64,000 nt of DNA from Alphaproteobacteria bacterium SS10. GTDB taxonomy: Bacteria; Pseudomonadota; Alphaproteobacteria; TMED2. The notes beneath the pieces are model-generated. The model saw nothing but the letters and a program-made list of their open reading frames with translations, did not search any database and had not been told where the DNA came from. The DNA is taken from NCBI GenBank assembly GCA_019192455.1, contig JAHCML010000003.1, positions 415,294 through 479,293 of the forward strand, in the 5' to 3' direction. The translations under genes were made by a program, and so were the position numbers. Of the stretch, positions 1 to 64,000 are shown piece by piece. How positions within the stretch are numbered: position 1 is the stretch's first letter; the number at the start of each line of letters is the position of its first letter.

Positions 1-558
1 GTGGCTGACATGGCGCTTAAAGTTCGCCGGGGTCACGGTCAGTTCATAGCGCTGCTGCACATCAAGGCGCGGCGCGAAATCGATATCAAAGCCAAAGACC
101 TGCTCGGCATTGGGGAGAAGCTTGGCAAACTTGCCCTCTTCCTCAATCACGACTTCTTTCAGGATCTTCAGCATCTGGCGTGGCGCGCTCTGCACCTCAA
201 TACCAGCACATTCGATGAGGAAGACAAATGGCTCAGAGCTGCCGTCCATGATCGGCACTTCTGGGCCATCAAGCTCGACGACCACATTGTCGATGCTGCA
301 GCCACGAAGGGCAGCCATCACGTGCTCAACCGTGCTAACCGTCACTTCAGCGTCATTGCTGATCACCGTGCAGAGCTGGGTTTCGGTAACCCGGTCCCAT
401 GCGGCTGGGATCACATTGTCCCGGTCCGTCACATCGGTACGCACAAAGCGGATACCGCTGTTGATCGGGGCAGGCACAAGGCGCAGTGAGGTCTTACGAC
501 CCGAATGGACGCCAATGCCGGTGCAGTGAATGCTGGTCTTAATAGACCGCTGCATCAT
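1..558 (-). CDS. lpxC: LpxC, UDP-3-O-acyl-N-acetylglucosamine deacetylase, 5' part (3' end outside window)
   Basis: LpxC is the zinc deacetylase of the first committed step of lipid A synthesis, in the cytoplasm. I translated the minus strand by hand: 186 codons stay open to the window edge. The N-terminus shows GIGVHSGR, then TVEHVMAAL with His79 matching the first zinc ligand of E. coli LpxC, and DGPEVPIMDGSS. The second zinc site and C-terminus lie outside the window. The start at 558 is preceded by GGAAG; an in-frame ATG at 600 just after a stop is possible but poorer. It lies downstream of the ftsZ terminator, so it probably has its own promoter in the roughly 210-base gap. That gap is AT-richer than its surroundings and shows no other gene. 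Confidence 0.93.
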   Translation of the reverse strand, partial: MMQRSIKTSIHCTGIGVHSGRKTSLRLVPAPINSGIRFVRTDVTDRDNVIPAAWDRVTETQLCTVISNDAEVTVSTVEHVMAALRGCSIDNVVVELDGPEVPIMDGSSEPFVFLIECAGIEVQSAPRQMLKILKEVVIEEEGKFAKLLPNAEQVFGFDIDFAPRLDVQQRYELTVTPANFKRHVSH

Positions 559-770
559 CGCTTCCACGGTGTTGTTCAGATAGTGCACGGGGGCTCGCAT
601 CTAACTGTGATCGTGACCAGACCAATACGCCTGAAGCGCGAAAGGTGGTCGCTTTTGTTGACGATGCGGATTTAGCAGTCGCAGCACAACCTCTCAAATC
701 AACCATTGTTACTCTCTGTAACAGTCGGAAATATAAGCGAATCGAATTTGATAGCGAAATGGTGCACTGC

Positions 771-802
771 AAAAAGCCCCGGCTTTTAGAGGCCGGGGCT
801 TA
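771..802 (-). terminator. Rho-independent terminator after ftsZ
   Basis: A perfect 9-bp GC-rich stem (AGCCCCGGC at 775-783 pairing with GCCGGGGCT at 792-800) has an 8-base loop. Read on the minus strand it is followed by five T residues (771-775). It sits 56 bases past the ftsZ stop, so it should end the dcw transcript before lpxC. Confidence 0.9.
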
Positions 803-857
803 ATTGCTTGGGGATAACAGGCTGTGGCCAGCTCCCGATTTTGTAATCAGCTACCGC

Positions 858-2675
858 TTAGTTAGCCTGACGACGTAAAAATGCTGGAATATCAAGCATT
901 TCCTCGTCTGCCTCTGGGCTCTCAGCCGGTGAGGCAGGGGCGATATTCAGGCTTGGTTGCGCAGCGGCGGCTGCTGTTCGGGCCGGCCCAGCCGGACGGG
1001 CTGGTTGGGGCGCTGCCGCAGCAGGACGATCCAGGCTTGGTCGAGCGGCCGCTGGCATGCTCACGGGACGGGCCGCTGCAGGTGCCTGTGGTGCCTTTTC
1101 TGTGACTTTTTGGTCAGCATTTGATTGCTCATCCTTGCTCCAGCCTAGGCCGGTAACCCGGTCAAATAGGGACCGCTTGCGGGTCTCTTGGCCGTTCCCG
1201 CCGCCATTGGCGAGGGCAGCTGCCGCAAATGGGTCTGGCTGGGCGTCACGGGCAACCTCTGGCTTGATGCCTGGGTCAACCGGTGCGGGTGGGATGAACG
1301 CATCGTCGCGGCGCTCTGGCAGTGGGCGGGCGCTGGCAGCTGGCTCTTCAACCGGCTTTGGTGCGGCCTGGTCCAGCAGGCTTGGTGGTACCATCGCCGC
1401 TGGTGCGACAGGTGGGGCAACTGCTGCTGGTGGCGCCACTGGTGCAGCTGCGGCCGCTGGCTTCGCCATTGGTGCCGTCAGATCTTCCAGATCGACCTGT
1501 GGGTCATCCATATCACGGCCTAGCTCTGCCGCTGGTTCCATATCGTCCAGTGCTGGGACTGGATCGACCACATCTTCATCCATCTCTGGTAGCGCAGCGG
1601 CGACCGCTGGCTCTTCCTCGATGACCTCTTCGACCTTTTCCTCAACAACCGGCTTGGCGACGGCTTTGGTCACTGGGGTCTCAATCGGGCGTGGCTGGGC
1701 GCCTGCCTCAACATCGATGCCGGTGGCGACAACGGAGACGCGCATTAGGCCATCCATCGCCTCATCGAAGGTTGAGCCGAAGATGATGTTAGCGTCTGGG
1801 TCCACTTCCTGACGGATGCGGTTGGCGGCTTCATCGACCTCAAACAGCGTCATATCCATGCCGCCGGTGATGTTGATGAGGATACCGCGAGCACCCTGCA
1901 TGGAAGTGTCTTCCAGCAGTGGGTTGGAGATGGCGGCTTCTGCAGCCTCGGTCGCGCGGCGCTCGCCAGAAGCTTCGCCGGTGCCCATCATCGCCTTACC
2001 CATCTCTTGCATCACCGTCTTGATGTCGGCGAAGTCGAGGTTGATCAGGCCAGGCATGATCATCAGGTCGGTCACGCCCCGTACACCAGCGTGCAGAACG
2101 TCGTCGGCCATCTTGAACGCATCAGCGAAGGTGGTCTTCTCATTCGCGAGGCGGAACAGGTTCTGGTTCGGAATAACGATCAGCGTGTCGACATAGGCCT
2201 GCAGCTCTTTGATGCCAGCCTCAGCGGTCCGCATCCGGTGCGCGCCTTCAAACTGGAACGGCTTGGTCACAACACCAACGGTTAGGATGCCAGCTTCGCG
2301 ACAGGCCTGTGCGATGACCGGGCCAGCGCCGGTGCCGGTGCCACCGCCCATGCCGGCGGTGATGAAGACCATGTTGGCACCTTCCAGGTGATCCATGATC
2401 TCAGCCAGCGCTTCCTCAGCGGCGGCCTTACCAACCTCTGGGCGAGAACCAGCGCCCAGGCCCTGCGTCGTTTCATGGCCCAGCTGGACCTTCATGTCCG
2501 ATGGGTTGCCGTGCAGTGCCTGCGCGTCTGTGTTGGCAACGACGAAGCTAACGCCCTCAAGATTTGAGCGGATCATGTTGGTGACGGCATTACCGCCGGC
2601 ACCACCGACCCCGATGACAAAAATCTTAGGTGTCAGGGCTGAGTCCTCATTCTGGGGAACCGTGACATTGATCAT
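858..2675 (-). CDS. ftsZ: Cell division GTPase FtsZ
   Basis: Tubulin homologue that polymerises into the cytokinetic Z ring. Residues 15-325 form the GTPase and tubulin-C domains, with GGAGGNA near 24-30 and the signature GGGTGTG at 110-116. Residues about 330-590 are a low-complexity Ala/Pro/Glu-rich linker, and the protein ends in DIPAFLRRQ, the conserved peptide that binds FtsA and other partners. At 605 residues it is much longer than E. coli FtsZ (383), as is usual for alphaproteobacteria with long linkers. A good GGAGAG lies upstream of the ATG. The 160-base gap to ftsA (2676-2835) contains a short CGGCC/GGCCG inverted repeat and may hold an extra ftsZ promoter, but I could not assign one. 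Confidence 0.98.
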
Positions 2676-2835
2676 AACGCTCTCCGATTGGCTGCTGCGC
2701 GGGCGTGAACTGATGGCGGCCGGTAATTGGCCGGACTCATTAAGCTAGGCTGGCTGGAATCCGTGATGCATCCCCGGTTGGGCGGGGTAAGGGCAGCTTT
2801 TGGGCCCCTGTGTGTCTTGTGCATCGCAAGGCGGA

Positions 2836-4107
2836 TCACAGATTTTCCTTCAGCCAACTGCCAACCCGTTGATACCAGGGCGTTTCCGTCGCCACGGCGG
2901 TCATTTCCGGGATGGTTTCAATGCGGTGTTCGAGGCCGTAATGCAGCAGACCTGCCGTGGTGGCAAAGCCCGGGCCAGTGGTCGCTGGGGCCAAACCAAG
3001 CAATCGATTCGGGCGGCCTAAGCGGACCTGTTTGTCCATCATAACACCGGCAAGCTCACGGATACCGGTGATTTGGCTCGATCCGCCGGTCAGCACAACA
3101 CGGCGGCCACCGATCTGGTCGGCGCCGGCCCGTTCCAGGCGTAGGCGGACCAGTTCAAATATTTCCTCAAGCCGGGGGCGCATAATGCCAACCACTATTG
3201 AGCGTGGGACCTGATGTTGGCCACCGCCATCTTGGTCATCGCCAAGCAGTGGTACATCGATCAACTCTTGATCATCTCCGCTGGCGGGCAGGGCGCTGCC
3301 AAACAGGGTTTTGATCCGTTCAGCATGGCCAACCGCAGTGCCGAGGCCGCGCGCCAGATCATTGGTCACATGGCTACCGCCAACGGGCAGGCAATCGGTA
3401 TGAACCGTTCCCATATCGCTGAACACCGCGATGTCCGTTGTGCCGCCACCAATATCAACGAGGGTAACGCCGAGGCGCATCTCATCCTCGGTCAGGCTGG
3501 CAAGGCCAGCGGCGTAAGAGCCAAGGCAGAAGGCCTCAACATTCAGCTCAGACCGCTCAATACAGGCGGAGAGGTTGCGCATGGGGCCGGTGGCGCCGCT
3601 GACGAGATGCAGATGCACACCTAGGCGTTTGCCATACATGCCGAGCGGGTCTTCGATCCCGGCTTGCCCATCAAGGGAATACCCAACAGGCATAGCGTGG
3701 ACGAGGTCTTGATCCTCACCAAGATCGACGGCCTGTGCCTGGCCAATGGCGCGATATACCTCGGCCTCGGTTACCTGCTCACCCGGGACGGTAATATCGA
3801 TCTCAGCCCGGTGGGATCGGGCATGCGGACCGGAGAGGTTTACCAGCACGGTTTCAATCGCCTGCCCGGCCATCCGCTCAGCCTGATGGACGGCATGGCT
3901 AATGGCCACTGATGCCGCTTCCATATCAACAACGGCACCGGCCTTAACGCCGGCGGCGGCATGATGACCAATCCCGACAATGCGCAGATGGCCTGCCTCC
4001 TCAACCCGCGCCATGAAGCAGCAGATCTTGGTTGAGCCAACATCAAGCGCAGTGATTAAGCTGCCGGCTGGTCGGCGCCGGTTATGGCGAATGCTGGTAA
4101 AGCCCAT
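2836..4107 (-). CDS. ftsA: Cell division protein FtsA
   Basis: Actin-like ATPase that tethers FtsZ to the inner membrane. The N-terminus has the phosphate-1 motif ALDVGSTK (about residues 20-27), the middle has DIGGGTTD (phosphate 2), and a VLTGGSS motif lies further on. The last residues, WYQRVGSWLKENL, form the expected amphipathic membrane-targeting helix. Length 423 is normal. It follows ftsQ by 35 bases and precedes ftsZ by 160 bases, the standard ftsQ-ftsA-ftsZ order. The ribosome binding site ahead of the ATG is weak (ACGGGA), so modest initiation relative to ftsZ is plausible. Confidence 0.97.
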   Translation of the reverse strand: MGFTSIRHNRRRPAGSLITALDVGSTKICCFMARVEEAGHLRIVGIGHHAAAGVKAGAVVDMEAASVAISHAVHQAERMAGQAIETVLVNLSGPHARSHRAEIDITVPGEQVTEAEVYRAIGQAQAVDLGEDQDLVHAMPVGYSLDGQAGIEDPLGMYGKRLGVHLHLVSGATGPMRNLSACIERSELNVEAFCLGSYAAGLASLTEDEMRLGVTLVDIGGGTTDIAVFSDMGTVHTDCLPVGGSHVTNDLARGLGTAVGHAERIKTLFGSALPASGDDQELIDVPLLGDDQDGGGQHQVPRSIVVGIMRPRLEEIFELVRLRLERAGADQIGGRRVVLTGGSSQITGIRELAGVMMDKQVRLGRPNRLLGLAPATTGPGFATTAGLLHYGLEHRIETIPEMTAVATETPWYQRVGSWLKENL

Positions 4108-4142
4108 CGGTCCCGTGTCTCTCTTCTCTTCAGGCCTTGCCG

Positions 4143-5057
4143 TTACAAGCTTTGCTGGGGATCGATGCGCTGTGCCACTTCCGGGGATGGGGTTTGCACC
4201 ACCAGCCGGTCATCAAAGCGCAGGTCGATGCTCAACACATCTTGGTCCAAAATTTGGTGCTCGCCCTGAACCCGCATTAAACGCTCAAGCGCGTCAGACG
4301 CGCCCAGTTCAGGCAGGCGGATCACCACCTCATTATCTAAGGTCAAATCCCAGCGCCGATCACCGATCCAGGCAGCCGCGACGAGACGCTCAGCAATCTC
4401 AGGCGCATAGGCGATGAGGCCAAATAGGTCCCGCGTCTTGGTCGCGGCACCGTGGCCAGCCAAGAGTGGGAGGTGGCGATAATCAGTCACGTCAGCCGTA
4501 TCCAGCACATGGCCATCGGCATCGATGAGTGAAATCTCACCGTCGCGCTGCCAAAGGGCGGCGGGCTCACGCTCATCCAAGCGGATTTGGATCAGGTCGG
4601 GCAGTTGCCGACGCACCGTGACCGAGCCAACCCAGCTCAACCGCTCAAGTTGAACGCGCGCGGTTTCAGGGTCAAAGCCCAGGATCGGGTCACCCTGCTC
4701 AACATTCAAAATGGCGAGGATGGTTTCCTTCGGCACCTCTTGGCGGCCAACAACCCGAACGTCAGCGACCGCGAAGCCGAGATCAGCGCTCCAATCCAAA
4801 AGGTCGTGGACAACGGCATTCTGGGTGCGGGCAACCCAGCCTGACGCAACGGCCCAATAGCCAGCGCCAACGACAGTGCCGAGAATGGGCAGGGCCATGG
4901 CGACCCCGATCAACGGGCGGCGCCATTTGGCAATCTGTTGGCGGCGCCAATCAGCCAGCTTTTGTCGCCAAACCGGCATTGGCTTATCTGACTGGCCAGC
5001 CTTGGCCGTCCTCTTAACTGTTTGGGATTTTTGGGTGCCTTTGCTTACACGCGGCAT
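4143..5057 (-). CDS. ftsQ: Cell division protein FtsQ (POTRA domain)
   Basis: Bitopic divisome protein linking early and late division proteins through the FtsQLB complex. A basic cytoplasmic N-terminus (Lys/Arg-rich, about 1-55) is followed by one membrane segment around residues 58-80 and a periplasmic POTRA plus beta domain. I chose the ATG at 5057 (MPRVSKG, 304 residues), not an in-frame start 27 bases upstream, because TGGAGGA lies 7 bases ahead of it. It overlaps the 3' end of ddl by 13 bases, which suggests translational coupling. Overall similarity of FtsQ proteins is low, so identity rests on position, topology and the POTRA-like segment with VVGRQEV. Confidence 0.93.
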   Translation of the reverse strand: MPRVSKGTQKSQTVKRTAKAGQSDKPMPVWRQKLADWRRQQIAKWRRPLIGVAMALPILGTVVGAGYWAVASGWVARTQNAVVHDLLDWSADLGFAVADVRVVGRQEVPKETILAILNVEQGDPILGFDPETARVQLERLSWVGSVTVRRQLPDLIQIRLDEREPAALWQRDGEISLIDADGHVLDTADVTDYRHLPLLAGHGAATKTRDLFGLIAYAPEIAERLVAAAWIGDRRWDLTLDNEVVIRLPELGASDALERLMRVQGEHQILDQDVLSIDLRFDDRLVVQTPSPEVAQRIDPQQSL

Positions 5058-5977
5058 AGGGCATCCTCCATCAACCATTCGCACAACTCACCAAAACTAA
5101 TGCCAATATGCTCCGCTTGCTCAGGCACAAGGCTAATTGGCGTAAATCCTGGCTGTGTGTTGATCTCTAGGAACACCAGACCGTCGGTGCTTGGCTTGGT
5201 GTCATCCCAGCGGAAATCGGTCCTGGTCACGCCACGACAGCCCAGCGCTTGATGCATCGCCAGCGCCTGCTCCTTGGCCGCCTGCTCAATCTCAGTAGGG
5301 ATTTTGGCTGGGATCACATGGTGGGCAACGCCCTCGGTATATTTGGCGTGGTAATCGAAGAAGCCTTCCTCATGGAAAATTTCGGTAACGGCGAGGGCAC
5401 GGTCACCCATCACACCAACCGTCAATTCGTGACCGGGAATGAAGTCCTCAACCAGGAACAGAGTGTCAGGATCACCATGCTCAAGCTTCAGGTCATTTTG
5501 GCCGGGATGGACAATGCTGATCCCAACGCTGGAGCCTTCCGATGCCGGTTTGATCACATAAGGCGGTTTAAGCTCGATACCGCCATTCTCGATCTCGGCC
5601 CGGCTCAAAACCTGTGCGTCGGCAATGTTAAGCCCAGCGAAGGAGGCGACGCGTTTCGCGCCCGGCTTCTTCATCGCCATTGCTGAGGCACTAATGCCGG
5701 AATGGGTGTAGGGCACGCCCATCATTTCCAGCACGCCCTGGATCACGCCATCTTCACCTCCCTCACCATGGAGGGCATTGAAGGCGACATCTGGTTTGGG
5801 CGTTAGGGCCTCATGCAGGGCCTGGATATCGCGGGTAACATCGACCCGGCGCACCTTATGGCCTCGCGCCTCGAGGGCATCGGCGATCGCCGCGCCACTG
5901 ACGAGAGAGACTTCGCGTTCAGCTGACCAACCGCCGAGTAGTACGGCGACCTCTGTGCCTTTGGGCATGGTCTTCAT
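5045..5977 (-). CDS. ddl: D-alanine--D-alanine ligase
   Basis: ATP-grasp ligase that makes the D-Ala-D-Ala dipeptide added by MurF. The N-terminal VLLGGWSAEREVSL is the family signature. The central part has YVIKPASEGSSVGI (nucleotide-binding loop), and EINTQPGFTPISL near the C-terminus matches the metal-binding ExNTxPG motif. Length 310 is normal for DdlB. AGGAG lies 8 bases before the ATG, and the start overlaps the murB stop as ATGA. Confidence 0.97.
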   Translation of the reverse strand: MKTMPKGTEVAVLLGGWSAEREVSLVSGAAIADALEARGHKVRRVDVTRDIQALHEALTPKPDVAFNALHGEGGEDGVIQGVLEMMGVPYTHSGISASAMAMKKPGAKRVASFAGLNIADAQVLSRAEIENGGIELKPPYVIKPASEGSSVGISIVHPGQNDLKLEHGDPDTLFLVEDFIPGHELTVGVMGDRALAVTEIFHEEGFFDYHAKYTEGVAHHVIPAKIPTEIEQAAKEQALAMHQALGCRGVTRTDFRWDDTKPSTDGLVFLEINTQPGFTPISLVPEQAEHIGISFGELCEWLMEDALCRV

Positions 5978-6918
5978 CCTTTCGCTCCTGTCTCAATTTG
6001 TGCCGGATTGCCGATCCGCTTGATCTCCCAGCGCAGCTCAACGCCGCTATGCTCCATCACCCGCCGGCGAACCTCTTCACCTAGGGCTTCCAGATCAGCG
6101 GCGGTTGCATCACCGGTATTGATCATGAAATTGCAGTGCTGTTCAGACATCTGGGCGGCGCCCACCATCAGGCCACGGCAACCCGCCGCATCGATCAGCT
6201 GCCAGGCCTTATGCCCCTCGGGGTTAGCGAAGGTGGAGCCGCCGGTTCGCTCTTTGATCGGCTGGGTTTCCGCCCGTTGTGTCTGGATCTCGGTGATACG
6301 GGCCGCAATCGCATCGGTATCGCCGGGATCAGCCTGGAACCATGCGCGGGTGTAAAGCCAATCGGCTGGTGCCTCACTATGGCGATAGCTTAGGCCCAGC
6401 TCACCTGCCGGAACGCGTTTGATGTCGCCGTCTCGGGTGACGGCCTCGACCTCAATCAATCGGTCTTTGATCTCACCACCATAGGCGCCGGCATTCATGC
6501 GCAGGCCGCCGCCAATGGTGCCAGGGATGCCGGCCAAAAACTCGAGGCCAGCCAGACCAGCATCGCGGGCGGTTAGGGCGACATTTAGGTCAAGGGCCGC
6601 TGCACCTGCCTCAACCACATCACCTTCAACTCTAATTTCGGCAAATGGGCCGCCGAAACGCACCACTGCGCCATCGATCCCGCCATCGCGGATCAACAGG
6701 TTTGACGCGACGCCAATCGGTGTCACCGGCACATCGCCGGGCAGGGCCGCCATAAAGGTCGCGAGGTCTTGGGTATCCGCCGGGCGGAACAACAGCTCCG
6801 CCGGGCCACCCACGCGGAACCAGGTGAGGGCGGCTAGCGGGGCATCATGCTTAACCCGGCCGTTTAGTTCAGGCAGGGCATCGCGCCAATCGGTGGCAAG
6901 GGCATGTGCGGCCATCAT
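5974..6918 (-). CDS. murB: UDP-N-acetylenolpyruvoylglucosamine reductase MurB
   Basis: FAD enzyme that reduces UDP-GlcNAc-enolpyruvate to UDP-MurNAc in the cytoplasm. [13 protein letters not shown] and [12 protein letters not shown] are FAD-binding elements, [19 protein letters not shown] is the classic MurB motif, and [10 protein letters not shown] carries the catalytic serine proton donor. At 314 residues without the E. coli-type insertion it looks like type II MurB. It overlaps murC and ddl by four bases each (ATGA), so translation is probably coupled on both sides. Confidence 0.97.
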
Positions 6919-8363
6919 GCGGCACCCCCTTGCTTGGCAACGGGCATATCAAAGCGTTCGGCGAGTTGGTCTGGTAGGGCATTGGCCCAGGCCGTGATGT
7001 TGCCAGCGCCCAGGCAGACAACCAGATCACCAGGCTTGGCCATGGCGGCGACTACTTCTGGCAGCGCCTCTGGGCTCTTCAGCGCTTGGACATCGCGGTG
7101 GCCATGCATGCGCAGGCCTTCGACCATGGAATCTTTATCCGCGCCGGGGATTGGATCCTCACCAGCGGTATAGACATCGGCGATGACCACACTGTCGGCA
7201 TCGTTGAAGCAGGTGCAGAATTCCTCAAACAGATCGGATAGGCGCGTGTAGCGGTGCGGCTGCATAACCGCGATCACATTACCCTCACCGGCGGCCTGGC
7301 GTGCGGCCTTCAGGACGGCGGCGATCTCCACCGGGTGGTGGCCATAATCATCAATGACGCGGATGCCGTTCACCTCACCCGTGGTGGTGAACCGACGCTT
7401 CACACCTGAGAAGGTGGTGAAGGCCTTGCGAATAGCATCAGCGCCGACGCCCATCTCATGGGCAACCGCGATGGCGGCCAGGGCGTTTTGCACATTGTGG
7501 TCGCCATACATTGGCAAGAACAGGTCCCGGATTTCGCCCTCTGCCCCATCGCGCCCGGCGCGTTCGCTGATCTGAACGGTAAAGCGGCTGCCACGAGTGT
7601 CGGTGGTCAGGTCAATGCCACGGATATCCGCCTGGGGTGAGAAGCCATAGGTAATCACCCAGCGATCGGCGACCCGTGGGATCATCGCCTGCACTTCCGG
7701 ATGGTCAATGCAGACAGCTGCAAAGCCATAGAAGGGCAGGTTCAGGACAAAGCGGTCAAAGGCGCCGCGTAGGGCATCAAAATCACCGTAGTGATCCATA
7801 TGCTCTGGATCGATATTGGTAACCACAGCAGCGGTCGCGGGCAGGCGCACAAAGGTGCCGTCACTCTCATCCGCCTCAACCACCATCCAGTCGCCATCAC
7901 CAAGACGGGTATTGGTGCCATAGGCATTGATGATCCCGCCATTGATGACGGTTGGGTCTAGGCCAGCCGCTTCCATAACTGCCGCGACTAGGGAAGTGGT
8001 GGTGGTCTTGCCATGGGTGCCGCCAATCGCGACCGACCATTTAAGCCGCATTAGCTCAGCCAGCATCTCAGCCCGGCGCACAACTGGCACACGGGATTTG
8101 CGTGCGGCTGCAACCTCGGGATTATCTGGCTTTACCGCGGAGGAGATTACGCACACCACGGCGTCGCCCAAGTTCTCAGTCCGGTGGCCAACCTCAATCT
8201 TAATGCCCAGGCCGCGCAGGCGCTTCACATTCGCGCTGTCGGCGATGTCTGAGCCCTGAACGATATAGCCGAGATTGTGCAGCACTTCCGCGATACCGGA
8301 CATGCCGATACCGCCAATGCCGACGAAGTGCAGAGCACCGATATTGGATGGGATAGCTCTCAT
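6915..8363 (-). CDS. murC: UDP-N-acetylmuramate--L-alanine ligase MurC
   Basis: Adds L-Ala to UDP-MurNAc, the first amino acid of the stem peptide. The N-terminus has the nucleotide-binding [17 protein letters not shown], the P-loop is GTHGKTTTT, and [11 protein letters not shown] and [12 protein letters not shown] are characteristic Mur ligase motifs. [10 protein letters not shown] marks the C-terminal domain. At 482 residues it is full length. It is joined to murG upstream and murB downstream by four-base ATGA overlaps. Confidence 0.98.
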
Positions 8364-9547
8364 GGTGCTATCTCCATACCCAGCTGATTGGGGGTTTCGT
8401 TAGGCGTATTTGAGGCGGTTTCTTGACCAGCCTTGGCGCCAGGGTGGCTAAGCGCTTGGCCTGTAAGGCCTAGTACTAGATCTGCGAGTTTGTCGGCGGC
8501 ATCGATATGGGCGGCGTTACGCGCATTCGCGGCCGTTTCGGACAGTTTTTCTGGCGTGGTAAGCAATAACTCAAGGCGAGTCGCTAGCGCTTCAGCCGTG
8601 AAGCCATCTTGCGGCATCAGCCAGGCGGCATGCTGCTCAACCATCTGCTCAGCGTTCTTATGCTGGTGGTTATCCATGGCCGATGGGTAGGGCACCAGGA
8701 TCGCCGGGCGACCCGCTGCCGTCATCTCTGCCACCGTTGAGGCGCCAGCACGGGCGACCACCAAATGGGCCTCGGCCAGCCGCTTCGGCATATCGGTGAA
8801 GAAGGTTTGCAGCTCAACCTTTTGATTGATCTGGGCGTAGGCAAAGCGCGCCTCTTCAATATCGGCGGGGCGGGCCTGTTGTGTGATGACGAGCCGCTGC
8901 CGAAGATGGCTCGGCAGGCGTTCCACCGCCTTGGGTAAAATCTCACTGAAGATCGTGGCGCCCTGGCTGCCGCCGATGATGAGTAGGTTTAAGGGGCCAT
9001 CCTCAGACGGTGCGGCATAGTCCTTGCCGTGCAGTTCAGCGATATCGGCCCGCACTGGGTTGCCGACCTGATGCTGTGGTGCCGCTTTGGCGGGTAGTCG
9101 CTCAACGGTTGGGAAGGCCGTGCCGATCGCCTTCACCTTGGCGGCGAGCAGGCGGTTTACTCGACCCAACACGGCATTCTGCTCATGCAGGATGACCGGC
9201 CGACCCTGGTGAAGGGCTGCCATCACGGTTGGCAGGGATGGGTAACCACCAAAGCCAACAATCGCTGCGGGCCTTTCCGTCAAATGCAGCCAATGGCTTT
9301 GCAGGTAGCCGAGCCCCTGCTTAATCACCATGCGGATCAGGCCTTTCAGGCCAGGCTTGCGACCAGCGGCCTGCACATGGTGCAGTTCAAGTGAGGCGAG
9401 GCCGCCACCGAAGTTTAGGCCGCGACGGTCGGTCGCTAGGATGACGCGGTGGCCACGGGCGATGAGTGCTTCGGCAAGTGCCTGGGCTGGGAATAGGTGC
9501 CCGCCAGTGCCGCCAGCGGCCAGAATGATGGGGCGCTGCTTACTCAT
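8360..9547 (-). CDS. murG: UDP-GlcNAc:lipid I transferase MurG
   Basis: Peripheral membrane GT28 enzyme that converts lipid I to lipid II on the inner leaflet. The glycine-rich loop [17 protein letters not shown] opens the protein, [10 protein letters not shown] and [12 protein letters not shown] follow, and the C-terminal half has IGGSQGA and [18 protein letters not shown] for donor binding. The C-terminus carries about 30 extra polar residues past the usual end, giving 395 residues against about 355 in E. coli. Four-base overlaps with ftsW and murC. Confidence 0.97.
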
Positions 9548-10716
9548 GCTGTTTGCCCCCCAATCGGTGGGGCGGCATCGGCCTGAAGGCGGATGTTCAC
9601 CGGCATGGCACGGCGTGACCGCGTCAGCGCCAGAACAAAGCCCATGGCAATGCCAAGGCTAAGCAGGGATGAACCGCCATAGCTGATGAACGGCAGGGTC
9701 ATGCCCTTGGTCGGCATCAGGTGCAGGGCGGAGGCCATATGGATCAGCGCCTGAACCCCAAACTGGGTCAGGATGCCTGCGGTGGCCAGCAGGACAAAAA
9801 GGTCTGGCTGACGGCTGGCGCGGAGGAAACCGCGCAGCACGATAAAGCCAAACAGCATTAGCAAGAGAATGCAGGCGATCAGCCCCATCTCCTCACCTAA
9901 GACGGAGAATGCGAAATCAGCATGGGCGTCGGGTAGCTGGTGCTTTACCTCGCCTTGCGCGGGGCCGGTACCAAACCAGCCGCCATGGCGGAACGCCTCC
10001 AGCGACTTCTCAACCTGATAGGTGTCGCCGCTTGATGGGTCGAGGAACCGATCAATTCGGCTCTGCACGTGGTCGAATGTGAAATAGGCGCCAACCAAGC
10101 CCGCAAGCCCGGTCACGCCAAGGCAAATGACCAGTAGGATTGGCAGGCCAGCAAGGAAGAACTGAACCCCAAAAATCGTCAGCAGGACGAAGGTCTGACC
10201 CAAATCAGGCTGGATTAGCAGCAAGCTCGCCACCAGGCCGCAAACACCCATGGCCACCCAGTTGCCGGGGAAACCCTCCCCCTTCTGATGCAAGGCAAAG
10301 AGCCAGGCCGCCATAATGGCAAAGGCCGGCTTCATGAACTCAGAGCCCTGGATTGAGAAGCCGGCAATCCGCATCCAGCGGCTCGCCCCCTTGATCTCAT
10401 TGCCCAGGAATGGCGTTAGGATCAGCAGGGTCAGCGCGCCCAGGAAAACCAGGATACCAGCCCGTCTCACACCGGCGGTGGAGAGGAAGGATAAGCCCAC
10501 CATGATGGCCAGTGTCGGCAATAGCAGGATTAAATGGCGGTTTAGGAAGTGGCTGCCGTGAAGGCCAATACGCTCAGCCACCGGCGGGCTAGCTGCCGCA
10601 ATGACGAGAACGCCGAATAAGGCGAGGCCGACAATGGCGGTGAGCAGCCACCGATCAATGGTTAGCCACCAGACAGCGAGTTGAGAGTTTGCGGGAGCAG
10701 AGCGAAGTTGGCTCAT
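9544..10716 (-). CDS. ftsW: FtsW, septal peptidoglycan glycosyltransferase (SEDS family)
   Basis: Integral membrane SEDS polymerase that works with the class B PBP FtsI at the septum. About ten hydrophobic segments are visible. GNEIKGASRWM, a loop with YQVEKSLEAF, and LPDAHADFAFSVLGEEMG are family motifs, and the C-terminal MPTKGMTLPFISYGGSS is the SEDS signature. 390 residues, full length. The neighbours murD and murG overlap it by four bases, so lipid II synthesis and polymerisation are co-expressed. Its place in the dcw cluster beside ftsI supports FtsW, not RodA. Confidence 0.96.
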   Translation of the reverse strand: MSQLRSAPANSQLAVWWLTIDRWLLTAIVGLALFGVLVIAAASPPVAERIGLHGSHFLNRHLILLLPTLAIMVGLSFLSTAGVRRAGILVFLGALTLLILTPFLGNEIKGASRWMRIAGFSIQGSEFMKPAFAIMAAWLFALHQKGEGFPGNWVAMGVCGLVASLLLIQPDLGQTFVLLTIFGVQFFLAGLPILLVICLGVTGLAGLVGAYFTFDHVQSRIDRFLDPSSGDTYQVEKSLEAFRHGGWFGTGPAQGEVKHQLPDAHADFAFSVLGEEMGLIACILLLMLFGFIVLRGFLRASRQPDLFVLLATAGILTQFGVQALIHMASALHLMPTKGMTLPFISYGGSSLLSLGIAMGFVLALTRSRRAMPVNIRLQADAAPPIGGQTA

Positions 10717-12131
10717 TGCTGCGCCTCCAACGCTTGCTGGCGCTTACGGATCGTATCCTCAACACATTTGGCAAAGACATCGCCGCGTTGTTCAAAGCTA
10801 TCAAACTGGTCAAAGCTCGCGCAGGCGGGTGATAGCAGAACGATGGATGGCTTACGGGTCTCAACCGCCATGGCGGTTGCGGCCTCAACTGCCTTATCCA
10901 TGGTGGATGAGATCGTGCTCTCAAGCTTACCGTCGCACCAACCGGCGAAATCATCTGCCGCCTCACCGATCAGGAAGGCATGCTCAACCCGGTCCACCAG
11001 GCCCTCAAGCCCGTTCAGCCCGCCATCTTTAGCCTTACCACCGGCAATCCAATAGATATTGGCGTAGGAGCCAAGGGCCTTACTGGCGGCATCTGCGTTG
11101 GTCGCCTTGCTGTCATTGACGAAGGTGATGCGCTTGTACCGGCCAACAATCTGCTGGCGGTGGGCGAGGCCCGGGAAGGTCGCAATGGCCTCTGCAATGG
11201 CTTCTGCCTCGACACCTAAGTGACGACAGGTGGCAAAGGCGGCGGCGGCGTTTTGCCAATTGTGCATGCCGGGAAGCGTCTCAATCGGCAAGAGGTCGCA
11301 AATCGCCTTATCAAACCCATCGAGATCATCATAAAGGACGGCGTTTAGGACATAGACACCGCCCTCAACCCGGCCCTCACTGCTGATCCGCGTCACCTTC
11401 CAATGGCCGCCACGCTCAAGCTCTGTCGCGACGGTGCCGGTGGGGGCGGTATCAATGCCAACCACCGCATGCTGAACCATGGCACCGCGGCGGAAGATGC
11501 GTTTCTTCGCCTCGATATAACCTTCCATTCCGCCATGCCGGTCCAAATGATCCGGCGTGACATTGAGCAGGCACGCGACGGAGAACACACCATTCACGGT
11601 AAGGTCGAGTTGGTAGGAGGATAGCTCCAGTACAACCGGCTGATTGGCCGTTGGCATGGGGAGGTCGAGCACTGGCTGACCGATATTACCACCCATCAGA
11701 GAGTGCCATTCTGGCTTAGCACTTCTTAGGATGTGGTCGATCAGCGCCGTGGTGGTTGATTTGCCATTGGTACCGGTAATGCCGACATAGCGGGCCGCTG
11801 GCTGGGCCCGGTACAGCAGCTCAATATCGCCAACAATCTCGGTGCCGCCGGCCTTCGCCTGAACCACGGCCGGATGCGGTGTTGGATGGGTGAGGGGCAC
11901 GCCCGGTGCCATGACCAGGGTTTCGATATCGCCGAAATCGGCACTACCTAAATCGGCAATCTCAGCGCCAAGCTTGGCAGCCTCTTTGCGCCGCTCCTCA
12001 TTATCGTCCCAGGCGACAACCTTGCTGTCGCCGCGCCCTAAAGCCTTAATCGTTGCGAGGCCTGAGCGTGCAAGGCCAAGAACGGCTGTTTTGCCGTCCG
12101 CCTGGATCGCGATGGTGTCATGATCCGCCAT
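10713..12131 (-). CDS. murD: UDP-N-acetylmuramoylalanine--D-glutamate ligase MurD
   Basis: Adds D-Glu to UDP-MurNAc-L-Ala. The N-terminal Rossmann motif is VLGLARSGLATIKAL, the P-loop GITGTNGKSTTTALI, and LNVTPDHLDRHGGMEGY and VNDSKATNADAASKAL are Mur ligase signatures. ATNADA is where MurD proteins carry the conserved ATN triad. 472 residues. It begins 10 bases after mraY and overlaps ftsW by four bases. Confidence 0.97.
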   Translation of the reverse strand: MADHDTIAIQADGKTAVLGLARSGLATIKALGRGDSKVVAWDDNEERRKEAAKLGAEIADLGSADFGDIETLVMAPGVPLTHPTPHPAVVQAKAGGTEIVGDIELLYRAQPAARYVGITGTNGKSTTTALIDHILRSAKPEWHSLMGGNIGQPVLDLPMPTANQPVVLELSSYQLDLTVNGVFSVACLLNVTPDHLDRHGGMEGYIEAKKRIFRRGAMVQHAVVGIDTAPTGTVATELERGGHWKVTRISSEGRVEGGVYVLNAVLYDDLDGFDKAICDLLPIETLPGMHNWQNAAAAFATCRHLGVEAEAIAEAIATFPGLAHRQQIVGRYKRITFVNDSKATNADAASKALGSYANIYWIAGGKAKDGGLNGLEGLVDRVEHAFLIGEAADDFAGWCDGKLESTISSTMDKAVEAATAMAVETRKPSIVLLSPACASFDQFDSFEQRGDVFAKCVEDTIRKRQQALEAQQ

Positions 12132-12141
12132 GCCACCCGCC

Positions 12142-13227
12142 TCAACGAAGCTTGAGGGTGGAGAGGCCGATCAACGCCAGGATCGAGGCGATGATCCAAA
12201 ACCGGATAACGATGGTCGGCTCTTGCCAACCCTTCTTCTCAAAATGGTGGTGTAGCGGGGCCATGCGGAATACCCGCTTGCCGGTCAGCTTGAATGACGC
12301 CACCTGCACAATGACTGACACAGTCTCCAATACGAACAACCCACCAATAATGGCGAGCACTAGCTCGTGTTTGGTGATCACAGCGATCGAGCCCAGGGCG
12401 CCGCCGATGGCGAGTGAACCGGTATCGCCCATGAACACCATGGCCGGTGGGGCGTTGAACCACAGAAAGCCAAGGCTGGCACCAACCAGTGCACCACAGA
12501 ACACCGCCAACTCACCCACGCCCGGGACGTGGTGGATCTGCAGATACTCAGCAAAGATTGCATTACCCGTCAGATAGGCGATCAAGCCAAAGCAAAGCCC
12601 CGCCAGCATGGCCGGCACAATGGCGAGGCCATCCAGACCGTCGGTCAGGTTCACCGCATTGGATGAGCCGATGATCACGAACACCGCGAACGGGATGAAG
12701 AAGATGCCGAGATTAACCAGCAGGTCCTTAACGAAAGGAATGGCGAGGCCGGTTGCAAGTGGATCTGCGGTGTTGGCCGTGAAAACCCAGGCGGCGATGA
12801 TTGCGATGATGATCTGCCCGGCAAGCTTCGCCTTGCCCGGCATGCCCTTGGTGTTGCGCTTGGTCAACTTCAGATAATCATCGACAAAGCCAAGCATGCC
12901 GTAGCCGACGGTCACACCTAGAACGATCCAGACATAGATGTTGGTCAGATCGGCCCAAAGCAGGGTTGAGACCGAGATTGCGAGCAGGATCATCGTCCCG
13001 CCCATTGTCGGCGTACCCTTCTTCACGAAGTGGGTTTCCGGGCCGTCTTCCCGGATTGGTTGGCCTTCACCCTGCTTGGATTTCAACCAACGGATGATGG
13101 CGGGCCCAAAGATAAAGCTGATCAGCAGCGCGGTCATAATCGCGCCACCAGTTCGGAAGGTTAGGTACCGAAACAGGTTGGCGAGCGGGATATCACCGGC
13201 ATAAGGAGCGATCAGGTTGAATAGCAT
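12142..13227 (-). CDS. mraY: MraY, phospho-MurNAc-pentapeptide transferase
   Basis: Integral membrane enzyme that moves phospho-MurNAc-pentapeptide to undecaprenyl phosphate to form lipid I. About ten hydrophobic segments are seen. [11 protein letters not shown], the Asp pair in [13 protein letters not shown] (catalytic and Mg-binding) and [13 protein letters not shown] are all intact, and [11 protein letters not shown] is near the C-terminus. 361 residues, as in most bacteria. It lies 31 bases after murF and 10 bases before murD, so it has looser junctions than the rest of the cluster. Confidence 0.98.
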
Positions 13228-13258
13228 GGGGCCAGGCTGCTTCCCTCACTTCGGTTAA

Positions 13259-14731
13259 TCAGCCGTCATTAACCGCTTGCGCGGTTGAGACGTGGAAGAT
13301 GGGCTCTTCATCGGAAAGGGATGTCAGCTCCTCAATCACCGCACGCATGCGGCTGCCATAGGAGCCTTTGACCAGCACCACATCGCCGCTCATCACATCA
13401 TTGGCGACCAGCGGGGCGAGGGTCAGGCTGTCTTCAGCGTAGTAGCCCTTCATCCGCTCATCGAGCTGCTCATACAGATTGGCCATCAGCGGGCCGCTGC
13501 AGTGAACGGTATCGATGCCAGCACGGACCAGGTCACGCTTCAGCGAGGCGTGGAGGCGTGGGCCATCATCACCCAGCTCAAGCATATCGCCCAGGATCGC
13601 GATCCGGCGGCCACCTGGCTGTGGGTCAGTTTTGTCCAGAACGCCAATCGCTGCCTTCATGGCAATCGGGCTGGCATTGTAGCTCTCGTCAATCAGGGTG
13701 AAGGCGCCAAACGGCGTTGCGACCCGGCTACGTGAGCCGCGACCCTTCATTGGCTTCAGATAGCTGAGCGCCCGTGCGGCGGTTGGGACGTCAGCCCCAG
13801 CCGCATTGGCCGCTAGCAGGACGGCCAGGCTATTCATCACCCAGTGCTTACCAGGGACAGAGAGGCTGTAGATCAGTCGCTCACCGCGCACCACGGCTGA
13901 TACCGCGCTGGAGGTTGCGTGTACCTGCGCATCGACGATGTAGGCATCGCAATCGCGATCGGTGCCGAAGGTCAGGATGTTGCGAATGCCGCGGGTCTTG
14001 GCATGGGCCAAGAGGCGAGGGAAGTGACGGTTGTCGGCGTTTAGGATCGCCGTGCCGTTCGGGCCGAGCCCGGCGAAGATTTCAGCCTTCGCGTCGGCGA
14101 TGCCCTCTTCACTCTCAAAGAACTCGATATGCACGTCATGGACGTTGGTGATGATCGCGATGTCGGGGCGGACCATCTTGGCCAGCGGCTCAATCTCACC
14201 GGCATGGTTCATGCCGAGCTCGAAGACGCTGTAGAAGCTGTCGGCTGGCAGGCCTGCAAGGCTAAGCGGCGCGCCGATGTGGTTGTTGAAGTTGCCTTCA
14301 TTGGCATAGGCCGGGGCCTGGGCGCCGAGGCAGAGACGCAGCGCCTCTTTTGTGCCGGTCTTACCAACCGAGCCGGTAAGGGCGATCATCTTGCCCTCGT
14401 TCCGGTGGCGGGCCACATGGGCGAGGTCATTCAGCGCCTCGAAAGTGTCCTCGACCAGCACCAGTGGCCAATCCTCTGGCACATCATCTGGGCGGCGGCT
14501 CACAATCGCTGCGGCGGCACCCTGGACGAAGGCATCAGCGACAAAGTCATGGCCGTCGAAGTGTTCGCCTTCCAGGGCAATGAACAGGTCCCCGCGTTTG
14601 ACGGTGCGGCTGTCGATGGAAATCCCGGTGGCTTCCCAGGGGTTCTCAGCGGCCTGTGGCTCGAGGCAGTTAACGGCACGTTCTGCTTCTGCAGCGGTCC
14701 ATAGGATGGAGGCGGGCGCTTTGCGCGTCAT
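13259..14731 (-). CDS. murF: UDP-MurNAc-tripeptide:D-Ala-D-Ala ligase MurF
   Basis: Adds the D-Ala-D-Ala made by Ddl to the stem tripeptide. The N-terminal GISIDSRTVKRGDLFIAL is a MurE/F uridine-binding motif, the P-loop is ALTGSVGKTGTKEAL, and FELGMNHAGEI, NVHDVHIEFF and DESYNASPIAMKAAI are MurF hallmarks. 490 residues. It overlaps murE by four bases (ATGA). Confidence 0.97.
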   Translation of the reverse strand: MTRKAPASILWTAAEAERAVNCLEPQAAENPWEATGISIDSRTVKRGDLFIALEGEHFDGHDFVADAFVQGAAAAIVSRRPDDVPEDWPLVLVEDTFEALNDLAHVARHRNEGKMIALTGSVGKTGTKEALRLCLGAQAPAYANEGNFNNHIGAPLSLAGLPADSFYSVFELGMNHAGEIEPLAKMVRPDIAIITNVHDVHIEFFESEEGIADAKAEIFAGLGPNGTAILNADNRHFPRLLAHAKTRGIRNILTFGTDRDCDAYIVDAQVHATSSAVSAVVRGERLIYSLSVPGKHWVMNSLAVLLAANAAGADVPTAARALSYLKPMKGRGSRSRVATPFGAFTLIDESYNASPIAMKAAIGVLDKTDPQPGGRRIAILGDMLELGDDGPRLHASLKRDLVRAGIDTVHCSGPLMANLYEQLDERMKGYYAEDSLTLAPLVANDVMSGDVVLVKGSYGSRMRAVIEELTSLSDEEPIFHVSTAQAVNDG

Positions 14732-16242
14732 GATTTTGGCTCCCCGATCAATTCTTGAGCGGTTGTGGTGTCATCAAACGGCAAAACCCGGTCGCCGATT
14801 TTCTGTCCGGTTTCGTGGCCTTTGCCGGCGATAACCAAGACATCGCCGGGTTCTAGCCCTTCTATGGCGGCGGCAATCGCTTCGCGACGGTCGCCTATCT
14901 CGGTGGCCTCCGGACAGGCCGCCATGATCTGGGAACGAACAAAGGCTGGGTCTTCGCCGCGTGGGTTGTCATCGGTGACAATCACACGATCAGCGAGGTC
15001 AGCGGCAATCCGCCCCATCTCTGGACGTTTACCCTGATCACGGTCCCCACCGCAGCCAAAGACCACAACTAGCCGGTTCTCAGTGTGCGGGCGTAGCGCG
15101 TGCAACACGGCTTTGAGCGCATCTGGCTTGTGAGCGTAGTCTACGAACACTGGAGCACCGCTTTTATGGGTCGTTACATGGTCCATTCGACCAGGCGCAC
15201 CAACGAGTCGCGAAGAATCGGCTATCGATTCGCTGATCGCCCTTGGATCATCCAATTCACCACGCAAAGCGAGGCGAAGGCCGATGGCGCACAGCACGTT
15301 ATGGGCCTGGAAGGTGCCGACCAGTGGCACATCAACCTGATGGGTTTCGCCAGCCGCGCTGATCGTCAGGGCGATGCTGGTGGTGTGGGGGATGGCCTCA
15401 ACCAGCTTCAACGTTTCTGCGGCATAGCCGTAATCAACCACCCGCAGGCCGCGTTCGGCGGCGATGGTCTTTAGCTCGGGAAACCGCTCATCATCGGCAT
15501 TGATGACCATGGTCCCGCCATCGATCAGCAATTCTGAGAACAGGCGCGCCTTGGCAGCGAAATATTCATCAGCATCGGCATGGTAATCCAGGTGGTCACG
15601 ACCCAGGTTGGTGAAGCCCGCCGCCTGTACCTTCACACCGTCCAGGCGATATTGATCGAGCCCGTGGGAGGACGCCTCCATCGCGCAGTGGTCAAAACCA
15701 TGATCGGCCAGCTTGGCGAGCAGGTCGTGTAGGTCTTCCGGCGCGGGTGTGGTTAGTGCCTCGGTCTCTGGGAAGCCATCGGCGCGCAGGCCGAGCGTGC
15801 CCAGTGAGGCGGTGCGATGTCCCGCAATCTCCAGCAGTTGCTGGGTGAACAGTGCGGTGGATGTCTTGCCGCTAGTCCCGGTGACTGCGGCAATGTGATT
15901 TGGCTGCCGACCATAGAACGCCGCTGCTGCAAGGGCCAGAACGCGACGTGGTTCCTTTGCCTCTAGCGCTCGAACACTGTCGTTCAGGCTGGGCCAGTCG
16001 GTGCCTGTCGGGGCGAGGATGGCTGCGGCACCCTTCTCAACGGCTTGGCCGATAAAGTTGCGGCCATCAGTGATATGGCCTGGGATGGCACAGAATAAGC
16101 CGCCGGGGGTAACCCGACGGCTATCGCTTGTAACGCCTGTGATCGAGAGCTGGTCCGGCAGTCCCGTGGCGTTTTCCACAGAAATCTGCCCCCCATCTGA
16201 TGGGGTGGGCGGTGTTGCTATCTGATCCGCGATTCCTGTCAT
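14728..16242 (-). CDS. murE: UDP-MurNAc-L-Ala-D-Glu:meso-DAP ligase MurE
   Basis: Adds the third stem-peptide residue. SDSRRVTPGGLFCAI is the uridine-binding motif, the P-loop AVTGTSGKTSTALF, and TNLGRDHLDYH and DYAHKPDAL follow. The DNPRGED motif at the C-terminal domain is the version that selects meso-diaminopimelate, so the wall is predicted to be DAP type. I prefer the ATG at 16242 (504 residues); a TTG start 18 bases upstream would overlap ftsI by 14 bases. The Shine-Dalgarno sequence is poor, so coupling to ftsI termination is likely. Confidence 0.96.
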   Translation of the reverse strand: MTGIADQIATPPTPSDGGQISVENATGLPDQLSITGVTSDSRRVTPGGLFCAIPGHITDGRNFIGQAVEKGAAAILAPTGTDWPSLNDSVRALEAKEPRRVLALAAAAFYGRQPNHIAAVTGTSGKTSTALFTQQLLEIAGHRTASLGTLGLRADGFPETEALTTPAPEDLHDLLAKLADHGFDHCAMEASSHGLDQYRLDGVKVQAAGFTNLGRDHLDYHADADEYFAAKARLFSELLIDGGTMVINADDERFPELKTIAAERGLRVVDYGYAAETLKLVEAIPHTTSIALTISAAGETHQVDVPLVGTFQAHNVLCAIGLRLALRGELDDPRAISESIADSSRLVGAPGRMDHVTTHKSGAPVFVDYAHKPDALKAVLHALRPHTENRLVVVFGCGGDRDQGKRPEMGRIAADLADRVIVTDDNPRGEDPAFVRSQIMAACPEATEIGDRREAIAAAIEGLEPGDVLVIAGKGHETGQKIGDRVLPFDDTTTAQELIGEPKS

Positions 16243-16246
16243 CACA

Positions 16247-18178
16247 TCAATACGACGCAAGGGTTGTTCCCCGGTACGGAGTCGGTGGGTTAGGCGCTGG
16301 TGTCGGGTTCTCGATCACCGGGCGGTCGAAACGGATATCTAGCGCCTGACGGATCTTGGGGTCGTCCGCACTCATCGGTGCAAGCCCCAGGATTGGCGCC
16401 ATTTCAGAGATGATCTTCGCCACCACTGGTGCTGCGACCCAACCACCCGTGGCATAGCCAAAGGTGTCTTTCGTGCCCCGTGGCTCATCCAGGGTCGCGA
16501 GCACGACATATTGTGGGTCATGCATAGGGAAGGCCGCAACGAAGGAGGAGATCAGGGAGCGTTCAGCGTAGCGACCGTCTTTTGGCTTCTCCGCCGTGCC
16601 GGTCTTGCCGCCAACCAGGTAACCTTGGGCTTCTGCCCGGCCACCGGTGCCATGCTCAACCACCAGCCGCATTAGCTTGCGAATATTGGCGGAGGTTTCA
16701 GGCGAAACGATGCGGTGAGAAGGCGCCCGAGTGGTCTTTTCATGATCATGGTCGGCCACCAGGGTCGGTGGGTTGTAAACGCCGCCATTCACCATGGCGC
16801 CAACCGCGCCAACCAGATGCAGCGGGGTGACGGCGATGCCGTGACCATAGGAAATGGTCATCGTGTTCACGTCGCGCCAGGTGCGCGGCACCAGCGGATT
16901 GGCCGCTTCCGGCAGCTCAACTGCGGCGCGCTGGGTCAGGCCCAGATTGCTCAAGAACCGGCGCTGGCCCTCAGTGCCCACGGACATGGCCAGTTTGGCG
17001 GTGCCGATATTGGAGGAATACATGAAGATTTCCGGAACCGAGAGCCAACGCTCTTGCGGGTGGAAATCATTGATCGTGAAGCGGCCAACCCGGATCGGGT
17101 CGGTGGCATCAACGCCGTCGCGCATGCTGACCCGACCGCTGTCGAGAGCCATGGCAGTGGTGAAAATCTTGAAGGTGGAGCCAAGCTCGTAAACGCCCTG
17201 AACCGCACGGTTGAAGCGATGGTCGCTTGGCGCTTCCGCTGGACGCATCGGGTTGAAGTCAGGCAGGCTGGACATGGCGACCACATCGCCGGTTTTTGCA
17301 TCCAGCACCACGCCGGTTGCGCCAACCGCGCTGAACTCTGCCATGGCATCGGCCAGACGCTCACGCAGAACGGCCTGAACCCGGGTGTCGACGGTCAGTT
17401 TCAGTGGCTCTTCACGCTCACGCAGGCGGTCATCAAATGCCTGCTCAACCCCGGCTAGGCCCTCATTGTCGATAGAGGTGAAGCCCAGGATGTGGGCCAT
17501 GCTGTTGCCCTGCGGGTAGAAGCGACGGGTCTCATCCCGTACGCCAACGCCTGGCAGGCCAAGGCGGTGCACGGCGGCATGCTGCTCTGGCGTCAGGTGC
17601 CGCTTGATCCACATGAAGCGGGTATCGCGGGTTAGGTTCTTTGCAAGACGGTCGGCATCGGTGCCCTCAATGACGCTGGCAATCTTCTCAGCCGTCATCA
17701 CCGGGTCCAAAACCTTGGCCGGATCAGCATAGAGTGAGGCAGTTTGAACCTGGGTTGCGATCAGCACACCATTGCGATCGGTGATGTCAGCGCGGAAGTC
17801 ACCTTCAAGTGGGGAGGCGATGCGTTTGGCATTAGGGGCGTCCGACAGCGCCACATTCACCAGCTGCGCAGCAACGCCGGTTAGAGCGCAGGCAAACACG
17901 GTGGCGGCCAGCATTAGGCGGCCGCGGGCGCGGTTGTGGGCTGGCCGGTCGGTGCTGTCGATCCGATGGCAGCGCATGGTCTTTTGATTGGCGTAATCTG
18001 GCGTGCAGGCCAGGGTTTCAGTCGGATCGCGCCGATGCGGCGGCTGATAGCCTTGCTCGGCTGCGGTCGCTGCGGGTTCCTCGGCGGCGCCATAATGCAT
18101 GGCACCAAACCCTTGGCGATGTTTGTCTAAGCTGCGGGTGGAAGGGCCATTCTGCCCAACCTGATCAAACCCCGTCAT
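16247..18178 (-). CDS. ftsI: FtsI (PBP3), septal peptidoglycan transpeptidase
   Basis: Class B penicillin-binding protein that cross-links septal peptidoglycan. One membrane segment lies at about residues 88-110, followed by a PBP dimerisation domain and a transpeptidase domain with the catalytic STFK at 334-337, YSSN, and GGKTGTAEK. 643 residues. The cytoplasmic N-terminus of about 87 residues is long compared with the roughly 20 in E. coli and is rich in Gln, Pro and basic residues. The start overlaps the ftsL stop as ATGA, which fixes it. Confidence 0.96.
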   Translation of the reverse strand: MTGFDQVGQNGPSTRSLDKHRQGFGAMHYGAAEEPAATAAEQGYQPPHRRDPTETLACTPDYANQKTMRCHRIDSTDRPAHNRARGRLMLAATVFACALTGVAAQLVNVALSDAPNAKRIASPLEGDFRADITDRNGVLIATQVQTASLYADPAKVLDPVMTAEKIASVIEGTDADRLAKNLTRDTRFMWIKRHLTPEQHAAVHRLGLPGVGVRDETRRFYPQGNSMAHILGFTSIDNEGLAGVEQAFDDRLREREEPLKLTVDTRVQAVLRERLADAMAEFSAVGATGVVLDAKTGDVVAMSSLPDFNPMRPAEAPSDHRFNRAVQGVYELGSTFKIFTTAMALDSGRVSMRDGVDATDPIRVGRFTINDFHPQERWLSVPEIFMYSSNIGTAKLAMSVGTEGQRRFLSNLGLTQRAAVELPEAANPLVPRTWRDVNTMTISYGHGIAVTPLHLVGAVGAMVNGGVYNPPTLVADHDHEKTTRAPSHRIVSPETSANIRKLMRLVVEHGTGGRAEAQGYLVGGKTGTAEKPKDGRYAERSLISSFVAAFPMHDPQYVVLATLDEPRGTKDTFGYATGGWVAAPVVAKIISEMAPILGLAPMSADDPKIRQALDIRFDRPVIENPTPAPNPPTPYRGTTLASY

Positions 18179-18651
18179 ATCGGATCTCCCCCCATCCCAT
18201 AGGTCGCCAGCAAAATGCCGTTCCCATCGACCGTGGGCTTACGCGGTGGTGGTGGCAGCCCAGCGCAGTGGGGTGCCGTTGGGGCAAGCGCGAGCTCTTC
18301 TTGCTCGGTTTGCCATCCGGACCAATCGACCAACTGTTCTAGGGTCAATGGCCGAAGCTCTGTCATCTCTAATGCCAGGGTGCGAAGGCGCGCTGGCTGG
18401 TTTAGGTGGGCCCACTCCGCCTGCAGCATATGCAGCGCCTTGCGCTCATGCTCGATCTCGGCGGTTAGCTGGTCGCGCTGGTCACGCAGGCCATCAACTC
18501 GCTGGGCAATGGCCATCATGGTGCCGGCGGCAACAATGATCAGGCCCAGGAGGGTGAGGCCACTAACCAACTGGCCATGACGCAGCAGGCGCCAGGCCTG
18601 GCGTTCAACTTCGCTGCGATCAGCGTCGATGTGATGGGCAAAACCGGTCAT
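18175..18651 (-). CDS. ftsL: Cell division protein FtsL
   Basis: Small bitopic divisome protein that pairs with FtsB and FtsQ and helps activate FtsWI. A short cytoplasmic N-terminus leads into one membrane helix (about residues 30-50), then a heptad-like stretch with RDQLTAEIEHERKAL, and LNQPARLRTLA typical of FtsL. The C-terminus adds a Pro-rich tail of unknown role. I use the ATG at 18651 (158 residues), which overlaps the rsmH TGA as ATGA, instead of an upstream TTG. Sequence conservation in this family is weak; position between rsmH and ftsI is the strongest evidence. Confidence 0.92.
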   Translation of the reverse strand: MTGFAHHIDADRSEVERQAWRLLRHGQLVSGLTLLGLIIVAAGTMMAIAQRVDGLRDQRDQLTAEIEHERKALHMLQAEWAHLNQPARLRTLALEMTELRPLTLEQLVDWSGWQTEQEELALAPTAPHCAGLPPPPRKPTVDGNGILLATYGMGGDPI

Positions 18652-19670
18652 GCCGCAGACTCCCAAGCGGGGGCGTCGGTGCGGAATGCCACGCGAAGGC
18701 GTGCGGAGCGTGAGCGCGGGTTGCGGGCAAGCTCATCCTCATCCGCCGTGGCGCCATTACGGCCGCCGAGCAGCGGGTTATCCTGGCGACCCGGCAGCCG
18801 AAAACTAGGCTGCCGGGTCGTCATCTCCTGCGAATGACCCTGGGGGGAGGGCGTGGGGGTTGCAGGAAGATGGCGGGAACCGCGGTCAGGGGGGGTAGAG
18901 CGGTCCCGCATAAACAGTTTTACGATCCGGTCTTCGAGGCTGTGGAAGGTCACAACGGCGAGCACGCCGCCTTCCTTCAACAGGCGCTCAGCGGCGCGGA
19001 GGCCGCGCTGCACTTCACCGAGTTCGTCATTCACATGAAGGCGCAGCGCCATAAAGGTGCGTGTCGCCGGATCAATCTTCTGGCCCTTACCGGGCTTCAC
19101 CACCGCGCGGACGATCTCAGCCAGCTGTAGGGTGGTTTCGATTGGAGCCTCGGCACGGGCATGGACGATGGCGCGCGCGACCTGACGGGCGCGGCGCTCT
19201 TCACCCAGCTGATAGATAATGTCAGCGAGCTCTGTTTCCTCGGCCTGGTTGACCACATCGGCTGCGGTCTCACCAGTATCGGCCATGCGCATATCCAGCG
19301 GGCCATCGAAGCGGAAGCTAAACCCGCGCTCTGGCTGGTCCAGCTGCATTGAGGAAACGCCGAGATCTAGGACGATGCCATCAACCGCCGATACGCCCTG
19401 TTCAGCGAGCAGGTCTTCCATATCGCTGAACGGGCCCTGCAGCAGTTTAAAGCGTGGGCCGAAATCCTTGCTCATCAGGGCGGCGAATTCGCCCACCGAT
19501 GGGTCGCGATCTACACCGTAAAGCTGACCCAGGCCGGCTTCGAGCATCGCGCGGCTATAACCGCCAGCGCCGAAGGTGCCATCAACCGCCACGGCTTCTT
19601 GGCTGTTCGGCATCGCGGCCAAAACTTGGTTTAGCAGAACGGGCAGGTGGGGAGCGGCTGCCTGGTTCAT
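18648..19670 (-). CDS. rsmH: 16S rRNA (cytosine1402-N4)-methyltransferase RsmH
   Basis: SAM-dependent methyltransferase, formerly MraW, that modifies C1402 of 16S rRNA. HLPVLLNQVL opens the protein, then VDGTFGAGGYSRAML (SAM-binding motif I), DGIVLDLGVSSMQLD, ERGFSFRFDGPLDMRM and VVTFHSLEDRIVK are all family signatures. The correct start is the ATG at 19670 (340 residues): the mraZ stop shares one base with it (TAATG), and residues upstream in frame are mraZ read out of frame. Confidence 0.97.
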   Translation of the reverse strand: MNQAAAPHLPVLLNQVLAAMPNSQEAVAVDGTFGAGGYSRAMLEAGLGQLYGVDRDPSVGEFAALMSKDFGPRFKLLQGPFSDMEDLLAEQGVSAVDGIVLDLGVSSMQLDQPERGFSFRFDGPLDMRMADTGETAADVVNQAEETELADIIYQLGEERRARQVARAIVHARAEAPIETTLQLAEIVRAVVKPGKGQKIDPATRTFMALRLHVNDELGEVQRGLRAAERLLKEGGVLAVVTFHSLEDRIVKLFMRDRSTPPDRGSRHLPATPTPSPQGHSQEMTTRQPSFRLPGRQDNPLLGGRNGATADEDELARNPRSRSARLRVAFRTDAPAWESAA

Positions 19671-20137
19671 TATTTGCCACCTTCCGCTGGGCTGCGGGCT
19701 GGCAGGGTCTGCCCCTTCTCCCGCATCCGCTCGTAAGCGGCGGCCTGATGGGTGGCGAGTGCCTCTGGGTGCCAAATCTGAAACTTGCGACCGAGGCCGA
19801 CAAAAGCCGCCTGGTCGTCAATCCCAGCATGGGCCGACAATTCTTTAGGTAGGACGATGCGCCCCTCGCCATCGAATGGCAGCGGCACAGCACTACCGAA
19901 GATGGTGGTCGCTAGATCGTCATGGGCATCGGAAAACATCTCAAAGCTGTCGATACCTGAGGACAGCTCTTCCATCTGCGCCATCGAGAAGCCCTCAAGC
20001 GCGCCCACCTTATGGGATGGGAAAACAACGATGCCTTGGAAGCTTTGGTCGGCGATGGCCGTGCGGAACTGGGCAGGCACGGAAACCCGGCCTTTCTTAT
20101 CCACTCGGTTGTGGTGTGTGGCCAAAAATAGGGCCAT
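19670..20137 (-). CDS. mraZ: Transcriptional regulator MraZ
   Basis: DNA-binding AbrB-like protein that opens the dcw cluster and in E. coli represses its own operon. Two swapped-hairpin repeats are visible: DKKGRVSVPAQFR near residue 15 and DGEGRIVLPKEL near residue 80. 155 residues from the ATG at 20137; a TTG three bases upstream is also in frame. GGGGAT lies ahead of the start. It overlaps rsmH by one base. A 10-bp-phased GGG repeat array upstream (20262-20297) is a candidate operator for this protein. Confidence 0.97.
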   Translation of the reverse strand: MALFLATHHNRVDKKGRVSVPAQFRTAIADQSFQGIVVFPSHKVGALEGFSMAQMEELSSGIDSFEMFSDAHDDLATTIFGSAVPLPFDGEGRIVLPKELSAHAGIDDQAAFVGLGRKFQIWHPEALATHQAAAYERMREKGQTLPARSPAEGGK

Positions 20138-20261
20138 CAACCCATCCCCAAACAGTGGTCGTTCAGCTGATCAAATCTGGCTGTAAAGCCCGCTCACGAC
20201 CGGTTCCCACAAACACCCCGTTGAGCAGTCAGGCACCGTTCTAGCCCTTGATACCACCGCT

Positions 20262-20303
20262 ACGGGATATCTTGGGGTATCATGGGATTTTATGGGTCGT
20301 CAA
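20262..20303 (-). promoter_or_regulatory. Candidate mraZ promoter overlapped by a four-box MraZ operator
   Basis: On the plus strand GGG triplets occur at 20264, 20274, 20284 and 20294, exactly 10 bases apart; the last three are TGGG. E. coli MraZ is known to bind TGGGN repeats spaced by five bases, the same 10-base period. On the minus strand a candidate -35 TTGACG (20303-20298) is followed after 16 bases by GATACC (20281-20276), a fair -10. The boxes cover this promoter, as expected for autorepression. The TGGG strand is opposite to mraZ, and the implied leader is about 130 bases. Confidence 0.55.
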
Positions 20304-20416
20304 TAAAATGAGTAATAAAAACCCTAGTTTTTCAGGTGTTTTAGCCGATTGTTTGAAGAGATTTTAAATCTGATCCACAGCACTTCTATGCTGCTGAACA
20401 GTCAAAACGACGATTT
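20304..20416. other. AT-rich spacer upstream of the mraZ promoter
   Basis: Together with 20138-20261 and 20432-20560 this completes the 420-base non-coding stretch between mraZ and rnpB. It is clearly AT-richer than the flanking genes. A plus-strand frame beginning with TTG at 20349 and ending at 20552 crosses it but has no ribosome binding site and no recognisable content. Apart from the two signals listed separately I see nothing further. Confidence 0.5.
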
Positions 20417-20431
20417 GTTCTATAAATGTTC
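20417..20431 (+). promoter_or_regulatory. LexA (SOS) box of alphaproteobacterial type
   Basis: The sequence GTTC-TATAAAT-GTTC is an exact GTTC-N7-GTTC, the LexA operator of alphaproteobacteria. The spacer itself contains TATAAAT, a good -10 element for a plus-strand promoter, though I find no convincing -35. The nearest genes are mraZ (minus, ATG 280 bases away) and the 3' end of rnpB. No SOS gene is obvious on the plus strand; only short reading frames follow. Confidence 0.5.
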
Positions 20432-20560
20432 TGTTTTTGATCTTGTTTTTCATCGATGTTCGCAAAATTTGGCCCATGAATTCCCATGGGTTTGCGATGG
20501 AATGCCCAAGCGACGGCGCAGCTGCATCCTGAAGCGCGAAATCGATGTGTAAGGGGAAAA

Positions 20561-20979
20561 ACCGCCAGATGGTCTGTAAGCCGGGTTCTGTCCGGGGTTC
20601 AAAGGACCATAAAGTCCAACCCCTGGATGACCATTCATCTGGGGCATCCGTTGCCGAATGCCTCTAGCAACCAACCCGGATAGCGATGCGAAAACCCATC
20701 TGGCAGCGGCGGCAAGCCGCTCTGCCCGGCCATCCCTATTCGGTTTTGCTCCCGGTGGGGTTTACCTTGCCGGCCGTCATTGCTGGGGCCGCGGTGCGCT
20801 CTTACCGCACCTTTTCACCCTGACCCCCATGCCTAGACATGTGGGCGGTCTGTTTTCTGTGGCACTGTCCCTGGGGTCGCCCCCGCCGGGTGTTACCCGG
20901 CACCGTGTTTCCGTGGAGCCCGGACTTTCCTCGACCGGCGGCAAAGCCCCGACCGCGATCATCCAACCATCTGGCGGTG
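20561..20979 (-). ncRNA. rnpB: RNase P RNA (M1 RNA, type A)
   Basis: Catalytic RNA of RNase P, which matures tRNA 5' ends. The minus strand shows the conserved 5' block GAGGAAAGTCCGGGCTCC (about 20905-20930) and the 3' block GGCTTACAGACCATC (about 20569-20583). The ends are set by a 13-bp P1 helix: ACCGCCAGATGGT at 20978-20966 pairs with ACCATCTGGCGGT near 20573-20561. Four T residues follow the 3' arm, so P1 may double as the terminator. Length of about 419 bases fits. Long reading frames in this interval are artefacts. It starts only about 9 bases after the amidase gene stop. Confidence 0.96.
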
Positions 20980-20987
20980 ACGGCAAT

Positions 20988-21716
20988 CTAGCCTGGGTTG
21001 GCGCTAACGTCGATATCCAGCGTTTGCGCGACGGCTGCAATCAGTCTGCATGTCTCGTCATCCAACTGACCGTTGAGCAGTTTCGGACGGTAACGCCGCT
21101 GAAAGGCGATGACCGTGCTGGTTAGGTCGCTGGGCTCGTCCATTAGATACCCAATGTTGCTCAGCGCAGCTTTGGCGGTGTTAGCGTCTAATGTCTCACC
21201 TGGCTCATTTGGCCATTGACCAATCCCGCTTACGGCCAGCGCAGCCCAGGGGAATAGCTCGCCTGGGTCCTCTTTTCGCCAGGGCGCCACATCGGAATGA
21301 CCGAGGATATTTTGCGTGGGTATTGGGTGGCGGTTCAATATGTCTTGGCAGAGCTTAACGACCGCATTGATCTGAACGTCTGGGAAGGCGCGGTACCCGT
21401 GCTCATGGCCCGGATTAACAATCTCAATACCGATTGAGCGTCGATTGATCTGCTTAGAGCCTCGCCAGTAGGCGACACCGGCATGCCAGGCGCGTTCCTG
21501 CTCATCGACCAGTCGGAAGATGCGGCCATCTTCCTCAACAAGGTAATGGGATGAGACCTTGGCATCAGGATCGCAGAGCCGTTCTAGGGCTTCGGCCCCG
21601 CTGGTCATGCCAGTATAATGCAGGATCAAATGATCAATGGGCGCGGCTTCACCGTCCTCCAGCCGGGTGCTGAAGTTAGGTGAGGGATGCTCAATGATGT
21701 TAAGGGTGTCGGCCAT
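20988..21716 (-). CDS. AmpD-type N-acetylmuramoyl-L-alanine amidase with peptidoglycan-binding C-terminus
   Basis: Zinc amidase_2 enzyme that cuts the MurNAc-L-Ala bond of peptidoglycan or anhydro-muropeptides. His33 (LILHYTG), His140 (GHSDVAPWRK) and Asp150 (KEDPGELFPW) match the three zinc ligands; Glu98 and Lys148 fit the catalytic pair. The C-terminal 70 residues resemble a PG_binding_1 helical domain (AFQRRYRP). 242 residues, no signal peptide seen, so a cytoplasmic recycling role like AmpD/AmiD is likely. It starts 11 bases after the TerB/DjlA-like gene, suggesting one operon ending at rnpB. Confidence 0.9.
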   Translation of the reverse strand: MADTLNIIEHPSPNFSTRLEDGEAAPIDHLILHYTGMTSGAEALERLCDPDAKVSSHYLVEEDGRIFRLVDEQERAWHAGVAYWRGSKQINRRSIGIEIVNPGHEHGYRAFPDVQINAVVKLCQDILNRHPIPTQNILGHSDVAPWRKEDPGELFPWAALAVSGIGQWPNEPGETLDANTAKAALSNIGYLMDEPSDLTSTVIAFQRRYRPKLLNGQLDDETCRLIAAVAQTLDIDVSANPG

Positions 21717-21727
21717 GGCCCGACCGC

Positions 21728-22645
21728 TTATCCGCGGAACTTCTCATTCCGGGCGCGCCAGACCTCGCGCTCTTCCTCTGAGGCATAGCGTGGGTCCTCA
21801 CCAACGCCAAAGCCTTTGAAGTCCATTCCCAGCGGGCGCAGATCCAGGTAGCGCTGGAAGTGCTGGGTCGGTGTCTCGCCATCTTCCAGCCCGCCTTGGT
21901 CGCGTTCGGTCAGAATACGCTCCATCGCCTCGGTCAGCAGCGCCATGCGCATATCGGCCAATTCAGCAAAGGCGTTGGGCAGTCCCTGGTCCGATAGGAT
22001 CTGTGGGCTGTAACGCTCCATCTGGCGCCGGTACTCATGCTCAATCTCAACCGTGGCCTGAGTTCTTCGGACGCCCAGGACCATATATGGGTCAGTGACC
22101 TTCTTCGCGTCATGCTGGGCGGCCAGTTGATCAAACTCGACCTTGTTCAGGCCAAAGATCTTCCCGACATCGCGTAGGAACTCAAGCTCAGCGCCGGTGA
22201 GGACATGGTCGGCATAGGCGATTGAGAACAGGGCGTCGAGGAGGGCATCCAGTGTGTCATGACGCGCGCCGAAAATCTCAACCAGCTCATCCGCGAACTC
22301 TTCATAACCAAAAGAGCTCTTCTTAGCTGTGTTGTAGATCTTGGTGACCTCATCAAGGTTGTCACCATCAATGCGGAACACCTGCCGAAAGACGCGAACC
22401 TCATCAAAGCTGCTATCGCCATCGGCAGCAGTCATCTTGGCGATAAGGCTTACCGTGCCAACGAAGAAGGCGAGCTTTTCCTGATCGGTCAGGTCCTCAA
22501 GCGGTAACCCGCCTTTCAGCGGATTGCCTTCACCGCCGTCACCGGCAGTGATGCCGTCATAGGCTTCCTTCAGGACATAAGATATTGGCCCATAGGCGGC
22601 GGCCGCAACAAAACCGATTGCTACTTTGGCGAGAAATCCAACCAC
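21728..22645 (-). CDS. DjlA-like protein: membrane anchor, TerB domain, degenerate J-domain
   Basis: Architecture resembles the DnaK co-chaperone DjlA. A short hydrophobic N-terminus (about residues 2-25) can anchor it in the membrane. Residues 57-165 form a TerB-like helical domain with acidic motifs AADGDSSFDE and AYADHVLTG. Residues 185-240 look like a J-domain (DPYMVLGVRRTQATVEIEHEYRR), but the loop reads YSPQ at 212-215 where an active J-domain has HPD. Without HPD it should not stimulate DnaK ATPase in the usual way. 305 residues. Co-directional with the amidase, and divergent from the PilV-like gene. Confidence 0.82.
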   Translation of the reverse strand: MVGFLAKVAIGFVAAAAYGPISYVLKEAYDGITAGDGGEGNPLKGGLPLEDLTDQEKLAFFVGTVSLIAKMTAADGDSSFDEVRVFRQVFRIDGDNLDEVTKIYNTAKKSSFGYEEFADELVEIFGARHDTLDALLDALFSIAYADHVLTGAELEFLRDVGKIFGLNKVEFDQLAAQHDAKKVTDPYMVLGVRRTQATVEIEHEYRRQMERYSPQILSDQGLPNAFAELADMRMALLTEAMERILTERDQGGLEDGETPTQHFQRYLDLRPLGMDFKGFGVGEDPRYASEEEREVWRARNEKFRG

Positions 22646-22763
22646 GACAATTATCTACCGAAATGATTGAGAGGGCATAACAGCCTATATGACGCCACGA
22701 ACCATAGCTTTCTTTGGCGCCAATCGCCAAGCATGCCAATTAACCCAGTAATCATTGCAAAGG

Positions 22764-24293
22764 ATGCGCGGCATTGCCGATACGGCTAGAGTGAAGATGG
22801 ATGGGGCGGCAAAGGTCGCCATTGCAAAGCTATTGAAGACCTTGCGCAGATTTTTACGCCAAGCAGACGTGAGCGCTCAAAGGCGCGGTCAAGCCGGTAT
22901 TACCCTGCTTGAGGGCCTGTTGAGTGTGGGCGTTATCGCCGCCGGCCTTGCGATCATCACAACGCTACAAATCGGCCAGATCAACTATGAGAAGGCCGCG
23001 GTCGCGGCACAGCAGCACCGGATTGTGCATTATGCCGCCCGGCGATTTGTCCGCGATAAACTCGGCGAACTACTGGGTGAGACGGCCCAGAGGGGCGTGA
23101 CAGAAATTCTGCCGGGTCGATTGTTGGCCGAAGGCTATCTGCCCGACTTTATGGTCGTAAATGGCGTGCTCCGGTTAAACCCATACGCCCAAACCTACCG
23201 GTTGTTAGTCCGCCGAACTGATGGCAATAAGCCGCCGCCAACCTTGGAACTGTTAACCGTTACCGATGGCGGGAAGCCGCTGACCGCAACCGAGGCTGGG
23301 CGCATTGTATCCATCGCCGGCGCTGAGGCTGGCAGCATGTCACTTGATGGGACCAGGATCAGTGGTGCTTATGGCAGCTGGGATATTCCTTTAGCTGAGC
23401 TTCCGCCGATTTATCGGATAGCGCCCGGAACGCTGGCAATGATCGCTTACTTCCGGTCGGGAACAGGCGCTTATGTCGACGCCTATGCTGTGAATATTCC
23501 CTCGCGACGGGATGAGTATGAAGAATTGCCAACCACCGACGCCATCGCCTCGCGTGGTGGGGTTGGCAGTTTGGTCCAGCAGCAACGGGATCGGCTTAAC
23601 ACCCGCCGCAATAATCGCAGCAATACTCAAGCTGAGGAGCCAGTTGGTCGAATTGGCGGGAGTTTTGGTCGTTCGTTTAATGCTGATGCATTTACCAGCC
23701 GTGACCGCACAAGCTTCCTGGATGAACCAATCCGTCCAGCCTCAACAAGGCCAGCGCCACGTCGGGCACCCGAGCCACCACCGGAGCCTGAGCCCACCTT
23801 CACCCCTATCGCGCCAACGCGCGCGCCGGTGAAGTCAGATAACACCGCAGCGATTGCCGGTAGTGCCTGCGCCCCAGAGCGGTCGCTTGCCATATCAACC
23901 GACAACCGGAATCAGACCCTTGTCTGTATAAGCAAGGTTTGGCAGCCCGTGAGCTTGCCGATCGCCTTACATTACGGTGGTCTCAGTCAAACTGGCCCAA
24001 CGGTAAACAGCCAGCGCTTTACCCTGTCCCAACGTGGCTATTTGGTGGCCGATGCCGCCATTGGCCCGGTTGCCGGACAGCAGGGCATTACGCTTACGGG
24101 GAACGCTGGCATTCAAGTTAACGGGGCAGCCTGTCAGAATTCGGTACCTGCCCGCACCGGGGCCAACCGGGGCGAATTCCGATGCGCCCGGGTTTTAGAG
24201 CCAGGTGACTATGTTATCGGCTCAACCGACGGCACTGGCGGTGATGCCCGCCGCGCCTATCATCGCCTCTCATTTGTTGTTCTGCCTTACTGA
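22764..24293 (+). CDS. PilV/shufflon-like prepilin protein
   Basis: Predicted type IV prepilin-like surface protein of 509 residues. After a long basic leader comes G-ITLLE followed by a hydrophobic helix (GLLSVGVIAAGLAIITTL), the prepilin peptidase site with Glu at +5. Next, NPYAQTYRLLVRR, LLTVTDGGKPL and SGAYGSWDIPL resemble the constant N-terminal domain of plasmid shufflon PilV adhesins. A Pro-rich linker (about 330-370) leads to a C-terminal domain with four Cys. No recombinase, inverted sfx-like repeats or other pilus genes lie nearby. The start is uncertain (22764 or 22797). Divergent from the DjlA-like gene; the GNAT gene follows 9 bases downstream. Confidence 0.7.
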   Translation: MRGIADTARVKMDGAAKVAIAKLLKTLRRFLRQADVSAQRRGQAGITLLEGLLSVGVIAAGLAIITTLQIGQINYEKAAVAAQQHRIVHYAARRFVRDKLGELLGETAQRGVTEILPGRLLAEGYLPDFMVVNGVLRLNPYAQTYRLLVRRTDGNKPPPTLELLTVTDGGKPLTATEAGRIVSIAGAEAGSMSLDGTRISGAYGSWDIPLAELPPIYRIAPGTLAMIAYFRSGTGAYVDAYAVNIPSRRDEYEELPTTDAIASRGGVGSLVQQQRDRLNTRRNNRSNTQAEEPVGRIGGSFGRSFNADAFTSRDRTSFLDEPIRPASTRPAPRRAPEPPPEPEPTFTPIAPTRAPVKSDNTAAIAGSACAPERSLAISTDNRNQTLVCISKVWQPVSLPIALHYGGLSQTGPTVNSQRFTLSQRGYLVADAAIGPVAGQQGITLTGNAGIQVNGAACQNSVPARTGANRGEFRCARVLEPGDYVIGSTDGTGGDARRAYHRLSFVVLPY

Positions 24294-24302
24294 TCAAGCG
24301 CC

Positions 24303-24737
24303 ATGACCGAGATTTCCATTGTCACCAACCCGGCGGATATCGCCGCCTGTTTTGATATTCGCCGCACCGTCTTTGTCCAAGAGCAAGGGGTGCCGGAGGC
24401 TGAGGAGATTGACGGCCTGGATGATCAATGTGTCCAGATTCTGGCCAGGCATAACGGTCTGCCGGTTGGTACCGCACGGATCAAATACCTGCCGGACTAC
24501 GCGAAGATTCAGCGTGTTTGCATCCTGAAGGAGGCGCGGGGGACCGGCCTCGGCGCTGAGATTATGAAGTTCATGATCGAATATGAGCGGCAGCGCGGTG
24601 AGCTCTCAACCATTCGGCTAGACGCCCAGATACAGGCGTTAGATTTCTATCGGCGTCTAGGCTTTGTCGAGGAGGGGGAAGAGTTCCTCGATGCTGGTAT
24701 CTCCCACCTACATATGCGCCTTGAGTTTGACCGCTAA
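24303..24737 (+). CDS. GNAT-family N-acetyltransferase
   Basis: Small cytoplasmic acetyltransferase, 144 residues. FDIRRTVFVQEQGVPE near residue 20, RVCILKEARGTGLGAEIMKF (acetyl-CoA binding motif A with R-G-T-G-L-G) and ALDFYRRLGFVEEGEEFLDAGI are the GNAT pattern seen in YjdJ/ElaA-type proteins. The substrate cannot be told from the sequence. It begins 9 bases after the PilV-like gene and ends 29 bases before oplA, so the three may be co-transcribed, with no obvious shared pathway. Confidence 0.88.
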   Translation: MTEISIVTNPADIAACFDIRRTVFVQEQGVPEAEEIDGLDDQCVQILARHNGLPVGTARIKYLPDYAKIQRVCILKEARGTGLGAEIMKFMIEYERQRGELSTIRLDAQIQALDFYRRLGFVEEGEEFLDAGISHLHMRLEFDR

Positions 24738-24766
24738 TTCACCCGTCTAAAGATAAGTACCGACCT

Positions 24767-27700
24767 ATGAGTAACACCGCCCCTGATGCGAAGTGGCAGT
24801 TTTGGATCGATCGCGGTGGCACCTTCACCGATATTGTGGCCAAGCGCCCTGACGGGTCGCTGACCACCCACAAGCTGCTTTCTGAGAACCCTGAGCGGTA
24901 CCGCGATGCTGCCATCCGGGGCATTGCCGATCTGCTTGATGCTGAGGCGGTGACGGATATTCCCGCCAGCAATATTGAGGCGGTGAAGATGGGCACCACC
25001 GTCGGCACTAACGCGCTGTTGGAGCGTAAGGGTGAGCGGGTCCTGCTTATTGTGCCAGAGGGGTTTAAGGATGCGCTGCGCCTCGGTTACCAGGCACGCC
25101 CCCGCATTTTTGATCTCGATATCAAGCTACCAGAGCAACTGTATGAGCAGGTGCTCGAGGTGCCGGAGCGGGTGCGTGCCGATGGTACTGTGGAGACGCC
25201 GCTGAATGAACAGGTGCTGCGGCAGGGGCTTGAGGCCGCCTATGCCGATGGTATTCGTGCCTGCGCTATCCTGTTTATGCATGGCTATCGCTATCCAGCC
25301 CATGAGCAGGCGGCGGCCAAGATCGCCCAAGATGTTGGCTTCACCCAGGTATCCGTTAGTCATGAGGTCAGCGCGCTGATTAAGCTTGTCGGGCGCGGTG
25401 ACACGACGGTGGTTGATGCCTATCTCTCGCCCATCCTGCGCCGTTACGTGGAGCAGGTAGCCGGTGACTTAGAAGCCGCCGGTGAAGACGGGCCGCGCCT
25501 GTTGTTCATGCAGTCCAATGGTGGCCTGATTGAGGCTGAGCGCTTCCAGGGCAAGGATTGCATCCTATCTGGCCCAGCCGGTGGCATTGTTGGTGCGGTT
25601 GAAACCGCCAGAACCCATGGGTTTGACCAGATCATCACGTTTGATATGGGCGGCACCTCAACCGATGTGGCCCATTATGATGGCACCCAGGGCAGCGGGT
25701 ATGAACGCAGCTTTGAGACCGTGGTTGCGGGTGTTCGGATGCGCGCACCCATGATGGATATCCATACGGTTGCGGCCGGCGGTGGTTCCATCTGCCATTT
25801 TGACGGCAGTCGCTTCCGCGTCGGGCCAGAGAGTGCTGGCGCCAACCCCGGCCCGTGCAGTTATCGCCGTGGCGGCCCACTTACGGTGACCGACTGCAAT
25901 GTCATGCTGGGTAAGTTGCAGGCGGACTTCTTCCCCCGGGTGTTCGGCCCTGGCGGCGATGAGCCCTTGGACGCCGATGCGGTGCGCCACCGCTTTACTG
26001 AGTTGGCCGCTGAGATTGCGGATAAGACGGGTGATCAACGGGAACCGGTGGCCGTTGCCGCCGGTTTTCTGCGGATCGCCATCGACAATATGGCCCACGC
26101 GATCCGCCAGGTTTCGGTGCAGCGCGGCCATGATGTGACCCGATACGCCCTAAACAGCTTTGGCGGTGCCGGTGGCCAGCATGCCTGTCTGGTCGCCGAT
26201 GCGCTGGGCATTGAGACGGTGTTGTTGCACCCGTTTGCCGGTGTTCTCTCAGCCTTTGGCATGGGGCTCGCTGATCGTCGCTCCCTGCGTGAGATATCGG
26301 TTGAGGCACCGTTGAATGACGAAACCGCCGCCAAGGCCGGAAAGAGCGCCGATGACGTCGGCGAACAGGCGCGGCAAGAGCTGGTGGAGCAGGGCGTAGA
26401 TCCGGCCGATATCCGGCTAGAGATCCGCTATCACCTGAAATATGCCGGTACGGATAAGGCCCTGCCGGTTGCCGCGGCTGATCCCGCCACGATGGCCAGC
26501 GCGTTCAATGATCTGCATCGCCAGCAGTTTGGCTTCACCATGGCCGACCGCGATCTGATTGTTGAGATGGTGGCGGTGGAGGCGATTGGTGCCTCCGGTA
26601 CTGAGGTCGAGGGCGATAAGTCAGCCAGTTCAGGTAACGCGCCGGCACCCGAGCCAGTCACGGTTGTGCAGGTGTTTACTGAGGATCGGTATCACGACAC
26701 CGCTGTCTTCAAACGTGATGCTCTAGCGGCGGGAACGCAGATTGAGGGGCCGGCAATCCTGCTTGAGGATACCTCCACCATTATGGTGGATCCGGGCTGG
26801 CGAGCGGAGATCCGCGCCTCGGGTGCCGTGGTGATCAACCGCTATCAGGCACGCACAGCAGCCAACGATGTTGAAGCGGGTCAGGATGCCGACGCCAGAC
26901 CCGATCCAGTGCTACTGGAGGTTTTCAACAATCTGTTCATGGCGATTGCCGAGCAGATGGGCACAACGCTTGAGAACACGTCCTATTCCGTGAACATCAA
27001 AGAGAGGCTGGACTTCTCCTGCGCGGTCTTTGATGCCGAGGGCGGTTTGGTCGCTAACGCGCCGCATATCCCGGTCCATTTAGGTTCCATGGGCGACAGC
27101 GTTCGCACGATTATCGAACGGCGTGGGGATGGCGTTAAGCCGGGCGACGTTTTCATGCTGAACGACCCCTATAATGGCGGCACCCATCTACCCGATGTCA
27201 CCGTTATCACCCCGGTCTTTGATGAGGCGGGCACAGCCGTGCTGTTCTACGTCGCCTCTCGCGGTCACCATGCCGATATTGGGGGGCTAACCCCAGGATC
27301 CATGCCACCGATGAGCACCCATATCGATGATGAGGGGGTACTGATCGACAATGTGCAGCTGGTTGATCAAGGCACGTTTCAGGAGCAGGTGGTGCGTGAT
27401 CTATTTGGCGGCGCCAAATACCCCGCTCGAAACATCGAACAAAACATCGGTGACCTGAAGGCGCAGATTGCGGCCAATGAAAAGGGCGTTGCTGAACTCA
27501 CCAAGATGGTTGGGCAATTTGGCTTGTCACGCGTACGTGCTTATATGCGGCACGTACAAGATAATGCTGAACGCCTGATGCGGGAGGTTCTGGCAAGCCT
27601 TGAGGGTGGCAGCCACACCGTAAAGCTCGATAGCGGCGCCAACATCAGCGTGGCAATCACCGTTGACCAGGCCGCACGCGCCGCCACCATCGATTTTGCT

Positions 27701-28426
27701 GGGACCAGCGAGCAGCAAGGCAGCAACTTCAACGCCCCTGCCGCTGTCTGCCGGGCTGCGGTGCTTTATGTGTTTCGGACCCTGATCGATGCTGATATTC
27801 CACTTAATGCCGGTTGCCTAAAGCCTCTGGATATTCGCATTCCCGCCGGCTCAATGTTGAACCCTGACTATCCGGCTGCGGTGGTGGCCGGGAATGTTGA
27901 GGTCTCACAATGCGTAACCGATTGTCTGTTTGGCGCCTTGGGCGTTCTGGCCTCGGCCCAGGGGACGATGAATAACTTCACCTTCGGCAACGATACCTAT
28001 CAGTATTATGAGACGATCTGTGGTGGTGCTGGTGCCGGGCGTACGTTCGATGGCTGCGGGGGCATACACACCCATATGACCAATTCCCGCCTTACCGATC
28101 CTGAGGTGCTGGAGGCAAGGTATCCCGTGTTGTTGGAGCGGTTCTCTCTGCGACACGGGTCGGGCGGCGTTGGTAAGCATCAAGGTGGCGAGGGTGTCAT
28201 CCGCCAACTTCGGTTCTTAGAACCTATGCGGGCCTCGATCCTATCTAATCGGCGGATTGAGCCACCCTTCGGCTTAGAGGGCGGCGCACCAGGCGCCCCT
28301 GGCAAAACCTATGTCCAGCGATTAGACGGCAGCCAGCAGATGCTGGGCAGTACCGAAAGCGTAGATATGGAAACCGGTGAGCTCATCACTATTGAAACGC
28401 CAGGTGGTGGTGGTTTTGGCGTGTGA
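24767..28426 (+). CDS. oplA: 5-oxoprolinase (ATP-hydrolysing), fused HyuA/HyuB type
   Basis: Cleaves 5-oxo-L-proline to glutamate with ATP hydrolysis. 1219 residues hold both halves: an N-terminal hydantoinase A/oxoprolinase half with the actin-like [29 protein letters not shown] and [11 protein letters not shown], and from about residue 700 a hydantoinase B half with [16 protein letters not shown] and [19 protein letters not shown]. The fused form is typical of eukaryotic-type 5-oxoprolinase; bacterial hydantoinases and acetone carboxylases usually have separate subunits. N-methylhydantoin or a similar lactam as substrate cannot be excluded. The C-terminus is Gly-rich (GGGGFGV), as expected. 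Confidence 0.92.
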
Positions 28427-28486
28427 TCTCGTCTTCTACCCCCATAGTCTAGGCCATCAGAATATTGCGTTGCGGATCGATCGCGC

Positions 28487-29530
28487 ATGAGATGCGTACT
28501 TCATATTGGCGCTGAGAAGACCGGCTCAACGGCCATTCAGACCTGGTTGAGCGGGAACCAGTCGCAGCTAGAAGCGCATGGGGTTTTTCAAAGCCGGGTC
28601 ATGTTACCGGGTGTAAATCGCGAACTCGCTGCGTGCTTTCAAGATGATCTAGACGACCTACATGCTGCCAATGACATCTTTGATGAAGAGCAGCGGCGGG
28701 CTGTGTGTGTCCCCTTTCTGGAGAGGCTATCTGCTGAGATCAGGGTCGAAAGCTCTCGCTTCGATCGAATGATTGTCTCGTCGGAGCATTTCCACAGTCG
28801 TTTCAGGAGCGAAAAATCCATTTCAGCTCTGGCTGGTTTTCTCAACGCTCATTTCACGAGTATCCGGGTCGTTTGTTACCTGCGTGAACAATCTGATGCC
28901 CGGCTATCGTTGTACTCAACGGCCCTGAAGTCTGGCTCTCCCTTGGGGCTGGTTGAGTTCAATCAAAGGCTATCAGACCTAGGCCTGGACACCGTTTACT
29001 ATGACTATAAGGCAAGCCTCGATCGCTGGGCTGCCGTCTTTGGTCGAGAGAACCTCTTGGTTCGTCGGTATGGGGCTCAGTGGCTAGAGTGGGGAGATAG
29101 CCGGCGTGATTTTCTTCGTCACGCCTTGGGCATGGCTGATGAGGCCGGCTTTAACTTCTCTACCAAGGTTCAGAACAAAAAGCTCACCGCCGATCAGGCC
29201 AAGGTGCTTCGGCTCTACAATAGGCGCCAATCAAGTGGTGGTCAGGCACCGGTAGTATCTGCTGACGTTATGGACGCTATTTTATCCAATCCGCTTTTGC
29301 TGGGCGGTGTGTTGTCTGATCCAGGCGCTGTGGAGTTTGCTAATCAGTTTGTCGCTGGAAACCGAGATCTGTCACGAGACTATATGGACGGTGAGCCACT
29401 ATTCTCGCCGACGTCTGCTGATCAGACCGCCTCGGCGTCTGGGGCACCTCGATTAATCTCAGATGAACAGGCATCTGAGATTGTTGATCGGCTTGAGTTG
29501 ATTGACGCCTTTGATCAGAGCTCCAACTAG
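28487..29530 (+). CDS. Sulfotransferase-like protein
   Basis: Predicted cytoplasmic P-loop sulfotransferase of 347 residues. CVLHIGAEKTGSTAIQTWL at the N-terminus fits the 5'-phosphosulfate-binding loop (GxxKTGST), and RMIVSSEHFHSR about residue 90 and VVCYLREQSDARLS about 125 fit the 3'-phosphate region. The acceptor is unknown; nearby genes give no clue, although polysaccharide genes lie 17 kb away. Codon third positions look less GC-biased than in the adjacent oplA, which hints at a different origin. A capsule-modifying or protein-modifying role are both possible. Confidence 0.7.
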   Translation: MRCVLHIGAEKTGSTAIQTWLSGNQSQLEAHGVFQSRVMLPGVNRELAACFQDDLDDLHAANDIFDEEQRRAVCVPFLERLSAEIRVESSRFDRMIVSSEHFHSRFRSEKSISALAGFLNAHFTSIRVVCYLREQSDARLSLYSTALKSGSPLGLVEFNQRLSDLGLDTVYYDYKASLDRWAAVFGRENLLVRRYGAQWLEWGDSRRDFLRHALGMADEAGFNFSTKVQNKKLTADQAKVLRLYNRRQSSGGQAPVVSADVMDAILSNPLLLGGVLSDPGAVEFANQFVAGNRDLSRDYMDGEPLFSPTSADQTASASGAPRLISDEQASEIVDRLELIDAFDQSSN

Positions 29531-29554
29531 AACGCTTTCTGGGGCTCTGTGGGG

Positions 29555-29731
29555 CTAGTCATCCAACCGATGCCCATCTAGGCGGTCGGCCTCAATCTTC
29601 TTCTGTGCCGCTGTTTTCGACTTCTCAGCCTTGGTGCGGCCATGGGCGGTTCGGTTGGCCTCTGCCTGCTTAGCCTTTTCTTCCCGGGCCTTTTGCTTGC
29701 GGGCCTGGCGAAGATTGACGATGTCGGCCAT
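29555..29731 (-). CDS. DUF4169 family small protein
   Basis: 58-residue highly charged protein beginning MADIVNLRQARKQKAR and continuing as a Lys/Glu/Ala-rich helix. This N-terminus is the hallmark of DUF4169, found in alphaproteobacteria, function unknown. The ATG at 29731 lies one base after the stop of the RHH gene (TGAcATG); a longer in-frame ATG further upstream lies inside that gene and is not credible. It is encoded directly behind the RHH protein, an arrangement that suggests linked function. Confidence 0.85.
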   Translation of the reverse strand: MADIVNLRQARKQKAREEKAKQAEANRTAHGRTKAEKSKTAAQKKIEADRLDGHRLDD

Positions 29732-29732
29732 G

Positions 29733-30032
29733 TCAGTGATCCCGTTCGGCGATAATTTCGGTGAGGATGTAGAGGCGCAGCGCGCTGGATAGGCTGCCGG
29801 TAGTTGTGTTACTGGCATCAGCCCCCGACGTTGTCGTTCTGGCGCTATCAATCCGCTCAATCAGCGCGGTCAGGGTGACGCCGTCGCGTTTGGCCAGGCG
29901 GTTGAGCTCTTCCCAGAATAGTGGCTCCAAACTAACCGATGTCATATGCCCGAACAGGCGCACCGAGCGCTTGCGCACGGTTTGATCGATCACGGGTTCG
30001 GAAAGCAGGTCGCTCGACATGCGATCAAGCAT
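29733..30032 (-). CDS. Ribbon-helix-helix domain protein (RHH_4 type)
   Basis: 99-residue predicted DNA-binding protein. KRSVRLFGHMTSVSLEPLFWEELNRLAKRDG contains the beta strand and first helix of an RHH fold, and the C-terminal SLSSALRLYILTEI is the conserved end of this family. AGGTCGAT precedes the ATG. It is followed within one base by the DUF4169 gene, probably as a two-gene operon. Targets are unknown. The pair could look like an antitoxin-toxin module, but DUF4169 has no recognised toxin features. Confidence 0.82.
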   Translation of the reverse strand: MLDRMSSDLLSEPVIDQTVRKRSVRLFGHMTSVSLEPLFWEELNRLAKRDGVTLTALIERIDSARTTTSGADASNTTTGSLSSALRLYILTEIIAERDH

Positions 30033-30067
30033 ATCGACCTAGCTGATAAGCGGGAAGTCCCGATGCC

Positions 30068-31411
30068 TTAGGCGTTGCGGATATGATCTGGCAGGCCGAT
30101 CGCACCGGTGGTGTCGGCGCCGTCGAGCCGTGCACCATCAAACAGGGCGCCGGTTAAGTCAGCATTGCGCAGGACCGCACCCGATAAATCCGCGTCCTGA
30201 AGATTGGCCCGGCGCAGGATAGAACTTGTGAAGTCCACATCCCGAAGGTCAGCCTGCACAAAACTGGCACCAGATAGGTTGGCCCCAGCGAAGTTCGCCT
30301 CACAATCCACCTTACCCTCGGGGCGGCGGACGACGAGCGGCGAGCAATCGGCACGGTCAAACTTACCGTTCCGCAAGTTTGCCTCACACATAACAATGCC
30401 GCGGAGGTCACCACCAACTGCGGTTAAGCCAGGCGCGTTGGAGGCGGTAAGGTCAGCCATGGCGAGCTTAGAGCTATCCATCTTGCCGCCACGCAGTAGG
30501 GTTAGGCAGAGGATGGCAGCAGACAGCTCAACGCCCTCCAGCGTTGCCTCACTCAAATCATAGCGGCTTAGATCGGCACGCTTCCCGATCCGGCCCAGGC
30601 TCTCAATCCATTGGGCGTGCTGCTTGAGGACTGAGCGCAGCGCCTCCTCCAAATTCTCCAGCTGCTCAGACATCTTCGCCTGGCTTAGATCGGTGCGCCG
30701 GACCTTGGCACCCTCAAGAATGGCAGCGGTCAAATCGGCGCCGTCCAGATTGGTGCGGTCAAGAATGGCGTTAGCAAAGTTGACGCCCTGCAGGTTGGAG
30801 CCAGCGAAGTTGGCGCCGGTCAGGTCTGCCCCCTCCATTTCAGCACCACGCAGGTTGCAGTTACTAAGCTCTGCATTGTTCAGCCGGGCATTGGTCATGT
30901 CGGTAAGCGACATATCCGCGTTATAGGCCAAAACATCGGTCAGGTTGGCACCCTTCAGATCAGCAAACCGTAAATCCGCCTTCTGGAAGGTGAAGGTGCC
31001 ATCGGCATGCTCAATCACCCCCTCACGGAGGTCGGCACCACGCAGGTTGGCGTGCCGCAGATTGGCGTTGCGCAGACCAGCCGCGCGAAGGTCGCTATTG
31101 GCTAGGTTGGCGCTCGATAAATCGCCATCGGTCAGCTTGGTGCCGAACAAATTGACGTTGGAAAGGTCGGTGCCTTTCAGATTGCTGCCTGACAGGTCGC
31201 TGGATGCCAGCTCGGCCAGAGCCAAATTCTGATGAGAGAAATCGAGTTGGCTGACGTCATGGCGCGTGAGGTCGAGCCGTGGCCCGCCCCGTCGGTTGGC
31301 CAGGTATTGCTGATGCTCGGCAATCAGATTGTCGAGCTGCTCTTGGTTTAGCCGACTTACCGCCTCGGCGCCGCCGGCCTCCGCCAACATTGATACGGTG
31401 CTATCACCCAT
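30068..31411 (-). CDS. Two-module pentapeptide-repeat protein (paralogue of 56714-58009)
   Basis: 447 residues, mostly A(D/N)LxG-type pentapeptide repeats that fold as a right-handed quadrilateral beta-helix. The architecture is repeated twice: a short helical cap (residues about 22-46, H-x2-YL...GGPRLDL) followed by repeats to about 248, then a second cap (252-282, H-x2-WIE..G..GKRADL) and repeats to about 437. No signal peptide or membrane segment is visible, so it is probably cytoplasmic. Some pentapeptide proteins protect DNA gyrase, but nothing here shows that. The gene stands alone with a 311-base upstream region. Confidence 0.88.
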   Translation of the reverse strand: MGDSTVSMLAEAGGAEAVSRLNQEQLDNLIAEHQQYLANRRGGPRLDLTRHDVSQLDFSHQNLALAELASSDLSGSNLKGTDLSNVNLFGTKLTDGDLSSANLANSDLRAAGLRNANLRHANLRGADLREGVIEHADGTFTFQKADLRFADLKGANLTDVLAYNADMSLTDMTNARLNNAELSNCNLRGAEMEGADLTGANFAGSNLQGVNFANAILDRTNLDGADLTAAILEGAKVRRTDLSQAKMSEQLENLEEALRSVLKQHAQWIESLGRIGKRADLSRYDLSEATLEGVELSAAILCLTLLRGGKMDSSKLAMADLTASNAPGLTAVGGDLRGIVMCEANLRNGKFDRADCSPLVVRRPEGKVDCEANFAGANLSGASFVQADLRDVDFTSSILRRANLQDADLSGAVLRNADLTGALFDGARLDGADTTGAIGLPDHIRNA

Positions 31412-31722
31412 TCAAACAGTCACCTTAAAACGCCTACAATGGCGCTAAACACTTAATCAAATCTGACTTTTAGGCATGGCCCGTAAAAGCTTGAGATAAG
31501 AGTGTTACAAATACTTTCAGCGTTTGCGTCAAATCAGCTATGACCGATTTCGGCGGGGCTTACAAATACTTCAATTTTAGCTTTTTTAAGTCTAAATCGC
31601 ATTTTGCGAGAACTTGGCTGGCGCAAGCAGTTGATCCGCCTAGAGAAAGCATTTTGCCTGTCTCAACTTGCCGCAAAAAACGGAAATCCTGAGAAAACTG
31701 GATTTTGGCTTAAGCGCCCCGG
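31412..31722. other. AT-rich intergenic region with short direct repeats
   Basis: This 311-base gap lies upstream of the pentapeptide gene and downstream of the RhtB gene, both minus strand. It contains TTACAAATACTT twice (31505-31516 and 31560-31571, 55 bases apart) and GCATTTTGC twice (31599-31607 and 31649-31657, 50 bases apart). These may be regulator sites for the pentapeptide gene. No reading frame of merit is present. Confidence 0.45.
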
Positions 31723-32361
31723 TTAAGAGGCTGCCCGAACGGTGGCCAGCTTCGCCCCAAAGCCGATGAAGACGAGGCCGGTAATCCCGTTCAACCAGCG
31801 CTGAGCCCGGTTGCTGCTGGTGAGGGCGGTTAATCGATCAAGCACCAGCACCATGGCGCAAAACCAGATGGCGTTCAGCAGTGAGTGGATGAACACCAGG
31901 GTGAAGGATGATGCGGCCGAACTGGCACCGAGATTAATGAACTGTGGGAAGGCCGCGAGGTAAAACATCGAGACCTTTGGGTTGAGGGCGTTGGTCAGCA
32001 ACCCCTCCATAAACGCCTTGCCCAATGTACGCGGGCGTTTGGCGGGCTCCGTCACTTGTGGTGCCGCTGCACCCTTATAGGCGGCGATCAACGCCTTGAT
32101 GCCAATCCAGCAGAGATAGGCGGCCCCAAGATACTTCACGATGGCAAAGGCGGTGGCCGATTGGACCAGGATGATCGAGATGCCCAGCACCGATAACGCG
32201 CCGTGGAGATAGAAGGCGGCAACAAATCCGCCGACATTGGCAAACCCAGCCAAACGACCAGAGGTGGGCACCGTCTTGGCGATTAACACGCCGTTGGGTC
32301 CCGGCGACATCACCAACAGGCTGGCAACAATGGTGAAGGCGATGATTTGCGACCATTCCAT
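31723..32361 (-). CDS. LysE/RhtB-family amino-acid exporter
   Basis: Inner membrane translocator of 212 residues with about six hydrophobic segments. VMSPGPNGVLIAKT in the first helix is the RhtB signature, and AFMEGLLTNALNPKVSMFYLAAFPQF in the middle is the second conserved block. Such proteins export homoserine, threonine or related amino acids or lactones; the substrate is not deducible. It begins 38 bases after the fumC stop on the same strand and may be read from the fumC promoter. Confidence 0.9.
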   Translation of the reverse strand: MEWSQIIAFTIVASLLVMSPGPNGVLIAKTVPTSGRLAGFANVGGFVAAFYLHGALSVLGISIILVQSATAFAIVKYLGAAYLCWIGIKALIAAYKGAAAPQVTEPAKRPRTLGKAFMEGLLTNALNPKVSMFYLAAFPQFINLGASSAASSFTLVFIHSLLNAIWFCAMVLVLDRLTALTSSNRAQRWLNGITGLVFIGFGAKLATVRAAS

Positions 32362-32399
32362 TGTTGTTCAGCCCTCCAGCCTCATTCGTTTGCCTCGCC

Positions 32400-33800
32400 T
32401 TAGTCCTTCGGGGCGATCATCTCTTCCGGCTTGATCGCGGCCCGGAATTCCTCGGCTGTCATCAGCCCCATGGCGACGCAGGCCTCTTCCAGGGTTGAGT
32501 TGTCCTCAAACGCCTTCTTCGCCACCTTGGCGGCGTTGTCGTAGCCGATATGCGGGTTCAACGCGGTAACGAGCATTAGGCTCTCACGCATCAGTTTCTC
32601 AATCCGCTCAGGATTGGCGGTGATGCCAGCAACGCAGTTATCGGTAAAGCTGTTGCACGCATCGGCGATTAGGCGGATCGACTGCAGCACATTGTAGATC
32701 ATCACCGGCTTGAAGACGTTCAGCTCAAAATGACCGTTGGAACCGGCAATGCTGACCGTTGAGTGGTTACCCATCACCTGGGTGCAGACCATGGTCATGG
32801 CCTCACACTGGGTTGGGTTCACCTTACCCGGCATAATCGATGAGCCAGGCTCATTCGCAGGCAGGGAAATCTCGCCAATCCCGCAGCGTGGGCCAGAGCC
32901 GAGCAGCCGGATATCATTGGCAATCTTCATCAGGGAGACGGCCAGCACATTCAGCATGCCTGAGGTCTCAACCAACGCGTCATGGGCGGCCAGCGCCTCA
33001 AACTTATTGGGTGCGGTGACAAAGGGTAGGCTGGTGATCTCTGCGACAGCGGCGGCGAAGCCTTCAGCAAAGCCACGCTTTGAGTTGATGCCGGTACCCA
33101 CGGCGGTACCGCCCTGGGCCAGTTCCAACAGATGCGGCATGCAGGCCCGGACGCGGGTGATGCCATTCTCAATCTGCTTAGCGTAGCCGGAGAATTCTTG
33201 GCCAAGGGTCAGCGGGGTCGCGTCTTGCAGGTGGGTCCGGCCGATCTTGATGATCTCATCAAACTCACCCGCCTTCTCACTCAGCGCGGCGTGCAGGCGC
33301 TGCAGGGCGGGGATCAGCTCATGATGGATCTGCTCAACCGCTGCGATATGCATCGCGGTTGGGAAGGTGTCGTTTGAGCTTTGGCCACGGTTCACATGGT
33401 CATTTGGGTGCACCGGGTCTTTTGAGCCCAGCGTACCGCCCAGCATCTCAATCGCGCGGTTGGCGATCACCTCATTGGTATTCATGTTCGACTGGGTGCC
33501 GGAACCGGTCTGCCAAACCACCAGTGGGAAATGGTCGAGCAGGGTAAGGTCGATCACCTCTTCCGCCGCATCGGCGATGGCGTTGCCGATTTTGTCTTCC
33601 AGCGCGCCAAGCTCAACATTGGTGACGGCCGCCGCCTTCTTAACGATGCCGAGGGCCCGGACCAGCGGCGCTGGCATGGTCTCTCCACCGATCTTGAAGT
33701 TGATCAGCGAGCGTGCGGTCTGCGCGCCATAGTAACGGTCATTGGGAACCTCGAGCTCACCCATGCTGTCGGTTTCGATGCGGACGTCTTTTGCGGTCAT
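32400..33800 (-). CDS. fumC: Fumarate hydratase class II
   Basis: TCA cycle enzyme converting fumarate to malate, an iron-free tetramer. [13 protein letters not shown] and YYGAQTARS start the protein; [27 protein letters not shown] and the superfamily signature [13 protein letters not shown] are all present. 466 residues from the ATG at 33800, matching FumC length. A longer frame begins 66 bases upstream but adds an unrelated hydrophobic leader, so I reject it. Divergent from sufE, with a 174-base shared promoter region. Confidence 0.97.
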
Positions 33801-33974
33801 GGCCTGAATGATGATGTGGATCGGCGAGAAAAGGACGACGCAGTTGTAAGGCGGCACAACGCCCAAGGCAATTCGCTAATTGGCGGAAGCTGAGTTGCCG
33901 TAACCACTTGCCCTTCGGCAGAAAGCAGCTAGCTTCCAAGCTGTCGCTGAAACCAAGACCGACCTGTACGCTTC

Positions 33975-34406
33975 ATGGCCCTACCTACCGATTTTGACGA
34001 TTTGGTTGAGACCCTGGAATTCCTTGATGATTGGGAGGAGCGCTATCGCTTCATCATCGATCTGGGCAAGGATTTGGAACCACTGCCCGAGGCCGCCTAT
34101 GCCGATGAGAACAAGGTCAAGGGCTGCATGAGCCAGGTCTGGATGACCTATGATAAGCGTGAGATTGAGGGGCAGGCGGTAATCCATTTCGCCGCCGATA
34201 GCGACGCCCATATCGTGAAGGGGTTGATCGCCGTTCTGATCGTGCTGTTCTCTGACAAAACACCGGAACAGATCCTCGCCGTCGACATCGATGCCGCCTT
34301 CGCCCAGTTGCAGTTGGAAGAACACCTAAGTCCCAACCGTCGCAACGGCTTCTTCTCCATGATCGACCGCATCAAAACCGTCGCCGCTCTCGCCCAGGCG
34401 GCTTAA
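33975..34406 (+). CDS. sufE: SufE, cysteine desulfuration protein
   Basis: Sulfur acceptor for the cysteine desulfurase SufS in Fe-S cluster assembly. 143 residues. VKGCMSQVW places the acceptor Cys at residue 51, as in E. coli SufE. LEFLDDWEERYRFIIDLGK and a C-terminal LSPNRRNGFFSM are also family features. It stands alone, away from a suf operon, and is divergent from fumC, itself the Fe-S-independent fumarase. Confidence 0.95.
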   Translation: MALPTDFDDLVETLEFLDDWEERYRFIIDLGKDLEPLPEAAYADENKVKGCMSQVWMTYDKREIEGQAVIHFAADSDAHIVKGLIAVLIVLFSDKTPEQILAVDIDAAFAQLQLEEHLSPNRRNGFFSMIDRIKTVAALAQAA

Positions 34407-34497
34407 GTTCGAGCTGAAATCAACAGAATCTCGCTGCGGATGGGGTCATTCCGTGCTACATATCTTGTAGTGCAGTTTTGATGCTTGGGTTTTTGAT

Positions 34498-35439
34498 ATG
34501 CCCGATAGGTTAACGGCTGGTTGGTTGAGCGTTATCGCGTTTCTGGCGCTGTTAACGGCTGGCTCAAATGTGCTCGCCCAGACGCCTCGGGAACTTGGGG
34601 AGCCCCAAACAATTTCCTTGGATGTTGAGGTTCACGATATCCAGCGTGCCTACGGTGTTGAGGACGGGATCTGTGCATACCTCTCAGGCCGCCTCCGGTT
34701 CTCAACGGAGCAGGGTCTGATTTTTCCGGACGAGATCACAGTTCCTGAATGGCAGCCAGCGACAGCAGAAGAGCTCGCCTTTTTTAGGGAGCGCGCACGA
34801 CTTTTTGCCGTGAGCCAAATTGGCTTCATGGAATGGGTGCAGGTCACGTTTTTTGACGACAGTAGTACGACGCCAAAATGGTCTTTCCAGCTGCCTCCGG
34901 GGCAGAGCCTTGAAGCCACCGAGGTAACGATCGCGGGTGAGAGTACTCGGTTAATACGGCTTAGCGACCCGCATATGTGGCGTTTTTCTGTTCGGAAACA
35001 CGGAGCAATCATCAACTATAGGGGCAATGGCCCTATGGTGAGCCCATACGATTTGGACCGAGCGCCAGAGCTTATTGAGGGCCTCAATCTCTATAATCTT
35101 AACCATTTGGAAGGCCTCAACATTTTGCACGTGCCTAATGTTGGATTTGTGCCTGCGAACGACGTGGTCATCTACCAAGGCGAGCCCTATGGCGTTCGTG
35201 CAGATGTCGGCGGGCCGCTATCACTGTCTAAGGGTTTTAGCCCGCAGCCTTGGTTAGCCCTGAGTGATGACCAAGTTCGTGCTTTGATTGAACCTCAGGA
35301 AAATCTGAGGGGGCGCGTACTGGTATCGCCGTTGAAAGAGTTAGGGCTGCAAAGAAACGGCAATGGAAACTATTGCCATTTGTACTTTCCTGGACAGCCG
35401 CGGCAACAGTCTTGGCTCTATGGGATCAGCCTGCCTTAG
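34498..35439 (+). CDS. Secreted protein of unknown family, copy A of a tandem pair
   Basis: 313 residues with a signal peptide (hydrophobic 8-24, likely cut after VLAQ). I do not recognise the family. It shares a clear pattern with the next gene: EDGxC (Cys59 here), LRFSxxxGLI(F/Y)P, PEWxPAT, R(L/V)SDPHxW, and a second Cys near the C-terminus (Cys293, in NYC). The two Cys could form a disulfide in the periplasm. The stop is 43 bases before the ATG of copy B, so the two are probably one operon. Base composition appears lower in GC than flanking sufE. No enzymatic motif is seen. Confidence 0.75.
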   Translation: MPDRLTAGWLSVIAFLALLTAGSNVLAQTPRELGEPQTISLDVEVHDIQRAYGVEDGICAYLSGRLRFSTEQGLIFPDEITVPEWQPATAEELAFFRERARLFAVSQIGFMEWVQVTFFDDSSTTPKWSFQLPPGQSLEATEVTIAGESTRLIRLSDPHMWRFSVRKHGAIINYRGNGPMVSPYDLDRAPELIEGLNLYNLNHLEGLNILHVPNVGFVPANDVVIYQGEPYGVRADVGGPLSLSKGFSPQPWLALSDDQVRALIEPQENLRGRVLVSPLKELGLQRNGNGNYCHLYFPGQPRQQSWLYGISLP

Positions 35440-35482
35440 CCATCTCGGCTAAAGCTGTTGGGCGGCAGTGTTAGGACGTGGA

Positions 35483-36382
35483 ATGATCAGCGATGCGTTG
35501 TTGAAACTGCCCAACCTTGCGGGCAGAGGGACCCTTTGGATTGTTATCCTGCTGCTGGCGTTTCAGCCCCTTGCTGCGTTCGCAAGCCCGGATGAGCGCG
35601 GTGGCTCTGTCTCGGGTTTGGTTCAGCTTGAGTTTGAGCTCGACGATTTCCAGCTTCAGCGGGGGGATGAGGACGGGGTTTGTGGCTTCCTGGCGGCCAA
35701 CCTTCGCTTCTCGAGTGATCTTGGGCTGATCTACCCGGAAGGCGTGACGCTGCCGGAATGGCGCCCTGCAACTGAAAAGCAGCAGGCCTTTTATCGAGAC
35801 GCGCTTTGGCAGCTCCTCATTGAGCGATATGGCCTGCTACAGGGGTTGTATGCGCATTACTTCCAGCAGGACCAGCTCTATAAGTGGTGGCGTGTCTGGT
35901 TGGAGAGCGGTCTGTTTCTTGAAACAGCTGACGTGCCACTTGGTGATCAGACGGTAGCCTTAGTGCGTGTTAGCGATCCGCATGGCTGGGCGTTTCGCTT
36001 CCATGGCTCACATCCCCATCTGATTTATCACGGTGCCTCTAGGATCGTGCATCCGTTTGAACCAAGCCCGGATGCTGAGAGTTTCAGTACCCTGTTTATG
36101 GATAACTCTGCCCTTGTGGGGTCGGCCCCCGCCACCGAGATCATCTTTTACGAAGACCAGGCCTATGCTGTGTTTTCGGGCCCGTCCATAGGGCTGTCTG
36201 GTCAACCGGGATTGTCCAGGTCTGACTACCTGCAAATGACCGATGAGGCCTATCAAGCTAGGGTGTTGAGCACGTCAATGGTTGGGGGGAAGGTGAATTT
36301 GGCGCCGCTTAATCAGCTTGGGTTAAGCGACTACAACGACTTCGGCTACTGCGAGCTCGCGCTTCCTGCCTCGCAGAAATGA
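35483..36382 (+). CDS. Secreted protein of unknown family, copy B of a tandem pair
   Basis: 299 residues. I chose the ATG at 35483 because AGGA lies 7 bases upstream; an in-frame GTG at 35468 is an alternative. A hydrophobic segment at about 18-34 ends in AAFAS, a plausible signal peptidase I site. It keeps the same landmarks as copy A: EDGVC with Cys67, LRFSSDLGLIYP, LPEWRPAT, RVSDPHGWAF and a late GYC with Cys290. Between landmarks the copies differ a lot, so the duplication is not recent. Function unknown. Confidence 0.75.
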   Translation: MISDALLKLPNLAGRGTLWIVILLLAFQPLAAFASPDERGGSVSGLVQLEFELDDFQLQRGDEDGVCGFLAANLRFSSDLGLIYPEGVTLPEWRPATEKQQAFYRDALWQLLIERYGLLQGLYAHYFQQDQLYKWWRVWLESGLFLETADVPLGDQTVALVRVSDPHGWAFRFHGSHPHLIYHGASRIVHPFEPSPDAESFSTLFMDNSALVGSAPATEIIFYEDQAYAVFSGPSIGLSGQPGLSRSDYLQMTDEAYQARVLSTSMVGGKVNLAPLNQLGLSDYNDFGYCELALPASQK

Positions 36383-36422
36383 ACTCAACTCAATTCGTCA
36401 GATTTCAGACTAGCCTAGCGGT

Positions 36423-36776
36423 TTAGGGCTTCTTATTGGCTGTGCAGTTTGGGCTGATTGGGGTGCCGCTCAAATCTGGGGGCGCTGAGCCCTCAGATTT
36501 CTTGGCCGTGCCTGGATCATCCTTTGGCGTTTCTGGCTTGGGCGCTTGGGGCCCGCTCGACAGAATGGGGCGCTTCCATTTTGCGATGGCGTCTGCCGTC
36601 GTGACATCTGGATCTTCGCGGTCTTTGAGAATTTGTTGAATTTCGACAGCGCAGCTACCGCATTGGGGTCGGGCGCCGTGGCCTCTGAAGACATCGCGCA
36701 CAGACCGGGCGCCCTCATCATCAATGAGTTCCTCTAGTCTCTTTTCACCAATTCCGGTGCAGCGGCAGACATACAT
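36423..36776 (-). CDS. Bfd-like [2Fe-2S] protein with Pro-rich tail
   Basis: Residues 1-52 match bacterioferritin-associated ferredoxin: MYVCRCTG gives Cys4 and Cys6, and PQCGSC gives Cys39 and Cys42, the four ligands of a [2Fe-2S] cluster. In model systems Bfd reduces bacterioferritin to release iron. Here the protein is 117 residues, against about 64 in E. coli, because a Lys/Pro/Ser-rich, probably disordered tail follows. No bacterioferritin gene lies in the window. It is monocistronic, convergent with the copy B gene. Confidence 0.83.
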   Translation of the reverse strand: MYVCRCTGIGEKRLEELIDDEGARSVRDVFRGHGARPQCGSCAVEIQQILKDREDPDVTTADAIAKWKRPILSSGPQAPKPETPKDDPGTAKKSEGSAPPDLSGTPISPNCTANKKP

Positions 36777-36833
36777 AGGGTGGCGGTGCCCTCAAAGGTC
36801 GATGGACACACCATGGCCGCTGCTGATGAAAGC

Positions 36834-37430
36834 TTAGATGATCAGTTTCACCGCGATGGTCAGCATGACCAGCCCGACAATCACGTCGAGGATGCGCCAG
36901 GCGGCGGGCTTGGCAAAGATGGGGCGAAGTAGGCTGGCGCCGTAGCCGAGGGCGAAGAAGAAGGTGAAGGATGCCGTGACGGCGCCGATGCCGAAGATCG
37001 CCTCTGCCCCCGGATACTGGGTCGAAATTGAACCCAGTAGGACCAGCGTATCCAAATAAACATGCGGGTTCAGCCAGGTGAGTGCCAGCGTGGTGCCGAG
37101 CACGGGCTGCCAGGCGCCGGGGGCCTTATCCGCCGGGTTCAGGGCACCACCTGGGCGGGTCGCCGACCAAAACGCGCGCAGGCTATAGACCAGCAAGAAC
37201 GCGGCACCACCATAGCGGAACGCAGGCTCAATCCATGGGGCATTGGCGGTGATCGCGGCAAAGCCAGCGACACCGGCGGCAATCAGCAGCGCATCAGATG
37301 TCGCGCAGGCAAAGCACACCATCATTACATGCTCACCCCGCAACCCCTGACGCAGAACAAAAGCGTTCTGCGCGCCAATCGCGATGATCAGGCTGAGGCC
37401 GAGAAAGAAGCCGGGGAGGAATGCACTCAT
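36834..37430 (-). CDS. argO: LysE/ArgO-family basic amino-acid exporter
   Basis: Inner membrane exporter of 198 residues with six hydrophobic segments. FLPGFFLGLSLIIAIGAQNAFVLRQGLRGEH is the LysE/ArgO pattern in overlapping short motifs (IAIGAQNAF, LRQGL), and LTWLNPHVYLDTLVLLGS is the second block. In E. coli ArgO exports arginine. I start at ATG 37430 (MSAFLPG), since a further upstream in-frame start would reach into the promoter. It diverges from an ArgP-like LysR gene, the classic regulator-exporter arrangement, which strengthens the assignment. Confidence 0.88.
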   Translation of the reverse strand: MSAFLPGFFLGLSLIIAIGAQNAFVLRQGLRGEHVMMVCFACATSDALLIAAGVAGFAAITANAPWIEPAFRYGGAAFLLVYSLRAFWSATRPGGALNPADKAPGAWQPVLGTTLALTWLNPHVYLDTLVLLGSISTQYPGAEAIFGIGAVTASFTFFFALGYGASLLRPIFAKPAAWRILDVIVGLVMLTIAVKLII

Positions 37431-37538
37431 GGGGCCTTGGTCGTGTTTGTATTGATAGCCGATGGATGGTTTCAGATATCGCGATGCCGCTCGATAAGTT
37501 AAGCTCAAAAATCTTTTGTTCGTTTAGAAAATCTAACC
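37431..37538. promoter_or_regulatory. Shared argO/argP-like control region
   Basis: A 108-base divergent intergenic region between an exporter and its probable LysR regulator. The motif AAAATCT occurs twice 20 bases apart near the regulator start, and the stretch between is AT-rich. LysR regulators usually bind dyads with a T-N11-A core here, but I could not define a single site with confidence. Confidence 0.4.
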
Positions 37539-38438
37539 ATGTTGGATTACCAGGCCCTCTCGGCCCTCACCGCCATTATCCGCACCGGCAGCTTTGAGAA
37601 GGCAGCGCGTCAGCTTGGTGTGACCCGCTCGGCTGTTTCCCAACGCATTCGCCAGCTGGAGGAGCGGATGGGCACCGTGCTGATCAAACGCGGCCAGCCC
37701 TGTACGGCGACCGAGGCTGGGCATCGCCTAGTGCAGCATGTGGGTGAGGTTGAGCTTTTAGAACGGGCGGTGCAGGGCGACCTTGGTGAACCGGCACCGC
37801 TTGCCCAGGCCACCACGGTTCGGATCGCGGTGAATGCCGACAGCCTTGCCACCTGGTTCGTTGCGGCCCTCGCCGAGGTTGACGGGCTGCTGTTCGATCT
37901 AGTGGTGGATGATCAGGATTACAGTGCCGACTGGCTTGCCAAAGGGGAGGTGGTGGCGGCGGTTAGTAGTCAGGCCAAACCGGTTCAGGGCTGCGATTGT
38001 CGTCCGCTCGGCGCGCTGCGCTACGTGGCGACGGCGAGTCAGGGCTTTATCGATAAATGGTTCGCTGACGGTGTGACTACACAGGCGTTAGAGCGGGCAC
38101 CCAGCATGGTGTTCAACGTGAAGGACCGGTTGCAGGATAACTGGGCGCAAAGTGCGGTGGGGGCGGAGCCTGTTCTGCCGAGCCATTTTCTACCCTCAAC
38201 GCAGGCGTTCATTGATGCCGCCCAGGCTGGGCTCGGCTGGGGCATGAACCCAGAGGTGCTGGTACAGCCCTTGATTACCGATGGATGCCTTGCGGAGTTG
38301 GTGCCCGGCCATCCGCTGGATGTGCCGCTCTACTGGCATTGCAGTCGCCTGGCGGCCCCGGCCTTAAGCGATCTAAACAAGGCCGTTCGGGAGATTGCGC
38401 ACGCTAAGCTTGAACCCCTCGAGGATCAGTTGGATTAG
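37539..38438 (+). CDS. argP: LysR-family regulator, ArgP (IciA)-like
   Basis: 299 residues. The N-terminal winged helix contains FEKAARQLGVTRSAVSQRIRQLEERMGTVLIKR, with the ArgP trait of starting at LDYQALSALTAIIRTGSFE. The C-terminal periplasmic-binding-like effector domain follows from about residue 90. In E. coli ArgP activates argO in response to arginine, with lysine antagonism. The divergent LysE/ArgO gene is its obvious target. ArgP-like proteins also act in Corynebacterium (LysG), so the effector may be lysine or arginine. Confidence 0.88.
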   Translation: MLDYQALSALTAIIRTGSFEKAARQLGVTRSAVSQRIRQLEERMGTVLIKRGQPCTATEAGHRLVQHVGEVELLERAVQGDLGEPAPLAQATTVRIAVNADSLATWFVAALAEVDGLLFDLVVDDQDYSADWLAKGEVVAAVSSQAKPVQGCDCRPLGALRYVATASQGFIDKWFADGVTTQALERAPSMVFNVKDRLQDNWAQSAVGAEPVLPSHFLPSTQAFIDAAQAGLGWGMNPEVLVQPLITDGCLAELVPGHPLDVPLYWHCSRLAAPALSDLNKAVREIAHAKLEPLEDQLD

Positions 38439-38532
38439 GCCCGAACAGCAATTGGGCGCTTGTGTTTTCATCAATGGCAGCTAGGGTCGCGACTAGTCCA
38501 TTTGATTGATCACTTTTGCGGTCGTTCTCCCT

Positions 38533-39405
38533 ATGCCCGACGGATCAATAACGGCTGATTTGCTTCGGCCCTCTGCGGTTCTGCCGTCTGGTCCCCTGCC
38601 AAACCTGGCGGGCACGGCCGAGACTCCGCAATCTGGACCTTTCGGCATTCTAAAGCAGGCCCTAGAGGGGCTTGGGAACGCACTTCCGTCAAAGAGAGCC
38701 GTTGCACTCTCCATCGCCCTGACCAGCGTTGTGGTGCCCACCGCCGCCATGGCCTGCGATCTGCGGGCCGGTATCCCACCGGTTCCATCGAATGAGTTCT
38801 TACCGACAACCCCAGGCGTCGAGTGCATCTGGTTTGACAGCCCAGTGCTGGCTGAAACCGCACCGATTAATGAGAATACTGTAACGCGTATCTGTGCCAG
38901 GGATGGTGTTGATCGCTTCAGCCGGGGCGTGTCGCCACTGGGTGAGGGACCGCCAAGCCCAACCCCAGGTACGCCTGCCCGTGATCACTTCATCGAGCTG
39001 CACCGCGACCTCGCCAATTTAAGCTTCCGCCTAACCCGGGCGGCGCAAGCCGTGAACCCAGAGTTTGAGATGCCAGAGGGGCATTTCCGGTCCAAGCCAC
39101 TGATGCAGCAGTTGAGATCGGTGCTGTTTCCGGGTGGGCGTGCCGAGGCGTTGGAGCGTGAAACCAACGCGGTTCGATCTGTGCTTGAGGCAGCCGGGCA
39201 AGAATTGGATCCCGGCCTCTGCACCGATCTGCAAGCGGCGATGGAGCGGGCGGTCAATGGTGATCAGCTAGCCGACCGTCGTCGAAGTATCCTGCAATAT
39301 GACCAGGGCTTCGCTTCAAACCTCAACCAGCTCTACCGCGAGTGGCAGCGGGAGGAAGATCGGCGGCAGCAGCGGTCGATGCCGCCGCCTGGTCAGCGGC
39401 TCTAA
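38533..39405 (+). CDS. Unknown secreted or membrane-anchored protein
   Basis: 290 residues, family not recognised. The first 55 residues are polar and Pro-rich, then a hydrophobic stretch at about 56-73 ends in TAAMAC, which may be an internal anchor or a late signal peptide. The rest is soluble and alpha-helical in appearance, with four Cys in total after the hydrophobic stretch and a C-terminal Gln/Arg-rich REWQREEDRRQQ. The start at 38533 (MPDGSI) is uncertain; a TTG at 38506 is in frame. It converges with the EF-hand gene, 14 bases apart. Confidence 0.55.
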   Translation: MPDGSITADLLRPSAVLPSGPLPNLAGTAETPQSGPFGILKQALEGLGNALPSKRAVALSIALTSVVVPTAAMACDLRAGIPPVPSNEFLPTTPGVECIWFDSPVLAETAPINENTVTRICARDGVDRFSRGVSPLGEGPPSPTPGTPARDHFIELHRDLANLSFRLTRAAQAVNPEFEMPEGHFRSKPLMQQLRSVLFPGGRAEALERETNAVRSVLEAAGQELDPGLCTDLQAAMERAVNGDQLADRRRSILQYDQGFASNLNQLYREWQREEDRRQQRSMPPPGQRL

Positions 39406-39419
39406 GGTTACCGGTCGAC

Positions 39420-40265
39420 CTAGTGGTTTAGGAACTCATCCCGGGTGATCTGCCGGTCGTAATTGGCATCCATGGCGGCAAACTCGGCACGGACCATCCG
39501 CTCCATAGCCTCTGGCCCGTCATCCTCAACATTCTCTGCCGCTTCTAGCGCCTGGATCGTGTTGCGACAGGTCGGGCTTAGCTCGGCGAACTCATCCTCC
39601 TCATCGAACTCTTCTGAGGCCTCGGCGGCTTCCTCTGCAATGTCAGCCTCGATCATCTGCCGGAACTCGGCGATTTCAATCCGGCCATCACCGTTCATAT
39701 CGACCTCGGCGAAGAATTCGGTCCGCTCTGCCTGTTCGATGGCGATTAGCTCGGGGTAGCTCAAGCGTTGGTCGCGGTTCCGATCCATTTCGGCAAAGTC
39801 TTCCCTGATCCAGTCCATCCCCTCGGACAGTTCTTGCTGGAACTCTGCCAGGATCCGTTGGGCATCATTAGCGCAACCATTGAGGCGCCCCATGGCCTGT
39901 ATCTCCCGCGCTTCCATCAGGTGCTCCTGGCGGTGGAAGGCTTCGAACTCACCGAACACCACCTGGCCATCGAGGTTCTGATCCATCTCTGAGAACCAGA
40001 CGCGCATCTCGCTCTGGGCCTGGGCACTTGATTGCCCGCCCAGCTGCCAACCAACGGTTAGGGCCACAATCGCCGCCGCCGCAATCGCGACCGGTTGATA
40101 GCGCTGCCAGGCCGATGGTTTTGCCAGCGGGGGCGTATTGGCGGTCTCAACCCGGCTGCGGATATACTCGCTCAAGCTTTGGCCAGCATCGGCGGCATCG
40201 GATGCCCAGCGCTGCTTGGTCTCCGGTGCGACGCGGAATTCAATGGTTTCGGTTTTCTTGCTCAT
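39420..40265 (-). CDS. RHH-like N-terminus, membrane helix and four EF-hands
   Basis: 281 residues with an unusual domain order. Residues 5-40 (FRVAPETKQRW...SLSEYIRSRVE) resemble the Arc/MobC-type ribbon-helix-helix fold. Residues 57-78 form one membrane helix. The rest holds four EF-hand loops: 95-106 (DQNLDGQVVFGE), 161-172 (DRNRDQRLSYPE), 189-200 (DMNGDGRIEIAE) and 266-277 (DANYDRQITRDE), plus an acidic run at about 210-228. Two Cys (131, 233) may pair. The predicted topology puts the RHH part in the cytoplasm and the calcium sites in the periplasm. The start at 40265 has GGAGG 8 bases upstream. Function unknown. Confidence 0.8.
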   Translation of the reverse strand: MSKKTETIEFRVAPETKQRWASDAADAGQSLSEYIRSRVETANTPPLAKPSAWQRYQPVAIAAAAIVALTVGWQLGGQSSAQAQSEMRVWFSEMDQNLDGQVVFGEFEAFHRQEHLMEAREIQAMGRLNGCANDAQRILAEFQQELSEGMDWIREDFAEMDRNRDQRLSYPELIAIEQAERTEFFAEVDMNGDGRIEIAEFRQMIEADIAEEAAEASEEFDEEDEFAELSPTCRNTIQALEAAENVEDDGPEAMERMVRAEFAAMDANYDRQITRDEFLNH

Positions 40266-40528
40266 GGCCAAATCCTCCATTCGCTTAAGCGGGCAGTTGG
40301 TGCGTTGCCAATCAGGTGGCGGTTATTAGAACTGCCGTTCAAAACTGCGCCCATGAGGCCGCAGCCCGGGCCCAAGTCGCAACCATTATCGTGCCAGAAC
40401 AGCGGCAAAATTTTGTCCGGACATAAGTTTTCTGCCGGTTTGCGCCTATTGGCGGGACTTGATTTGCGATCCAGTTGGTCCTTGCTGGCGTATTGAGGTC
40501 AGTTACTTAATGGACGAGATTTGGATGC

Positions 40529-41182
40529 ATGCCCTTCACACGTTTGTTTGCCTTTGCCGCGTTGACCGCCGGCATTCTGATCGCCTTAACATGGGGGCAA
40601 GCTGCCATGGCCGCTGATGCCGGACCGGCCTATGAGGTCACCCGCACTGTCGGTGATGTGGAGTTTCGGCAGTATCAGCCATCGGTGGCTGTTCAGGTGA
40701 CGGTGGCCGCTGACCGCGAGGCATCCTCCGGCCAGGCCTTCCGTTTTCTGTTCGATTACATCCGGGGCAATAATGGTGGTGATCGGAAGATTGCCATGAC
40801 CGCGCCGGTTACCCAAACCCCGACAGCTGGTTCGGATCTTGGAACAGAGATCGCCATGACCACACCGGTCACCCAGGTGCCGGAGGCAGAGGGGTGGAGC
40901 ATGGCCTTCTTCCTGCCGCGCGAGTTCACGCCGGACACGGCACCAATCCCCAATGATGACCGAATTGAGCTGTTAACAGTACCGGGCGATGAGCGCGTCG
41001 TGCTGCGCTTCTCAGGCCGACCAACGGATGAGCGGATGGCCGAGCGCGAGGCGGAGTTGCGTGCCTTCATCGAGGCCGAGGGTGTTCAAATTGAAGAGCC
41101 GGCCATCTACGCCATCTACAACGCGCCTTTCACCCCATGGTTCCTACGCCGCAACGAGGTAATGTTCAAAATCGCTGAATAG
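40529..41182 (+). CDS. SOUL-family haem-binding protein, secreted
   Basis: 217 residues with a signal peptide (about 1-28, ending AAMAA). The body matches the SOUL/HBP fold: YEVTRTVGDVEFRQY near the start, KIAMTAPVTQTP and again EIAMTTPVTQVP (the family's paired T-P-V motif), AFFLPREFTPDTAP, and NAPFTPWFLRRNEVM at the end. SOUL proteins bind haem or porphyrins; bacterial roles are poorly defined. Periplasmic location is predicted. It lies alone, divergent from the EF-hand gene, with a 263-base region between that shows no clear promoter. Confidence 0.9.
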   Translation: MPFTRLFAFAALTAGILIALTWGQAAMAADAGPAYEVTRTVGDVEFRQYQPSVAVQVTVAADREASSGQAFRFLFDYIRGNNGGDRKIAMTAPVTQTPTAGSDLGTEIAMTTPVTQVPEAEGWSMAFFLPREFTPDTAPIPNDDRIELLTVPGDERVVLRFSGRPTDERMAEREAELRAFIEAEGVQIEEPAIYAIYNAPFTPWFLRRNEVMFKIAE

Positions 41183-41213
41183 TTGCGGTTTGGCCCTCTT
41201 GCTGCTCGCCGAG

Positions 41214-41825
41214 CTACCCGCCGAAGATGAACGCCCAGTAGGCAAAGCCGATCAGCTGGGCCGTGAGGACGAGCAGGATGCCGCCGCGAGCCCAGATGTT
41301 CTGATAGCGGCGGAATAGTGCGACGCAGAGGACGGTGAACAGGGCCGCCTCGACCGGCATGGCAATGTTTCCGAAATGCGCTGGGTCCCAGTATGAGACG
41401 GGGCTCTCGAACTTCCACATCGTGAACGGCCATAAATGCGCGTGGCCGTCATCATGATGCAGCGGAAGGTCCGTTGCGATATGCAGCAGGGCAGCGGCGG
41501 CAAATAGCCAGAGCGGCCGAAGCTTCGCGGCGACCCCAGCCGCCAACAGCGCGGCATAAAGCGGCGCGCTGTTACCGATGGCGAGGACCGATTGCCAGCT
41601 ATCAGAAAAGTACTCGACCCGGAAGATGCGCTCGTCGGTAAGCCCCTGCACTAAACGCGCATAGGCGTACAGCACGTACAAAATGGCATCTGGGGCTAGT
41701 GATCCGGCCAAAACCACCAGATGATCACGTAAGCCCGGTACTGCAACCTGATCTTGGCCTTCACCCTTTAGATCGGGGCGGCAGAGGGCAAAGAAGCCCA
41801 GGGCGATATGTGTAGGGGTGTTCAT
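41214..41825 (-). CDS. Polytopic membrane protein, YdjM-like/metal-dependent hydrolase-like
   Basis: 203 residues with about four or five hydrophobic segments. MNTPTHIALGFFAL, AGSLAPDAILYVLYA and LLHIATDLPLHHDDGHAHLWPF carry conserved His and Asp residues, like the YdjM-type putative membrane hydrolases. The His/Asp cluster in LPLHHDDGHAH could bind metal. No biochemical function is established for this family. It starts 10 bases after the YjbR-like gene stop, so the two are probably co-transcribed. Confidence 0.65.
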   Translation of the reverse strand: MNTPTHIALGFFALCRPDLKGEGQDQVAVPGLRDHLVVLAGSLAPDAILYVLYAYARLVQGLTDERIFRVEYFSDSWQSVLAIGNSAPLYAALLAAGVAAKLRPLWLFAAAALLHIATDLPLHHDDGHAHLWPFTMWKFESPVSYWDPAHFGNIAMPVEAALFTVLCVALFRRYQNIWARGGILLVLTAQLIGFAYWAFIFGG

Positions 41826-41834
41826 CTGTGCGGA

Positions 41835-42272
41835 TTAGCCATCTAGGCCATCCGGTATGGTGATGCCCAAGCCGTCTCGTTTCTTCCGGCTCAACCCTGC
41901 TGCCACCAAATAGTAGCTGCGGGTCAGATAGGCTTTGAGATCGTCATCGCTCAGACCAGGATCATCATAGTGCTGGATCCAGCTCATCCCGCGTGAGGCT
42001 AGGTAGGGGGCGGGGCGCAGGCCCGGCTGATCTTTCAGAATGTCAAAAGACAGCGGCGAGACTTTAAAGGTGAAGAAGCCATGGTCCGGTGTCGGTCGCT
42101 GATCATCACCCTTGGGTGGTTTTCCACCGGGCCAGTTCCGATAATCGGTGCCGAAGAAGCCAATGGCGAACATCTTGTCCGCTACCTTCCAAACATCGGC
42201 ACCGCCCCATTGGACCACATGGTTGGTGGCGAGCAGGGAGCCGCAGAAATCATTGAACGCTTCGGGTCGCAT
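41835..42272 (-). CDS. MmcQ/YjbR-family protein
   Basis: 145 residues. MRPEAFNDFCGSLLATNHVVQWGGADVWKVADKMFAIG and SYYLVAAGLSRKKRDGLG are typical of the MmcQ/YjbR double-wing fold, in short motifs (WGGADVWKV, FKVSP, SYYLV). Members bind DNA in some structural studies, but the cellular function is unknown. It begins 38 bases after the unknown gene at 42311-43483 and runs into the membrane gene at 41214. Confidence 0.85.
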   Translation of the reverse strand: MRPEAFNDFCGSLLATNHVVQWGGADVWKVADKMFAIGFFGTDYRNWPGGKPPKGDDQRPTPDHGFFTFKVSPLSFDILKDQPGLRPAPYLASRGMSWIQHYDDPGLSDDDLKAYLTRSYYLVAAGLSRKKRDGLGITIPDGLDG

Positions 42273-42310
42273 AAAGGCAGTTTGATGAGATCAGTGATCG
42301 AAGGCTGCGG

Positions 42311-43483
42311 TTAGCCGTAGCTCTCAAGATCATTAACTAGACGCCGCTCACGCCGGTCAATCTGTGCCTGGAATTTTGGCCAGTCAGGCCGGATCATCGG
42401 GTCATCCGAGATGGCCGCAGTTAGCCGCATCAGCTTACCCCGCTCAGGGTTTGGGTCTGGCTCACGGCTATCGAGAGGTGTGTTGCTCGCGAGTGCCCTG
42501 ATCATGTGAAGGCGTAGCGCCCCGGCCGTATCTGGGCATAGGCCAGCGGCCACCAGTTTGCTGATCACCTGCAGGAAGTTGCCACCCATGGCGGTCTTGC
42601 CGGTGAACTGACCGCGAAGAATGCCGAGGCACAGCTCAATCTGCGCGAGCAGGGAGACCTGTTGGCCCAACATCTCCCGCAGGCTCTCTGGTGACAGGAT
42701 GCAATCGGCGAACAGCTTATCGAGAATGCTAACGCCGGATGTATCACTGCTGCTCAACAACGCCACGAGGCGCTCAAGCTTGTCATTGATCGCCCGATGC
42801 TGGGTTAGATCCATACAGACGGCCGCTGTTAGCCAGTAGCCCTCACGGCCTTCGGGTGCTGCCTCGTTAACCGCTTTAGCAACGTCCTGAAACGGCGTGT
42901 CTGAGAGCTTGGGCAGGTTCTTGCCGTTCTTGGCAAAGTCCTGGGCCATCTCGGTGATCTCATCACCCCAGTTCAGGATCTGCTCTTTAGTTTCAGCAAT
43001 GACGGAGCCGTCAGCCTTGCTGCGGACCCGGGCGGCGGTGTGGGCGGCCGCCAGAACCAGACTGCCCTGCTGCTCAATCTGCCGGTGATAGGTGGCGATA
43101 TGCAGAAATTCTGTGGGGGTGAGGGCCTCGGCACCCAGATAGGGGCGCAGCTGGCGCTCCATAACCCGGCGGGCATCTAGTTTGAATAGGTCATCACGGG
43201 TCGCACAGGGCTCAACCTCATCGATGGCACCAACCTGGAACTCCGCACGGCGGAATGCTTCCGGCCGGTCGATCAGCAGGATTTCAGTCTCGGAGACAGC
43301 GCCGCTCTTTTCCGTTGTGCATTGCACGACTTTAATTGCCTCAGCTGTCTTATCGTTCTGAGACAAGGCGCGGGCCTTTGCGATCGCGTGCTCTTGCTCG
43401 GCCACATTCTCCCGCTGGCTCCATCGGCCACGGCTCAGAATCTGGATCTCATATCGGGCTTTGTTGCGTGTTCCAAACAGCAT
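42311..43483 (-). CDS. Unknown cytoplasmic helical protein
   Basis: About 390 residues from the ATG at 43483 (MLFGTRNKARYEIQIL); an in-frame start 141 bases upstream adds a low-quality leader and is less likely. The first 60 residues resemble a small alpha/beta domain (YEIQILSRGRW, then AIAKARALSQNDKTAEAIKVVQ), which may sense or bind a partner. The remainder is helical with no membrane segment and no catalytic motif that I recognise. It leads the minus-strand group with the YjbR and membrane genes, 38 bases apart. Function not assigned. Confidence 0.65.
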   Translation of the reverse strand: MLFGTRNKARYEIQILSRGRWSQRENVAEQEHAIAKARALSQNDKTAEAIKVVQCTTEKSGAVSETEILLIDRPEAFRRAEFQVGAIDEVEPCATRDDLFKLDARRVMERQLRPYLGAEALTPTEFLHIATYHRQIEQQGSLVLAAAHTAARVRSKADGSVIAETKEQILNWGDEITEMAQDFAKNGKNLPKLSDTPFQDVAKAVNEAAPEGREGYWLTAAVCMDLTQHRAINDKLERLVALLSSSDTSGVSILDKLFADCILSPESLREMLGQQVSLLAQIELCLGILRGQFTGKTAMGGNFLQVISKLVAAGLCPDTAGALRLHMIRALASNTPLDSREPDPNPERGKLMRLTAAISDDPMIRPDWPKFQAQIDRRERRLVNDLESYG

Positions 43484-43821
43484 AGGGGCAAGAATCAGTG
43501 GCCAGAATTTCTTAAGCGGCGCATTGGTGCGACGCGGGTGCCAGCTGCCTTCTGCGTTGGCGCGTGAGCATTGAACAGTATGCGAAGAGCTTATCGAGCT
43601 CAAACTAATTGCCCCATTCTGCATCGATTGTGATCAGTGCTGTGACCTAAAATCGGGACAGGTGTTTCCGGTCGTCTGGCATCACATCAATCTGCCGTGG
43701 GTTGCACCGACTGGCCAGGAGCGGTAATTTCTCGCCGGTGATGACAAGAGGCCAAGCAAAAAACGTGTGAAGTCAACGCACGATCGGCCCGATCTTTAGT
43801 GCAACCGCCCACGGAACCTGC
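43484..43821. other. Divergent intergenic region
   Basis: This 338-base gap separates the unknown minus-strand gene from aguA. If the unknown gene uses its longer start (43624), only about 200 bases are non-coding. I find no terminator, RNA gene or clear operator here; promoters for both flanking genes are presumably inside. Confidence 0.4.
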
Positions 43822-44919
43822 ATGACAGAAACGACGATTTTGAGCGGCACGCCGCGTGCTGCTGGCTTTTTCATGCCAGCGGAATGGGCACCGCATGAGC
43901 GCTGTTTCATGGCCTGGCCCACGCGTGAGAAAAGCTGGGCCAATAGTGATGGCGATATCGAAGCCGGCCGCGAGGCGGTCGCCGAGGTGGCAAAGGCCAT
44001 CTCCGCCTTCGAGCCTGTCACCATGATGTGCCGACAAGAGGATGTGGCCGACACCTCCATGATGGTGGGTAGCGGCATTGATATCCTGCCGGTTGATCTC
44101 AATGATTGCTGGACCCGGGATACGGGCCCGACCTTCCTATTGCATCCGGATGGCCGCCGTGCCGTTACTGATTGGGCCTTTAATGGCTGGGGCGGCCTGT
44201 CTGATGATTTCGACATGGATGCGGCCTTGGTTCAGGCCCTAGCGACCCGGTTTGACTGGGGTGTTTTTGAGTCGACACTGGTAACCGAGGGCGGCGCCAT
44301 TCATACCGATGGTGAGGGCACGTTGCTGGCGGTTGAGACCAGCCTTCTAGACCCAGCCCGCAACCCCGATATGGAACGCGATGCGGTTGAGCAAATGCTG
44401 CTCGACTACACCGGCGCTGAACGGGTGCTTTGGCTCTCTGAAGGGTTTGAAGAGGACGAGACCAGAGGGCATGTCGACAACATCGCCTGTTTCGCCGGGC
44501 CTGGGCATGTATTGTTAAACATGCCGAGCGATGAGGCAGACGCAAATTTCGCGATTGGCCAGGATGCCTTGTCCCGCCTGACACGCTCAGAGGATGCAAG
44601 AGGGCGCGAGGTTGAGGTGACCACCATCCCCCAGCCGAAGCCGATTTTTGAGGCCGGGCGCCGCCTTTCTGCGTCATACATCAATTTCTACCTGGCTGGC
44701 GGTGAAGATGGCGGCGGTGCGGTTGTGATGCCGAGCTTTGGCCAATCCACGGATGATGAGGCGGCAAAGCTAATCAGCGCGGCTTTCCCAGGCCGTGATC
44801 TGGTGCAGGTGCCTGCCCTCGACATTATTCGCGGCGGCGGCGGCATTCATTGCATTACGCAACAGCAGCCAGCCCTTCTGACAAATGAAACCGCCGAAAC
44901 CCCTGAAGAGAGCAGTTAA
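43822..44919 (+). CDS. aguA: Agmatine deiminase
   Basis: Hydrolyses agmatine to N-carbamoylputrescine and ammonia in polyamine synthesis or agmatine use. 365 residues of the guanidino-modifying fold. PAEWAPHERCFMAWP, NDCWTRDTGPTFL, WAFNGWGG, ETRGHVDNIACF and the active-site Cys344 in GGGGIHCITQQQP are all intact. The C-terminal tail is a short acidic extension. No aguB (carbamoylputrescine amidohydrolase) is in the window, so the next step is encoded elsewhere. Confidence 0.96.
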   Translation: MTETTILSGTPRAAGFFMPAEWAPHERCFMAWPTREKSWANSDGDIEAGREAVAEVAKAISAFEPVTMMCRQEDVADTSMMVGSGIDILPVDLNDCWTRDTGPTFLLHPDGRRAVTDWAFNGWGGLSDDFDMDAALVQALATRFDWGVFESTLVTEGGAIHTDGEGTLLAVETSLLDPARNPDMERDAVEQMLLDYTGAERVLWLSEGFEEDETRGHVDNIACFAGPGHVLLNMPSDEADANFAIGQDALSRLTRSEDARGREVEVTTIPQPKPIFEAGRRLSASYINFYLAGGEDGGGAVVMPSFGQSTDDEAAKLISAAFPGRDLVQVPALDIIRGGGGIHCITQQQPALLTNETAETPEESS

Positions 44920-45110
44920 TCAAAGCAGCGGTGGCCTGAATAAGCTTTCATTATCAACAACCAAGTTGGTCTGTGTTAGGCTAGCTTTAGCAATTTGGGC
45001 GGATCATTTGATCAACGAATGACACCCCCCAACCATCGGGATAAAGCGCAACTCTGATCGCCGAGTTCATCGGCATGATGGGACCGTTCATTCCCTGGCA
45101 GGAACGCCAG

Positions 45111-46298
45111 ATGAGTGCAGAAGAAGAGCTGCTGGCATTTTGTCGGCGCCTGATCCGAACGCAGTATAAGTATGTTGCCATTACCATTGGGTTGGCGACC
45201 TTCTCTCAGCTGCGCGGTAATTCACGCCTAATCCGCCTACAGCAGAGCCTGGTTCAGGAGATGACCAACCGTTTTCGCGGCCAGTGCTTCATCATGAACA
45301 ATGGCGATGCCGTGATCGTTGTTCGCCATGACATGATCGATAACGCGCAGTCCCTGGTCGACGAGCTTGTCACCTCGATCCTGCGCGACCCGGATGTACC
45401 GGAGAAGAAGATCAGGAAGCTGGTTGAGTCCTATGAGATCCCAGATGCCTATCCGGAGTTTCGGGAGAATACCAATCGCTACCTAAAAGGTGGTACCCAG
45501 GCGAAAATCGACCTCAGCAATGACACTGAGGAAGATGAAGAACCGGATGTTGAGCTGGATGGCCCGCTAAACGCCGCCATGTTGAGCCGGATTGAGTATC
45601 GGATTAACCGGTGTGAAATACGGCCCTTCCTGAAAAAGCAGGATGTCTTCATCAATCGCGGTCAAACCGGTTGGTGGCCAGTCTTTGAAGAGCGGTTTGT
45701 CAGCCTGGCCGATCTAAAGCGGAAGCTGTTCCCGCAGGTCATTATCCGCCCGTCGGATCCACTGTTTAACCAGCTTTGCCGACTGTTGGATGAGCGGCTC
45801 TTGCACTACCTGATGGTGGCCAAGACCCGGATTACCCATAAGATCAGCGTGAATCTGGCCCTCGATACGGTGTTCGACAGCCTGTTCGACATGTTCGCTA
45901 GCCATCTGGACGTCAAAGAGCGCGAGAATTTGGTCTTTGAGATCCATCGCGGTGAGGTGTTTCAGGATATTGCCCGCGCGGTTGAGGCAATCACCAAACT
46001 ACATCGCCTTGGTTTCGGGGTGGCAATCGATGGCATGACGCTCGATTTGCTGCCTTATGTTCGGGTGGCAAAGCTCAACACCGAACTCATCAAGATCCAC
46101 CTGTTCCGCGACCATGTTCGCCTGCTGCAGGATGATGAATGCGTGAAGGCGCTACGCCAGCTGCCGCCTGAGAAGATCGTCTTCAGCCGCTGTGACCATG
46201 AGGGGGCCATCACCGTTGGCCGCACCCTGGGCATTGAGATGTATCAGGGCTGGTTGATTGATGAGCAGGCAGCTATGAGCCAGTCAGCCAACGCTTAA
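45111..46298 (+). CDS. Degenerate EAL-domain protein with divergent N-terminal domain
   Basis: 395 residues. The C-terminal 140 residues follow the EAL fold: ENLVFEIHRGE, LHRLGFGVAIDGMTLDLLPYVRVAKLNTELIKI, and RTLGIEMYQGWLID. The catalytic ExL motif and the metal-binding DDFG are not present (IDGM stands at that site), so no phosphodiesterase activity is expected; a c-di-GMP sensor or scaffold role is possible. The N-terminus (AITIGLATFSQL, then NNGDAVIVV) may be a decayed GGDEF-like fold, less sure. I start at 45111, which has AGGA 7 bases upstream, instead of 45075. Confidence 0.72.
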   Translation: MSAEEELLAFCRRLIRTQYKYVAITIGLATFSQLRGNSRLIRLQQSLVQEMTNRFRGQCFIMNNGDAVIVVRHDMIDNAQSLVDELVTSILRDPDVPEKKIRKLVESYEIPDAYPEFRENTNRYLKGGTQAKIDLSNDTEEDEEPDVELDGPLNAAMLSRIEYRINRCEIRPFLKKQDVFINRGQTGWWPVFEERFVSLADLKRKLFPQVIIRPSDPLFNQLCRLLDERLLHYLMVAKTRITHKISVNLALDTVFDSLFDMFASHLDVKERENLVFEIHRGEVFQDIARAVEAITKLHRLGFGVAIDGMTLDLLPYVRVAKLNTELIKIHLFRDHVRLLQDDECVKALRQLPPEKIVFSRCDHEGAITVGRTLGIEMYQGWLIDEQAAMSQSANA

Positions 46299-46399
46299 GC
46301 TAGGCCTCTCTGGGCAAACGGCACCCGGCCATGCTATGCGCCCGGGTGCTATCGTGCATTCGCCAGTTTCCCCTATAGCTGCCCAAGGATACCCAGTAA

Positions 46400-47230
46400 G
46401 TGGATTTCGACGCCCAGACCATGATGGTTCTGCTGGCCGGTTTGACGGCGGCTGGACTTTTTGCAGGATTGCTCGCGGGGCTGCTTGGGGTCGGTGGTGG
46501 CATTGTCCTCGTCCCGGTTCTGTTTGAGCTTTACGGTGTTATGGGCGTGGCGGATGAGGTGCGCATGCACAGCGCGATTGGCACCTCGCTGGCGACCATT
46601 ATCGCGACCTCTATCTCCTCAATCCGTGCCCATAAGAAGCGGGGCAGCGTTGATTTTAGCATCGTGCGCGCCTGGGCACCCTTCGTCGCATTGGGTGCTG
46701 TTGCGGGTGGGGTGATTGCCAATTTCGTATCGGGTGAGGGGTTAACCGCCTTCTTTGCCTGTTTGGCGATGTTGGTTGCCATCAATATGGCGCTGGCCCC
46801 GAGCCATAAGCCATTGCGTCAGGGCCTGCCTGGACCGGTTGGTAGCGCCGGTATTGGCTCGACCATTGGCGTGGTCTCATCATTGATGGGCATTGGCGGT
46901 GGTACGCTGTCGGTACCGACGATGGTGATGTGTGCCGTCACCCCGACAACCGCAGTTGGCACCTCCTCGGCCATTGGCTTGGTCATCGCAATCTTTGGGG
47001 CCAGCAGCTTCGCCGTTAATGGCTTTGGGTCTGTTGGTCTGCCCTTCGGCTCGGTCGGTTATGTAAATCTAATCGGCTTCGCGCTGATCGTTCCCTTGAC
47101 CATGCTGGCGGCCCCTTGGGGCGCAAAGTTGGCGCACGCGCTTCCTGGGCAGCGATTGAAGCAGGTATTTGCCTGCTTCCTCCTGATCGTTGCTGTCCGT
47201 ATGATCTATGGATTGATCAACGGTAGTTAG
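46400..47230 (+). CDS. TauE/SafE-family permease
   Basis: Inner membrane protein of 276 residues with eight or so hydrophobic segments. Two copies of the family motif are seen: LAGLLGVGGGIVLVPVL near residue 27 and SLMGIGGGTLSVPTM about 160, plus HSAIGTSLATI and VGTSSAIGL. Members export sulfite, sulfoacetate or other sulfur-containing anions. It starts with GTG (46400) and has AAGGA 10 bases upstream. The Wzy-like gene follows 9 bases later, perhaps as one operon; a link between sulfur export and sulfated polysaccharide is speculative. Confidence 0.92.
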   Translation: MDFDAQTMMVLLAGLTAAGLFAGLLAGLLGVGGGIVLVPVLFELYGVMGVADEVRMHSAIGTSLATIIATSISSIRAHKKRGSVDFSIVRAWAPFVALGAVAGGVIANFVSGEGLTAFFACLAMLVAINMALAPSHKPLRQGLPGPVGSAGIGSTIGVVSSLMGIGGGTLSVPTMVMCAVTPTTAVGTSSAIGLVIAIFGASSFAVNGFGSVGLPFGSVGYVNLIGFALIVPLTMLAAPWGAKLAHALPGQRLKQVFACFLLIVAVRMIYGLINGS

Positions 47231-47239
47231 GGGTAGGCG

Positions 47240-48529
47240 ATGGCAGAGCCAACCGCCTCAACATTGACGAGCATCGTAAGCCAACCCGGAACCCAACCCC
47301 GGTTGGGCGTTGATCTTGCCTGGCTTTGTCTGACGTCGCTGATCCTAATCCACGCTGGCCTGTCGCAACCGGCACCAGCCGGTTTTGGTATGATTGAGAT
47401 CGCCATTGGGCTGTTGCTGATGCTGTTCTGTGGCTGGCGCCAACCGCTTGCCGTTATGACGGTGGGGACACTTACCAAGGCATCATTCTCTCTCAACGAG
47501 CGACTGCTTGGTGCCGTCTTTCTGATCATGGTTTGGCTGGGTACCCTTCGGGCTACGGCAGCTGGTGCCAGCATCGACGATGCGCTGCGCGATTTTATTC
47601 CGCTAGCCTTCTTGTTCTTGTGTTTGTTGGTGGCGCCCAGATTGCGAACCAACTTGCCGATCTTACTGATCGCGGTCATTTGTTGCGTTGGCGGTGCCCT
47701 GTTTGCTTGGCGTTTCTTCATCTGGACCGAACTACCAATCGAGCTTTGGGGGCAGGTGTCACACCCTACCGGCCTCAACTATCTAGCTAACTCGCCCTTG
47801 GTACCGTTTGCCGCCTGTTTTGGACCGGTCTGGCTGGTGTTCAGGCCAAGCACGGTATTGCGCCGACCGGTATTGGCAATGGCCCTGCTGGCAATTGCGC
47901 TGCTCGCCTGGGCCGCGATGGCGACAACGACCCAGCGGGCGCCCCTTGGGATCAGCCTAGTGATCCTGATGACGGCAATCACCGTCTTTGGAGTGCGGAC
48001 GGCAAGGGGGCAGGTCAGCCGGTCCGATGTGCTGATCGCATTGGCCGTTGGCATACCGTTGCTTACCTTGGCGGCTTACCTGACGGGCACCATTGGCCCT
48101 GCCTTTATTGAGAAAACCCGCCTGGTTGGCGGTAACGCCCGGCTTCTGGAATGGTCGGCGGTTTGGCAGGCAATCTCCGCCAACCCAATGGATTTGATTT
48201 GGGGGCTTGGTTGGGGTGCCCATTATGCGTCCCCGGCCGTTGGCAACTACCAAGTCGGCTATGCCCATGGTCTTGCACCCTATCTATTGCTCAAGCTGGG
48301 GCTAATAGGGCTAGCAGCCCTGGCACTTTGGCTTGTCGTGGTGGTGCGCTGGCTGGTCCAATGCTGCCGTATATCGGCCCTATCGGCCGCTATTGCCCTG
48401 GCAAGCTTACCGGCGTTGATACCAGCGCTGCTGTTCTACACCAGCTATAAGCACTTGGGGTTGGGGGTGCTGTTGCTGCTGATCAGTGCGGCTGCGTCTA
48501 AAGCAGATCATCCATCACAATCAGCATGA
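47240..48529 (+). CDS. O-antigen polymerase/ligase-like membrane protein
   Basis: 429 residues, about eleven hydrophobic segments. Late in the sequence a periplasmic loop with ARLLEWSAVWQAISANPMDLIWGLGWG, followed by YAHGLAPYLLLKLGLIGL, resembles the Wzy_C/WaaL region with conserved Arg and His. It is therefore a candidate polysaccharide polymerase or ligase. The two activities cannot be told apart by sequence here. Its last 32 bases overlap the 3' end of the convergent gene at 48498. Confidence 0.75.
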   Translation: MAEPTASTLTSIVSQPGTQPRLGVDLAWLCLTSLILIHAGLSQPAPAGFGMIEIAIGLLLMLFCGWRQPLAVMTVGTLTKASFSLNERLLGAVFLIMVWLGTLRATAAGASIDDALRDFIPLAFLFLCLLVAPRLRTNLPILLIAVICCVGGALFAWRFFIWTELPIELWGQVSHPTGLNYLANSPLVPFAACFGPVWLVFRPSTVLRRPVLAMALLAIALLAWAAMATTTQRAPLGISLVILMTAITVFGVRTARGQVSRSDVLIALAVGIPLLTLAAYLTGTIGPAFIEKTRLVGGNARLLEWSAVWQAISANPMDLIWGLGWGAHYASPAVGNYQVGYAHGLAPYLLLKLGLIGLAALALWLVVVVRWLVQCCRISALSAAIALASLPALIPALLFYTSYKHLGLGVLLLLISAAASKADHPSQSA

Positions 48530-49703
48530 CGCGCAGGCTCTCGGCCTCAAGCTTGCGTTCCGGCACCAGGCCGGTCATCCGTTCCCATGTCTCAATCGCA
48601 TGTTGAAGACGAATGATGGCATCGCCGAGATGCCAGAAATGGTTCGGTGCATTGGCCATGAACTTCATGAAGTCGACCGCACTACCCTGCTGCTTAAACA
48701 GCCGCTCGTAAGAGTAGTTGTAGTTCTTCAGGATCTCTGTCGCCTTACCCCAATGGGTCTTCAGCTTAGCCCGCACCGCATCGCGGAGGTCGTCTAAAAC
48801 CGCCTGCTCATCCCGGTTGACCGAGTGTGAAGGAACGGCGCCGGTCTGCAGCCATTTGGCAAACTGGATCGCAGGCTCTGACAGCTGCATGTAGTGGTAC
48901 TCGAAGAAGGCGACACCCTTCCAGGCATGGAAAATTTCGCTCGTCTTCTCAACCGGCAGGAGGAAGGCCTTAATCAGCGGCTCCAACCGCCGCATGTCTG
49001 ATGCTTTCCAGATCGCATCAATCATCTCGGCCATGCGTTCGTCGGAGTGCATGACACCATCCGGCAAGGCAAGCGCGACCATTGGGCGGATGCGTTGGCG
49101 GATATGGTCCTGAATGCGGTCCCATTCAGCCTCGGCGATCTGGAAGTAGCGATCGTCTAGCGTCATGCCCCGTGATTGCATCATGTCGCGGACCAGGAAC
49201 GGGTCCAGCGCCGGCATGTTGTCGAGGATTTCTATTAGTTCCAGATCACGCGCGATGGCCTGGGGGCAGATATGATCACCTTCACCGATAAGCTCGGTAA
49301 TTGCGTTCCTGAACCCGCGATCGCTGGCAAAGATCGACTTGCCGCCGCCATAGATGTTGTTCAGGTCAAACGGCACATAAATCTTCGTACCGATTGGCTT
49401 CTCGTCTGACTCCTCATCATCCCGGCGATAGTTGGGGTTCAGATCCTTGATGAAGATCGTGTAGTTCAGGCCCAAATTCTCAAAGAACAGGCGGGAACTG
49501 CCGTTAGCCCCATTTGCGCCATTACCATTGTGATAGGCAGCGCGATTGCCGTTGCTAAGCGATGTCTCTGGGGCATCCAAAACGGCGGTGTCACCGGCGC
49601 CATCATCCATGGTCTCACCAAGGATTTCGCGGGTGATCGCAAGGCAGTTGAAAATACGCGCGCTGCCTGCCTCAAGCGTATAGCGGAGATACTTGTCCTT
49701 CAT
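48498..49703 (-). CDS. Conserved-looking protein of unknown function
   Basis: About 401 residues from the ATG at 49703 (MKDKYLRYTL); an in-frame TTG 24 bases upstream is possible. The first part has a low-complexity Asn/Gly stretch (NGNGANGANG, about residues 60-70), then an ordered alpha-helical body with no membrane segment. Motifs such as GTKIYVPFDLNNIYGGGKS and FHAWKGVAFFEYHYMQL suggest a specific fold, but I do not recognise it. It converges with and overlaps the Wzy-like gene by 32 bases. Upstream is a 340-base gap before the GT4 gene. Confidence 0.6.
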   Translation of the reverse strand: MKDKYLRYTLEAGSARIFNCLAITREILGETMDDGAGDTAVLDAPETSLSNGNRAAYHNGNGANGANGSSRLFFENLGLNYTIFIKDLNPNYRRDDEESDEKPIGTKIYVPFDLNNIYGGGKSIFASDRGFRNAITELIGEGDHICPQAIARDLELIEILDNMPALDPFLVRDMMQSRGMTLDDRYFQIAEAEWDRIQDHIRQRIRPMVALALPDGVMHSDERMAEMIDAIWKASDMRRLEPLIKAFLLPVEKTSEIFHAWKGVAFFEYHYMQLSEPAIQFAKWLQTGAVPSHSVNRDEQAVLDDLRDAVRAKLKTHWGKATEILKNYNYSYERLFKQQGSAVDFMKFMANAPNHFWHLGDAIIRLQHAIETWERMTGLVPERKLEAESLRVMLIVMDDLL

Positions 49704-50045
49704 CGGGTCCGTATGGTTCAGGCGCAACCTGGCAAGGCGGTGCTATCTTATGCAGGCAATTTAGCTGCACGATAGGGCTATGCGAATGCTCGGCTGCGGC
49801 AGGTAAAGCGTTTCAAACAAGCATAAATTTTTGATGCCGCGACGGGGTGTAGCGTATCGCAATTTGCTTCATAGCGCTAGAAGCCTTGAAATCCCTTGTA
49901 TTTTAGGAAATTTGCATACGATCTCAGATGACTTTCCGGGTCCAAGCCGATAGGATCATTAGCAAGAAGTAATAAATGTTTGGGCTTTGAAATCCGCGGT
50001 GCCAACGGGGGTAATCACGGATTTTATTGGGCGGGGCAAATTTCA
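49704..50045. other. Divergent promoter region, AT-rich
   Basis: This 342-base gap lies between the unknown minus-strand gene and the GT4 gene. It is AT-richer than the neighbours. It includes an in-frame extension of the GT4 gene down to a TTG at 49980, which may be untranslated. No terminator, RNA or perfect palindrome was noticed, apart from an imperfect CTATC/GATAG pair at about 49742-49774. Confidence 0.4.
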
Positions 50046-51341
50046 ATGTCTGGCATCTTAAACCGCGCCGGTGATTGGGCGTGGATGCCAAAATCTGTGG
50101 GCGATCCAGGTGACGGTTATGCGCTGGAACGGGCGAGGGCAGAGGCCCCGCAACGGTTCCTAGTGCTCAACCGGTTTGGTCGTGCGGTCACTTATGATCG
50201 CGGTATCGATGGTGTTGGCCCACCAACTGGCCGCCTTGCCCGCGACCTGTGCAGGGGCCTTGCCGATGCTGGGTACCAGGCTGAATTGATTGCCGATGAC
50301 CAGCACCGGATGCCTACCTCGCGATTGGCTAGCTATCTAAGACAGGCCACTCGTTTGGTTAGGCGGCTGCTATGCCATCCATCGCAACGACGCGGGACGA
50401 CGTTGGTTGTCATGACCGACCCGCCCTTGATGCTGCCTTTCGTCGTGATGTTGGGCACGGCTCTAAGGATGCCGGTGATTTATTGGTGCCAGGATTTGTA
50501 TCCGGATGTGCTTGAAGCACGGTCCGGATGGGCGGGATCATTCCTTCGTTTCGCCTTGGCGCCGCTCCGCTTACTACACCGTCGATCCATGGCGCGATGT
50601 GACCGGGTAGTGGTGCCGAGCGAATGCCTCCGGGACCGGCTATGCGACCACGGCTTTGATGGAGCGGTTGAGGTTATCTCCAACTGGGCAGAGGCCGATC
50701 TGAAACCAAGTGCCCCGACGTCGACAACCGCTGATCAACGCATCCGGGTTTTGTATTCAGGCCATTATGGGGTTGCCCATGATCTGACCGACCTCGTTCA
50801 GGCTGCCGCGTTGATTGGGCAAAGTGGGTTCCCCATTGATATCCACCTCGCCTTATCCGAGCGGGGGCTTCAGCGCTTCCTGTCTCGCCATCCGATGGCC
50901 GAACAGATTGGTAACCTCACCATTGGCGGCCAGGTTGCTAATGCTGACCTGCAGGATCATTTGGCAGCGGCCGATATCCATGTTGTCTCGATTAAGCCGG
51001 GGGCAGAGGGAACCGTGTTTCCCTGTAAGGCGCTGGCAGCATGCCGTGTTGGCCGCCCCTTGATCTTGCTGGGCACTGGGAAGAGCAGCATGGCCAAGCT
51101 GATCGAAGAGGGTGGCGCTGGGTATGTGGCAAAACCCGGTGATGCCACTGGGTTGATTGATTGGTTGGACTGGATGTCGGCCGAACGATCCGCACTCGAG
51201 GCCATGGGGGCGAACGCCATGGTGCTCGGCCAATCATTGGGTCTTGAGCATGGGGCGTCCCGCTTGGTCACACTGCTGACCGGAGAAGGCCCAACAGACA
51301 CCGTTGCAGAGCGTCCCCTGGCGATGCCGGAGGCTGCGTAA
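50046..51341 (+). CDS. Glycosyltransferase family 4-like protein
   Basis: About 431 residues from the ATG at 50046; a TTG at 49980 and an ATG at 50085 are alternatives. The N-terminal domain has VGPPTGRLARDLCRGLADAGYQAEL, a typical GT4 acceptor-side glycine motif, and later VIYWCQDLYPDVLEA and VVPSECLRDRL. The C-terminal donor domain has RVLYSGHYGVAHDLTDLVQAA and IKPGAEGTVFPCKALAAC, with the E-x7-E-like region less clear. Probably transfers a sugar to a lipid-linked polysaccharide intermediate. The stop shares one base with the next gene (TAATG), so the two are coupled. Confidence 0.83.
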   Translation: MSGILNRAGDWAWMPKSVGDPGDGYALERARAEAPQRFLVLNRFGRAVTYDRGIDGVGPPTGRLARDLCRGLADAGYQAELIADDQHRMPTSRLASYLRQATRLVRRLLCHPSQRRGTTLVVMTDPPLMLPFVVMLGTALRMPVIYWCQDLYPDVLEARSGWAGSFLRFALAPLRLLHRRSMARCDRVVVPSECLRDRLCDHGFDGAVEVISNWAEADLKPSAPTSTTADQRIRVLYSGHYGVAHDLTDLVQAAALIGQSGFPIDIHLALSERGLQRFLSRHPMAEQIGNLTIGGQVANADLQDHLAAADIHVVSIKPGAEGTVFPCKALAACRVGRPLILLGTGKSSMAKLIEEGGAGYVAKPGDATGLIDWLDWMSAERSALEAMGANAMVLGQSLGLEHGASRLVTLLTGEGPTDTVAERPLAMPEAA

Positions 51342-52387
51342 TGCTAGACCACCCCCCAGGCCAAGACCCGTCGATCACTGCCGAGGCGAACTCAGCCACG
51401 ACTGATGACGCTATCTCCCAGCAATCCAACCAAAGCCTGCTTCGCTGGGGCAGCCAGCCTCTCATTCTGCCTGGCTTCAGGTTGGCCCTTGGCGCGGGCT
51501 TGGCGGGATTGGTGTTGGCGCTGCTGGCCGCCATGATTTGGTTGCGCGCCGTCGATGCCGAATACACCGCGACGATTGTGGTGGGACCAACAGCACAGGC
51601 CGGCTTAGTTGGAATGGGGCTTCGTATTCCCGCTGGCACGGCCAATGACGTTACCGCAAATCCGATGGAACGGCGGGCCGATGAGGTGCTTACGGATTTT
51701 GAGCATTTCCGCCAGCTCTTGGTCTCGCCAGTAACCGCTATGGGGCTGGCCAAGGATGAGGCGGCGATGCGGGCGCTTCGCTTCAACCTGTGGAAAGCGG
51801 AAGCCTCCGATGGCTCTGGCCATTGGGTGCCAGCTGGCAGCGCCTGGCACCACCGCCTTGCTGATTGGATTAGGGGTGTTGATGCAGGTGATAGCCCAGG
51901 TAATGCCGCTCGCTACATCGGTGCCTATGGCGATGACGGGGTGCATCTGTCCCAGTGGCTATCCCAGGAAGTTTCCATCGTGAAGGTGGGGGAGACGGCG
52001 CTGTACCGGTTGTCGCTTCGGCACCGGGACCGAGATGTTGCGATTGCCACCTTGTCCTGGCTGACCGATCAAGCCGATGCGCTGTTGCGCGCAGAGGCTA
52101 GGCGCCGTGTTGCGGTTCAGATTGATCACCTGACGACCCAGATGGCGCGGGCTGACCTTGCCAGCCATCGGGAAGCATTGAGCCGCCTGCTGACCCAAGA
52201 GCTTCAACTCTCCATGATGTTGGCGGTCGATTTGCCTTTTGCCCGTGATGTGATTGAGCAGGTCACGGCACCACGACGCCCGGATTGGCCGGCGGTTCTG
52301 CCGATGCTGGGCGTATCCGCGCTGTTTGGTCTATTTGCTGGGCTTGGCTTGGCAATCGCCCTGAAGAACCGAGGGGTGGATGAGTAG
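51341..52387 (+). CDS. Wzz-like polysaccharide co-polymerase (no kinase domain)
   Basis: 348 residues with two membrane segments, one at about 45-67 and one near 320-340, and a large periplasmic domain between. This is the PCP topology, which sets polysaccharide chain length. The periplasmic part has coiled-coil-like helices (about 240-290) and LSRLLTQELQLSMM before the second membrane segment, where PCP proteins often have a Pro-rich motif (PRRPDWPAVLP here). No C-terminal tyrosine kinase is present. Overlaps the GT4 stop by one base and the GT2 start by eight bases. Confidence 0.78.
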   Translation: MLDHPPGQDPSITAEANSATTDDAISQQSNQSLLRWGSQPLILPGFRLALGAGLAGLVLALLAAMIWLRAVDAEYTATIVVGPTAQAGLVGMGLRIPAGTANDVTANPMERRADEVLTDFEHFRQLLVSPVTAMGLAKDEAAMRALRFNLWKAEASDGSGHWVPAGSAWHHRLADWIRGVDAGDSPGNAARYIGAYGDDGVHLSQWLSQEVSIVKVGETALYRLSLRHRDRDVAIATLSWLTDQADALLRAEARRRVAVQIDHLTTQMARADLASHREALSRLLTQELQLSMMLAVDLPFARDVIEQVTAPRRPDWPAVLPMLGVSALFGLFAGLGLAIALKNRGVDE

Positions 52388-53252
52388 AGCGATGACTGCA
52401 CATCTACCAACAGGTCGATCAGCCAAGCTGCCGGTGACGATCATCGTCATGACCCGGGATGAGGCGGTGAATATCGATGCCTGTCTCGCCAGCTGTGTCC
52501 CATATTGTGCGCAGGTGGTTGTGGTCGATAGCAGCAGCATCGATGGCACGGCAGCAATCGCGGCCAAGCACGGGGTGGAGATTATCAATTTCCGCTGGAA
52601 CGGCCGGTACCCGAAGAAGAAGCAGTGGTGCCTGGAGAACCTAAACATCAGCCAACCCTGGACCATGCTGTTGGATGCTGATGAGCAGCTGACCCCCGCC
52701 ATGCGCACGGAGATGGCTGAACGACTGAGTGATGATGCGGTTGAGCTGGGCTTCTATATCACCGCCCAGGTCGGCTATGACGGGCGAATTCTGCGCCACG
52801 GGCGAAAGCATCGAAAGCTGTCCCTGTTCCGAACCGACGCGGCGCGTTTCCCAGAGATTGATGACCTCGACATCCAAGCGATGTGGGAGGTTGAGGGGCA
52901 TTATCAGCCCATCATTAATGGCCCGATTGGCCGCTTTGCTGCCCCGATCATCCATTTGGATGCCAAGGGACGTGACGCCTGGATTTCCCGCCATCGGCGC
53001 TATGCCCTCTGGGCGGCTGAGATGCGACGCCGGGATGCGTTGCGGGATGTCGAGGCTGCCGAGCCTTTGGGCCGCCGGGTCGCTAAACGTACCTTAAACC
53101 GGGTTCCGGCCAAGCCCCTATTGGCCTGGGCTGATAGTTACCTCTGGCAACAGGGATGGCGGGATGGTCGTGCTGGTCTAGCCTATGCGGCTGATCGTTT
53201 CCGCTATTATCGGGCCATCGACCGGGCGCATCGCGTTCAGCGGGTTCAGTAG
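52380..53252 (+). CDS. Glycosyltransferase family 2, WaaE/KdtX-like
   Basis: 290 residues. VTIIVMTRDEAVNIDACLAS and VVVDSSSIDGTAAIAAKHG are the nucleotide-sugar binding start of a GT-A fold, and MLLDADEQLTP holds the DxD-like metal site. The pattern with RYPKKKQWCLENLNIS is close to the WaaE/KdtX group that adds glucose to LPS core. The acceptor here is unknown. It starts within the Wzz-like gene (8-base overlap), continuing the GT4-Wzz-GT2 operon, and its end overlaps the convergent GT2 by 7 bases. Confidence 0.88.
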   Translation: MSRAMTAHLPTGRSAKLPVTIIVMTRDEAVNIDACLASCVPYCAQVVVVDSSSIDGTAAIAAKHGVEIINFRWNGRYPKKKQWCLENLNISQPWTMLLDADEQLTPAMRTEMAERLSDDAVELGFYITAQVGYDGRILRHGRKHRKLSLFRTDAARFPEIDDLDIQAMWEVEGHYQPIINGPIGRFAAPIIHLDAKGRDAWISRHRRYALWAAEMRRRDALRDVEAAEPLGRRVAKRTLNRVPAKPLLAWADSYLWQQGWRDGRAGLAYAADRFRYYRAIDRAHRVQRVQ

Positions 53253-54043
53253 CTGGTAGTGGCTGACCGTGTTGGCCGCTCCATCCGCAATCGATGCCAA
53301 ACCCAGGGAAGACGAGCCCGAACGCCCTGACTGCACCACTGCATTCCCCTAATCGTCAGGCTCAGAAACCTGGGAACACCGCCAAGCTGGCAGCGAATTT
53401 GGTGCTGCTGCTCTCTACCTCGTGCCGAGTTCTGGCTGGAGAAGCCGCCAACCGAGATATCGGCAATGGCCATCGGTAATCGGACTGTCCTAGCCGCCGA
53501 TTGCAGGTGCTGAATGGTGAAGGCGTAATCGGCCGCCACATCGTGGTGGGTAGGATAATGGGCATCGGGCACTAGCATCCGTCGATAGATCATTGCCTGG
53601 TGATGGGTGAACATTCCAAGCGGCCAGGCGAGTGCCGGGCGGGCGGGTTTTAGCCTGACGTCAGCAGGTACTGTTCCACCGAACTCATGGCTATCAGCGT
53701 ATAGGAAATCTGGTTGCTCAGAGCTGGGGCACTCCAAAACGGCCTCCAGCGCGGCCGGGCTGGCTAGCCGGTCGCCACCGTTCAGAAACCAAACATACGT
53801 GCCCTTGGCGGCGGTCAGGCCGTCATTCATGGCCGGGTAAATGCCCTGATTGTTGGTGGGAAGAATGTCTGCGCCCGCTGGCGAGTTTGCACCTGCCTTG
53901 CCCGGGACAATTAGCCATTCAACCGGCATGTCAGTGGTAAGGGCGTCGCCGATACTACGTGCGGTATCCAAGAACGCCGGTGAGTTTGGATTCTCAGTGA
54001 CCGTGATGATGGTCAGCAGCGGTGGGGCGGCGCTCCCGGTCAT
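53246..54043 (-). CDS. Glycosyltransferase family 2, colanic-acid WcaE-like
   Basis: 265 residues. LLTIITVTENPNSPAFLDT and then GIYPAMNDGLTAAKGTYVWFLNGGD, with NGGD as the DxD-like site, match WcaE-type colanic acid transferases. H-rich THHQAMIYRR and YPTHHDVAADYAF follow, a usual feature of the family. It starts one base inside the end of the SLBB export gene, so export and transfer are probably coupled. Convergent with the other GT2. Confidence 0.88.
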   Translation of the reverse strand: MTGSAAPPLLTIITVTENPNSPAFLDTARSIGDALTTDMPVEWLIVPGKAGANSPAGADILPTNNQGIYPAMNDGLTAAKGTYVWFLNGGDRLASPAALEAVLECPSSEQPDFLYADSHEFGGTVPADVRLKPARPALAWPLGMFTHHQAMIYRRMLVPDAHYPTHHDVAADYAFTIQHLQSAARTVRLPMAIADISVGGFSSQNSARGREQQHQIRCQLGGVPRFLSLTIRGMQWCSQGVRARLPWVWHRLRMERPTRSATTSY

Positions 54044-56556
54044 TAGTCGTCATCATCTGCGATCACCGCGATTGAGGCGGCGGTGACGGCGATCTGGCTG
54101 AGGATGTTGCCAATATTTGCGGTCAGCTCCACGGCATCGAAGGGTTTCGGATCCCTGGGGGCCACGATTGTTGAGCCTGGCACCACATTGGCCGGGTCGT
54201 ACTGCCAGGCGGAGATGCTGAGTGGCCGCGCACTGCCATCAGGATAGACGATGAAGGCCCGGCTTTTATCGGCGAGGCGGGTGAAGCCGCCAGCTTCGCG
54301 CAGGTAATCGGTGGGCGTCTTTTCACTCGTGAATTGCAGGGCGGCGGGGGACAGCACCTCACCGGCAACGCGCACGGTCAAATCACGCTCAGGATAGAAG
54401 ATGGCATCCCCGTCCCGCAGTAAGGGGTCCAGGTCGGGCCGCGTGGCCAGCGTGTCCGGGTCTGCGGTCACGGTAATCCGGCCCAAGGCACCAGCGCTAC
54501 GCAACTCCTCCGCCAGGCGCTGGCTCATGGAGACGAGGTCGCGGTCCGGTTCTTCCTCACGGATCAATAGGCGGGCAACGGCTTGGTCCAGTTCCCGTGC
54601 AGCGCGCTGGTTCGGTTGTCGCTCTTCCCGGCGGGCGGCGGCCCTGGTGAACACGGCACCGGCGGCAAAGGCTTGGTTGGTAAGGCCACCAGCACGCGCA
54701 ATTAGGTCAGATAGGCGATCGCCTGGGGTGACCGTGTAATCACCCGGATGCCGAACGGCACCGGTGATTGAGACCTGCCGAAGGGTGGTTGGTTCCCCAG
54801 CCTGCAACCTTAGGGAGCCGCCAGCCGATACCTGAACACTGTCGAGCGCGGCCAGGTTTGTGATGGGATCAATGGGTTGGCTGCCACGCTCGTTCAGCCG
54901 CAGGGCAATGCGGTCGATATCGGCACCGGGTCGAGGACCACCGGCAAGCGCCAATAGGTCACTACCACCGATCTCGGCTGCCACGGGATACCGACCTGGC
55001 CGCTGAACGGCACCGCCTAAATCAACCAGCAGCGGTGTGGTCAGCTCACGCAGCCCATCGGTTGTTAAGCCTGCACGGTCCAGCACTTCATCCTCTGACT
55101 GCGCTTCATCAACACTGACGGTATCAACCGCAGGCATTGGGAAGCGGTCTGCCTCGAACAGAATAATCTGATCACGGTCCTGAAGGCGTCGGTCACTTTG
55201 GCCATCGATGATTGCCTGGGGGGCAAAGGCGATGTAGCGGATGCCGCCACTGGGCGCACCATGACGTCCGATTAGCGCAAACCAACCATAGGTGTCGGGG
55301 CGCATAACCCCAGGTTCGGCAAGCAGACGGCTTAGCGAGACTGCCTTATCCAGGGCCACGGTGCCCTGTCTTCCGGCATAGCCTGAAATTCGCACCCGGC
55401 CTTGGGCAACGGCCTTCGGTGTGGTCCAGATCACCAAATCACCATCGCCAAACCGTATCTGGCCGGTGCGTGAAACGGGCATGTGCTGCTCAAGCCCATC
55501 GGCGCCGAGGCGCGACACCACCACATCATGGGCGCCGGGGCTGAGTGGCCCACCGCTCATGATAATCGCTTCCGTTAGATCAATGCTCGTTTGCCCGGGT
55601 GCGAGTTCAAAGATGCCAGGGCGTTTGATATCGCCTGTGAGGGCGAGGGTGGCCCCAATCGGCGGCACATGAAGTCGGTCCCCATCGCTGAGCAGCTGGC
55701 TAGCACCCGTCGCAGCTCCGCCTAGTAGGAGGTCATACAGGTCGACAGATACGCGTCCGCCATCGGCGGGGAACAGGCGAATACCGCGTAAGCTACCAAG
55801 TGCATCGATACCGCCAGCCTTTGCGATGGCGTCGAGTGCTGTGCTCTGGGCACTAAGTTGGATAAGGCCCGGTTTCGCGACGCTGCCGGTCACGGTAACG
55901 GCAATTTGCCGGATGCCACTGACGGTGACGAAGGCTTGGGTGTCGAGGAACCGGTCTTCCAAGCTTTGCGCCAGCAGGGCGCGGAAGGTGCCAAGGGTCA
56001 GGCCAGCCGCTGCGATGGGCGGCAGTTGATCAACGGCGACTTCGCCTGTGGGATCAATCGTAACGGTCTCGGTGGCGTTTTGTTGGCCACGCAGGCGGAT
56101 AACCAGCCGATCACCCACGCCCAATCGATAATCATCACTGATGCGCCCCAAAACGGGTGGGGGCTGTCGGTCAGCCCGTGTTGTAGTCGACTCGTCTTTG
56201 GGGGCGAGGCTTTGCCGTAACGCTGCGCCGAATAGACGAAGCTCCGTTCCAGCTCGCTCACTAAACAGTTCTGCTAGCGGATGGGGTGGCTCTTCCTCTC
56301 TCGTCGAGAGGCGTTGTTCGTTTGCTTGGAGGCGGCGGTCGAACTGTTGGTCTCGGTCAGTTCTGGTGAATGCGTCTGAGGGCTGACCAACCGGGTTCTC
56401 CAAGGCCCCTAGCGGTTCGGTTTGAATGCTTGGTACATCGCGCTCAAAGCTCTGCGCGCCCGCTAGGTTGGCGTGCCCAAGCAAAGCCGCAAGTGACAGC
56501 ACCGCACCGCATGAGGCCACGCGTAGAAGGCCGCGTCCTGCGCGTCGTCCAATCAT
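54043..56556 (-). CDS. Polysaccharide export protein with multiple SLBB domains (Wza-like)
   Basis: 837 residues, far longer than Wza (about 380). A signal peptide of about 34 residues precedes a Poly_export region (DDYRLGVGDRLVIRLRGQ, about 138-155) and a series of SLBB-type repeats: VTVTGSVAKPGLIQL, LALTGDIKRPGIFEL, LVDLGGAVQRPGRYPV, VSITGAVRHPGDYTV and VRVAGEVLSPAALQF. No lipobox Cys is seen at the signal end, unlike Wza. It probably forms the outer membrane or periplasmic exit channel. The downstream GT2 overlaps by one base. Upstream lie two palindromes that may regulate it. Confidence 0.87.
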   Translation of the reverse strand: MIGRRAGRGLLRVASCGAVLSLAALLGHANLAGAQSFERDVPSIQTEPLGALENPVGQPSDAFTRTDRDQQFDRRLQANEQRLSTREEEPPHPLAELFSERAGTELRLFGAALRQSLAPKDESTTTRADRQPPPVLGRISDDYRLGVGDRLVIRLRGQQNATETVTIDPTGEVAVDQLPPIAAAGLTLGTFRALLAQSLEDRFLDTQAFVTVSGIRQIAVTVTGSVAKPGLIQLSAQSTALDAIAKAGGIDALGSLRGIRLFPADGGRVSVDLYDLLLGGAATGASQLLSDGDRLHVPPIGATLALTGDIKRPGIFELAPGQTSIDLTEAIIMSGGPLSPGAHDVVVSRLGADGLEQHMPVSRTGQIRFGDGDLVIWTTPKAVAQGRVRISGYAGRQGTVALDKAVSLSRLLAEPGVMRPDTYGWFALIGRHGAPSGGIRYIAFAPQAIIDGQSDRRLQDRDQIILFEADRFPMPAVDTVSVDEAQSEDEVLDRAGLTTDGLRELTTPLLVDLGGAVQRPGRYPVAAEIGGSDLLALAGGPRPGADIDRIALRLNERGSQPIDPITNLAALDSVQVSAGGSLRLQAGEPTTLRQVSITGAVRHPGDYTVTPGDRLSDLIARAGGLTNQAFAAGAVFTRAAARREERQPNQRAARELDQAVARLLIREEEPDRDLVSMSQRLAEELRSAGALGRITVTADPDTLATRPDLDPLLRDGDAIFYPERDLTVRVAGEVLSPAALQFTSEKTPTDYLREAGGFTRLADKSRAFIVYPDGSARPLSISAWQYDPANVVPGSTIVAPRDPKPFDAVELTANIGNILSQIAVTAASIAVIADDDD

Positions 56557-56589
56557 TGTTAAAAGCCCCCTGAGAACCTTGTGCCTTGG

Positions 56590-56611
56590 GCTGTCGTGAC
56601 GTCACGACAGC
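56590..56611. promoter_or_regulatory. Perfect 22-bp palindrome upstream of the SLBB export gene
   Basis: A perfect two-fold symmetric 22-base sequence centred on GTGACGTCAC (outer arms GCTGTC/GACAGC) lies 33 bases upstream of the export gene ATG. Without a loop it is better read as a dimeric repressor or activator site than an RNA hairpin. It is a strong operator candidate for the export gene. Confidence 0.6.
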
Positions 56612-56647
56612 GCCTTGCCGCAGACAAGCTGTTCATCGGGGTAAATC

Positions 56648-56672
56648 GTATACTGCTAATGTAGCAGAATAC
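56648..56672. promoter_or_regulatory. 25-base inverted repeat upstream of the SLBB export gene
   Basis: GTATACTGCTA (56648-56658) and TAGCAGAATAC (56662-56672) form an 11-base inverted repeat with one mismatch and a 3-base spacer. It lies 36 bases further upstream than the 22-bp palindrome, in the spacer between the pentapeptide gene and the export gene, and contains TATACT and AATACA that may be part of a promoter. Confidence 0.5.
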
Positions 56673-56713
56673 AGCAATATTTGGGTGTGCGTTTGAGCGT
56701 TGGCGCTTAACGG

Positions 56714-58009
56714 TTAGCCGCGGACAACGTTGTCCATAATGGCGCCCTCAAAGCTGGCGCGATCAGTATTTGCGTTGCTTAACACGGCATCACTTAGATC
56801 AGCGTCAGTCAGATCAGCCTCTGCGAGGTTACTGCCATCCAGCTTAGTTCGAACCATGGTGGCACCCTTCAGGATTGCACCGGATAGGTTCGAGGCCCAG
56901 ATGCGGCCGGTTGATTTGCCGTTAGCATTCTTCAAGTCAACGCCGCTAACCGTTGCGTCGGTTAGGTCGGCACCGGTCATGTTGCTCTTACGCAGGTTGA
57001 TACCGTTGAGGTTCGCGCCGGTTAGGTTGACCCCAGCCATCTTGGCATTGGACAGGTCAGCCATCAGCATCTCACAGCCGGAGAAGTTGGCATCAGTCAG
57101 GTCGCAGCCAGCCAGATTGGCGCCGGAAAGGTTTACGCCTGATAGATCGATACCTGAGAGGTTCTCACCCGGCAGGTTACACCGCTCACCCTTAGCGCCG
57201 TTGGTCTGCAGCCATTCGATATGGGACTCAATATGGTCCTTAATCAGCTTATCGATACGCTCATCTTCGATCAGCGATGATGGGGTTTTGCCCGCATCGG
57301 TCGATTGCGCAATTGCCGTGCTGATATCAACGCCGGTCAGGTTGGCACCATCGAGATGCGCACCTTCGATTTTGGCGCCGGTCACATCCGCGCCGGTCAG
57401 GTTGGCCTTGCCTAGCTTGGCACCTTTAAGGGATGCGTTCTGAAGGTTTGCACCTTTGAGGTCGACGCCATCAAAACTTACATCGGCCAGATTGGCATTG
57501 GCGAAGTTCACGCCATCCATCTTGGCGCCCTCACAGGTTGCACCGACCATACTCACATTCGCGAGGTTGGCCCCGCTGACATTCGCACGGGTCAGCGTCA
57601 CCTCATCCATATCGGCACCGGAGAGGTCAGATGCACGAACCGCGCCCTCGGTCTTACGCTTCGTGCCGAACAGCGCGCCACCGCGTAAGTCCACGCCCTT
57701 CATGATCGCGCCTTTGAGGATTGCGCCGTTTAGGTCGCAACCGCGCAGATCGGCATTGGTCAGATCGCAATCGGTCAGATTGGCGCCGGAAAGGTTGGCG
57801 GCGAACAGGTCGACCTCGCTCAAATTAGCGCCGGTCAGATCGCAATTGGCGAGGTTTGATCCAGACATCTTAGCCTGGCTCAGATTAACGCGGCTCAGGG
57901 ATGCACCCTCAAGTGTCTCAAAAGACAGGTTTGCGCGTGCGCCGCCTGGCTTAGAGTTAAGCCAGCGATTGTGCTTTTGAAGAATATCCAGCAACTCGTG
58001 GGGGGTCAT
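56714..58009 (-). CDS. Two-module pentapeptide-repeat protein (paralogue of 30068-31411)
   Basis: 431 residues dominated by pentapeptide repeats (runs such as LSGANLTDCDL). As in the paralogue, it has two modules: a helical cap at 3-25 (LLDILQKHNRWLNSKPGGARANL) with repeats to about 235, and a second cap at 246-277 (KDHIESHIEWLQTNGAKGERCNL) with repeats to the end. Loops with charged insertions at about 113-127 and 375-385 also match the paralogue in position. No signal peptide. It stands between the sulfotransferase and the export gene in the polysaccharide locus, but a functional link is unproven. Confidence 0.87.
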   Translation of the reverse strand: MTPHELLDILQKHNRWLNSKPGGARANLSFETLEGASLSRVNLSQAKMSGSNLANCDLTGANLSEVDLFAANLSGANLTDCDLTNADLRGCDLNGAILKGAIMKGVDLRGGALFGTKRKTEGAVRASDLSGADMDEVTLTRANVSGANLANVSMVGATCEGAKMDGVNFANANLADVSFDGVDLKGANLQNASLKGAKLGKANLTGADVTGAKIEGAHLDGANLTGVDISTAIAQSTDAGKTPSSLIEDERIDKLIKDHIESHIEWLQTNGAKGERCNLPGENLSGIDLSGVNLSGANLAGCDLTDANFSGCEMLMADLSNAKMAGVNLTGANLNGINLRKSNMTGADLTDATVSGVDLKNANGKSTGRIWASNLSGAILKGATMVRTKLDGSNLAEADLTDADLSDAVLSNANTDRASFEGAIMDNVVRG

Positions 58010-58289
58010 ATGCGTCCCAAAAAACTAATCGGCTACCCGGTCAACAAACCATCTCGGATCAGAGGTGGTTATTAGGCTTAGGTAATGTCTCGCAGCGTGC
58101 GTTTGACGTGTTTGTTATTGTCAGATTGCCATTGTACCTGGCGTCGTCAAGCGTACCCGGTCACAGTTTGTGCGAACCGGTTGCTGCTGTGACCAAAGGA
58201 CAGGTCATTCCCTATCCATGATCAATCGCTACCTGATTTCCTAATTTGATCCCCAATCCGCTTCTAGTTATAGCGCAATTTTGCTGGAT
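58010..58289. other. Non-coding region with an inverted repeat
   Basis: AT-rich spacer upstream of the pentapeptide gene. GGTCACAG (58159-58166) and CTGTGACC (58187-58194) form a perfect 8-base inverted repeat with a 20-base centre that includes AACCGGTT. It could be an operator or a structured leader for the pentapeptide gene. No reading frame of merit was seen. Confidence 0.4.
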
Positions 58290-58341
58290 CAAAAAACAGT
58301 TCTGCATGCCGATGTTCCGGACGGATCCGTTAGAACTGTTT
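58286..58341 (-). terminator. Rho-independent terminator after the sulfotransferase gene
   Basis: Read on the minus strand, AAACAGTTCT (58341-58332) pairs with AGAACTGTTT (58303-58294), a perfect 10-bp stem, followed by three more T residues to give TTTTTT. The 28-base loop contains GC-rich self-complementary pieces (CGGATCCG, TCCGGA). It lies 23 bases beyond the stop of the sulfotransferase, in the right place to end that transcript. Confidence 0.7.
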
Positions 58342-58363
58342 GGTTTAATAGGGCTATTCGGCT

Positions 58364-59191
58364 CTATCCGGTGATATAGCCAAATCTTTGTAGTGCGGTT
58401 TGTGCAGCACCCGTTACCGCGTCCTGTGATGTTTGCGGCTCCCCCTGCCAACGGCCGAGGGTGCTAGGCGCCTTAACGGTGGCGGCCGCAGAGGCCGTTT
58501 GATCGCCTGAGGGTGCCGCATCAGGGAACAGCCAGTTGCCCAGTCCAGCGACCGTGCTGGTTGGATCGGCACAGAGTTCTTCCAACCGGATTCGGCGATA
58601 GCGTGACGGCCCTAGATGCCGTTCGCCCCAATCAGCCACCTGCATGTTTGCCGTTGCCCATAACGCCGCTGAAGCTGCCGGTGTGTCGGGGTCAAAGGTG
58701 TGCTGGGGGCCCTCACCAAACAGGGCAGCGAAGTGTTTACGGCGTTGGTTTTGATTGTCTGAGAACGCCATGTCCCGGCCGTCGCGCACCACATGGATGA
58801 ACCGGATACCCGGCACTAACGCGGCAATCATCGGCAGCACATACATGGAGCGCGGGTTCTTCCAGCCCCAGGGCGACCCGCCTGGCCGTTCGGTTTGGAA
58901 CTGCTTCATGGCCCGATTAAAACCAGTGTTGGCGCGCAGACGCATCCACCAGCTGGTCTGCGACCAATCGTAATCCAGGCGCCCTTGGCTGCTAATGATC
59001 GGATTGATCCAGCGGTCCAAAAACGGCTCGAAATCCATGGCGTCGCCGGCGCCATTCACCCGCTCGCCCATAAACAGGCCAAGCTCACCCATAATCCCAT
59101 GGAACGCCCGGGTCCCCGATCCGCCCGTGGCGCCTATAACGACGGGCTGCCATTTGGTGGTTGTTGCTGCTGGGGTCGCTACGTCGGTCAT
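58364..59191 (-). CDS. Sulfotransferase family protein
   Basis: 275 residues, predicted cytoplasmic. PVVIGATGGSGTRAFHGIM at about 16-34 is a P-loop-like 5'-phosphosulfate-binding motif, and FIHVVRDGRDMAFSDN at about 130-145 is the 3'-phosphate motif (R-D-G-R-D) of PAPS-dependent sulfotransferases. WGWKNPRSMYVLP between them is also typical. The acceptor is probably a carbohydrate, judging from the neighbouring polysaccharide genes, but this is inference. It is divergent from the GT fusion gene, which has its own sulfotransferase-like domain. Confidence 0.85.
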   Translation of the reverse strand: MTDVATPAATTTKWQPVVIGATGGSGTRAFHGIMGELGLFMGERVNGAGDAMDFEPFLDRWINPIISSQGRLDYDWSQTSWWMRLRANTGFNRAMKQFQTERPGGSPWGWKNPRSMYVLPMIAALVPGIRFIHVVRDGRDMAFSDNQNQRRKHFAALFGEGPQHTFDPDTPAASAALWATANMQVADWGERHLGPSRYRRIRLEELCADPTSTVAGLGNWLFPDAAPSGDQTASAAATVKAPSTLGRWQGEPQTSQDAVTGAAQTALQRFGYITG

Positions 59192-59417
59192 AACTGTCAG
59201 AATGGGCGCTGGGCTGGCATCCGGCGCGGAAAACGGTTAGGAACACGCCGCTGGCAGGGTGCTTAGCGTGACTTATCAGCGGCAAGCATTAGGCGATGCG
59301 GCGACGTTGCGCCAGTGAATTGCCAAGGGCCGCGATTTGCTGGCCTTTGCTATGCTTTATGATTGGACGCGCCTATGGTTTAGGCGCATTAGGCTTTTTG
59401 GGTGATCAAGCGAGATC

Positions 59418-62400
59418 ATGGCCAAACATTTATTGCTCATCGCAGGGATGCATCGTTCCGGCACGTCGCTGGTGACCCGTCTGGTCAACCTTGCGGGCGC
59501 CGATCTGGGTGGTGATATGCTGCCAGCCCAGGATGCCAATCCGAAGGGGTATTGGGAGAACTTAAGCTGCTTCAAGATCCAAGAAGCGCTGTTCGACCAT
59601 CTTGGTCTTGCCTGGAACACACCGTCTGCGTTGCCTGCGGATGCCTTTGACGGCGGTATCGGCGGCCGTGCGGTTGAGGACCTCGCAGCGGTTATTGAGG
59701 ATGAGTTCGCCGATCCTATTGCGGCGGTAAAAGACCCCAAGATTTGTCGACTGATCCCGATTTGGCAGCGTGTGGCCACCGCCACCGATCGTGACCTTGC
59801 CGTCATTCTCAGCCTGCGCCACCCAATGGCGGTTATTAACTCGCTGATTAAGCGGGATGGCATGGGCTTCAACAACGCCCTGCTGCTATGGCTTCGGCAT
59901 ACGCTTGAGTCAGAGCGGGATAGCCGTGGCATGCCGCGTGTGGTCATCGATTACGATGATTGTCTACGCGATTGGCGGTCCACCATCGGCCGCATTGGCA
60001 AGGGCCTCGATCTCGAATGGCCAGTTAGCCTCGATGACATGGCAGAGGATGCGGATGCGTTTGTCGCCAGTGACCTTCGTCACAACCTACCTGCCGACCC
60101 GCCAGCCGGTTTGGCGGCCGATTGTGTCGCGCTCTATCGGCGGCTTCTCAACCTCGGCCCCGGTGAGGCGTTGACGGATGATGATATCGCGCCGTTAACC
60201 GCCTATTTCGAGGCTGTCGACGCGGCCCCCGATATCGTGAATGAGTTAAGCCGTGCCTTCATGACCGCGCGGAATGAGGCGAGTGATTGGGCCCGCCGTA
60301 GCGCCGGTATGATTGCCGAGTTTGAGGCGCGTGATCAGATGATTGAGGAGCGGGATACCCGCATCAATCAGATCATCACAGATTACGACCAGGCGCTGGA
60401 TCAAAAGCAGGATTACATCGACGGGCTTGAGGAAGAGCTGAAGGCTGAGGCTGTGCGTCACCGCACCACCATCGTCGATAGCCAATCCCATATCGCAGCG
60501 GTGACTGAACAGCGCGATGCCTTGAAGCAGACGCTTGAGATCACCTACGCGTCGAAGTCTTGGCGGATTACAGCACCACTGCGGGCCGTGACCCATTTCT
60601 TCAAGGTCCGGGTGGCCCGCTATCGCTACCTGATGGTTCGGTTGTTCTGCGCCCTGCGTCAGGGCGATTGGCGGGCCATTGGGCGGGGAATCAAGCGCGT
60701 GTTGCGCGGCGCTGCGGCGGCCAGCCCGGTTAAGGGTTATGACCAATGGGTGGCGCAATACGACACGCTCAGCGTTGAGGATATGCGTCGGCTGCGCGCC
60801 TATGCCGATACCATGCAGGACCAGCCGCTGATCTCGGTCATTATGCCGGTCTATAAGCCGCCGATGGATGTACTGCAGGAGGCCATCCAGTCGGTGCGCG
60901 ATCAGGTCTATCAGAACTGGGAGCTATGCCTGGTCGATGATGGTGCCGGTGATGCTGACACCATTGCATTCCTTGAGGCACAGGCGGCGGAAGAGCCGCG
61001 CATCAAGCTTCAGGTGAATGCCCATAACCAGAATATCTCTGGCGCCACGAATGACGCGTTTGGCCTGGCCCGCGGTGATTTTGCGGCGATGATGGATCAT
61101 GATGATGTGTTGCGCCCCCACGCCCTGCTGATGGTGGCCGCCGCATTGGAGGAACATCCCGACGCCGACATCATCTATAGTGATGAGGATAAGGTGGATG
61201 AGAAGGGGCGTCGCTACGATCCCCATTTCAAAGCTGCCTGGGACCGGGATCTGTTTTGGACCCAGAATTACCTGAACCACCTCACCGTTATTCGTGCCGC
61301 CCGGATCCGTGATGTGGGCGGTTGGCGCCTTGGCTATGAGGGATCGCAGGACCATGATTTGCTGCTGCGGATCATTGAACAGGTACCGGATGAGAAGATC
61401 ATCCACATCCCGCTGATCCTCTATCACTGGCGTGCTATTGCCGGTTCTGTTGCCGCCGGGGCGGGGGAGAAGGACTACGCCGCCGATGCCGCCAAGCGGG
61501 CGCTGGAGGATCACTTCAAGCGCCTGAGGATGCCGGTTGAGATGGTACCCGCCGCGCCTGAGCTGGGTATTGAGGCATTCCACCGGGCCAAACACGGGCT
61601 GCCAGCGAAACTGCCGCGTGTCTCCCTCATCGTGCCGACCAAGGATAAGGTTGAGCTGCTTAAAGGCTGTGTTGATGGCCTGTTGAACGACACTGACTAC
61701 GACGATCTGGAAGTGCTGATCGTCGATAACAACAGTGAAGAGCAGGCCACCCTCGACTACTTCAAGCAGGTATCGGTGGATGAGCGGGTGCGCGTGCTGC
61801 CTTTTGGTGGCCGCTTCAACTTTTCGGCCATCAATAACTTCGCCGCTGAGCAGGCGACCGGCAGCATCATTGGCCTAATTAACAATGATATTGAGGTCAT
61901 TCACGCCGATTGGCTGCAAGAGATGGTGCGCCATGTGGTGCGGCCAGAGATTGGCTGTGTTGGTGCGCGCCTCTATTACGCCAATGACACGGTTCAGCAT
62001 GCTGGCGTCATCTGTGGTCTTTTGGGCGTTGCGAGCCATGCCCATAAGTACTTCCCGCGCTCAGCACCCGGCTATTTCGGTCGTTTGGTATTGGCCCATC
62101 AATTCACCGCCCAGACCGCGGCGTGTCTCCTCGTCCGGCGGGAGGTTTATGAGCAGGTGGCCGGGTTGGATGAAACCCTCGCCGTTGCCTTCAACGATAT
62201 TGATTTCTGCCTGCGCGTGGCCGCGGCTGGTTACCGCAACCTCTACACCCCGCATGCTGAGCTCTACCACCTAGAGTCGGTTAGCCGCGGGCTTGAGGAT
62301 ACACCGGATAAGATCGTGCGCTTTAACAGTGAAGTGCAGGAGATGCTGGATCGATGGGGCGACTTCTTAGAGGTCGATCCAAGCTACAACCCCAATCTGG

Positions 62401-62603
62401 GGTTAGAGAGCGAGAACTTCGCCCTGGCAAGCCCGCCGCGTGCATACCGCCCGTGGAGCCGTGAGCAATGGCCAAAAGCTGGGAAGGCGCTAACGCGCAC
62501 CCGCACCACGCCGAAGGGACCGACGCAGCCGGATGCCAGTAGCCTGATTAAAGAAGTGGTTAAGCCCGACGCCTTGGTTGGCTCGGTTTCGAACCCCAGT
62601 TAG
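59418..62603 (+). CDS. Fusion: sulfotransferase-like domain, coiled coil, two GT2 domains
   Basis: 1061 residues. Residues 1-230 form a sulfotransferase-like P-loop domain (LIAGMHRSGTSLVTRL at 7-22; ILSLRHPMAVINSL at 130-143). About 285-375 are heptad-rich and likely coiled coil, followed by SWRITAPLR (381-389), a motif often placed before GT2 domains. GT2 domain A starts at 471 (ISVIMPVYK; SDED near 588-591), and domain B at about 735 (VSLIVPTKDKVELL; NNDIEVIH). ATG at 59418 is fixed by a clean start. It probably builds and possibly sulfates a surface polysaccharide. The 3' end overlaps the lipoprotein gene by 44 bases. Confidence 0.88.
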   Translation: MAKHLLLIAGMHRSGTSLVTRLVNLAGADLGGDMLPAQDANPKGYWENLSCFKIQEALFDHLGLAWNTPSALPADAFDGGIGGRAVEDLAAVIEDEFADPIAAVKDPKICRLIPIWQRVATATDRDLAVILSLRHPMAVINSLIKRDGMGFNNALLLWLRHTLESERDSRGMPRVVIDYDDCLRDWRSTIGRIGKGLDLEWPVSLDDMAEDADAFVASDLRHNLPADPPAGLAADCVALYRRLLNLGPGEALTDDDIAPLTAYFEAVDAAPDIVNELSRAFMTARNEASDWARRSAGMIAEFEARDQMIEERDTRINQIITDYDQALDQKQDYIDGLEEELKAEAVRHRTTIVDSQSHIAAVTEQRDALKQTLEITYASKSWRITAPLRAVTHFFKVRVARYRYLMVRLFCALRQGDWRAIGRGIKRVLRGAAAASPVKGYDQWVAQYDTLSVEDMRRLRAYADTMQDQPLISVIMPVYKPPMDVLQEAIQSVRDQVYQNWELCLVDDGAGDADTIAFLEAQAAEEPRIKLQVNAHNQNISGATNDAFGLARGDFAAMMDHDDVLRPHALLMVAAALEEHPDADIIYSDEDKVDEKGRRYDPHFKAAWDRDLFWTQNYLNHLTVIRAARIRDVGGWRLGYEGSQDHDLLLRIIEQVPDEKIIHIPLILYHWRAIAGSVAAGAGEKDYAADAAKRALEDHFKRLRMPVEMVPAAPELGIEAFHRAKHGLPAKLPRVSLIVPTKDKVELLKGCVDGLLNDTDYDDLEVLIVDNNSEEQATLDYFKQVSVDERVRVLPFGGRFNFSAINNFAAEQATGSIIGLINNDIEVIHADWLQEMVRHVVRPEIGCVGARLYYANDTVQHAGVICGLLGVASHAHKYFPRSAPGYFGRLVLAHQFTAQTAACLLVRREVYEQVAGLDETLAVAFNDIDFCLRVAAAGYRNLYTPHAELYHLESVSRGLEDTPDKIVRFNSEVQEMLDRWGDFLEVDPSYNPNLGLESENFALASPPRAYRPWSREQWPKAGKALTRTRTTPKGPTQPDASSLIKEVVKPDALVGSVSNPS

Positions 62604-63678
62604 CGCCTTCTTTGCTCGGATCATGGATCTGATCAAAGGCGCTGCCGATGATCAGTGGGCCATTGGCATCGCGACGCTCTTGTGCAGCGCGATTGCGGTT
62701 CTGGTTGAACAGCTGAGCCTCACGCTGGATCTGGCGGTAGATACCGCGCACATAGCGTGCCTCAGTACCTGCTTTCGGTGAGTAATGACCGCCAAAGCGC
62801 TGGGCGCGATCATCGGCGAGCAAGGACTGCGTTGGGCCGATATAAGGGCTTTGAGCCCCTGCGAGGCCAATCGCGGTTGATTGCAAGAAGCCGTATGTTG
62901 GCACGGCGTCCTGCCGGACCTCACGTCTGACCAACACTCCAGACCGCTCTAAGACATCACCCAATAGGCGACGGCCAAGCTCTAAGCGGGCGTAATCGAC
63001 AAAGTTCTCAACCCGTGGGTCGGCTTGCAGCAATAGGGCTGTGTTCTCACGTGCTGCCATGGTGTCGCGATAGGCCTGCAATAGGCGGGTGCGCTCTTCA
63101 TTGGCATTTGGGCCCGTAGCACGGTCAAAGAGGTTCTTATAGATCGTTGCGAAGTCTTGTGGATCTTCCATGACCATAAGGGCTGAGAAGCTGCCAACCG
63201 TGCCGCCCTGGGCAAATACGTTGTTGTCCCGGGTAACCTGATCCATCCATGGCTCGCGCCGTTCGGTAAGGCGCGCGCGATCCAGGGCGCCGCGCGTGAC
63301 CTCACGGATCGTCTCTGGGTGCTGCTCAGCGATGCCGCCAAAGACGCCCTGACCGCCAAGCCAGCGGGTGATGCGGTCCTTATTCGCGCCATAGTCGCGG
63401 CGGCCATAAGGGTCAACGCGGTTTGGAATTCGATAGGTTCCGAAGATTGGACGACCAGCGGTGGTCTCAGGCGCGTTGTAAGCTGGCAAGGTGTAGTTGC
63501 CGCCAGCGCGGGCATCGGCCAGCGGGCCAGTTCGCAGCACAGTGGATTGAGCGCCGGTTTGTGGTGTCACGGTCGCGCAACCGCCAAGGGTCAGGATGGC
63601 GAGGGCCCCCATGGCAACCACTTTTGGTGATTTAACAGCTTTAGCGAGGCGAATTGCACGTTTTGGTCTGTCTGACAT
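62560..63678 (-). CDS. Putative lipoprotein of unknown function
   Basis: 372 residues. A basic start and hydrophobic helix end in LTLGGCATV, a lipobox with Cys34 as the lipidated residue. The mature part is Arg/Gln-rich and mostly soluble, with IFGTYRIPNRVDPYGRRDYG and a C-terminal GPLIIGSAFDQIHDPS. I do not recognise a family. It lies 21 bases after the small gene at 63700 and its last 44 bases overlap the convergent GT fusion gene. Confidence 0.7.
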   Translation of the reverse strand: MSDRPKRAIRLAKAVKSPKVVAMGALAILTLGGCATVTPQTGAQSTVLRTGPLADARAGGNYTLPAYNAPETTAGRPIFGTYRIPNRVDPYGRRDYGANKDRITRWLGGQGVFGGIAEQHPETIREVTRGALDRARLTERREPWMDQVTRDNNVFAQGGTVGSFSALMVMEDPQDFATIYKNLFDRATGPNANEERTRLLQAYRDTMAARENTALLLQADPRVENFVDYARLELGRRLLGDVLERSGVLVRREVRQDAVPTYGFLQSTAIGLAGAQSPYIGPTQSLLADDRAQRFGGHYSPKAGTEARYVRGIYRQIQREAQLFNQNRNRAAQERRDANGPLIIGSAFDQIHDPSKEGANWGSKPSQPRRRA

Positions 63679-63699
63679 CTTCGGTTTTTCTCACGAGGC

Positions 63700-63990
63700 T
63701 TAGCGCCGCGTCCTTTCTCTTTTCTTTCTTGCTCGTTCGTCCTCTGCCGGTTGGCTAACGGCGAACGTTACATCTTGATCGGCCATCTCATCCATAAGCC
63801 GCTGGATCGTCTCCTCGAGGAGTGCCCGCGGCGGGTTCCGGAAGGTGCCGAAATCAACGGCGTAAGACCATGCGAGGTCATCCCCATCGAGCGCTGCTAC
63901 CACCATTTCGTCAAAACCGTCATTTAGGCCGGTGATGACCTCATCCGCTAGGATTCCAAGGTTTTTGCGGGTGGTGTCCGCTTGCTCCAT
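63700..63990 (-). CDS. Small unknown protein at window edge
   Basis: 96 residues if the ATG at 63990 is right, but the frame stays open to the window edge (upstream codons Ser-Ile-Trp), so it may be longer. The body is acidic and helical (DEVITGLNDGFDEMVV, ETIQRLMDEMADQD), the tail Arg/Lys-rich (KKRERTRR). It ends 21 bases before the lipoprotein gene, suggesting one operon. Family not recognised. Confidence 0.5.
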   Translation of the reverse strand: MEQADTTRKNLGILADEVITGLNDGFDEMVVAALDGDDLAWSYAVDFGTFRNPPRALLEETIQRLMDEMADQDVTFAVSQPAEDERARKKRERTRR

Positions 63991-64000
63991 CCAGATTGAT

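Follow-up and report, generated by a model that had tools for sequence, protein, structure and literature searches.

A putative autogenous RHH regulator carried by the precursor of an exported EF-hand protein in Alphaproteobacteria

The stretch of DNA analyzed here (the window; 64,000 nucleotides from Alphaproteobacteria bacterium SS10) contains an open reading frame of 281 amino acids at positions 39420-40265 of the minus strand. The ORF, Pfam matches and an AlphaFold2 model together define a fusion protein in which an RHH domain is followed by a hydrophobic helix and four canonical EF-hand loops. We judged the start at 40265 to be right because a Shine-Dalgarno (SD) sequence, GGAGGA (40273-40278), sits 7 nt before the ATG. 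The RHH domain (residues 3-43; 40137-40259) is connected by a linker (residues 44-56; 40098-40136) to the helix, which resembles a signal-peptide h-region (residues 57-77; 40035-40097; recognized in the sequence and in the model). Next comes AQA, a signal peptidase I-like site (residues 81-83; 40017-40025). Pfam, the family alignment and AlphaFold2 place the EF-hand loops at residues 95-106 (DQNLDGQVVFGE; 39948-39983), 161-172 (DRNRDQRLSYPE; 39750-39785), 189-200 (DMNGDGRIEIAE; 39666-39701) and 266-277 (DANYDRQITRDE; 39435-39470), and all of these features are on the minus strand. The AlphaFold2 model, computed with 16 family members as input (mean pLDDT 85), has the two RHH helices (residues 14-27 and 31-43), a long helix (residues 52-77) and four EF-hands. 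It is a monomer, in which the two-stranded RHH ribbon cannot appear. A fold search with this model returned only calmodulins, because the EF-hand part dominates the structure.

The neighboring genes in the window encode SOUL, YjbR and LysR-type proteins, along with ORFs that have no family assignment. A SOUL heme-binding protein with a signal peptide (40529-41182) is divergent from the RHH-EF gene and shares with it the intergenic region that holds the putative operator. Further away are a divergent pair of a LysE/ArgO-like exporter (assigned by eye) and a LysR-type regulator (36834-38438), and an agmatine deiminase-like ORF (43822-44919; also by eye). An exporter and a LysR-type regulator in a divergent pair are the classic arrangement for amino-acid export. 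No conserved neighbor genes were seen in 15 loci of the family, so the gene looks like a stand-alone unit. We rejected a type II toxin-antitoxin antitoxin, given the same lack of conserved neighbors: no small gene follows, and the convergent ORF of 299 amino acids has no Pfam match. A NikA-type mobilization accessory protein was also rejected, as there is no linked relaxase or oriT among the neighbors. When one of the Rhodobacteraceae members was used to search plasmids, nothing matched.

Profile searches revealed that the N-terminal part is a genuine RHH domain. PF21983 (NikA-like) matches residues 3-38 with 29.1 bits, above the gathering cut-off of 27, and a scan of the isolated segment raises this to 33 bits. 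A profile built from the RHH segments of 17 relatives matched the solved RHH proteins DinJ (E 0.0011), VapB26, MazE7 and NikA, and RHH_9 scored above gathering in a Hyphomonas relative. A strand and two helices, together with these matches, place the domain in the RHH superfamily; the sequence-only reading of this DNA had proposed an RHH-like domain at residues 5-40, and the profiles and modeled helices bear this out at residues 3-43. RHH proteins contact the bases through three strand residues, one at every second position. These are S3/D5/R7 in RelB (PMC2812701) and K18/V20/R22 in AmrZ (PMC3325190). Their equivalents in the window protein are residues 7, 9 and 11, namely T7, E9 and R11 (40233-40247, minus strand). 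All 17 aligned RHH segments have E9 and R11. We assign the three as probable base-contact residues from the equivalence, from this invariance and from the way the operator varies with residue 7, described below.

The C-terminal part is predicted to bind calcium through its four EF-hands. The 12-residue loops are canonical, with acidic ligands at both ends (D at position 1 and E at position 12), the match to PF00036 has an E-value of 2.5e-15, and the ligand positions are invariant or nearly so in the family. Nearly all members have an AxA motif after the hydrophobic helix, and almost all of 16 diverse members keep its -1 Ala (A83), although such motifs are common in Ala-rich sequence. For this reason we read the helix as an internal signal peptide rather than a plain anchor, with cleavage by signal peptidase as the inferred outcome. 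The sequence-only reading had placed a single membrane helix at residues 57-78; the helix itself is confirmed at 57-77, but its description as a membrane helix gives way to that of a probably cleavable signal peptide. A cysteine pair (C131 and C233) is conserved in members other than the Hyphomonas type, which fits an oxidizing compartment. The AxA motif and the cysteine pair support a topology in which the EF-hand part is exported and the RHH domain is cytoplasmic. The proposal of a kinase-free protein with the RHH domain inside and four EF-hand loops outside is supported. The order of DNA-binding domain, single helix and outer domain in one chain is confirmed, and the possible cleavage would part the two halves.

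We surveyed relatives to ask how widely this order occurs. A single-sequence search of genome contigs found none; an alignment-based query did find relatives. The order of RHH domain, helix and EF-hands recurs at 25-35% identity in more than 30 proteins, mostly from Alphaproteobacteria, and at this level of divergence its recurrence argues that the architecture is not due to chance. Members were found in Rhodobacteraceae, Hyphomonadaceae (Hyphomonas, Henriciella), Sneathiellales, Pelagibius, Nitratireductor and one Woeseiaceae MAG, whose copy (L026) may reflect transfer or misbinning. Occurrence is patchy, with 9 of 346 Rhodobacteraceae genomes and 14 of 105 Hyphomonadaceae genomes having a member, and none of the 185 genomes sampled from another class of the phylum contained a full-length one. 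Class-wide matches below 1e-8 were mostly EF-hand-only proteins without an RHH domain and were left out of these counts. An RHH-only match (L010) was dropped because it is a different RHH protein without a signal peptide or EF-hands.

Upstream of the window gene lies a palindrome, TGTCCGGACA (followed by CGAAA; 40414-40423), and a degenerate copy, TGTTCTGGCA (followed by CGATA; 40392-40401, minus strand), is located exactly 22 bp nearer the gene. The upstream regions of distant members have TGTCNNGACACGAAA in common, usually with a second, often degenerate, copy 22 bp on; in three loci (L021, L074 and L015), we observed three copies phased at ~22 bp instead of two. Each member has an upstream site, with the best match at 10-13 of 13 positions compared with a mean of ~8.3 for shuffled sequence. 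The 15-base match of the window gene itself (10 of 13) is among the weakest but contains the exact 10-mer. This 10-mer is found only once in the 3.19-Mb genome, as is a control pattern, so the count indicates no enrichment and it is the position that matters. A scan of the upstream region of the window gene for sigma-70-like promoters found none beside the operator.

The placement of the pattern across genomes points to the gene's own promoter. In 20 genomes, the 15-base pattern gave 14 matches against 1 for the control, and 11 of these were directly upstream of the gene. A scan of 105 Hyphomonadaceae genomes with the operator alone gave 13 matches against 4 control matches, and all 13 lie 41-104 bp before an RHH-signal-peptide fusion. 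The background was higher in 395 Rhodobacteraceae genomes (26 matches against ~20 for controls). There, 11 matches had a palindromic CCGG or CATG center and 7 of these lie ahead of the gene, compared with 0 of the 15 others.

The center of the operator follows residue 7 of the RHH domain. Members with S, T, Q or M at this position have CCGG, those with K have CATG and those with L have GGGG. Putative sites of the family include TGTCCGGACA in the window, TGTCATGACA, the one expected to suit K, and TGTGGGGACA. The residue-7 rule fits 42 of 43 members, the one exception being a protein with S at residue 7 and a CCTG center. Among 42 RHH columns, residue 7 is the best predictor: it gives the wrong center for 1 of the 43 members, whereas the baseline errs for 12 and the next best column for 4. 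To evaluate whether the correlation reflects mere ancestry, we examined it on two trees for which residue 7 had been masked. K together with CATG appears on at least four to five separate branches, so changes recur; independent contrasts are few (three on well-supported branches and five on all), and a sign test on them cannot reach significance. We regard the covariation as strong evidence for autogenous DNA binding, and the case for a one-residue recognition code, with its few independent contrasts, as strong but not closed. Taken together, the sequence comparisons suggest that the RHH front end very probably binds the promoter of its own gene. The DNA-binding idea of the sequence-only reading therefore appears firmer than it was proposed, since a specific operator upstream of the gene can be named.

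In most EF-hand members, a second ATG in the same frame lies 8-13 residues ahead of the helix, with an SD sequence in the linker. The mean SD duplex energy is -6.1 for this internal start, -5.3 for annotated starts and -3.4 for other internal Met codons. Of the glycine codons in the SD window, 19 of 21 are GGA; in the rest of these ORFs, the figure is 46 of 559 (Fisher p = 1e-17, with shared ancestry ignored). This bias indicates that the internal SD is selected, and the internal start probably gives rise to an RHH-free secreted form in most relatives. The linker of the window gene lacks this internal SD and ATG. There is no ATG at this place in the window gene or in a Henriciella member (L032), and Hyphomonas members have no internal ATG with comparable SD and spacing. 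Only the fused form can therefore be made from all of these genes, and the window gene appears to have lost the internal start or never had one.

The operator-only matches in Hyphomonadaceae also revealed that the RHH front end is not restricted to EF-hand proteins. The 13 matches lead four EF-hand proteins, eight TonB_C proteins and one protein with another, EF-less ectodomain. TonB_C was assigned with PF03544 for two scanned proteins (E 1.7e-8 and 1.8e-9) and by sequence likeness for the other six. All cargo types share the RHH domain, the operator and the signal peptide, and in most cases the internal start as well, which all eight TonB_C members have. The RHH-signal peptide-TonB_C fusions (L085:2094-2711, L086:2038-2688 and L089-L096) have the same operator and form a separate family. 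In the remaining fusion (L100, genome G270), the ectodomain has no family assignment, residue 7 is K and the operator has CATG. We also observed a second RHH-signal-peptide-EF-hand gene (L086:1079-1942; KKSESLDIR; operator TGTCCTGACA) just upstream of a TonB_C-type gene, in a genome with three such genes, one in L101 and two in L086. Because the same RHH domain, operator and signal peptide are found with TonB_C or a third ectodomain, calcium is not the shared principle, and the EF-hand part appears to be one cargo among several.

In our interpretation, the product of the window gene is an EF-hand protein made for export, and its precursor includes an RHH domain that regulates transcription of this same gene. 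We consider this likely because the RHH fold, the operator, the covariation, the export features and the conservation are several independent sequence tests. In this model, the RHH domain would stay in the cytoplasm, dimerize and set its two-stranded ribbon (T7, E9 and R11) in the major groove of TGTCCGGACA, and the second box, 22 bp or two turns nearer the gene, would also be part of the operator. It would control its own promoter, most likely by repression, a sign suggested by the action of other RHH autoregulators and by the position of the site. The helix would serve as a signal peptide or anchor for delivery of all four EF-hands to the periplasm, with signal peptidase probably parting the RHH half from the EF-hand half. 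The amount of RHH that reaches the operator could then depend on export or on what state the periplasmic domain is in; proteolytic release, tethering and calcium gating are possible routes for this feedback.

One such route would have signal peptidase cut at the AxA and an intramembrane protease (e.g., RseP) free the RHH stub, so that the freed dimer represses and the cell counts export with one repressor per exported molecule. That the -1 Ala following the helix is almost always kept, whichever ectodomain is present, speaks for this route, as does the control by proteolysis of the related membrane-bound regulators ToxR, TcpP and CadC (PMC7593790). However, the cleavage might merely serve the secreted short form, and we regard this route as tentative and somewhat unlikely. 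For members with an internal start, we lean slightly towards a plain secreted protein as the main product, with the long form as a minor product that represses its own gene and so limits the mRNA. The annotated-start-like SD energy of the internal ATG, the GGA bias and the consistent internal start in TonB_C members favor this division of labor, which is inapplicable to the window gene and not clearly applicable to the Hyphomonas/Henriciella clade.

The sequence-only reading favored a stable one-component calcium sensor, in which periplasmic Ca2+ binding alters the dimerization or geometry of the cytoplasmic RHH domain and thereby transcription. This is weakened, and we now think it unlikely: the same front end occurs with EF-less ectodomains, the signal-peptidase site is conserved, and the operator is found only at the gene itself, so no calcium regulon is visible. 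Arguing for a sensor are the four canonical EF loops conserved in one chain with the RHH domain, the window copy in which EF-hands are made only with the RHH domain attached, and a periplasmic EF-hand protein of Caulobacter that works in a Ca2+/pH-responsive regulatory loop (PMC13171946). RHH domains also mediate protein-protein contacts, and this one could be a dimerization remnant of a gene fusion, with the upstream palindrome belonging to another regulator. That seems very improbable, since the operator center tracks residue 7 of this same domain, the palindrome accompanies the fusion regardless of the ectodomain, and E9 and R11 are invariant. With a helix that looks like a cleavable signal peptide and an RHH-free form probable in most relatives, the protein may be a secretory precursor that regulates its own gene instead of a stable sensor spanning the membrane.

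ToxR, CadC and TcpP likewise have an N-terminal cytoplasmic DNA-binding domain, one membrane helix and a periplasmic domain, without a kinase. The window protein falls outside the ToxR-like winged helix-turn-helix (OmpR/PhoB-type) class, as its cytoplasmic domain is RHH. It also differs in that the helix ends in a signal-peptidase site, the operator is at its own gene only, relatives have an internal start for an RHH-free form, and different ectodomains occur on one RHH type. RelB/DinJ, AmrZ and Arc share the strand triad, the palindromic TGT-type sites upstream of their own genes and autoregulation, but they are soluble, whereas this RHH domain belongs to the polypeptide chain of a secretory precursor, with no toxin gene behind it. 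The closest profile family is that of the plasmid mobilization proteins NikA/MbpA (PF21983, NF041418); here, however, there is no oriT, relaxase or plasmid context, and the function is not conjugation. Caulobacter CaBP, calsymin and EfhP are also exported EF-hand proteins of Gram-negative bacteria, and CaBP and EfhP are reported to have regulatory effects, but none of the three has its own DNA-binding domain, and CaBP works with SigV. Among described cases in Alphaproteobacteria, the CaBP-SigV loop (PMC13171946) comes closest to linking a periplasmic EF-hand protein with transcription. In the open-access literature searched, we found nothing that joins RHH, EF-hand and transmembrane parts, nor a similar system, in agreement with the earlier statement that no described system with this order is known.

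What emerges is an apparent regulator of the transmembrane type with an RHH domain at its core; its named operator and one-residue code make it directly testable. Its swappable parts could be of use for synthetic membrane sensors. As a generalization that we hold to be plausible but short of probable, these fusions would form a modular class of secretion-coupled autogenous regulators. In such a class, an RHH repressor would act as an extended front of the signal peptide, be swapped together with its operator before unrelated exported proteins, often beside an RHH-free product, and signal to its own promoter that its cargo is being exported. The recurrence of this front end on different cargoes suggests that bacteria have a general means of tying the transcription of secreted proteins to their own export.
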